Source: Pirellulales bacterium
GTDB taxonomy: Bacteria > Planctomycetota > Planctomycetia > Pirellulales > Thermoguttaceae
Length of the DNA: 33,399 nucleotides
NCBI GenBank assembly: GCA_016929515.1
Contig: JAFGIR010000197.1
Location: forward strand, 1-33,399
Direction of reading: 5' to 3'
The notes beneath the pieces were generated by a model, which saw only the letters and a list, made by a program, of their open reading frames with translations, searched no databases and had not been told where the DNA came from. This document shows, one piece after another, positions 1 to 33,399 of the stretch. The stretch's first letter is position 1. Each line of letters starts with the position of its first letter. A program made the translations under genes and the position numbers.

Positions 1-161
1 GACTTGTCGCGACGTTGCGATTTTGTCACCTCAAGCCAGTCAAGATACTCTTCGATTTCTCTGATCGGCATTCCCAAGGAGATCGCGGTCTTCACCGCTT
101 CAGCACGCTGCAAGAACGTGTCTGCATGCTCAAGCATCAGCTTAGCCACTTCATGCACCAT
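1..161 (-). CDS. Small helical protein of unknown function, cut by window edge
   Basis: An open frame runs from an ATG at 161-159 on the minus strand to the window edge with no stop, so only the first 53 residues are visible. A GGGAG ribosome-binding site lies about 10 bases before the ATG. The peptide is charged and leucine-rich, with a helical middle (residues about 4-28) followed by an LGMP turn and the acidic stretch EIEEYLDWLE. Short proteins with a LGMP..EIEEYLDWL core are, from memory, common hypothetical proteins in planctomycetes, but I know of no function. It shares the strand of the wza-like gene and could be the downstream end of that transcript, although 612 bases separate them. 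Confidence 0.55.
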   Translation of the reverse strand, partial: MVHEVAKLMLEHADTFLQRAEAVKTAISLGMPIREIEEYLDWLEVTKSQRRDK

Positions 162-773
162 CTGCCCACGGCTCCCTTGAAACCGAGGATGGCTCGCTCG
201 CTTCCGTAATATGTGCGTTGTGAGCGATCGGCCGACCGTGGCGAAACGCTTCAGAAATCGACCTCCGACCCGTCGCCCCCCGACCGCGATCTTTGCAGGC
301 GTTAGTAGATGCCTTGCGGCAATTCACCAGGGAAATCTCGCAGCCCAACGGACCGCTGGCAGACTTCTGGTCGGAAAACAGCGCCGTCAGCTCCGTAACC
401 AGCGTACCGAACTTCAATTACGGTAATCACAACAAATGTTTGCATCAAGTCCGGTTTCTAGACCGCCTGGAATGACCCGGACATGGGTACCCGACTCGGT
501 TGCGACAGGCCTGAACGCGTGCTCAATTTTCCCCTTCCCTTTTCTGCCCTCCTTGTGTAATTCTAGGGTGAGTTGCTTTGCATCGAGAATCACCCCTCAG
601 GTGGGAATACGTCACCCAAGATGACATACGCTCTATCTCGCCAGCCCGACGAAGCCCTCCGTCATCGTGGTATCCCGGACAATCAGACAATCTCCATCGA
701 CACTTGAGAGGAGCGGCAAGTGGACGCTCTGGCGAGCGCCGTCTCTGAGAACCGCGGCAACCGAACGACTTCG
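162..773. other. Intergenic region, no gene seen
   Basis: About 0.6 kb between the edge gene and the wza-like gene. The short frames in both directions lack ribosome-binding sites, recognisable motifs or credible composition. I could not find a convincing terminator for the wza-like gene in it. Confidence 0.6.
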
Positions 774-1826
774 TTAGAAGGTGGATTGCCGATTTCCCCC
801 GCCTCTAAGCACGGGTCCCGAGAATCTGGTGACCGTGCCGGCCCCCAACAGGCTGAATCCCATGACGCGTTCAAGCGGAGCGATGATTTTTGCAAGACTC
901 GTATCGAGCGCAACCAGCTTGTCTTCGGCGATATAGACGCGGTCGCCCGGGAATATCTGGTAGTTGGTATCACTTCTTCCACATTGCGTGATGCCGTTCC
1001 AGTCAACTGGAAAGACTCGATCGCAACCCTCCGCGTCACACCCGGCCCGAGCAATCCAGATCCGCTTGGACGACACCTGATCAAGACCGTTGATCTGTGA
1101 GATGGCGTCTAGTATCGTCTCGTTCCCGGTGACAGGAAATCGAAAAACTCCGTCCCCCATCCCGGCGCCTTGCGTGATGACGTAGTAGACCTTGCTGTTG
1201 TAGGCAAACACATCGACCGAGACCTCCGGCGCATCGAGATACTGCGCCAGATGCTCCTCAATCACACGCTTTGCCTCGGGAATGGTCAGTCCCACGACCT
1301 GGACATTTCCATAGCTTCCCAGCGTCACGGTTCCATCGGGCGCAACCAGATGTTCGCCCGCGATCTGCTGCTTGGCCGCCAACTCGGCCACGTTCACCAC
1401 GACCTGGGGTTCTTTCAGATACTGCTGAAGATGCTCCTGAATGGTGAGCGCGGCTTCGTCAACCGTCTGTTCCGAAACCTTGACCGTACCATAAGTGAAG
1501 CCAAGGTTGACGGTTCCGCCGGGTTCGATCGGGTAGAGACCGTCGATCGAGCTATCGGGCAACGTCCCCTTCACCCGAATCGCCAGAACATCGTATGCCC
1601 TGAGACGGTACGGAGCTTTGGGGACGACGTGGACGGCTTCAATCGTCAGGATGTCGGGCGGCTCAATGGTGTAGGTCGGCAAGATCGTCTTGTCCAACTC
1701 GCGAGGTGCCTCGCGCGGGACCACATACGAATCGTCATGCATCACGCGGCACCCGGCGCTGCTCAGAACCATAGCGAGCAGAACCATGAGCAGTGTGAAG
1801 CGGATTGTCGGATGCTTTTCGATCAT
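774..1826 (-). CDS. Wza-type polysaccharide export lipoprotein
   Basis: Outer-membrane polysaccharide secretin of the Poly_export/SLBB family, expected to form the exit channel for the polymer. The N-terminus has a hydrophobic signal (residues about 9-22) and a lipobox LSSAGC with Cys26, so it should be a lipoprotein. Residues about 72-145 form one Poly_export unit (YRLRAYDVLAIRVKG, then GTVNLGF with a helix ending EPQVVVNV). Residues about 157-205 repeat the pattern (APDGTVTLGSYG then APEVSVDV). An SLBB-like part follows (about 211-300), ending in the typical IFPGDRVYI. At 350 residues it is close to Wza in length. It lacks an obvious C-terminal amphipathic helix. The gene points away from the exosortase/wzc part of the locus. 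The ATG at 1826 follows the signal-peptide logic, although its Shine-Dalgarno is weak. Confidence 0.9.
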   Translation of the reverse strand: MIEKHPTIRFTLLMVLLAMVLSSAGCRVMHDDSYVVPREAPRELDKTILPTYTIEPPDILTIEAVHVVPKAPYRLRAYDVLAIRVKGTLPDSSIDGLYPIEPGGTVNLGFTYGTVKVSEQTVDEAALTIQEHLQQYLKEPQVVVNVAELAAKQQIAGEHLVAPDGTVTLGSYGNVQVVGLTIPEAKRVIEEHLAQYLDAPEVSVDVFAYNSKVYYVITQGAGMGDGVFRFPVTGNETILDAISQINGLDQVSSKRIWIARAGCDAEGCDRVFPVDWNGITQCGRSDTNYQIFPGDRVYIAEDKLVALDTSLAKIIAPLERVMGFSLLGAGTVTRFSGPVLRGGGNRQSTF

Positions 1827-2203
1827 GAATAGTGCCGATATTCTCTGTTTTACCTAAAGCCTCGCGGATATATGGAGAGCTGAAGCCTAACCGACGAATA
1901 CGACCTCAATTTGTCTAATCGGCAAAGTCGCGTAATCGGAACAGCTTTTCCAATCAGAACATCCCGCATTCCTTACGCATTTGCGGAACTTCATGAAATC
2001 GAAAGAGTGCACGACCACGGCGGGGCAGGGCAGCACAGTGGGGAAATCAGACCGAACGGCCTCCGAACAGACCGCGAGACCTCCACGAGCCTCGGAGTCC
2101 GGCGCGCCACGAGCATTCGCGACCAAAAGAAACCCGTCGCCGTGAAGACAACCGCGTCATCACAGACGATTGAAGAGATCCAACGCGGGTCTATCGCCGG
2201 CAG
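1827..2203. other. Intergenic region, no gene seen
   Basis: The 377 bases between two minus-strand genes hold no credible reading frame. The sequence just upstream of the wza-like ATG contains a TATATC-like box on the minus strand (near 1868-1874), but no good -35 partner, so I do not call a promoter. The wza-like gene may instead be read through from the gene at 2204-2593. Confidence 0.5.
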
Positions 2204-2593
2204 CTACCGACCACGACGACCGCCCGCTGAACGCTGTAGCGGGTAGTAATGCGAGTAGTTCATGAACGTGCTGCCGGTGCCCGTTGGCCTTGCCAGGCTT
2301 GCTCGCTCGAATCGTGAAAGTTCCTGTCCCAAATCGCGTGTCTGGGCCTGTTGTTGCTGAATCTCAAAATTCTGTCGCCCCAGAGCGTCGTACACGCGTT
2401 GCTTTGGTCGGACGAAACTGTGGTAGTTGTCCAACGGCCCCGGATCCTTCCGAAACAGGTCCATCCACGGGCTGATCGTAGGGCTTGGTGGACGAAAATA
2501 CTTCCGTCCGCCCTGCTGGGCATGTGCCGACGCGGCGCAAGAGAGGAACAGACTCGCCGTCAGAAACACTGAGACCAGGCAACGCACCTTCAT
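2204..2593 (-). CDS. Small secreted protein of unknown function
   Basis: A 129-residue protein with a clear Sec signal peptide: basic start MKVR, hydrophobic core to about residue 20, and a cleavage-like ASAHAQ site near residue 26. The mature part has no membrane segment. It is rich in Q, R, P and Y, with a glutamine run (QQQQ) around residue 80 and a C-terminal segment containing FMNYSHYYP before a G/R-rich tail. A GGAG ribosome-binding site sits 8 bases before the ATG, and a good sigma70-like promoter lies about 90 bases upstream. It lies between the export lipoprotein and the VanZ-repeat protein on the same strand, which suggests a periplasmic or surface accessory role in polysaccharide production. 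That role is inference, and I recognise no characterised family. Confidence 0.75.
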   Translation of the reverse strand: MKVRCLVSVFLTASLFLSCAASAHAQQGGRKYFRPPSPTISPWMDLFRKDPGPLDNYHSFVRPKQRVYDALGRQNFEIQQQQAQTRDLGQELSRFERASLARPTGTGSTFMNYSHYYPLQRSAGGRRGR

Positions 2594-2945
2594 TGTTCAA
2601 TCTCCGCCACAAACCGGGCTGAAAGAATACACAACTGGGTAACTGGAGACGCCTGGGCACAGCCCACACTATCCCACTGGTCATTGTAGTCGACACAACC
2701 TCCCGGTCAACTTTCGCATTCCGTGGATCATCTTGATCACTGTGCAAATCGAGAATCGCGAAACCTTCCCTACACTACCCATCTACACAGGGCAGCAGGG
2801 CCGCCACCCATGGCTGCTTCCGCAACACGCTGAAAATGCTCCCCTTGGTCGCCAGACTGGGTGAAAAGGCCCACGATCTCTGAGATGAGCAGTATATGCA
2901 TGCTCTCCTCGCTTCACGAGAGTCATTTTTGGCTGTCGCGAGACT
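2594..2945. other. Upstream region of the small secreted protein gene
   Basis: The 352 bases between the VanZ-repeat gene and the small secreted protein gene hold the minus-strand promoter at 2683-2710. A GATCA-TCT-TGATC inverted repeat lies close upstream of that promoter (about 2738-2750). I see no coding sequence in it. Confidence 0.5.
2683..2710 (-). promoter_or_regulatory. Sigma70-like promoter for the small secreted protein
   Basis: Read on the minus strand, the site is TTGACC (2710-2705), a 16-base spacer, and TACAAT (2688-2683). Each box matches the consensus at 5 of 6 positions. It lies about 90 bases before the ATG at 2593, so it should start a transcript covering that gene and perhaps the export lipoprotein beyond it. 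Confidence 0.55.
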
Positions 2946-4463
2946 TCACGCGCGGGCGTCAACAATACGCGCCGTGACGAACATGCCAACCGCGGCCCCC
3001 GCCGTGCATAGAATCACATCCGTAATATCGGGGTAGTGCGGTGGCAAGAACACCTGGGCCATCTCTATCGAAGTGGCCACGCCCGCCGCAACCAGCAGCA
3101 AAACAGCTCGCGCAAGGCGACGTATCTGGCGAGGGACGGGCAGATTCGCCACCGCCAGGGCAGAGAGTGCTCCCAGTGGCATATACAGAAGCAGTTTCTT
3201 CAAAATGTCCGAAATTGCGTTGAATTCGGAACCATGATACATCGCGGCAAACGGAACGGCAAAGAACCCCTGATAGCGCGCCTTGATTTCCTGAGGATCA
3301 TCGATCAGGACATAGGGTGCACAGAACAGGACCCCCAGAAAAACCACGTACACGGCCGCCAACCCCAGATACCACGCCGAACGTCCGGCAGAACGGTTTG
3401 AAGCCGGCCGGCGTTGGTCGTCGGCGACACCCCCTCGCCAGCGACGCATCAACACGACCCCAAGCCAGACGCCAAGGATGCCGCTAATCACGTCGGACGT
3501 GCTCACGTAACGGCTGTAGACAAACAACTGTGCGAATTCGGTGGCCAAGACAAACGCCGCGCCAAGCCAGACGCTCCGCCCAAGCGAACGCACGAGCCGC
3601 TCGGCACGAGTGAACCACGTCGTGGCCAACATGCCAATCGGGACGAAGACGACAACATCGCGAAACAGCCCGAACAGCGATGCAAACCCGAAAGTGAAAT
3701 CCGCAAACGGCACAAGCTCGATTCGGCCCGCCTGATACTTGTCCGTAAGTTCCCCCACGCTAATGGTCAGATCGAGAGGCATGACGGAATAGACCATCAG
3801 TCCGAGAAAATAGAGCTCCAACAGCCAATCGATCTGGTCCTTGGGACGCCGGGCAGTCGTATAGGTGCGTATCCAGTCTGTAAGAGTCTGCCCGATCAAT
3901 AACCATAGGACCGTGCCCAACACGGCTCCGATAGTCTCGGCAAGGATGTCGTTCCGCGAGACCGTGCGAGGCGGGAACCAGAGCTGCGTGAATTCGAGTA
4001 CAAAGCTCATAACGGTCGCGAGTGCAACCACGAGCGGCACGGTGAGAACTCGTCTCCCGACAGCTCGGCGATCGACTACCAGCGTGGCAAGCCAACAGTA
4101 ACTGATGGGGATGAACAAGAGAATATTGGCTACCCAGTCGGCTCGCCGGCCGGCGCCCAACGTCAGGTAGGGTATCTCGCGAAATCGCGTCACCGCGTCG
4201 CCCCACGCCAACGGTGTGAATCGCAGCGGAACCAGTGATCCGTAAATGGCGATGGCCGTGAAAAACAGGGCCAGAAGAAAGTAATGGTAGCGAGAAGGGC
4301 AGCTTGGCCCGGTGATGTCGTGATTCACCGACACTTTGGATCCACGAGTCAATCGCCGCGCGAGGACGTAGACCACGGCCGCGCAAGCACAAGCGAACAG
4401 GCCGACCAAGATGGCCATGGCCCAATCAAAGCTTGTCCCCGCAACCGATACGTCGCCGTACAA
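2946..4463 (-). CDS. Membrane protein with three VanZ-like repeats
   Basis: A 505-residue polytopic membrane protein built from three copies of a VanZ-like unit. Each copy has a hydrophobic (N/D/K)..hhhhPhG/S segment and then a helix with E-x-x-Q and a (R/H)...(S/D)..D(I/V)...G...G segment. Copy 1 has ILLFIPIS near 114-121 and EFTQ at 157-160. Copy 2 has VVVFVPIG near 270-277 and EFAQ at 309-312. Copy 3 has KLLLYMPLG near 423-431 and EMAQ at 467-470. VanZ proteins normally carry one unit. VanZ-family proteins recur in exosortase and polysaccharide loci, but their chemistry is unknown. The TTG at 4463 has a GAGAGGG ribosome-binding site 7 bases upstream; the first ATG (4418) has none at proper distance. 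The gene is divergent from the exosortase gene across a 1-kb spacer. Confidence 0.85.
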   Translation of the reverse strand: MYGDVSVAGTSFDWAMAILVGLFACACAAVVYVLARRLTRGSKVSVNHDITGPSCPSRYHYFLLALFFTAIAIYGSLVPLRFTPLAWGDAVTRFREIPYLTLGAGRRADWVANILLFIPISYCWLATLVVDRRAVGRRVLTVPLVVALATVMSFVLEFTQLWFPPRTVSRNDILAETIGAVLGTVLWLLIGQTLTDWIRTYTTARRPKDQIDWLLELYFLGLMVYSVMPLDLTISVGELTDKYQAGRIELVPFADFTFGFASLFGLFRDVVVFVPIGMLATTWFTRAERLVRSLGRSVWLGAAFVLATEFAQLFVYSRYVSTSDVISGILGVWLGVVLMRRWRGGVADDQRRPASNRSAGRSAWYLGLAAVYVVFLGVLFCAPYVLIDDPQEIKARYQGFFAVPFAAMYHGSEFNAISDILKKLLLYMPLGALSALAVANLPVPRQIRRLARAVLLLVAAGVATSIEMAQVFLPPHYPDITDVILCTAGAAVGMFVTARIVDARA

Positions 4464-4982
4464 CGGATCGCCCTCTCGGTCAGAGATGCTAATGCCTTGT
4501 TGCCCACCCCGCGAGCCTTGGACGCGGCAACCAGTCGGTGGAGATTACTGTTGTCGTCAGTGCCTTTCGGCACAGAGAGGTATTTCGAGGCCCCGTCACC
4601 GCAACATACCCATTATAGCGGGAATCCTGAACCGTCGTCTAAGCAGAACGATCGTCCGGGTTACGCGTCATGTCCGGGGGCAACGTTACTCTCCAGGTTG
4701 CTGCAGACACCCTTCTTCATGACGATTCACTCTCACTCCAACCAGGGCCAATCGGTGTTGCCTGGCACATTGAGGGATTCCACCCACAGCCATGCCAGAG
4801 CACCCGGTTCTTGTCACGGCCGAGCCTGACCCCCAGAATTTGGCCCTTGCCGGCGGGAAAGACTCTTCGTTTCGCTCAAAGCCACAATTACGATGCCCCC
4901 CCGCGGAAGGGACCACTTTGAATGGGAGGCCTTTCGTGGGCGTTGCTCTGGTGCGTTGCATATGCCACGTCGGAACGTAGAG

Positions 4983-5002
4983 ATGTTGCAATCGGTCAAC
5001 AT
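4983..5002. promoter_or_regulatory. Inverted repeat, candidate activator-binding site
   Basis: Perfect 6-base arms ATGTTG and CAACAT are separated by 8 bases. The repeat sits about 90 bases before the -24 element of the sigma54-like promoter, a usual distance for the dimeric site of a bacterial enhancer-binding protein. The role is inference from position and symmetry only. Confidence 0.3.
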
Positions 5003-5091
5003 TCAGTCATGTGATTTGTCGGATAGCGAAAGACGCGAAGCTGTAGCGTTTCTTGAGTTTAGGTTCTGTTGGTTAGGTTTGCGCGATACGT

Positions 5092-5107
5092 TGGCATCCT
5101 AGTTGCG
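5092..5107 (+). promoter_or_regulatory. Candidate sigma54 (-24/-12) promoter
   Basis: The site reads TGGCATCCTAGTTGCG. The GG and GC pairs are exactly 10 bases apart, as sigma54 requires, and it matches the TGGCAC-N5-TTGC consensus at all core positions except one (T for the last C of the -24 box). It points toward the exosortase gene about 355 bases away. Sigma54 with the PrsK/PrsR system is reported to control exosortase-linked genes in some proteobacteria, so the site is plausible, but no activator gene is in the window. Confidence 0.45.
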
Positions 5108-5137
5108 TTCTGAGCGAGCATGGTCGTACCCTGTAAC

Positions 5138-5166
5138 TTGACATTTCGAGGACATTGAATCATGCT
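5138..5166 (+). promoter_or_regulatory. Possible sigma70 promoter with perfect -35
   Basis: A perfect TTGACA at 5138-5143 is followed after 17 bases by CATGCT, which matches the -10 consensus at only 3 of 6 positions. It is an alternative or additional start for the exosortase transcript, with less support than the -24/-12 site just upstream. Confidence 0.25.
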
Positions 5167-5461
5167 GTGGGGATAAGAGGGGGTGGTCCGTCATCGTTTG
5201 GCAGGCCCGTCGTGCCGGGTATTCTTCCGGACGCCTGCGTTACGAAGGGTTGCCACTGTCAACCATGCCTCCTCCCGCCTGAATACCACGGCAAACCGAG
5301 AATGGACTGCGGAGACTTGTCCACGGCTGTGGTTGAGTTCGGAATCTACGTGAACCCAAGTAGGCGATTCGACCCGCGACTTGGGAATGATGATTCGGCC
5401 GACCTCAGGTTTCCATGATTGTCGTGTCGGACAGTTTACCGGTTGGTCTGCATTTCGATAG

Positions 5462-6439
5462 GTGCGAACATTGACTACGCCAGAGATTGACTCGAAATCG
5501 AAGAACACGCTGATCATCAGTTCAAGCATTTTGCTGGTTCTGGTGGTCGTGGTCTACTACCCCGTGCTTTATTGGCTCGTGAAAGCCCACTGGTGGAGCA
5601 ACCCTGACTACATCTACGGTTTCCTCGTGCCCGTCTTCTCCGGTTACCTGCTCTGGGACCGTCGCGACATGCTGAAGCTCAACCAGTTGAACGGAAGCTA
5701 CTGGGGCATTCTGATCATTCTGGTGACTTTTGTGGTCGCGGTTTATGCCGACAGTCAATACAACAAGGTCCTCAAGGGCATGACGATCGTTCCGATGGTC
5801 GGCGGCATGGTCCTGTTGGTCGGAGGTTGGCACGCGATTCAATGGTCGTGGCCGGCCGTCGGCTTTCTTTTCTTCATGTCCCCGCTTCCGGGGCGTTTTG
5901 CCAATCTGCTGAGCGAGGAACTTCAAGCGATCGGTACCTCCGTCAGCGTATTTGTCCTACAGACGATTGGTTTGCCGGCCGTGGCCGAAGGAAATGTCAT
6001 TGTCTTGAGTAATTCGCGTTTGGGGGTTGTTGAAGCTTGCAGTGGAATCCGGATGTTGATGCTGTTTTTCGCCGCGTGTATCGGTACCGCGTTTTATCTT
6101 CGTCATCGTGATCCTCTGACGCGAATTCTAATTGCTCTGAGCGCGCCACCCATCGCCATTATCGCCAACGTTACGCGAATCACGGTTACGGCAATTCTCT
6201 ATGAGAAGGTGAGCCAAGAGTTGGGGGATAAGATTTTTCATGACTTGGCCGGCTGGTTGATGATGCCCATGGCCATCGCCATTCTGTGGCTGGAGACGGC
6301 CCTGCTCGATCGATTGTTTGTTGCTCCCGAACGGGAGGCACCCATCGGGCTGGGCACCACGGCCGGCGTCAGTATTCCAAGAAGCAAAGACCAAACACCC
6401 CCGCTGGGCAACGTACCGCCCGGCAGGCTTGACGGATAG
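5462..6439 (+). CDS. Exosortase (EpsH/Xrt family transpeptidase)
   Basis: An integral membrane cysteine protease/transpeptidase expected to cleave proteins with C-terminal PEP-type sorting signals and pass them to a surface glycan or lipid carrier. The 325-residue protein has about eight hydrophobic segments. It has the family's early YGFLVPVFSGYLLW motif (52-65) and the catalytic triad in order: Cys193 in EACSGIRML, Arg239 in NVTRI, and His260 in FHDLAGW. The short hydrophilic tail after residue 290 carries no extra domain; the EpsI partner is a separate gene at 11113. It may be the planctomycete type sometimes called XrtU, but I cannot confirm the subtype. The start is GTG at 5462; an in-frame TTG at 5471 has a better-spaced ribosome-binding site (AGGTG, 6 bases). 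No substrate with a sorting tail is encoded in the window. Confidence 0.93.
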   Translation: MRTLTTPEIDSKSKNTLIISSSILLVLVVVVYYPVLYWLVKAHWWSNPDYIYGFLVPVFSGYLLWDRRDMLKLNQLNGSYWGILIILVTFVVAVYADSQYNKVLKGMTIVPMVGGMVLLVGGWHAIQWSWPAVGFLFFMSPLPGRFANLLSEELQAIGTSVSVFVLQTIGLPAVAEGNVIVLSNSRLGVVEACSGIRMLMLFFAACIGTAFYLRHRDPLTRILIALSAPPIAIIANVTRITVTAILYEKVSQELGDKIFHDLAGWLMMPMAIAILWLETALLDRLFVAPEREAPIGLGTTAGVSIPRSKDQTPPLGNVPPGRLDG

Positions 6440-6765
6440 CGCGCCGGCGGCTTGATCTCGCCGAAGGTAGAGATTGGCGCGGCGCGCCTCGCGTGCACGG
6501 ACGTGGTGGACCTATCTGGTGACGGCGGTTTGTCCGATGTGATATCGGCCCGGACCACCAGACTCGTTTCGTGAGATGGCTCTCATCTTGAGGCAAAACC
6601 TTTTCGTTCATGGCATCATTTCCGCTACTCGGAGCAGTGAAGCGTACTTTTTGCATTTGGGACTCGTGCCCCGTCGCTATCCTCGCGGCTTCCCCAAAAT
6701 GCTTCTCTGTCCGTCGCTTCGCGTAGCAGGAGTGCCACTTTTTTTTCAGAGCTGAGGAGAGACTT
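6440..6765. other. Intergenic region before the wzc-like gene
   Basis: The 326 bases contain no credible gene. At 6611-6626 the sequence TGGCATCATTTCCGCT keeps the GG-N10-GC spacing of a -24/-12 promoter, but its -12 box is poor (CCGC for TTGC). It is about 140 bases before the wzc-like start. An excellent ribosome-binding site, GAGGAGAG, ends 4 bases before the ATG at 6766. Confidence 0.45.
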
Positions 6766-9018
6766 ATGTCGACCAAAGACGACACATCGCTGGACCATCC
6801 TTCGAACGGTCAGTCGCTGGTGGTGCACCACAGTACGCCGCTGGGCACCAAAGACGCGGATTGGGCGGCCGTGCCTTCCTACGGCCAAGGACACGATCAT
6901 TCGCAGATGAACGCCGCGGTCTACTTTCACGCCGTCCGGCGTCACTGGTTCCTTGGGCTGTTGCTCGGAGTGATCCTCGCTGTCGCGGCTGGCGTGGCTA
7001 CGTGGTTCCTCCTGCCCATCAAATACACGGCAACGTCGTTGATCCAAGTGTCCATGGAGCAACCCAAGCTGCTCAAAGGCGACCCGCGGTTCAATCTGCA
7101 GCGGGAGTATGAGATTTACAAGGACACGCAGTCCCAGTTGGTCAGAAGCCCCCTCGTCTTGATGGCCGCGTTGCGGAAACCGGAGATCGCTTCGCTATCC
7201 ATCTACAAGCGAGAGGAGGTCGACCCGATCACCTGGTTGCAGGATGAGTTGCGCGTCTTTTTTGGCGGCGAAGGCCAGATCATGTCGGTCAGCCTGACCG
7301 ACGACAACAAGGAAGAAGTCGCCAAGGTGGTCCGCGCGGTGGTCGACGCCTATCTCAGCGAAATCGTCGAAAGCGAACGGAGCGAGAAGCACCGCGCTCT
7401 GGCCGACCTCGAGGCGGTGTTGGCCGCCAAGGAACAGGAAATTCGCCAACGACGCACCACCCTGAGACGGTTGGCCGACGAGTTGGGCACGGCCGACCGG
7501 GAAACACTCAACATGCAAATGCAGTTCGCCCTGCAACAGTTGAGCATGTATCGCGGACAACTCGCCCAGGTTCAGATCGACCTGCAGAACTCCAAGTCCG
7601 AATTCGCGGCCAGCCGGAAGGCACTCGAGCGGCTGGAATCGGCGCCGGCAAACACTCTGGAACTCGAACGGCTGAAGTTGCAGGACCCAATCTGTCGCGA
7701 ACTTCAAAAAAAGATCAGCGACTTGCAGGCCGTCGCGAGCCAGGCCGCCGGAAAGGGGCTCCCCGGAAAACCCGGCTCCCTCTCCATCCAATTGGTCGAG
7801 CAAATAAACACGCTTCAAGCAGACCTTCAAGCGAGGCTCGATCACCTCTCCACGATCCTAACGGCAGCCATGCGGAACGAACTCCAGGAAAAAGTCTCCG
7901 ACCTGGAGGTCAGAATTGCCCTGGCACAAGAACTGAAAACAAACCTCGACAGCGAGGTCAGCGCCAAACGCGAGGAATTCGAGAAGATCGGCAAGTCGTC
8001 CGTTGAGTTGGACATGATGCGGACCGAGTTGGAAAATCTCGAGGACGTCACAAGCGGCATCGCGGTGCAACGCGAGACGCTCGAAGTCGAGACCAAGTCG
8101 CCGCCACGAATCCGATTGCATCAGAGGGCCGAGGAACCCATCAGCTACGACAACCCCGAGATGCACGTGGCTCTGACCATTATTGCGGCCATCGCCGGCC
8201 TGATTCTGCCGCTGGTTGGCATTGTCTGGTGGGACGTTCGCAAAGAGCGCATCAATTCGTCGGAAGACGTGGCCAAGGGGCTCGGCCTGCCCGTCATGGG
8301 TTCCGTACCCGTGATTCCCGGTCGAGCCATCAAGCGACTGAATGCTCCAGGCAAGAAGAACCAAGTCTGGAACGTCCGATTGGCTGAGTCGGTCGACGGC
8401 ATTGCGGCCAAATTGCTCCGCAACGCGGCGATCGAGAAGAATCGGGTCGTACTGATTACCAGCGCGGTTAGCGGCGAGGGCAAGACGACACTCGCCACCC
8501 AGGTGGCCATGAGTCTCGCCCGCGCCGGAAAACAAACCGTCCTGGTCGACTTCGATTTGCGTCGCCCGGCCGTTGACAAGGCGTTCCAGTTGCCGTTGTA
8601 TCCAGGCGTCAGCGAAGCCCTTTGCGGCGAGAACGACATCAAGAGCTTGCCGCAAACGACCGGACTTCCCAATCTGGAAGTGGTGACCGCCGGGCGATGC
8701 GATCGGCATGCTCTGCAATCGCTGGCCAACGGCAACGACAAGCAACTCTTCGAGGAGCTTCGCGAGAAGTACGAATTCGTGATTGTCGACGGTAGCCCGA
8801 TCTTGCCCGTGGCCGATTCGCGATACGTCAGCCAACATGTCGATTCGGTAGTGCTTTCGGTCTTCCGTGACTATAGCCGCGTTCCAAAGGTGACCGCGGC
8901 ATGCGAAATCCTCGAGGCTTTTGGCGTCCGCGACATTGAAGCCGTGGTAACCAGTTCGAGCGAGGACGGATACGGGGTGATCGACATGGTCGCCCAGAAG
9001 GCACCCGTCCCCACTTAA
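6766..9018 (+). CDS. wzc: Wzc-like polysaccharide co-polymerase with BY-kinase domain
   Basis: An inner-membrane regulator of polymer chain length and export that should work with the Wza-type lipoprotein. The 750 residues comprise a polar N-terminal leader (1-55), transmembrane segment 1 (about 61-83), a Wzz-type periplasmic region with long coiled coils (about 195-435), transmembrane segment 2 (about 467-489) and a cytoplasmic bacterial tyrosine-kinase domain. The ATPase motifs are intact: Walker A SAVSGEGKTT at 566-575, Walker A' VLVDFDLRRP at 592-601, and Walker B FVIVDG at 671-676. The C-terminus has only one tyrosine (Tyr736) in place of the usual tyrosine cluster, so control by autophosphorylation may be reduced or different. 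The gene has a strong ribosome-binding site and is followed by a terminator hairpin. Confidence 0.93.
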   Translation: MSTKDDTSLDHPSNGQSLVVHHSTPLGTKDADWAAVPSYGQGHDHSQMNAAVYFHAVRRHWFLGLLLGVILAVAAGVATWFLLPIKYTATSLIQVSMEQPKLLKGDPRFNLQREYEIYKDTQSQLVRSPLVLMAALRKPEIASLSIYKREEVDPITWLQDELRVFFGGEGQIMSVSLTDDNKEEVAKVVRAVVDAYLSEIVESERSEKHRALADLEAVLAAKEQEIRQRRTTLRRLADELGTADRETLNMQMQFALQQLSMYRGQLAQVQIDLQNSKSEFAASRKALERLESAPANTLELERLKLQDPICRELQKKISDLQAVASQAAGKGLPGKPGSLSIQLVEQINTLQADLQARLDHLSTILTAAMRNELQEKVSDLEVRIALAQELKTNLDSEVSAKREEFEKIGKSSVELDMMRTELENLEDVTSGIAVQRETLEVETKSPPRIRLHQRAEEPISYDNPEMHVALTIIAAIAGLILPLVGIVWWDVRKERINSSEDVAKGLGLPVMGSVPVIPGRAIKRLNAPGKKNQVWNVRLAESVDGIAAKLLRNAAIEKNRVVLITSAVSGEGKTTLATQVAMSLARAGKQTVLVDFDLRRPAVDKAFQLPLYPGVSEALCGENDIKSLPQTTGLPNLEVVTAGRCDRHALQSLANGNDKQLFEELREKYEFVIVDGSPILPVADSRYVSQHVDSVVLSVFRDYSRVPKVTAACEILEAFGVRDIEAVVTSSSEDGYGVIDMVAQKAPVPT

Positions 9019-9102
9019 AAAAACCGCTCATTGGCCTGGGCCCGGCCGGCTGAATTCGTGACTCACCGCCTGGCGCCAGGCCACCGGCAAGCGTTTTCTT
9101 CG

Positions 9103-9134
9103 CATGGCGGGTGCCCACACACCCGCCATGTTTT
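9103..9134 (+). terminator. Intrinsic-type terminator after the wzc-like gene
   Basis: An 11-bp perfect stem (CATGGCGGGTG at 9103-9113 with CACCCGCCATG at 9120-9130) encloses a 6-base loop and is followed by TTTT at 9131-9134. The stem is strong but the U-run is short. It starts 84 bases after the wzc-like stop and suggests that the exosortase/wzc unit ends here. Confidence 0.65.
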
Positions 9135-9243
9135 GGAAAGCCGGTCCGGTGGCAGTAATTCGAAAGAACATGGGAAGGGCCAAAGGACTGCCCAAACGGC
9201 CGACAAAGGAAGGTGATTGGGATCCGAATCGTTCTCCTTGATC

Positions 9244-9271
9244 TTGCAATCGTTGCGAGACCGGAGATAAT
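9244..9271 (+). promoter_or_regulatory. Candidate sigma70 promoter for the WecA-like gene
   Basis: TTGCAA (4 of 6 to consensus), a 16-base spacer, and GATAAT (5 of 6). It lies about 100 bases before the ATG at 9375 and downstream of the hairpin at 9103-9134, so it fits a new transcription unit. The rest of the 356-base gap between the two genes holds nothing I recognise. Confidence 0.4.
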
Positions 9272-9374
9272 TTGAACGGTGGTTCGCGAACTTGGATTTG
9301 CGTGAACTCCCTTGACGTCCTTATGAGTCCTCATTCGAGACGGTCGAGATCGATCTGACTGAAGCAAAGCGACC

Positions 9375-11084
9375 ATGGGATCAGAACCAACCATCTTTCT
9401 GCTCGCCTGCCTTGTCAGCCTCGGACTGACAGCGCTAATCCGCGAGATCGCGCCTCGGATTGGTTTGACCGACGATCCCGACGGACATCGAAAGCTGCAC
9501 GGTCGAGCCACGGCGCTCGGAGGCGGCGTCGCGGTCTACCTGACCACGGCTGTCATCTTGGGAACGCTCTGGCTGACCCCCAGCCCCCCTCCTGTCTCCT
9601 CCAACGATGGCGCCGCAACCGCCGTTGCCTCGCGTGCGTCCGAAGCCGCTTCGTCCGATGCGACTCACGAAACTCCACCGGTTGAAAACGAGCCGGACGG
9701 TTCGATCTCGGACGAAACGATCAACGCGCGCTCGGTTCCACTCGACATGCCATCCAAACTACGAGATGGCTACAAGGCGCTCCCCTCCCTGCTTCTGGCC
9801 GGGTTGCTCATCGTCCTTCTCGGTTTGGTCGATGACTGGAAGGGCCTCAAAGGCAAGCACAAGCTGCTCGGACAAATGGTGTCCGCGTCGGTGCTGATGT
9901 TTGGTGGGCTGGTCATCCATCGCGTCGATGTTTTCAATTACGAGATTTCTTTCGGCATTCTTGCCTATCCGATCACGCTTCTCTGGCTGCTCGGGGCGAT
10001 CAATGCCTTGAATCTACTCGACGGCATCGACGGTTTGGCCACGATGCTGGGAATTATTCTCAGTTGCACAATCGCTGCCATCGCCGTCGTGGTCATGACG
10101 AGTAATCACGGCGTGGCCATCATTGCCATGGTCTTCGCCGGCAGCCTCCTCGGTTTCATGCGATTCAACTTTCCGCCGGCAAGCATCTTCCTTGGAGATT
10201 CGGGAAGCATGTTGATCGGCCTGGTTGTCGGCGCGCTGGCGATCGGCGGATCGCTCAAGGGCCCCGGCACCGTCCTTTTGGCCGCGCCCCTGGCAATCTG
10301 GACGATCCCCTTTTTCGATTCGGCCGCCGCAATCCTGCGTCGCAAACTGACCGGGCGAAGCATTTATGAAACCGACCGAGCCCATTTGCATCATCGGCTG
10401 CTGAATTTGTTGGGTAGCAACCGCAAGGTGCTCGGCTGGGTCGCGGCTTGCTGTGCCGTCATCGCCGTGGCCACGCTCGTCGGCCTCATCCGCAGGGATG
10501 ATCGCATCATGCTGATAACCTGTGTTGGCATCGTGGCCATTTCGATAACGACGGGCATTTTCGGCCGCGTCGAGCTCTTCTTGATCGGAACGCGTTTGCG
10601 TGGATTTGGCCGGACGTTGGTTTCGCCGATCCTGACCCGGCGCAACGAGCCCTGGCAGACAAGCATCCGCTTGCAGGGACACCAGCAGTGGGACTTGCTT
10701 TGGGCCACGTTCGTGGAGTCGGCCGACAAACTGCGCCTGATCAAGATTCGCTTGGACGTCAACATGCCGACCGTGCACGAAGCTTATCATGCTTCTTGGG
10801 AACGGCCTTCCCACGGACCCAGCGGCTCCCGTTGGTACGTCGAAATCCCCTTGGTGCTCAAGGACCAACCCGTGGGCGTCGTGCGGGTCACCGGCCAGCG
10901 CAACCATCAATCGGCGTGTTCGGACATTCAGCAACTCATGGAACTCGTTGAGCCCTTCGAGTCGCGTCTGGAGAGTCTGTCCCTGAATTCCGACTCGACC
11001 AACTCCGCCGACAAAGGCTCGAAAACCGAAGTCACAACCGACTCCGACGCAAGCTCGTTGCCGCCAAGAGCGGCGCCCAAGTAA
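9375..11084 (+). CDS. WecA/MraY-type polyprenyl-phosphate sugar-1-phosphate transferase
   Basis: A membrane enzyme that should start each repeat unit by moving a HexNAc-1-phosphate from a UDP-sugar to undecaprenyl phosphate on the cytoplasmic face. Family motifs are all visible: GLVDDWKGL with Asp153-Asp154, NLLDGIDGLA with Asp216 and Asp219, FLGDSGS with Asp275, and the HLHHRL histidine/arginine motif at 337-342. Two features are odd for the family. A low-complexity polar insert of about 65 residues (70-135, rich in S, A, P, E) lies between the early membrane segments. A soluble C-terminal extension of about 165 residues follows the last membrane segment; it has alternating beta-like stretches around 425-510 and a polar tail. 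The ribosome-binding site at 9375 is weak. Confidence 0.92.
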   Translation: MGSEPTIFLLACLVSLGLTALIREIAPRIGLTDDPDGHRKLHGRATALGGGVAVYLTTAVILGTLWLTPSPPPVSSNDGAATAVASRASEAASSDATHETPPVENEPDGSISDETINARSVPLDMPSKLRDGYKALPSLLLAGLLIVLLGLVDDWKGLKGKHKLLGQMVSASVLMFGGLVIHRVDVFNYEISFGILAYPITLLWLLGAINALNLLDGIDGLATMLGIILSCTIAAIAVVVMTSNHGVAIIAMVFAGSLLGFMRFNFPPASIFLGDSGSMLIGLVVGALAIGGSLKGPGTVLLAAPLAIWTIPFFDSAAAILRRKLTGRSIYETDRAHLHHRLLNLLGSNRKVLGWVAACCAVIAVATLVGLIRRDDRIMLITCVGIVAISITTGIFGRVELFLIGTRLRGFGRTLVSPILTRRNEPWQTSIRLQGHQQWDLLWATFVESADKLRLIKIRLDVNMPTVHEAYHASWERPSHGPSGSRWYVEIPLVLKDQPVGVVRVTGQRNHQSACSDIQQLMELVEPFESRLESLSLNSDSTNSADKGSKTEVTTDSDASSLPPRAAPK

Positions 11085-11112
11085 CCGGTATTTTGTTTGC
11101 TCATGGCATAAG

Positions 11113-11811
11113 ATGAGGGTATTTTCTGATATGAATAATGTTACGACAAAGATCATTGTCGCCTTTGTACTGCTCGCCGTGTTCGCGGGCGGCACTTTTT
11201 ACATCTACGGCAAGCTCGGCGTACTCAAGAGTGCCGAAATGCCATGCAAGCAACTTGCCCAAATTCCCAAGGAGTTGGGATCCTGGAAAGGACAAGACCG
11301 GCCGACCGAGGATCGCGTCTTTCGGGCAATTGGTGCCGACAATGTGCTCAACCGCACGTACACCAATTTGGCCGGCAAGGAAATCACCCTCCACGCGGCC
11401 GTTCGCAGCGACTTCCCAGGCATTCTGCCACATACGCCGATGGTCTGTTATCCGTCCGCCGGTTGGATCGAGAAGAAGGCAAGCGAAGAGAAGTTGGAAA
11501 TGCCGGGCCTCCCGCCGGTAGACGCGATGTTCGCCACGTTCGAGATGGAAGGCCGACGGACCATGATCCTCTTCTGGTATCAATTCGGCGAACCCACCTT
11601 CCACACGAGCGAAGGATTCGACGAAGCCAAACAGAAGCTCCGTCACTACGAGAAATGGCCTTGTCTCATCAAGGTCCTTCTCCAAACAGACATGAATAAT
11701 AGCGAACAGGCAAAGAAACGGCTCCTTGATTTCGCGTCACACCTCTACCCGTGGACCAGCCAGATGCAATATGGCGACGCCGGGCCACCGCCCACCGACC
11801 CCGCCGACTAA
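11113..11811 (+). CDS. epsI: EpsI family exosortase-associated protein
   Basis: A single-pass periplasmic protein of the EpsI family, which occurs with exosortases as a separate gene or as a fused C-terminal domain. Its biochemical role is not established. The 232 residues have one N-terminal membrane anchor (about 13-32) and then the conserved block HTPMVCYPSAGW (107-118, Cys112), followed by WYQFG (155-159) and a C-terminal helical part with KWPCLIKVLLQT (181-192). It lies 5 kb from the exosortase with wzc and wecA between them. The ATG at 11113 is the outermost start; the ATG at 11131 has a GAGGG upstream and is an alternative. Its 3' end (11652-11740) has a decayed copy at 21636-21730. 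Confidence 0.85.
   Translation: MRVFSDMNNVTTKIIVAFVLLAVFAGGTFYIYGKLGVLKSAEMPCKQLAQIPKELGSWKGQDRPTEDRVFRAIGADNVLNRTYTNLAGKEITLHAAVRSDFPGILPHTPMVCYPSAGWIEKKASEEKLEMPGLPPVDAMFATFEMEGRRTMILFWYQFGEPTFHTSEGFDEAKQKLRHYEKWPCLIKVLLQTDMNNSEQAKKRLLDFASHLYPWTSQMQYGDAGPPPTDPAD
11652..11740 (+). repeat. epsI 3'-end segment, left copy of a diverged direct repeat
   Basis: This part of epsI aligns with 21636-21730. It includes the 11-base identity GTCCTTCTCCA (11674-11684 and 21658-21668) and a 20-base identity at 11716-11735 and 21701-21720. The first 33 bases match at 24 positions. The two copies are in the same orientation and bracket about 10 kb of polysaccharide genes. Confidence 0.75.
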
Positions 11812-11970
11812 CCCCGAGTGGGGCGTGTCGGAACGTAATGAGTTTTCAGCCACGGTTCTCGACGACACCCCGAAGTCCAAGTAGCTTGCAACGCGGTTTC
11901 TTTTCAGAAGGGTTCGGAGAACCCCGGAGATCCGCGAAACGTCACGATTGTAATCTGGACGGACCTGCCC

Positions 11971-13149
11971 GTGACGAATTCTCGAAAACGCGTTTCCGTT
12001 ATCTTTGGAACACGGCCGGAGGCAATCAAACTCTGCCCGCTCGTCCTGGCGATGCGCGGCGCTCGGGAGTTGGAGCCGCATGTCTGCGTGACAGGTCAAC
12101 ATCGAGAGATGTTGGACCAGGTGCTTGCCTTCTTTGGCGTCGCGCCTGACGCCGACCTCGATCTGATGCGGCCGAGCCAGGCCCTTGCCGGTCTTACGTC
12201 GCGAGCCATTGCCGCGGTCGATGAGTATTTGGAGGCCAGCCACCCCGAACTGGTGATCGTCCAAGGCGACACCACCACGGTCTTCTGTGCCGCCTTGTGC
12301 GCCTTCTATCGCAACATTCCGGTCGGCCACGTCGAGGCCGGACTGCGGACCTTCAATAAACGGTCCCCTTTCCCGGAAGAAATCAATCGCGTGCTGACGA
12401 CTCGGGTGAGTGATCTGCATTTCGCCCCGACGGAAACAGCCCGGCAAAACCTCGTCCGCGAGGCCGTGCCGCGGGATCGGGTCTTCGTGACGGGCAACAC
12501 GGTGATCGACGCCTTGCTGTTCGCCGTCGAGCGGATACGCGCGAACCCACCGGCGGTGGATGGGTTGCCCGCCTCGCTTCAGCCCGGTCGCAACCCGAAG
12601 ACCGGCGACCGTCCCCCCGTCGTCCTGATCACGGGCCACCGCCGCGAGAACTTCGGAGACGGTTTCGAGAATATCTGTCGGGCGATTGCGAGCCTGGCCC
12701 GCCGGTTCCCCGACACCCATTTCGTCTACCCGGTCCACTTGAATCCAAACGTCCGCGAGCCGGTCGACCGCCTGCTCGGGCCTTCGGCCGGCGACACCAT
12801 TCACCTGATCGACCCCTTGAGCTATCTGCCGTTTGTGGCAATGATGGACCGGGCAACGTTGGTGTTGACCGATTCGGGCGGCGTCCAGGAGGAGGCCCCG
12901 AGCCTCGGCAAGCCGGTGCTGGTCATGCGAGACACGACCGAACGGCCCGAGGCGGTCGAGATGGGCACGGTCAAACTCGTCGGCACCAACGAGCAGGCGA
13001 TCGTCGAGAACGTCACGACGTTGCTGACCGACGAAAAGGCCTACGCCGCCATGGCCAACGCGGTCAATCCTTACGGAGATGGAAAGGCGTGTGGGCGGAT
13101 ACTCGACGCATGCACGCGCTTCGTTGCCGGACACGAGAATCGCACATGA
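11971..13149 (+). CDS. wecB: UDP-N-acetylglucosamine 2-epimerase (non-hydrolysing)
   Basis: Cytoplasmic enzyme interconverting UDP-GlcNAc and UDP-ManNAc. At 392 residues it has the normal length. It carries the nucleotide-sugar epimerase motifs: GTRPEAIK (13-20), QGDTTT (98-103), GHVEAGLRT (119-127), PEEINR (135-140), TGHRREN (221-227) and the UDP-binding stretch DSGGVQEEAPSLGKPV (301-316) followed by RDTTERPE. The start is GTG at 11971, with no strong ribosome-binding site. No UDP-ManNAc dehydrogenase (WecC) is encoded in the window, so the product is either used as ManNAc or oxidised by an enzyme from elsewhere. It is the first gene of the block bracketed by the epsI repeats. Confidence 0.95.
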   Translation: MTNSRKRVSVIFGTRPEAIKLCPLVLAMRGARELEPHVCVTGQHREMLDQVLAFFGVAPDADLDLMRPSQALAGLTSRAIAAVDEYLEASHPELVIVQGDTTTVFCAALCAFYRNIPVGHVEAGLRTFNKRSPFPEEINRVLTTRVSDLHFAPTETARQNLVREAVPRDRVFVTGNTVIDALLFAVERIRANPPAVDGLPASLQPGRNPKTGDRPPVVLITGHRRENFGDGFENICRAIASLARRFPDTHFVYPVHLNPNVREPVDRLLGPSAGDTIHLIDPLSYLPFVAMMDRATLVLTDSGGVQEEAPSLGKPVLVMRDTTERPEAVEMGTVKLVGTNEQAIVENVTTLLTDEKAYAAMANAVNPYGDGKACGRILDACTRFVAGHENRT

Positions 13150-13344
13150 GCGCCACAACCAAGACCGCCATTTCCTGCCCACGCTCTCCGCGTCCAATGT
13201 CCCGACGAATTGCCGAATCACCGGTCGGGTCTTGTCGGACTCAAGACCCATTCTCGTCCGCCTTCCAAACGGCGATTTTTCAAAGTCGGACGCCGCCCGT
13301 CACGGCGCCGGTCGCCCACGCGCCGAACAAGGTGGGCCGTTGAA

Positions 13345-14742
13345 ATGGCTACGATGCTGAACCCAACACGATTGTGGAATCGGCTTTGGCGTTTGCTGTT
13401 CGACTCTCGCCAAGGTGTCAAAGACACCATCGTCAGCGCCGTGCCTCAGATTGTCGGAGTCTTCACGGGTTTCTTCGGCTCCGTGCTCATCGCCCGCGGA
13501 CTTGGCCCAGACGGCATGGGGCAGTATGCGCTCGTGATCAGTCTCGCCGGCATCGCGACGAGTTTATCGGACCTCGGCATCGGGCAAACGGCCATTCGTT
13601 ATGCGTCGCGGGCCGCGGCGAACAACGACACGCCCGTTCAGATGTCGGTGTTGCGCTGGGCGCTTCGGTGGCGACTCTCTCTTGTCTTTCTCTCGACGAC
13701 CGCCTTTTTCCTGCTTGCGCCCTCGATAGCCCAATTTTGGCACAGCGAGACGTTGACGCCCTATCTGCGACTCGGGTTGCTAGGCGGAGTGTTTGCCGCG
13801 CTGGCGTCCGTGCCGACGATCTACTTCCAGTCTTCCAAGCGTTTTTCGGTCAATGCGTCGGTGACCTCTTCGCAGAAGATCATCTCGTTCGCGGGCATTC
13901 TCGTTTTGAGCGTTTTCAGCCTTTGGTCGCTCCGCAACGTGGTCTTGGCCAATCTGTTTGCTTCGGCCATTGGCGCCCTTGTCTTTCTCATCATCGTGCC
14001 GAAAGCAGCCATTTGGCCCCGGAACGCCATGCGCAAGATCACCGGGCCGGACCTTCGCCGTGTCCTAGCCAGTCCCAAAATACAGCACGACACAAACAAC
14101 AAACTAGACAACTCGTCCCCCGTCGGATTCCTCACGTTCCACGTCTTCTCCGTGGTCATCGTTACGTTGACTCTGCAAGTCGACGTTTGGATGATGGGAT
14201 ACTTGCTGGAAAAGAGTGAACTGGGAATCTACAGCGTGGCGACCCGCTTTGCCCTGCCGCTGACGATTGCGCTAGGTGCGTTGTCTACGGCTCTGTGGCC
14301 GAGAGCATCGGGCGCAACAGACCCGGCAGCCGTTCTTTCTCTCATGCGAAGAACATTCATTACATGTTTTTTGATTGGGTTGTGCAGTATACTCTATGCT
14401 CTATTCGTCCCTCTCTTGGCCCCACGGATATTTGGCAGTGAATACGCCGATAGCGCGTTCATCGGCCAGTTGCTTTGTCTGCGTTTCTTCGTCTCATTCT
14501 GCGTCATCCCCGTTTCTATTTGCGGATACAGTTTTGGTCTAGTTCGATATTACTGGATGGTAAACCTATTGCAGCTTGTTGCTGTCGTGTTTATGAATGC
14601 TCTTCTATTGCCCATTCTCGGGCCGATAGCCCCCGCTCTGGCAATTTTGACTAATTCCCTGATTGGTGCTTTCAGTTTTTCTTTCCTGTTCGTCCTTGTG
14701 TACCACCGACACGTTAGAAACGTAGAGATCTCCCATGAGTAA
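13345..14742 (+). CDS. Wzx-type polysaccharide flippase 1
   Basis: A polytopic inner-membrane protein of the MOP/PST flippase superfamily, expected to flip lipid-linked repeat units to the periplasm. The opening helices have the typical pattern SAVPQIVGVFTGFFGSVLIA, then RGLGPDGMGQYAL, then a DLGIGQTAIRY segment. About a dozen hydrophobic helices follow. The reading frame extends upstream to 13210, but those 45 residues are basic and look untranslated; the ATG at 13345 has AAGGTGG about 9 bases before it and gives 465 residues. The last four codons overlap the next gene. The base composition changes sharply inside this gene near 14340 (62% to 37% G+C in adjacent 60-base lines), so the last third may come from a different source than the first two thirds. 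Confidence 0.9.
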   Translation: MATMLNPTRLWNRLWRLLFDSRQGVKDTIVSAVPQIVGVFTGFFGSVLIARGLGPDGMGQYALVISLAGIATSLSDLGIGQTAIRYASRAAANNDTPVQMSVLRWALRWRLSLVFLSTTAFFLLAPSIAQFWHSETLTPYLRLGLLGGVFAALASVPTIYFQSSKRFSVNASVTSSQKIISFAGILVLSVFSLWSLRNVVLANLFASAIGALVFLIIVPKAAIWPRNAMRKITGPDLRRVLASPKIQHDTNNKLDNSSPVGFLTFHVFSVVIVTLTLQVDVWMMGYLLEKSELGIYSVATRFALPLTIALGALSTALWPRASGATDPAAVLSLMRRTFITCFLIGLCSILYALFVPLLAPRIFGSEYADSAFIGQLLCLRFFVSFCVIPVSICGYSFGLVRYYWMVNLLQLVAVVFMNALLLPILGPIAPALAILTNSLIGAFSFSFLFVLVYHRHVRNVEISHE

Positions 14743-15865
14743 GAGAATTGTCATATCGGGATGGTATGGTCACGGAAACGTGGGCGATGAAGCCATCCTA
14801 CAGGCCATGCTGGACACGTTTCGGAAGGACTGGCCGGATTGCGACGTTACGGTGCTTTCCTGCCAGCCGCAATACACAAGAGACCTTCACAACGTGAAGG
14901 CCGTCTACCAATTGCCCGGCCCCGGCCTGAAAAGCACTTTGAGAAGTGTTTGTTCTGGCAGGTACTTCAAGACACTAATGGCCATTTCCAAGTGCGATCT
15001 GTTCATCATGGGAGGAGGGGGATTTCTGACGGATTGGATACCCGACGTACCGCGAAGGTGGCTTGGACAAATGCGCATCGCGAAGCTCTTCGGCAAGAGA
15101 ACCATGCTGTACAGGATTGGCGCGGGGCCGTTCTCCACCAAAAACGGAAAACGGCTGACAAAGCATCTTATTAACACTTACGTCGACGAGGTGACCGTAA
15201 GAGAAAATTATTCCTACGCTGCATTGACTGAGTGTGTCGGTGTTGACAGCAGCAAGGTCACGGTACGCATCGACCCTGTCGCGACCATGGATGTTGGGCC
15301 ATATCAAACACCTAATGACGGCAAACTATCTCTAGTATATACTCCACTTTACGATAGACCGCAGTACTGGAATAGTCAACAATGTGCTAAATGGAGTCAC
15401 TTGCGAGAGTGTTTCATGGTTCAGGTTCGGACTTTGCTGGAGCGGGGACAAAAAGTCCGACTTCTGTCCTTTCAGCCTGCCCTTGAAAGCGAACACAAGC
15501 TGGCCGACGAGTTTCGGGCCGCCTTTTCTGATGAGGTCGATGTTGTATTTCCTCGTGATTTTCGAGAGGCCATCAGCTATGTTTCCGCGTCTGTTGGGGT
15601 GATCAGCTTGCGTCTTCACGGCAACATCATTGCTTATGCGCTCGGCAAGCCCTTCCTGCCTATCATCTACCACCACAAGACAAAGGGCTTCTTGGATATG
15701 ATTGGCTATCAACCAGAGAATATAGTGCTTGAAACAGGAGACGGGATGAACTGGCCTGATTTGCCGCTAGTACCGGACGAATGGCAAGAAAAAACGAATG
15801 GCTTCCTTGACCTATTGTCACGTGGGGAAATTGGCGTTTTCTACAAGAAGCGTCACTTTCCTTGA
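14735..15865 (+). CDS. Polysaccharide pyruvyl transferase 1 (CsaB-like)
   Basis: Member of the polysaccharide pyruvyl transferase family, which adds a ketal-linked pyruvate from phosphoenolpyruvate to a sugar. The N-terminus shows the family signature GWYGHGNVGDEAIL (9-22). A glycine-rich FIMGGGGFLTDW follows near 90-101, and the C-terminal half has SLRLHGNIIAYALGKP, the fold's nucleotide-binding-like motif. At 376 residues the length is normal. The start ATG overlaps the end of the flippase gene by 8 bases, so the two are probably translationally coupled. The gene lies entirely in the lower-GC segment. The pyruvate acceptor cannot be told from sequence. Confidence 0.88.
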   Translation: MSKRIVISGWYGHGNVGDEAILQAMLDTFRKDWPDCDVTVLSCQPQYTRDLHNVKAVYQLPGPGLKSTLRSVCSGRYFKTLMAISKCDLFIMGGGGFLTDWIPDVPRRWLGQMRIAKLFGKRTMLYRIGAGPFSTKNGKRLTKHLINTYVDEVTVRENYSYAALTECVGVDSSKVTVRIDPVATMDVGPYQTPNDGKLSLVYTPLYDRPQYWNSQQCAKWSHLRECFMVQVRTLLERGQKVRLLSFQPALESEHKLADEFRAAFSDEVDVVFPRDFREAISYVSASVGVISLRLHGNIIAYALGKPFLPIIYHHKTKGFLDMIGYQPENIVLETGDGMNWPDLPLVPDEWQEKTNGFLDLLSRGEIGVFYKKRHFP

Positions 15866-16074
15866 TACCGAAGAGCTCGATCGCCTCCTTGCCGAAGTTC
15901 GTGTGTGACTTTTTGGTGAGGAAAGCACGTGGTGAGTCTTTTCGTGGAGACCTATATTTTTCGTACTCCGGATTCGCAACAGAAAGACTCGGTGCCGATG
16001 TTGGTGCCCCACCCCAGTGGGAATTGGAATTTTCGTCGTCGCGGGTTAGTATGCCCGAAACGAAGGAGGATTCC
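15866..16074. other. Non-coding stretch with likely insertion-sequence debris
   Basis: Between the pyruvyl transferase stop and the transposase remnant there is no credible gene. The frame of the methyltransferase stays open through it back to 15862, but the implied residues have no family character. Part of it, just before 16063, may be the left end of the decayed insertion sequence; I could not identify a terminal inverted repeat. Confidence 0.4.
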
Positions 16075-16134
16075 ATGAGTCGCAAACAATGCAGATCTTT
16101 TTCGGCCGAGCAGAAAGTGGCCATCGCCGGCGTT
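16063..16134 (+). pseudogene. Remnant of an insertion-sequence transposase N-terminus
   Basis: An ATG at 16075 is preceded by a strong AAGGAGG ribosome-binding site 5 bases away. It opens a peptide MSRKQCRSFSAEQKVAI, which has the typical start of helix-turn-helix OrfA-type transposases (HTH_Tnp_1 family: R..F(S/T)AEQKV.I). After about 19 codons the similarity stops, and the frame runs into the methyltransferase start region with unrelated residues. I read it as the first 60 or so bases of a lost transposase gene, left by deletion. The family call comes from memory of the motif and not from a search. Confidence 0.5.
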
Positions 16135-16212
16135 CAGCTTGAACACCACGGCTTGGCACATGCGCCGTTGGCCCATGGGACACGTTTTTCCTCTAAACGC
16201 AAGAAGGAAGTC

Positions 16213-17052
16213 ATGACAAGAAGCAACATTACTCGAGAGACGCGCCGTGCGAGTCTTGAACGAAGACTGCTTGATGTTGCGAGGTTTGTGTCGAGGCCAT
16301 TTCGGACTAGCGGAGCGGCGCAACTGCAACGCAACATTACCCGCGAGGTCAAGAGAATCGCAGAGGTTAACCAAGCGGATTTCCCGCCACACGTCGTCCT
16401 TCCCGAAAACTTCGGTCGGGCCATGCCGGAGCGAGTCGTAGAACTTCTGCTAGCGAGATTGCTCTACGAACCAGGCACGAAAGTGCTTGACGTCGGCCAT
16501 GCCAATGCCATGCAATGCCACCTCGACCTAATTAAGGCCCTCCCGTCCCCAAGAGACATCACAGGCATTGACATTGCTGAGCCAGGTTATGATGCTTCAG
16601 CGTATTACCGCGACTCAATACTTGGCGATATTGCGGATACGGGCGTTGAGAGCAACTGGTTTCACACGATCTGGTGCATTTCCGCATTGGAGCATTTTGG
16701 AATGGATAACTCCGGATACACGGGTGAGTTTTCTATGGATAGTTCACTTCCCGCAGTCGCTCTCCGAGAAATGTTGCGCATCCTGAAGCCAGAAGGCCAA
16801 ATACTAGTCACCGTACCTTTCGGAAGGTACGAGGATAACGAATGGTTCATAAACTATGACAGTGAGCATCTGCAAAGCCTTCTGAAAGTCGCACGGCCAC
16901 AGTCCACTATTCATGAACTGTACTTTCGGCACACATTCGGCAGCGGCTGGACTCCGGCTGCTGCCGAGGAACTCAGGTACGTTGGCTATTCTGATCAGGC
17001 AAATCACGGAGCTGGTGCATTGGCAGCGGTGATTATCGTGAAAAATAAGTAG
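16213..17052 (+). CDS. SAM-dependent methyltransferase 1
   Basis: A class I methyltransferase of the type found in polysaccharide loci. Motif I is unusual, KVLDVGHANAMQ, without the common GxGxG run. It is followed by the acidic GIDIAEP and a motif-IV-like ISALEHFGMDNSGY, then ALREMLRILKPEGQILVTVPFG. The frame is open upstream to 15862, but residues before the ATG at 16213 include an IS-transposase remnant and no methyltransferase character. This ATG has AAGGA close upstream and gives 279 residues. The first 70 residues are basic and helical, perhaps a targeting or partner-binding part. The substrate is unknown; it most likely methylates a sugar of the repeat unit. It lies in the low-GC segment. 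Confidence 0.8.
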   Translation: MTRSNITRETRRASLERRLLDVARFVSRPFRTSGAAQLQRNITREVKRIAEVNQADFPPHVVLPENFGRAMPERVVELLLARLLYEPGTKVLDVGHANAMQCHLDLIKALPSPRDITGIDIAEPGYDASAYYRDSILGDIADTGVESNWFHTIWCISALEHFGMDNSGYTGEFSMDSSLPAVALREMLRILKPEGQILVTVPFGRYEDNEWFINYDSEHLQSLLKVARPQSTIHELYFRHTFGSGWTPAAAEELRYVGYSDQANHGAGALAAVIIVKNK

Positions 17053-17162
17053 GTCACGGTGCCGTTGGAATTCCCCCAAGCACCGTCAAGTGTATCGAGC
17101 ATCATGCGAGAATAGCAAGACAACGGTAACGATTCCCTGCTGAATTGAAGAAGGATCAGGCA

Positions 17163-17894
17163 GTGATTGCTCGTTTGATGGAGAGATACTTGAGAGATGT
17201 TCGTGCTCGGACGATACTGGATGTCGGTCCCGGCTACGGAGCGTTCGGGCGTGTTGCTGCGCGCGTGACAGAAGCGACTGATGTCACTTTCTTGGACTGC
17301 GACCAAGACATTCTTGATTGGCAAACAAACGAATACCGCAAGGCCAACTTGAGAGCCGTGGGTGTTCGTGGGTTCATAAGTGTTGACGCTCTCTCTAAGC
17401 TGGATGGGCCCTTCGACCTTGTTCTTTGTCAGGAACTTCTGGAACATCTTTCCAACGCGGAGGAAATCTTGCAGGCCCTTGTTGGTCAATTGGAATCCGA
17501 TGGTCGGATGATCATTACGGTCCCAACAAGGGTTTCGGAGCGTTGGCTGAAATGGCTCAATCCTTCGTATATGCGTGATGAGCCACATGGGCACGTCAGA
17601 GAGTATGACGAAAAGGAGCTGGTGAGTATTATTGACGAAGCAGGTCTTTCTATTGTTGCGATTGTCCCAACGCAGCCGCACTTCTTTCTTGGCCATACTT
17701 GGCTCTACGGGACGCGGATGCAAGTCGAGGGTTCGACTGGCAAAGTGCTTACCAAAGGAATTCGAGGTGCAGTCTTTGATAGACTGACTTCCTACAGCAA
17801 ACGGTTTTTTGGGCTCACAGGTCCGGAATCCTGGGGACGACTTCTTCCACGAAACTACTTCGTGGTGGCCACACGCAAACGCGAAGAACCTTAG
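17163..17894 (+). CDS. SAM-dependent methyltransferase 2
   Basis: Class I methyltransferase with a clear SAM-binding motif ILDVGPGYGAFGR near the N-terminus, an acidic FLDCDQD after beta-2, and LVLCQELLEHL as the motif-IV region, followed by GRMIITVPT. It resembles the Methyltransf_11/23 type used to methylate sugars or lipid-linked glycans. The open frame starts at a TTG (17145) with no ribosome-binding site. The GTG at 17163 has AAGGA at good spacing and gives 243 residues, so I prefer it. The last 60 residues are basic with a hydrophobic patch, and could touch the membrane. The next gene starts 5 bases after the stop. Confidence 0.85.
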   Translation: MIARLMERYLRDVRARTILDVGPGYGAFGRVAARVTEATDVTFLDCDQDILDWQTNEYRKANLRAVGVRGFISVDALSKLDGPFDLVLCQELLEHLSNAEEILQALVGQLESDGRMIITVPTRVSERWLKWLNPSYMRDEPHGHVREYDEKELVSIIDEAGLSIVAIVPTQPHFFLGHTWLYGTRMQVEGSTGKVLTKGIRGAVFDRLTSYSKRFFGLTGPESWGRLLPRNYFVVATRKREEP

Positions 17895-17898
17895 TGCG

Positions 17899-19005
17899 AT
17901 GAAGATGGCAGTGGACGTTTCCGTCTTGGAGTTTCCCCTCAGTGGCATTGCGCGCGTGGTGCTCGGCTTGTACGATGCATGTTTCCGAATAGACCCGACG
18001 ATCGAGATCGCCGGCGTGCACCAAAACTCGCTCCAGTGCGCGTTGCCAGCGTGCTTTCGCGACGACCGATGGGGCGACTGGCTTCATCGCAGACTATGGA
18101 GACGGATTGCGCTCCCCGCGTATCTTCGGGTCAAGAGGCCCGAGGTCGTTCATTTTCCATGGAACAACGGCGCCGTCCGCTCGCACAAACACTGCTTGAC
18201 CGTTCTGACCATCCACGATGTGATTCCTCTGGCGCTTCCCGATATGCATTTCAGGAACGTGAAGCATCGCGAGTCTTATTGTAGGCGAATGCAGAATGCG
18301 TTAGACAAATCCGACCTTGTGCTCACCGACTCGGAAGCATCAAAGCAGGATATTTCAAAGTACTTGAATCCACACTCAGAACCCGCTGTCGTTTATCCTG
18401 GATTGTCTTTCAAAGAGACGACTTTGCGAGACAATCAAATGCAAAAGAAGGAACACGGCGGCTACTATATTTATCAAGGAGGGTATCATCCTCGTAAGGG
18501 TATGCAGCAGCTTGTTCCCGTATTTCGAGATCTTTACCGCCAAAGACAGGTAGCCCATCCGCTGGTGCTCGTCGGGAAACCCAATCATGACATTGCTCCC
18601 GGCTTGGGCGCGCAGATTGAAGCCGGCATCAAAGAGGGAGCACTTATTGAGAAGGGATATGTTAGCGACGAGGAATTGTCGCACCTGATGAAGGGCGCCA
18701 TCGCATTGATCTACCCTTCTTTTTACGAGGGCTTTGGCCTCCCACTTCTTGAAGCGATGTCCGTAGGCTGTCCTGTAGTCACAACGAACGTCAGTTCCAT
18801 ACCCGAAGTCTGTGGTGACGCCGCCGTCTATTTTACCCCTGGAGACAGGGACGCACTTGCCAAGGCAATTGTTCTCGTCGAAGGTGATGCTCAGTTGCAA
18901 TTCGACCTGCAAGTCCGCGGATTCGCTCAAGCAAAGAAGTTTTCTTGGGACACCTCCGCTCACGTCTATCTTGAACTTCTAGCCAATACGCGTGAAAGGA
19001 CATGA
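17899..19005 (+). CDS. Glycosyltransferase, GT4 family
   Basis: A cytoplasmic GT-B fold glycosyltransferase of family 4. The donor-binding half shows the family signature: YIYQGGYHPRKGMQQLV, then EKGYVSDEELSHLMKGA, then YPSFYEGFGLPLLEAMSVGC with the E-x7-E pair, followed by CGDAAVYFTPGD. The N-terminal acceptor half contains the usual TIHDVIPL. The frame is open to 17809, but residues before the ATG at 17899 copy the end of the methyltransferase frame-shifted, so 17899 (368 residues) is the better start. The stop overlaps the gmd start as ATGA. The closest general type is mannosyl- or rhamnosyltransferase, but the sugar cannot be deduced. Confidence 0.9.
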   Translation: MKMAVDVSVLEFPLSGIARVVLGLYDACFRIDPTIEIAGVHQNSLQCALPACFRDDRWGDWLHRRLWRRIALPAYLRVKRPEVVHFPWNNGAVRSHKHCLTVLTIHDVIPLALPDMHFRNVKHRESYCRRMQNALDKSDLVLTDSEASKQDISKYLNPHSEPAVVYPGLSFKETTLRDNQMQKKEHGGYYIYQGGYHPRKGMQQLVPVFRDLYRQRQVAHPLVLVGKPNHDIAPGLGAQIEAGIKEGALIEKGYVSDEELSHLMKGAIALIYPSFYEGFGLPLLEAMSVGCPVVTTNVSSIPEVCGDAAVYFTPGDRDALAKAIVLVEGDAQLQFDLQVRGFAQAKKFSWDTSAHVYLELLANTRERT

Positions 19006-20003
19006 CGAACATGAAGAAATCAGCACTAGTAACAGGAGTATCGGGCCAGGACGGCGCTTATCTCAGCAGATTGCTCTTGGAGAAAGGCTACACCGTCTAT
19101 GGACTGCTGCAGCGCAGCACGCGCTACGCTTTTGCAAACCTGGACTATCTCGGCGTCACGGCGGATGTCGACTTCGTCGACGGCGACCTGACCGACGAGG
19201 CGTCGCTAATCAACGCGGTCTGCCGAACCCGCCCCGACGAAATCTACAACCTCGCGGCCCAGTCGTTCGTTGGCACCTCGTGGGATCAACCCATCTTGAC
19301 CACGGAGATCAACGCGGTGGGCACGATGAAGTTGCTCGAAGCAGCCAAGAGGCACGCCCCCCAAGCGAAGTTCTATCAGGCGTCGACCTCGGAGATGTTC
19401 GGCAACTGCCATCAAGACGGACTCCAAACGGAAGAAACTCCCTTTCACCCGCGCAGTCCTTACGCAATATCGAAGCTGTGTGCCTATTGGATCGTCAACA
19501 ACTACCGTGAAAGCTACGGCATGTTCTGCGTGAACGGAATACTCTTCAACCATGAATCGCCCATCCGCGGCAAGGAATTCGTTACCCGAAAAATCAGCCA
19601 CAACGTCGCCAAGATCAAGCTGGGGCTGTCGGAGCGTTTCGGCTTGGGCAACTTGGACAGCACGCGCGATTGGGGGTTCGCGGGCGATTACGTCGAGGCG
19701 ATGTTCCTCATCATGCATCAGGACGTACCCGAGAATTTCATCGTGTCGACCGGCGAAACCCACTCGATTCGCGATTTTCTGACGGTTGCCTTCAATCACG
19801 TTGGAATACCCGATTGGGAAAAGCATGTGTACGTCGATCCGGCGTTCAAGCGACCGGCCGAACTCTTCAGCCTCAAGGGCTCATCCCGCAAAGCTCAAGA
19901 GAAGCTCAAATGGACGCCCAAGGTCAAATTCGAGGAGTTGGTCCGCATGATGGTCGATGCCGATCTTGAGCGATTGCGTAACACGAACAAAGTCAATCGA
20001 TGA
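19002..20003 (+). CDS. gmd: GDP-mannose 4,6-dehydratase
   Basis: Short-chain dehydrogenase making GDP-4-keto-6-deoxy-D-mannose, the precursor of GDP-fucose, GDP-rhamnose and related sugars. The protein has the NAD-binding GVSGQDGAYL (12-21), YQASTSEMFG with the catalytic Thr/Ser region, YAISK (active-site Tyr-x3-Lys), and the Gmd-specific ILFNHESPIRGKEFVTRKIS and DSTRDWGFAGDYVEAM. At 333 residues it is slightly shorter than the usual 345-370. It overlaps the preceding GT gene by 4 bases. G+C rises again from its first codons, ending the low-GC segment. No fucose synthase or GDP-rhamnose reductase gene lies in this window, so the next step must be encoded elsewhere. Confidence 0.93.
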   Translation: MTNMKKSALVTGVSGQDGAYLSRLLLEKGYTVYGLLQRSTRYAFANLDYLGVTADVDFVDGDLTDEASLINAVCRTRPDEIYNLAAQSFVGTSWDQPILTTEINAVGTMKLLEAAKRHAPQAKFYQASTSEMFGNCHQDGLQTEETPFHPRSPYAISKLCAYWIVNNYRESYGMFCVNGILFNHESPIRGKEFVTRKISHNVAKIKLGLSERFGLGNLDSTRDWGFAGDYVEAMFLIMHQDVPENFIVSTGETHSIRDFLTVAFNHVGIPDWEKHVYVDPAFKRPAELFSLKGSSRKAQEKLKWTPKVKFEELVRMMVDADLERLRNTNKVNR

Positions 20004-20007
20004 TGGC

Positions 20008-21210
20008 ATGGCGTCCATGAGCCCCGCGCGATCCGTTCTGCTCTGCGAGCCACAATGCTGGGGCTTCGAGCATGCGCCGTTCAACGCGGCGCTGCTTTCC
20101 ACCGTTTGCCTCGCTTACCCTTCCGCCAAGATTGTCTACTACGGGGAGCCGTCGCACCTTGAGTACACGCGGAACGAGTTTGGCCGGTTCCGTGGCGAGA
20201 AGGACGTCTGTTTCGCGCCCGTCCGGGCGCCACGGCGAGAACTCACCGGCGCGCGGCGTTTGCCCCGGGAGTTCTCCCTGTGCAGGCGGATGCTTGCCGA
20301 AGCTTCACGAGACGAATCGCAAGCGTTGATCTTCTGCTCGATCACCAGTACGAGCCTGCTGTCGTTGAAGCTGCTTATGAAAACCAGGCGTTTCCATCGC
20401 CCAACGGCCGCCGTCGTGCATGGCTGCCTGGCCAACGTCGCGGGGCCACAACCACGCAGGCCGTGGAATTGGCTCCTGGACCTGAGACGCGTGCTCGCGC
20501 TGCCTCATCCCTCGTCCTTGCGATTGATCGCCTTGGGAAACTCCATCCGGGCCAACCTTGAGGCGATGCGACCAAGGCAATCGCATCAATGGAGCTCCAT
20601 GGATCACGTCTACCTATGGCCAGATGCATCACTGGCGCAAGACGCGTTGCCAGGACCCAACCGGCCGCCGCGCTTCGGCTACCTCGGCGTGGCGAGCAAG
20701 GCGGGCGGCAAGGGCTTTGACACGTTCTGCCAATTGACCGAGGACGTCGCGCCGTCACGCGAAACGGCCGAGTTCACGGTGGCCGGATTCTACCTGGGAC
20801 CCGTCAACGAAAAACCGATTTGCCCTTATGTTCGGGACATCCCCGACGAACCCCTCTCGCGAGAAGCATTCGAGCAGCGTGTTCGCCAAATAACCTATGT
20901 CGTCTCGACGGCGAAGCCTGAACATTATCGCCTGGCTGCAAGCGGAACATTCTTGGACGCCTTGGCGTTCTTGAAGCCGGGCATCTATCTCCGCAATGAC
21001 TATGTCGCACACTATTTCGATCAGATGGGCGATATCGGCTACCTTTGCGACAGTCGCGAGGAAATGGTCCGAACCATCAAGGAAATCATGGCCGAGTTTC
21101 CCGAGGACCGCTATCAAAGCCAGATTGAAAACATCAAGAAAGGACGCACCATTTTCGAGCCGAAAGTGTTAGCCCCGCGAATCCGAGAGATCTTGTCGCC
21201 CGGTGCATGA
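20008..21210 (+). CDS. Glycosyltransferase-like protein
   Basis: A soluble protein of about 400 residues with the layout of a GT-B enzyme but few strong motifs. It starts with a beta-strand SVLLCEPQCWGFEHAPFNAA, has RFGYLGVASKAGGKGFDTFC in the middle, as where the second Rossmann domain of GT4 enzymes begins, and ends with YLCDSREEMVRTIKEI, a typical C-terminal helix region. The E-x7-E donor motif is not obvious. The frame opens at 19957 inside gmd; the ATG at 20008 directly after the gmd stop is the better start, with a second ATG at 20017. I take it to be a transferase of the repeat-unit pathway because of its fold-like pattern and position, but the assignment is only moderate. Confidence 0.65.
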   Translation: MASMSPARSVLLCEPQCWGFEHAPFNAALLSTVCLAYPSAKIVYYGEPSHLEYTRNEFGRFRGEKDVCFAPVRAPRRELTGARRLPREFSLCRRMLAEASRDESQALIFCSITSTSLLSLKLLMKTRRFHRPTAAVVHGCLANVAGPQPRRPWNWLLDLRRVLALPHPSSLRLIALGNSIRANLEAMRPRQSHQWSSMDHVYLWPDASLAQDALPGPNRPPRFGYLGVASKAGGKGFDTFCQLTEDVAPSRETAEFTVAGFYLGPVNEKPICPYVRDIPDEPLSREAFEQRVRQITYVVSTAKPEHYRLAASGTFLDALAFLKPGIYLRNDYVAHYFDQMGDIGYLCDSREEMVRTIKEIMAEFPEDRYQSQIENIKKGRTIFEPKVLAPRIREILSPGA

Positions 21211-21856
21211 GCGGGACCGACCAACGGGAGACGTCTCCCAGGACATTCCGGCGTGGTCCACCGACGGTCGACAAAGCAAACGCCGATATCTATGTTGGTT
21301 GCCACGGGTCGTAATGACTGGGCGGACGGTGGTCGGATTGGAACGATTGTGAGACGATTGAGGCCTGCATGGCCAATCAGCGCGGGCGGCCCATGGAAGC
21401 CCGATTTATTGAGGGTTTTGCCCGAAACAACCTGAACATCGGAAATGCAGCTGTCGGATCGACACCGTCGGCGGCGTGTTTTCGGAAAGCCGTAGGTCGC
21501 GCGACTTGGCTGGGCGGGGGGCTCCGATCGCCACGGACGGGGAGCCGAGGAGGTTGCCCACCATTTTTTCGGGCCAAGGCATCGTATAATGCAAGGAATG
21601 CCCGATGCCCTCGGCGTTCGCCCCGGGCTCGATTGGAAGCGTCCTTGTTTCCCGAGAGTCCTTCTCCAGACCAAACATGAACCGTAGCAGACAGGCCGCA
21701 AAACGGCTCCTTGATTTCGCATCACCTCCTTTCGTGCGGACTTGCCGGATGCCGACAGGCGAAACGACCGACCAGCGCGTGGTCTCATCGCCTTGGACGA
21801 ACCCCGATGGAACAAGCAAGGAACGAGCGGATGGTCTCACCAAGGAGTAATCGCCG
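21211..21856. other. Non-coding gap with a decayed gene end
   Basis: The 646 bases between the glycosyltransferase-like gene and flippase 2 have no intact gene. Just after the stop is a 14-base palindrome GGGAGACGTCTCCC (21226-21239), able to form a short hairpin but without a U-run. A perfect TATAAT lies at 21586-21591 with no good -35 box. The right part holds the epsI 3' remnant. The gap ends with a strong AAGGAG ribosome-binding site 9 bases before the flippase 2 ATG. Confidence 0.6.
21605..21740 (+). pseudogene. Decayed 3' end of an epsI gene
   Basis: In one frame the sequence reads KRPCFPRVLLQT (from 21637), matching KWPCLIKVLLQT of the intact EpsI. One extra base near 21669-21674 then shifts the frame, and the match continues as MNRSRQAAKRLLDFAS against MNNSEQAKKRLLDFAS. 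A 20-base stretch (21701-21720) is identical to epsI 11716-11735. The copy has no 5' part; upstream sequence shows little further likeness. It is therefore a broken second epsI end. The frame MPSAFAP... from 21605 is open to 21850 but only the aligned part has meaning. Confidence 0.7.
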
Positions 21857-23461
21857 ATGACGCATGGTTCGTCAACGTCGTCATCGACGCCCGAGCCCGA
21901 TGCGAATCAGGGGAAGAAGCCCGAGGAAGAATCGTCCTCGCCCGCGAAACACCCCTCCCTTTCCAGCTCGCTCTTCAAACTGAGTTCGGGGCGGGTCGCC
22001 ACGACCGCAATCGCCGCGGCGACCGGTCCCATCGTGGCTCGACTCTATGACCCCAACTGTTTCGGCATCCTGGAATTGGCCGTTGCCTTCACGGTGCTCT
22101 TCTACGCCGGCAGCCGGGGATTCGGTTATGGGTTGGCCATGCCGCTTGCGACCTCGAAGGCGGAGTTTCGGGCCGTCTTCGTGCTGGCGCTCTTGCTTGG
22201 CGGTACCGTGTCGACGCTCGTGGGCGTAGCCGCGGTTTTCGCAGGCGAGGCAATCACCGACTACTGGGGACACCCTGAGTTCGCCAAGTACGTCATCGTG
22301 GCGCCCTTGCTCTGTATTGGCGTCACCATCCGAAACCTCCTTGATCTCGTGCTCAGTTGCGAGCGACAATTCGGAATCGTGGCCGTCCGGGGTATGATCG
22401 AGACGATTGGGCGAAGAGTCGTCCAGATCGGGCTTGGTTTCACCGCCCTGGGAAACACGGCAACGGGCCTGCTCAGCGGTCTGGTTTTTGGCGTCGGCGC
22501 GGCGGCGTTGGCCTTCTCGGTGAAACCGCTCAAGGCCGTCTTGCATGTCGACGGCGAGCCGTTCCGATTCGCCGACCTGAAGACCGTGGCCATCCGCTAT
22601 CGCAACTTTCCTCTGTTTCGCTTCTGGACCGAGTTTCTCAACGCGGTGACGTATTCGCTTCCGATTGTCCTCCTCGGATCTCTCTTTTCCGTCAAGGTCG
22701 TTGGCTACTACGGCGTGGGGCGCCCACTGCTTTATCTGCCCCTTGTTCTGTTTGCACAGACCAGCCGCAACGTCTTCTACATCGAAGTTTCGAAGGCAAC
22801 GGCGCATGGACATTCGGCGGCGCCCGTCACGATGCAGTTGCTCCGCCTTCTCGTCACGCTCGTCGCCTTTCCGTTCATGGTAGTCTTGTTGCTCGGTGCT
22901 TTTCTTTTCGAGTACGTCTACGGACCCGATTGGCGCGAGGCGGGAATCTACGCGCAACTGCTGCTGCCGGGAATCGCGGTGATGGCGATCGGTCTGCCCG
23001 TCTCGGCCATGTTCGAGGCGAAAAACCGGATGGGCGAAGGTTTGTTGCTGAACATTGCCTTGGTTGTCGTTCAATGCCTGGCCATGTTCTCCGGAGCCAT
23101 GCTGTGCGATCCCAACAGCACGCTCGCGCCGCGCGTCGCGCTGGCGTTCCTTTCGGCCGGCACCGCGTTGATCTGGATGTATGTCTCGGCGCGCTCGATC
23201 AAGATTGCCCAGGCCAGCCGGCGTCAAACGGTCCGCATTCTGATTCCACCCTGTCTCGAGGCGTTTCTGCTCCTTCTCCCGGCGGCAATTTCGTACTGGA
23301 TCATGGGATCACCCATCGCCACGCTGGTTGCCCTGACCGCTGCCTGCGTGATTTACCCAGTCCTTCTGCACCGCAGACACCCGGGCATCAGCCGGAAAGT
23401 GAAGGCACTCTTGAAACGCCGCGGACGCCCCGAGCCATCCGACATTATTGAGGTTGAATGA
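21857..23461 (+). CDS. Wzx-type polysaccharide flippase 2
   Basis: A second polytopic membrane protein of the MOP/PST flippase superfamily, 534 residues. A polar, serine- and proline-rich leader of about 35 residues comes before the first helix. The N-terminal helices have the pattern SGRVATTAIAAATGPIVARL then YDPNCFGILELAVAF, and about twelve membrane helices follow, with YYGVGRPLLYLP in the middle. It is only distantly like flippase 1, so this is not a recent duplication. The ATG at 21857 has AAGGAG 9 bases upstream. Its stop overlaps the next gene (ATGATG). Two flippases in one locus suggest two lipid-linked substrates, or that one is left over from an earlier gene set. Confidence 0.9.
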   Translation: MTHGSSTSSSTPEPDANQGKKPEEESSSPAKHPSLSSSLFKLSSGRVATTAIAAATGPIVARLYDPNCFGILELAVAFTVLFYAGSRGFGYGLAMPLATSKAEFRAVFVLALLLGGTVSTLVGVAAVFAGEAITDYWGHPEFAKYVIVAPLLCIGVTIRNLLDLVLSCERQFGIVAVRGMIETIGRRVVQIGLGFTALGNTATGLLSGLVFGVGAAALAFSVKPLKAVLHVDGEPFRFADLKTVAIRYRNFPLFRFWTEFLNAVTYSLPIVLLGSLFSVKVVGYYGVGRPLLYLPLVLFAQTSRNVFYIEVSKATAHGHSAAPVTMQLLRLLVTLVAFPFMVVLLLGAFLFEYVYGPDWREAGIYAQLLLPGIAVMAIGLPVSAMFEAKNRMGEGLLLNIALVVVQCLAMFSGAMLCDPNSTLAPRVALAFLSAGTALIWMYVSARSIKIAQASRRQTVRILIPPCLEAFLLLLPAAISYWIMGSPIATLVALTAACVIYPVLLHRRHPGISRKVKALLKRRGRPEPSDIIEVE

Positions 23462-24663
23462 TGAAAATCTGGCTCCTTACCAATATGCCGAGTTTCCATC
23501 AGATCGAGTTTTTCAACGCCATTGGAAACTCCAGGAAGACGAGCTTGAGCGTCCGTTTCACCTATCCGGATTACCGCGGAGTGGTCTGGAAACCGGAAAA
23601 AACACCTCCCTTCGATTACCAAACCCTGCGGGGTGTTGGCCCGAGGACCGAAACGGCATGCTTCAGGATTTGTCCCAGGGCGATTTGGGAAGTCCTGTTT
23701 GGACGTTACGATTTTTACATCCTTTCCGGCGGCTACGTCGATCTCACTTTCCTGATCTGCGCTTTTTTGCTCTGGCTATGTCGAAAGCACTGGGCAATCT
23801 GGGGTGAAGCGCCCTGGCCGGCCCATTGGCGCGCGACATGGATCGAGTACCGTACGGCCAGGAGTCCCCTCGCCGGAAAGCTCCGATATATGCTGGTATC
23901 GGTCTTAATGCGGATGGCGCCTCGCGTGTTCTGCGTGGGAACCGTCGCCATCCAGGAATATCACAAGTATGGCGCCCGCAAAGACAAGCTGGTCCTGCTT
24001 CCCTATACGTGCGACGTGGAGCGATATCAGACGGTCGACCCAACCGCCGTCGAACGAATTCGCGGGGAACTCGATCTTGAAGGAAAGATCGTTTACCTTT
24101 TCTCGGGTCGAATGACTCATGGCAAGGGCGTTGATCTTCTTCTCGAAGCATTTCACGAGTTGGCGAAGCAACGGCCCGACGTCGCGCTTCTTCTCTTAGG
24201 CGACGGCCCGGAACGCCAAGAGTACGAGGAATCCATCGACGAAACGATCCGCGACCGTGTTCATTTTTTTGGACACTGTAGTCAGGCGGACTTGCCGGTG
24301 TATTTCAATGCGGCCGATGTATTTACGTTTCCATCACGATACGACGGTTGGGGCCTCGTCGTGAACGAGGCGTGCGGAGCGGCACTCCCCATCATATCGA
24401 CCAAGCGAGTCGGAGCGAGTTACGACCTGGTCGTCGAGGGCAAAAACGGTTTCGTCATCCCGGTCGACGACGCAAAGGCCCTGTTGGAAAGGATGCGGTT
24501 CTTCGCGGATAACAAGGAACGCATCCGTGAGTTCGGTGCCCGCTCGCTCGATCTAATCGCTTCGTTGACACCGGAGAAAGGCGTCGACCTTTTGCTTCAG
24601 GGCATTCGAGGCGAGAGTCCTGCCCAACACAGCGCCACGACGAACGGCTCCGCGAAACCATGA
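23458..24663 (+). CDS. Glycosyltransferase, GT4 family
   Basis: GT-B fold glycosyltransferase of 401 residues. The C-terminal donor half is classical: FSGRMTHGKGVDLLLEA, LLLLGDGPER, VHFFGHCSQADLPVYFNAADV, and FPSRYDGWGLVVNEACGAAL with the E-x7-E-like region, then VEGKNGFVIPVDD. The N-terminal half has a hydrophobic, aromatic stretch (YILSGGYVDLTFLICAFLLW, about residues 86-106) that may dip into the membrane where lipid-linked acceptors sit. It overlaps flippase 2 by 4 bases and is followed after 5 bases by a terminator hairpin, so it is the last gene of that transcript. The sugar is not predictable. Confidence 0.92.
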   Translation: MMKIWLLTNMPSFHQIEFFNAIGNSRKTSLSVRFTYPDYRGVVWKPEKTPPFDYQTLRGVGPRTETACFRICPRAIWEVLFGRYDFYILSGGYVDLTFLICAFLLWLCRKHWAIWGEAPWPAHWRATWIEYRTARSPLAGKLRYMLVSVLMRMAPRVFCVGTVAIQEYHKYGARKDKLVLLPYTCDVERYQTVDPTAVERIRGELDLEGKIVYLFSGRMTHGKGVDLLLEAFHELAKQRPDVALLLLGDGPERQEYEESIDETIRDRVHFFGHCSQADLPVYFNAADVFTFPSRYDGWGLVVNEACGAALPIISTKRVGASYDLVVEGKNGFVIPVDDAKALLERMRFFADNKERIREFGARSLDLIASLTPEKGVDLLLQGIRGESPAQHSATTNGSAKP

Positions 24664-24668
24664 GTCTG

Positions 24669-24695
24669 GCGGCGCCTCTTGGTTGCCGCATTTTT
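24669..24695 (+). terminator. Intrinsic terminator after the GT4 gene
   Basis: GCGGC (24669-24673) pairs with GCCGC (24685-24689). Inside, GCC can pair with GGT around a TCTT loop with one bulged base, and TTTTT follows at 24691-24695. It begins 5 bases after the stop codon, which fits a transcript end. Confidence 0.6.
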
Positions 24696-24757
24696 CGAAT
24701 CGGCAAGTCACGAACTATGAATCCACGACAACCATGGCGACCGGCGAGCGGACCTAC

Positions 24758-24785
24758 TTGCTTTTGTCTTTCGAGGACGTATACT
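24758..24785 (+). promoter_or_regulatory. Candidate sigma70 promoter for the sulfotransferase unit
   Basis: TTGCTT, a 16-base spacer, and TATACT (5 of 6). A TAATAA lies just downstream and could serve as an alternative -10 with TTGTCT. It lies between a terminator and the next gene, which supports a new transcription unit. Confidence 0.35.
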
Positions 24786-25043
24786 GATAATAACTTGTAC
24801 TCTCTTGACAATCGGGCGATCCCGCAATGCCCCGAAGACCGGGCTTTCGTTCACTCACCCTCCGTACCTCGGCGATTCGGGCATTAGCAAAGCCATGGAG
24901 TCCGGTCCGTGGAATCGCGTGATCTATGGCCCGCCCGAACGATCCAGGACGAACCTCGGAGGGCTGCTCGACCGGCGGCGGAGCGCCCTTGGGACCGGTT
25001 CTTCCCGGTGAAGCAACGCGAATAGAACGCAACGGAGAACTCC

Positions 25044-26087
25044 ATGTTTTTCGAAGGCCGTTTCATCTCGGTAAAGAGCAAAATCCCGGAGGGCGCCAAG
25101 CGCCCCTTCAAGGCCGTTTTGGGCTTTGGGCTTTCCACGGTGAGTTCTTGTCTCCGGCGCGGCTACCATCCCGACCATACGATTCTCACCACGAGCACCC
25201 CGCGCTCCGGTTCGACGTGGCTGATGAATCTGATCGAAACGCTCCCCGGCTCGTGTCCCATTTTCGAACCCTTGCATCCGGGCTACCGCCCTCAAATGGA
25301 GAAGATCGACGACCAGTACTACCCGCGATTGCTGCCCGACGAAGACGCAGCCGAGTTTGCGGCCTACCTGACCCAAGTGTTTTCCGGGAAGACCTTTACC
25401 CGCTGGTCGTCGAACCACGCGACCTTCCACAGTTTTCTCTCCGCCCAACGATTCGTCGTCAAATTCGTTCACGCGAATCGATGTTGGGGCTGGATGGCAA
25501 ACCATTATGCCAACAACAAGAAAATCGTGCTCCTTCGCCATCCGTGCGCCGTCGTGGAATCGATGCTGAGGAGTCCCGGCCGATGGCAAGGGTGGAGTCG
25601 GGAGGAAGTGCTGGGGCCCTTGCGATTGGCCTTCGACGACGCGTTCGTTAGCGAGATTTCGCGGCGAGCGCCCAACCACGTCGGCATGCTTGCCGCGTCC
25701 TGGGCGGCAGACGCTCTGCTGCCTATCTGCGAGACCACTCCGGAAAGCAGTCTTCTGATCTCCCATGAGGAACTGGTTGCCAATCCGGACGGTGCGTTGA
25801 CCCGACTGTTCGCGTACCTCGAAGAAGACGTGCCCGCCAAGGCCAGGGAACGTTACGACGTACCCAGCAACACAACGAACATGAAAATGAAAATGGCGAA
25901 TCTGAAGGGTGTCCGTCGATTGGAGAGTTGGAAAAAGCGTCTCGACGGTGAAGCAGCCCGCGAAATTCTTGACGTCGTTCGGCTCTTTGGCATCGACTTC
26001 TACGACGATTCGCCCGAACCCGACTACCGGAAGATGGACGAAATGCATAGAACACAAACATCACCCGCTGAGTGCGTGATCGGATAA
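25044..26087 (+). CDS. Sulfotransferase (PAPS-dependent)
   Basis: Cytoplasmic sulfotransferase of the P-loop-like family using PAPS as donor. The 5'-phosphosulfate loop is TPRSGSTWL (52-60), and the 3'-phosphate-binding part is KIVLLRHPCAVVESML with Arg165 and Ser173. The 347-residue length is usual. A basic N-terminal part (1-40) has one mildly hydrophobic helix but no clear membrane segment. In this locus it most likely puts sulfate on a sugar of the polysaccharide before export. The acceptor is not visible from sequence, and lipid or protein acceptors are also possible. It begins a new transcription unit after the terminator at 24669-24695. Confidence 0.9.
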   Translation: MFFEGRFISVKSKIPEGAKRPFKAVLGFGLSTVSSCLRRGYHPDHTILTTSTPRSGSTWLMNLIETLPGSCPIFEPLHPGYRPQMEKIDDQYYPRLLPDEDAAEFAAYLTQVFSGKTFTRWSSNHATFHSFLSAQRFVVKFVHANRCWGWMANHYANNKKIVLLRHPCAVVESMLRSPGRWQGWSREEVLGPLRLAFDDAFVSEISRRAPNHVGMLAASWAADALLPICETTPESSLLISHEELVANPDGALTRLFAYLEEDVPAKARERYDVPSNTTNMKMKMANLKGVRRLESWKKRLDGEAAREILDVVRLFGIDFYDDSPEPDYRKMDEMHRTQTSPAECVIG

Positions 26088-26228
26088 CCTTCCAAAGGTG
26101 TTGCGATTAGTCAAAAACAAGACAATTCCCGGGATATTCAAGGCCGTTTGCGACAGTGGTGGTGTGTCGCGCGTTGCTATCCACGCATCAGGCAAGTGAC
26201 CTTTCGACTCCAGGACTAGGATTTCCCA

Positions 26229-27392
26229 ATGGCGAAGCTGCCCGACAAGGACTGCACCGGATGCGAGGCGTGCGCCAGTGTCTGCCCCGAAGGCGCGATC
26301 ACGCCCCGTCCGGATCATGAGGGCTTTCTTCGTCCCGTCATTGACGAAGGAATCTGCACGGAGTGTGGGCTTTGCGTGGAGCGATGCCCCGTTTTAGACG
26401 AGAAACGTGGCTCGACCGATGTCGAGAATCCCAAGGTCTACGCGGCGTGGCACAACGACCCGAAGATCCGCGGGGCGAGTACGTCCGGAGGAGCGTTCTC
26501 CGCGTTTGCGTTGGAAATACTCGGACGCGGCGGCGTGGTATTCGGTGCCGCGTTCGATGAAGAATTTCGTGTCTGCCATCGAGAGGTCACCGACGAAGAC
26601 GGTCTGGCCAGCCTGCGAGGTTCGAAGTACATTCAGAGCCATGTCGGAAACACGTTCAAGCAGGCGAAACATCGTCTCGAACAAGGGAAGGACGTGTTGT
26701 TCTCCGGTACGTCATGCCAGATCGCCGGCCTGCAAGCCTACCTCGGAACGCAGTACGAAAGGCTGTTTACCGTTGACCTCATCTGCCACGGCACGCCGTC
26801 GCCCGAGCTATGGCGTCTCTATCTGGACGCCATGGAGCGGAAGTACCGATCCAAGGTCGTCGGCGTTTCGCTTCGCGACAAGCGAATCCGCTGGCAGACG
26901 CCCACCATGGTCATTTCCTTCGCGAACGGTTCGGAGTGGGCTGCTCCCTTGACCGACAGCCCCTTTCAGGTCGGTTTTTGGAACGGCCTGACGTTGCGTC
27001 CGTCCTGCTACGCATGCCGATTCAAGAGACTGCCTTATCCGGCGGATATCACGCTGGGTGATTTTTGGGCGGTCGAGCTAATCCACCCCAAGTTGGAAAG
27101 AGACGCCGGCATCTCGCTGGTTTTCGTGAACTCGGAAAAAGGAAAAAAGCTTTTCGAGGCCGTTTCCGGCTCGCTATTCACCAAAGAGAGCGACCTGGAG
27201 TTCGTGAAAGACCATTCTCATCTCTTGCACTCGGCGTCGGTTCCGCCCGGTCGGGAAGACTTCTTCGCTGGACTTCGAGAGATGCCTTTCGAGGAGTTTG
27301 CCCGGAGGAAACTGAAGACGCGAGGAGCGCTGCTGCGATTGGCGGCAAAGGTCCGGCGGTCGTTGTTGTGTTGTATGAAATCCCTCCGCTGA
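26229..27392 (+). CDS. Ferredoxin/FrhB-like iron-sulfur flavoprotein
   Basis: A 387-residue protein with two N-terminal [4Fe-4S] motifs (Cys9, 12, 15, 19 and Cys43, 46, 49, 53), followed by the coenzyme F420 hydrogenase/dehydrogenase beta-subunit (FrhB) domain: TSGGAFSAFALEIL, FSGTSCQIAGLQAYL, DLICHGTPSPELW and YPADITLGDFW. Such proteins are regular neighbours of polysaccharide pyruvyl transferases in bacterial polysaccharide loci. They are presumably flavin redox enzymes acting on sugar substrates, but their reaction is not established. An AGGA ribosome-binding site lies 8 bases before the ATG. The next gene starts 57 bases after the stop and is a pyruvyl transferase, so the pair should be co-expressed. 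Confidence 0.88.
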   Translation: MAKLPDKDCTGCEACASVCPEGAITPRPDHEGFLRPVIDEGICTECGLCVERCPVLDEKRGSTDVENPKVYAAWHNDPKIRGASTSGGAFSAFALEILGRGGVVFGAAFDEEFRVCHREVTDEDGLASLRGSKYIQSHVGNTFKQAKHRLEQGKDVLFSGTSCQIAGLQAYLGTQYERLFTVDLICHGTPSPELWRLYLDAMERKYRSKVVGVSLRDKRIRWQTPTMVISFANGSEWAAPLTDSPFQVGFWNGLTLRPSCYACRFKRLPYPADITLGDFWAVELIHPKLERDAGISLVFVNSEKGKKLFEAVSGSLFTKESDLEFVKDHSHLLHSASVPPGREDFFAGLREMPFEEFARRKLKTRGALLRLAAKVRRSLLCCMKSLR

Positions 27393-27449
27393 ATGCTCAT
27401 GTTTGACTGTCGCCTGCAATCGTAAGGACCATTGAGGAGATCCGGATCC

Positions 27450-28574
27450 ATGAAAACTGGAATCGTCACCTTCCACAACGCCTACAACTACGGAGCCGTC
27501 TTGCAAGCGTATGCCCTGCAAGAAACGCTCGCGACGCTCGGCCACGAGGCGAGCATCGTCGACTACTGGAGACCCTACGATCTTCGGGCGGCCCGATCGC
27601 TTTTTCGTCGCGGCACGCAATTCCGAGTGATGGTCGAGAATCTAGCCGTGTTTGCGTCCTACTTCCAGTGGAAGCGGCGTTACGCGAGATTTAATCAGTT
27701 TCGCCAGGAGTATTTGAATTTGACGGAAGGTCGTTACACGTCCGACCAGGAGTTGGTCGAAAATCCACCACCGTGCGAGGCCTTCGTCTGCGGCAGCGAC
27801 CAGGTTTGGAATGTCTCGTCGGGAATCGATCCCGTCTTTTTCCTGAATTTCGCCAAGACGCTCGGCAAGAAACGCGTTTCCTATGGACCCAGCTTCCGCG
27901 TGCCGGAAATTCCCAAACGTTATCGGGATCGGTGCAGGGAGTTGATGTTGGATATCCCATGGCTTTCCGCGCGCGAGCAACTCGGCTCGGAAATGATCAA
28001 GGAATTGACCGGAAGAGACGCCCAAACCGTGGTCGATCCGGTGTTGCTCCTTTCGGCGGATGAATGGAAGAAACGGATTCCCCCTCCTCGCCAGCCCCGT
28101 TCGCCTTATCTGTTTGTCTATGCCGTGCGGACCAGACGGCTGATGAACACGATGATCAGAGCGCTCAAGAAAAAAACGGGGCTACCGGTAATCGTGGCCA
28201 CCGGCGATAGTCCCGTCAACCGAGTCGGCATTCCCGCGGACAAGGTCTACTTGGACGCGGGCCCGAAAGAGTTTTTGGAGTTGGCCATGGGCGCCACGTG
28301 CGTTTGCACCAGTTCGTTTCATGGAACGGCCTTCGCGTTGGTCTTTCGCCAGCCCGTCTACGTGTTCCCGCAAACGACAACGGCCGGAGACCCCCGCATG
28401 ACTAATCTGATGCAACGCGTCGGCATGGAACGCTACTTGGTCGAATCGGAGGATTACACACTGCCCGAGAATCCGCTGGAAATCGATTATGAATCTCCGG
28501 GTCGGGCACTCGAAGGGTTGAGGCAACAATCCCTGGATTATTTGCGCGATGCGATGGCCGCGCCGGCTCCATGA
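27450..28574 (+). CDS. Polysaccharide pyruvyl transferase 2
   Basis: Polysaccharide pyruvyl transferase family protein of the second common type, which starts with GIVTFHNAYNYGAVLQAYALQ instead of the GNxGD motif of CsaB. It continues with FVCGSDQVWN in the middle and CVCTSSFHGTAFALVFRQPV near the C-terminus. This type typically sits next to FrhB-like iron-sulfur proteins, as here. The frame opens at 27432, but the ATG at 27450 has GAGGAG 10 bases upstream and gives 374 residues. The locus thus has two enzymes of this family from different branches. Some family members may move groups other than pyruvate, so the exact reaction is uncertain. Confidence 0.88.
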   Translation: MKTGIVTFHNAYNYGAVLQAYALQETLATLGHEASIVDYWRPYDLRAARSLFRRGTQFRVMVENLAVFASYFQWKRRYARFNQFRQEYLNLTEGRYTSDQELVENPPPCEAFVCGSDQVWNVSSGIDPVFFLNFAKTLGKKRVSYGPSFRVPEIPKRYRDRCRELMLDIPWLSAREQLGSEMIKELTGRDAQTVVDPVLLLSADEWKKRIPPPRQPRSPYLFVYAVRTRRLMNTMIRALKKKTGLPVIVATGDSPVNRVGIPADKVYLDAGPKEFLELAMGATCVCTSSFHGTAFALVFRQPVYVFPQTTTAGDPRMTNLMQRVGMERYLVESEDYTLPENPLEIDYESPGRALEGLRQQSLDYLRDAMAAPAP

Positions 28575-28799
28575 TTCCTGGCCCCTGAAGAAGACGTTGG
28601 GCAGCCGTCGGAAGATCGTCTTCTCGGATTCTAGGGGATACGTCGCCCGCTCAAGAGTCAATATCCCCACGACCCTCAGATCACGACGTAAGCGATCCCC
28701 TCGGGAACGTGGTTTCCTGCATTTGGGTGGTAGACTATCAAGTTTGGAGGCTTGGAAGGCGGAGCAATATTTCTGTATTCCAGGCCACCTTTTCGCAAC

Positions 28800-28805
28800 T
28801 ATAAT
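28800..28805 (+). promoter_or_regulatory. Possible -10 box for the Wzy/ligase gene
   Basis: A perfect TATAAT about 135 bases before the start codon. No -35 box with more than weak likeness stands at the proper distance, so it is a candidate only. Confidence 0.25.
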
Positions 28806-28884
28806 CGATGAGTACCCAGATCTGGCCCAACGCGCCCGCTGCCAGACCGTATGATTTTCTCGGTGCGTACGTGCTGACCGCACG

Positions 28885-28904
28885 GTCTCGTGCCGTCTCG
28901 TGCC
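28885..28904 (+). repeat. Two tandem copies of a 10-base unit
   Basis: GTCTCGTGCC occurs twice in direct succession just before the Wzy/ligase gene. It could be chance or a short-slippage site. Confidence 0.5.
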
Positions 28905-28938
28905 GCCGAGCATGAGGCCGCGACCAAGGAACCGAACC

Positions 28939-30387
28939 ATGAGCACACTATTCTCACCCCAAGTGATGATTGTCAGCGTCGTGTTGGCGGTCACCGGGAT
29001 TGCCGCACTCGTGGCGATCACCCAAATCACTCCCAAGCTCAACGTTCTCTACTTCGTGGCGGCCATCCATGCCCTCGCCAACTGCCTGGGCGAGAGTGCG
29101 GACATTGCCGCCGTGAGCTCCACGACGACGACCGCGGTGAAACTCACCCGTATCTTCAGTCCGGTCTTATTGGTGGTGTTGGCCGTGGCCATCTATCGCG
29201 TTCGCCGTTTGGGCCCGGCCGGAAAGGCACTGATGGTTTTTTCGGTGCTTTATGTGTCGACCGCCATTTGGAGCCCTCAGCCGTTTTGGGCGCTTGTCTA
29301 CAAAGGGATTGCGTCCTGCACGTTCCTCGGCGGTCTGGCACTGGCCTACGGCACGCGGGACGTGAGTGATTTCATTCGGGGGCTTCGAATCTTCGCGGTG
29401 ATCGGCGGTGCATTTGGTCTTCTAGGCGTTTCCTACGTGATACAGCATCCGGAAGCCGCGTTCTCGTCGCGTGCTTTTGCTTTTGGCATGTCTCCGCCCC
29501 AGGTGGGTGGCGTGTCGGCGCCCATTTTGCTCATGTGCGTCTGCTTGGTGTTCCATGATCGATCGCTACGTTGGAAGGCCTACAGTATGTTGGCCGCGGG
29601 ATCCCTCTTGCTCCTCATTCTCTTCGCCGGTGCTCGTGGCCCGCTGGGCGTGGCGGTTATCGGGAGCTTCTTCTTGGCACTCCCCCTGGTGAAACACCCG
29701 GTTCGGCTTCTGATTGGCGGCGTCGTTCTCGGCGCGTTCGTATTCACTCTCGTGCAGGTGTTCCACACCGAGGCATTCGAGCGATTCAAGGACTACAGCC
29801 CCGAAAACCGCTACGAGATCTGGAAATGGGGTTGGAACAACTTCAAGCGCTCGCCGTTGGTTGGGCAAGGGTGGCTCTATGTTTCCCATGCCAGCGCGAG
29901 CTCCTCGCGCATCTCTCGTCTGCCCACGGCCAATGCCGGCCCATGTTGGAATGAATCGTTGATCGGAGAAAGGGCATCTCGCGCTTCGCGGTTCACGCCT
30001 CGTGGTGCGCACAATATGTACATACAGGTACTCGCCGAGAGTGGACTCCTTGGAGTCGCGTGTTTCTTGATATGCGGCTTTCTGGTGATGCGACGGACCA
30101 TCGCAATGTGTTCGCGCGTCCGCCGTAATCCCAACATTGGAGGATGCTTCGCCTTTGCGCCGGCGTGTCTGCTCGCGATTCTGGCGCATGGCCTCGCTAC
30201 CGCCGCGCCGCTGTCGGCCGAGACTTTCCATACGATGTCGATTGGATTCTGTGTTGGCCTTGTCGACCAATTCTGGAAGTGGGATGCCCTGGACTTGCGC
30301 GGCCATGCCGTACGTCAAAAGATGGCATTTCAGCAGATACGAACACGCTACCGGCCAGGTTCCGCCGGTCCCGAACCGGCAACCTAA
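28939..30387 (+). CDS. O-antigen ligase/polymerase (Wzy_C family)
   Basis: A polytopic inner-membrane protein of 482 residues with about ten to twelve hydrophobic helices. It has the large periplasmic loop typical of the family: ENRYEIWKWGWNNFKRSPLVGQGW, with key Arg and Gly-x-Gly-like residues, then RGAHNMYIQVLAESGLLG with the conserved His-Asn and Glu. These proteins either polymerise flipped repeat units (Wzy) or transfer glycans to a final acceptor (WaaL or protein O-glycosylation ligase). Sequence does not separate the two roles. It is the only such protein in the window, so I favour the polymerase role. The start at 28939 follows AAGGA by 8 bases; the frame upstream to 28900 is not needed. 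Confidence 0.85.
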   Translation: MSTLFSPQVMIVSVVLAVTGIAALVAITQITPKLNVLYFVAAIHALANCLGESADIAAVSSTTTTAVKLTRIFSPVLLVVLAVAIYRVRRLGPAGKALMVFSVLYVSTAIWSPQPFWALVYKGIASCTFLGGLALAYGTRDVSDFIRGLRIFAVIGGAFGLLGVSYVIQHPEAAFSSRAFAFGMSPPQVGGVSAPILLMCVCLVFHDRSLRWKAYSMLAAGSLLLLILFAGARGPLGVAVIGSFFLALPLVKHPVRLLIGGVVLGAFVFTLVQVFHTEAFERFKDYSPENRYEIWKWGWNNFKRSPLVGQGWLYVSHASASSSRISRLPTANAGPCWNESLIGERASRASRFTPRGAHNMYIQVLAESGLLGVACFLICGFLVMRRTIAMCSRVRRNPNIGGCFAFAPACLLAILAHGLATAAPLSAETFHTMSIGFCVGLVDQFWKWDALDLRGHAVRQKMAFQQIRTRYRPGSAGPEPAT

Positions 30388-30399
30388 GGCACGCAACAG

Positions 30400-31545
30400 A
30401 TGAAAGCTCTGTTCAACGGTGCTTGTCTTTTTCAAGGCGGCGCTCTGACCGTAGCGGCCTCCTTCATGCTGCAAGCGTTTCGCGATCGAAGCGACCTTCA
30501 GTGGTCCTTTATCGTTTCGCGCGCGATCGTCGACGAGTTGAAGCGACTCGATGCCGACCTCCCGCCGGACCTGAACGTGTTCGAGGTGTCTCCGGCTCGG
30601 AATCGCAAGGCCCGTGCCAAGTTGCGAGCACTGGAAGCAACCCTTCAACCGGACGTCGTCTTCACTCTGTTCAGCCCTGCCTACGTGCGATTCCAAGCGC
30701 CGCACCTCATGGGCTGCGGCAACAGTTGGGTAACCAATCCGACCTGGGCCGCCTATCGGACCATGCGGTTTCCCCTCGGCACGGCACACTGGTTTCTCCT
30801 GACCATGTACCAATCGCAATGGATGTCTCTTGCCGACGCTTGGGTAACCCAGACCGAAACCGTACGCCAAGGGCTTCACCGGCGATTCGGATTTCCGCTC
30901 GACCGGATCGACGTTGTTTCGAATACGTGCGACGACAACTACCTGCGGAACCAGGCCGTCCAGCCCTTTCCGCGGCGGGACACCAAGATCCGCTTGTTGT
31001 GTTTCGCCGCGGCCTACGCTCACAAAAACCCCATGATCGCGCCTCGCGTGGCCAAGCGTCTGGAAAAACTCGACCCTTCGCTCGATTTTGAATTCGTCTT
31101 GACGCTACCCGAGCAAAGTGACGTCTACCGCCGGGTTCGAAAACTGTCCGATTCGCTGGGCGTCGCCCAGCGAATCGCGAATCTGGGTCCTGTTCCACTG
31201 GCCGACGGCCCCGAACTCTACCGAAGTTGCCACGTCTCCTTCTTGCCCACGTTATTGGAGAGCTTCAGCGCGACGTACCCCGAGTCGATGGCCATGGGGC
31301 TACCGATCGTTACCTCCGATCTGGGGTTCGCTCGTGACGTGTGTCGTAACGCCGCTCTTTACTACGACTACTGGGACGCCAATGCCGCCGCGGAGTGCAT
31401 TCTGAAACTGCTGACCGACCGTGAACTCTGGCAGTCGCAAATCGAGCGAGGAAAGGCCGTGCTCGCGGAACTTCCGAATCCGAGTGAACGCTATGACCAA
31501 TACGCCGAGTGCGTGCGAAAGCTGGCCGAGCGGGGCCGGCGATAA
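30400..31545 (+). CDS. Glycosyltransferase, GT4 family
   Basis: GT-B fold glycosyltransferase of 381 residues. The N-terminal half opens with a glycine-rich GACLFQGGALTVAASFML, a nucleotide-sugar enzyme-like loop. The C-terminal half has LLCFAAAYAHKNPMIAPRVAKRL, then RIANLGPVPLADGPELYRSCHV and FLPTLLESFSATYPESMAMGLPI with the donor-site E-x7-E pair, then NAALYYDYWDANA. An AAGG ribosome-binding site lies about 11 bases before the ATG. It follows the Wzy/ligase gene by 12 bases and is the last plus-strand gene. The transferred sugar is unknown. Confidence 0.88.
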   Translation: MKALFNGACLFQGGALTVAASFMLQAFRDRSDLQWSFIVSRAIVDELKRLDADLPPDLNVFEVSPARNRKARAKLRALEATLQPDVVFTLFSPAYVRFQAPHLMGCGNSWVTNPTWAAYRTMRFPLGTAHWFLLTMYQSQWMSLADAWVTQTETVRQGLHRRFGFPLDRIDVVSNTCDDNYLRNQAVQPFPRRDTKIRLLCFAAAYAHKNPMIAPRVAKRLEKLDPSLDFEFVLTLPEQSDVYRRVRKLSDSLGVAQRIANLGPVPLADGPELYRSCHVSFLPTLLESFSATYPESMAMGLPIVTSDLGFARDVCRNAALYYDYWDANAAAECILKLLTDRELWQSQIERGKAVLAELPNPSERYDQYAECVRKLAERGRR

Positions 31546-31554
31546 TGCTATCGC
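31539..31554. terminator. Short hairpin between convergent genes
   Basis: GCGATA and TATCGC pair around an ATGC loop, overlapping the stop codon of the GT4 gene and lying 27 bases from the end of the opposing oxidoreductase gene. There is no U-run on either side, so a bidirectional stop is only a possibility. Confidence 0.3.
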
Positions 31555-31580
31555 TTGATCGACACGCCGGGCAAGCGGCC

Positions 31581-33137
31581 CTATCGCCCTTGCCATGCAT
31601 TTTCCATGTCCAGCATCAGCCCGTTCATGACCTGAATCGAGTGCAGCGAGTCGCCCGGTTCTCCCTTCTTGATCGCTGCGGCGATCGTGCGATACATCCT
31701 GCTGTAGGCGTCCATACGGCTGGTTCTCTTCCTCCGAAGAACGCGGATTCTCCCCTCGGCCAGATAGCGTGAACCGTTCATCACGGTCACCGTGCGGTCC
31801 TTGGCTCGCATCGTCACATGATCCTGCACGCCGATGCGCGGACTTCCCTCGTGCGTCAGGTGCAAGTGCAGCGAGGCGCCGTTTTCCAACTCGGCCGTCA
31901 CGGTCGTATCGCCGTTCGAAGCCTTGATGACCTGCTGCCGCCTGGGCCGAGCATAATCGTTCATGAACAGAAAATGATCGATCCAATGGCAACCATTGCT
32001 AATCAAGTGGCTGCCCGAGTTGGGCCATCGATACCAGTGGTAACGCGGCAGCGCCACTTCAAACACGTCGCACGCATAATGGATCGGATCGCCCGGCTCG
32101 ACCGCCAGGTCCTCTCGAGCAAGGGCAAAGAGCGGATTGTAGCGCATATGGAAACAGGTAAACAGTTTTCCTTTCGTCCGACGCAGCGTCTCGAGGATTC
32201 TCTCCAACTGCGATTCGGTCGTAACCAGCGGTTTTTCGACCACGGCGACGGCCCCTCGTTCGAGTGCGACAATCGCTTGCTCGGTGTGCGTGTGGTGGTA
32301 CCCGGCCATGAAATGCACGTCGTACCGCGAGTCCTCTGGACAGTCGAGGCTCGTCGAAACACTCCACGGTTGATTTCCCACCCGACCAATCTGCGTCGGA
32401 TTGAGTTCGTGGACGGCCTGAATCTGGATGTACCGATCCACGTTGGGGATGATTTGCGTCTTGGCATAGTTGCCCATGCCGAACACGATACCCGTCATCG
32501 CCGCGCCCGGCTTGTCTCCGGCGCGTGCCGCGCGCTGCTCGACGGGGCTGGGGGTCGCCACGGGAAGCAACTCAAACGAGCCGGGCTCCGTGTTCCAATA
32601 CGCCTCCTGGGCCTCGAAGACCCGGCGGAGCCCTTCTTCGTCCGCGGGCGTACCCGACTCGGGCTGCCAACCAACCAGACTCTCGACCAGCGCGTCCTTC
32701 GGTCCCTCGGGATACAGCCGGATGCCCGCCGAATCCGCATGGGCCGCCAGCACGTCCTCGGAAACCGGCCTCACCAGGCAACTCGGCGCCACGATGCGCT
32801 CGACGCATTTCGGATGCGACGGTGCAAGGAAAGCGACAGCCATGCCGTCGGGCCATGCTCCGGAGTCTTCGCTTTCGACGATCTTGCCCAACCCAACCGA
32901 GTAATAAACCTCGTTGCGCAGCGACTCGTTCATCCGCGAACGAATCTTCCGGATCACGGCGCGAACCCCGACCTCCTTGAGGTACTCCCAAATAATGAGC
33001 GGGTTCCGCGGGTATTCGAGGAACATGTTGGAGACGCGGGCCACGTTCGCCCAGCACGAGACCTGGATGCGAACTCGGCCCTCGCACAACGAGTAGTCCA
33101 GATACGAATCCAACCAGCTTTTACCCAGAATGTACAT
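31581..33137 (-). CDS. Gfo/Idh/MocA oxidoreductase with N-terminal MDR-like half domain
   Basis: NAD(P)-dependent sugar oxidoreductase family. The Rossmann start GIVFGMGNYAKTQII lies at about residue 216, the FMAGYHHTHTEQAI region at about 276-289, and the catalytic VVEKP with Lys at 299-303, followed by HLISNGCHWIDHF. Before this, residues 1-205 look like the first half of a zinc-alcohol-dehydrogenase (MDR, GroES-like) domain as found in bi-domain oxidoreductases: VRIQVSCW, a YPRNPLIIWEYLKEVG-like helix region, SVGLGKIVE and VERIVAPSCLVRPV. The nucleotide-binding half of that domain seems missing. The frame extends to 33332, but a GGAG stands 9 bases before the ATG at 33137, giving 518 residues; an ATG at 33146 touches the GGAG. 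It may modify a nucleotide sugar for this polymer, which is inference from position. Confidence 0.8.
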   Translation of the reverse strand: MYILGKSWLDSYLDYSLCEGRVRIQVSCWANVARVSNMFLEYPRNPLIIWEYLKEVGVRAVIRKIRSRMNESLRNEVYYSVGLGKIVESEDSGAWPDGMAVAFLAPSHPKCVERIVAPSCLVRPVSEDVLAAHADSAGIRLYPEGPKDALVESLVGWQPESGTPADEEGLRRVFEAQEAYWNTEPGSFELLPVATPSPVEQRAARAGDKPGAAMTGIVFGMGNYAKTQIIPNVDRYIQIQAVHELNPTQIGRVGNQPWSVSTSLDCPEDSRYDVHFMAGYHHTHTEQAIVALERGAVAVVEKPLVTTESQLERILETLRRTKGKLFTCFHMRYNPLFALAREDLAVEPGDPIHYACDVFEVALPRYHWYRWPNSGSHLISNGCHWIDHFLFMNDYARPRRQQVIKASNGDTTVTAELENGASLHLHLTHEGSPRIGVQDHVTMRAKDRTVTVMNGSRYLAEGRIRVLRRKRTSRMDAYSRMYRTIAAAIKKGEPGDSLHSIQVMNGLMLDMENAWQGR

Positions 33138-33399
33138 CTTCGGCATCTCCGACGATCCGGCACGACACGATCGTGGCCTGCAAAGCCAACGAACGCAAGA
33201 CGCCCCGCGGAAACCCCGAATTCTATCCCCGCGGTGGAACAGTGTCAAATCAACCGGGCCGGCGTCGCCCGCCTGCAATTTCGGATGTCTCAACGCCGCG
33301 ATTCCAGCGCCGCCGTCCCGAACCAGAGTCAACCGTTTTTGCGCAACCCATACCGCCGTATATGCTTAGTAGAGAGCGTCGGGGCAGGGCCCCGGCGCC

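Follow-up and report, generated by a model that had tools for sequence, protein, structure and literature searches.

A putative sigma54 promoter and upstream inverted repeat shared by exosortase and polysaccharide-assembly genes in Pirellulales-type planctomycetes

Introduction

In Proteobacteria, 99 of 167 PEP-CTERM genes are preceded by a sigma54 promoter and a motif ending in TTTACA; the mean distance between motif and promoter is 63 nt, and among the species discussed the motif is confined to Proteobacteria (Haft et al., 2006, PMC1569441). The PEP-CTERM substrate gene pepA of Aquincola tertiaricarbonis is described as RpoN-dependent, with a sigma54 promoter (TGGCAC ... CTGCTT) and a determined transcription start (PMC9850573). 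In Desulfovibrio vulgaris, the plasmid-encoded response regulator DVUA0057 enriched predicted PEP-CTERM targets in a DNA-binding assay (PMC3333781). More broadly, sigma54 control of polysaccharide and envelope genes is presented as a general theme of the bacterial exterior (PMC3162934, PMC12316311); the word 'exosortase' appears in the main text of neither of these two papers, and their passages on this theme do not feature a planctomycete polysaccharide regulon. In the open-access literature we found no report of a sigma54 regulon of exosortase and polysaccharide genes in planctomycetes, and the study of sigma54 in Pirellula by Studholme and Dixon (2004) could overlap with the present one.

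The locus analysed here lies upstream of an exosortase gene in a Pirellulales bacterium. It resembles the PrsK/PrsR regulon (PMC1569441) in its putative sigma54 promoter, in the activator motif proposed upstream of it and in the link of both to an exosortase/polysaccharide system. The two differ in that the putative planctomycete motif is GTTGC-N6-GCAAC, is mostly 80-110 nt away from the promoter, and stands before exosortase and polysaccharide genes rather than PEP-CTERM genes. With pepA the locus has in common a sigma54 promoter in an exosortase-linked system, but the pepA promoter, as described, belongs to a proteobacterium and serves a gene for a PEP-CTERM substrate (PMC9850573). DVUA0057 resembles it as a response regulator with links to polysaccharide synthesis and to PEP-CTERM targets, and differs in being plasmid-encoded and in those PEP-CTERM targets (PMC3333781). 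Sigma54 acting over polysaccharide and envelope genes is what the locus would share with the wider exterior theme (PMC3162934, PMC12316311).

Results

The window, meaning the whole stretch of 33,399 nucleotides that was analysed, is contig C329 of a 4.6-Mb genome in 503 contigs that is 92.3% complete. Within it, 998 bp of intergenic DNA (4464-5461) separate a VanZ-like gene on the minus strand (2946-4463), the 5' neighbour, from the exosortase gene on the plus strand (5462-6439, predicted GTG start as listed). The identity of the exosortase was confirmed by profile search (TIGR02602, 147 bits, cut-off 105.55). On its 3' side, on the same strand, are a chain-length determinant/tyrosine autokinase-like gene (6766-9018), whose matches to TIGR03018 (108.7 bits) and TIGR01007 (103.4 bits) are both below cut-off, and a gene for an EpsI-family exosortase-associated protein (11113-11811; TIGR02914, 61.4 bits, cut-off 42.8). 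A search of positions 4464-5700, which include the predicted leader, gave no Rfam match at E up to 1.

Sigma54 promoters follow the consensus TGGCAC-N5-TTGC, with 10 bases between the GG of the -24 box and the GC of the -12 box. A putative promoter of this type, TGGCATCCTAGTTGCG, lies on the plus strand at 5092-5107 and is the sole match in the window with three or fewer mismatches (0.27 expected). The sequence-only reading had assigned a -24/-12 geometry to this site and an inverted repeat, ATGTTG-N8-CAACAT, to the region upstream, and both are there as described. In TTGGCATCCTAGTTGC (5091-5106), the GG-N10-GC spacing is exact and preceded by a T, and the one departure noted from the consensus is a T in place of C after TGGCA. 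The repeat, ATGTTGCAATCGGTCAACAT at 4983-5002 (no strand), is the only exact match in the window, in which four matches with up to two mismatches occur versus 0.98 expected; it is a putative site for an enhancer-binding protein, has YGTTGC-N6-GCAACR as its family consensus and ends 89 bases from the -24 box. Two plus-strand copies of GCGTTGC (4940-4946 and 4953-4959) are located directly upstream of it.

Of 3000 simulated regions of 998 bp, 3.4% held a forward site scoring at least as high as that of the window, and none held the exact 12-base repeat or the composite of repeat and promoter. The core TGGC-N7-TTGC is present in 448 copies in the 4.6-Mb genome, versus 291 for the reversed pattern. 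The window itself holds a higher-scoring -24/-12 match, TGGCACGGGCCTTGC on the minus strand at 30605-30619 (16.2 versus 12.4 for the exosortase site), which falls inside the frame of a listed plus-strand open reading frame and is probably due to chance, a caution against promoter scores taken from single sites. Judged as sequence, the promoter match in the window is by itself weak and not convincing; it is the comparative data that convince. Because the single site is modest relative to chance, related sequences were compared.

Of 99 genomes, the source genome included, 80 have exosortase homologs. The upstream set comprised 71 loci, from which four without a recognised frame (L014, L030, L179, L207) and two with short upstream sequence (L012, L013) were left out, giving 65 regions that include those of the window gene and its paralog. 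With a weight matrix whose frequencies were approximated from the Barrios consensus, forward sites scoring 12 or more were present in 20 of the 65, against 2 on the reverse strand and 1 and 2 for the reversed matrix on the two strands. These 20 regions span 14 genera. The window exosortase and its six closest orthologs all have the site, and TTGGCA-N6-TTGC is invariant across the seven aligned regions, which represent five genera. Also invariant in all seven are CTTGACA and CATG of a second element further downstream (see below), and the remaining invariant columns are scattered. A set of named relatives (70 usable of 77 loci) gave 8 forward sites versus 4, 2 and 4 in controls and lends no independent support, because all 8 positives are contigs already used.

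The site is missing from 45 of the 65 regions. Among these are fairly close homologs (L009, L010, L011, L016, L017), as well as the second exosortase of the source genome, on contig C197, and six genes like it in relatives (L162, L195, L199, L200, L204, L205, L206); an eighth paralog of this type, L207, was left out of the count. Since several fairly close homologs are without it, the putative sigma54 site is a trait of one clade and no rule for exosortases.

The repeat is conserved in part of the same clade. Of 4,096 combinations of inverted 4-mer and gap, GTTG-N8-CAAC alone occurs in at least three of the seven aligned regions. It is present in four of them (the window, L003, L004 and L007), 104-107 bp upstream of the -24 box; one further region has GTTG...CAAC only with an 11-base gap, and none was found in the other two. 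L031 and L170, from another genus, have GTTG-N8-CAAC at -149. A further conserved block, GAGTTTAGG on the plus strand at 5055-5063, lies about 35 bp 5' of the -24 box; in the seven aligned sequences the conservation is around TTTAGG / GTTAC, TTA is invariant in all seven, and GTTTAG is found at -35 in three.

Where else the pair of repeat and promoter occurs was examined in the 99 genomes with a loose pattern, GTTG-N8-CAAC followed after 80-110 bases by TGGC-N7-TTGC. This gave 83 matches, and its reversed control 23. Base composition accounts for part of the surplus; in addition, five of the 83 matches are one near-identical stretch, which is coding in the two cases examined. The source genome has the loose pattern at two places, the window and contig C360; on the latter it is followed by a chain-length-like gene and a sugar transferase gene.

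A strict subset of 24 of the 83 matches has the perfect palindrome GTTGC-N6-GCAAC. One of these precedes an exosortase gene (G039), one lies within a coding frame (G061), and the other 22 were examined. The genes that follow encode chain-length-determinant-like proteins (8), GNAT acetyltransferases (5), members of one unnamed family (5) and one other protein; at the remaining three sites, the downstream gene is absent or ambiguous. The eight chain-length-determinant-like proteins form one family (34-70% pairwise identity), of which two exceed the Pfam Wzz cut-off (L251, L252) and the others have weaker Wzz, GNVR or TIGR03007/TIGR03017 matches. The five GNAT proteins match PF13480 at or above cut-off. 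Neighbouring genes encode an O-antigen ligase-like protein (L246; L252, on the opposite strand; L262), a WecG-type transferase (L262, a loose match) and a sugar transferase (L238, source genome). At two order-level relatives with a loose repeat (L258, L259), the pair precedes the gene directly 3' of the exosortase; the two proteins are 81% identical, and TIGR01007 identifies that of L259 as a tyrosine autokinase (114.4 bits, cut-off 108.05).

Positions left free by the search pattern also fit a sigma54 promoter. Among the 21 strict sites that could be counted, one of the 22 being too near a contig end, A occupies position 5 in 18 and C or T position 6 in 19, as in the consensus, and a purine directly follows the repeat in 22 of 22. 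TTGACA was found within 90 bp downstream of none of the 22 (one shortened by a contig end), and the repeat with its -24/-12 sequence therefore appears as a unit of its own. At the control spacing of 15-45 bases, the strict pattern gave 7 matches versus 9 for the reversed form, six of those nine in one genome. One of the seven (G018) precedes a gene that reads as chain-length-like from its sequence, so shorter spacings occur and the spacing is not absolute. Few genomes of the phylum as a whole have the strict pattern (12 of 392, versus 2 control matches), and most downstream genes in this wider set are not recognisable as polysaccharide genes.

Several further features of these sites were noted. 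At L251 and L246, the GTTGC-N6-GCAAC repeat occurs twice before the chain-length-like gene, the copies lying 21 and 33 bp from each other. The unnamed family (L240, L241, L243, L253, L254; L281 is similar) consists of proteins of about 280-300 residues that are 31-51% identical and start with MHARELVELA or similar; they gave no match in Pfam (L240, L241, L253, L254), NCBIfam (L241, L254) or PADLOC (L241, L253). At L451 (G003:C298), another of the seven matches at the control spacing, a strict repeat with short spacing to a -24/-12 site lies 149 bp before a frame that reads as chaperonin-like from its sequence, and within another open frame. At L283, from the class-level relative G466, a strict repeat with -24/-12 sequence lies 73 bp upstream of a gene that matches anti-sigma-factor antagonists below cut-off.

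The second conserved promoter-like element, which had been missed in the sequence-only reading, lies on the plus strand at 5137-5167, 30 bp downstream of the putative sigma54 site. It has the sigma70-like form CTTGACATTT-N8-TTGAATCATGCTG (TTGACA-N17-CATGCT; full sequence CTTGACATTTCGAGGACATTGAATCATGCTG). The element is present in all seven aligned regions (L002-L008, with L002 the window and CATGAT in L006), starting 27-30 bp after the sigma54 site, and in L021, L025 and L026 (TTGACT in L026), in which the order of the two is reversed. The reversed order fits two independent promoters, as far as sequence can tell. The exact -35/-10 pattern had 24 matches in 60 genomes versus 14 for the reversed control; the extended form accounts for six of the 24, each of them at an exosortase locus, and TTGACAWTT is absent from the remaining 18. 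A general promoter type was rejected on these counts, the extended form being found at exosortase loci only. Conservation of the spacer end TTGAATCATGCTG exceeds what a plain promoter requires, and a dedicated regulator may therefore bind there.

These observations bear on the strongest alternative, namely that the exosortase gene is read from the sigma70-like promoter and that the TTGGCA-N6-TTGC block and the repeat are sites of ordinary regulators. In its favour, the sigma70-like element equals or exceeds the -24/-12 sequence in conservation across the seven regions and keeps its distance of 27-30 bp from it. This alternative is nevertheless unlikely, given that the repeat and -24/-12 sequence precede polysaccharide genes with no TTGACA nearby, that the block fits the sigma54 consensus even at free positions, and that the two elements swap order in L021, L025 and L026.

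Sorting-signal genes had been expected to share the promoter. The source genome has 82 PEP-CTERM places by TIGR02595; our own pattern yielded 74 frames, of which seven are open at the 5' end and 67 were counted, and a few of the 82 places, mostly short frames, lie outside this set. A promoter score of at least 12 was reached upstream of 1 of the 67, as in the controls (1, 4 and 1), the repeat upstream of 1 and the sigma70-like element upstream of none. PEP-CTERM genes were thus rejected as members of the regulon, and it is the polysaccharide-assembly genes that share the promoter instead. The analogy with PrsK/PrsR that the earlier reading had drawn fared no better. The best matches to the PrsR family (TIGR02915, 401.8 bits versus a cut-off of 502.6) and the PrsK family (TIGR02916, 100.5 versus 300) in this 92.3% complete genome fall below cut-off, and neither TTTACA nor TGTAAA occurs in 4464-5461. 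Membership in that regulon was rejected on the same three grounds: family scores, missing TTTACA and PEP-CTERM genes without the promoter. A planctomycete branch of the proteobacterial PEP-CTERM regulon would share its sigma factor and biology, and receiver/AAA+/Fis proteins like PrsR do exist in the source genome, with PrsR-like proteins encoded on contigs C330 and C4, yet such a branch is very improbable in view of those scores, the different activator motif, the PEP-CTERM substrates left outside and the restriction of the TTTACA motif to Proteobacteria among the species that Haft et al. discuss in those passages (PMC1569441). Chance resemblance within a long intergenic region would suffice for the promoter match alone, at 3.4% per 998-bp region and with a better match inside a coding frame of the window, but it is scarcely credible against conservation across genera, co-occurrence with the repeat and the class of the genes that follow.

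The source genome has the factor that such a promoter would need. A gene for RpoN, whose presence had been named as a check, was found (PF04552, 217.7 bits) as a 502-residue frame containing ARRTVTKYRK, which we take to be the RpoN box, and at least seven proteins with a Sigma54_activat domain are encoded. Together with the conservation across genera, these genes support the proposal that a planctomycete exosortase gene is preceded by a sigma54 promoter and, further upstream, an activator site.

No activator gene lies beside the regulon loci in the stretches examined. Activator profiling covered two genes. The C476 protein has AAA+ and Fis-type HTH domains and no receiver; its orthologs are 62-83% identical. 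Of 19 genomes tested in the regulon/exosortase group, the source genome included, 17 have the gene, and G002 (69% complete) and G089 lack it. In several genomes this gene (L038, L386) and its orthologs adjoin a long same-strand gene, whose product has no Pfam match in the source genome. Orthologs of the C69 response regulator are 59-85% identical, and the gene is present in 22 of 23 genomes, with G058 as the exception. In genomes without exosortase matches, the C476-type gene was found in 0 of 5 and the C69-type in 0 of 6; such genomes have fewer activator matches overall, which makes the profiles weak evidence. G040, with no exosortase match, has both genes. On these profiles, which fit both proteins, the activator of GTTGC-N6-GCAAC could be of the C476 or the C69 type.

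Discussion

The conservation of the -24/-12 sequence, its pairing with the repeat, the classes of genes that follow the pair and the presence of rpoN point to a sigma54 regulon that would join exosortase and exopolysaccharide genes, in which activator binding, transcription and the activator's identity are inferred. Very probably, the sequence at 5092-5107 is a true sigma54 promoter serving the exosortase gene, with its activator site at 4983-5002, the gene being switched together with polysaccharide genes and the second promoter probably serving a basal level. Because the same site and promoter stand before polysaccharide-assembly genes, it is with these, rather than with PEP-CTERM substrates, that the exosortase gene would be switched.

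At sigma54 promoters, an activator bound upstream loops over to the polymerase and opens the closed complex with ATP. At the exosortase promoter, sigma54 RNA polymerase would wait as a closed complex at 5092-5107, to be opened in this ATP-dependent way by an activator that loops over from 4983-5002, some 90 bp upstream. The predicted start lies near 5118-5119, leaving a leader of about 340 nt. The exosortase and polysaccharide-assembly genes would be switched on together, with the PEP-CTERM substrates set apart, and the sigma70-like promoter 30 bp downstream (5137-5167) would probably supply a basal level of transcription.

A broader proposal, in which our confidence is about evenly balanced, is that Pirellulales-type planctomycetes evolved a sigma54 matrix switch of their own, apart from PrsR. 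Perhaps the C476 protein recognises YGTTGC-N6-GCAACR and activates the exosortase gene jointly with polysaccharide-assembly genes, leaving out the PEP-CTERM genes, so that the sorting machinery would be the regulated step.

In Proteobacteria, many exosortase substrates are under sigma54 and PrsR; here, in another phylum, sigma54 appears to be tied through a different motif to the sorting enzyme and polysaccharide assembly. The motif offers a means of listing matrix genes in poorly studied bacteria, and it comes with two specific candidate activator genes that can be tested. If the proposal is true, there are at least two designs by which sigma54 governs matrix building, and they differ in their control points.
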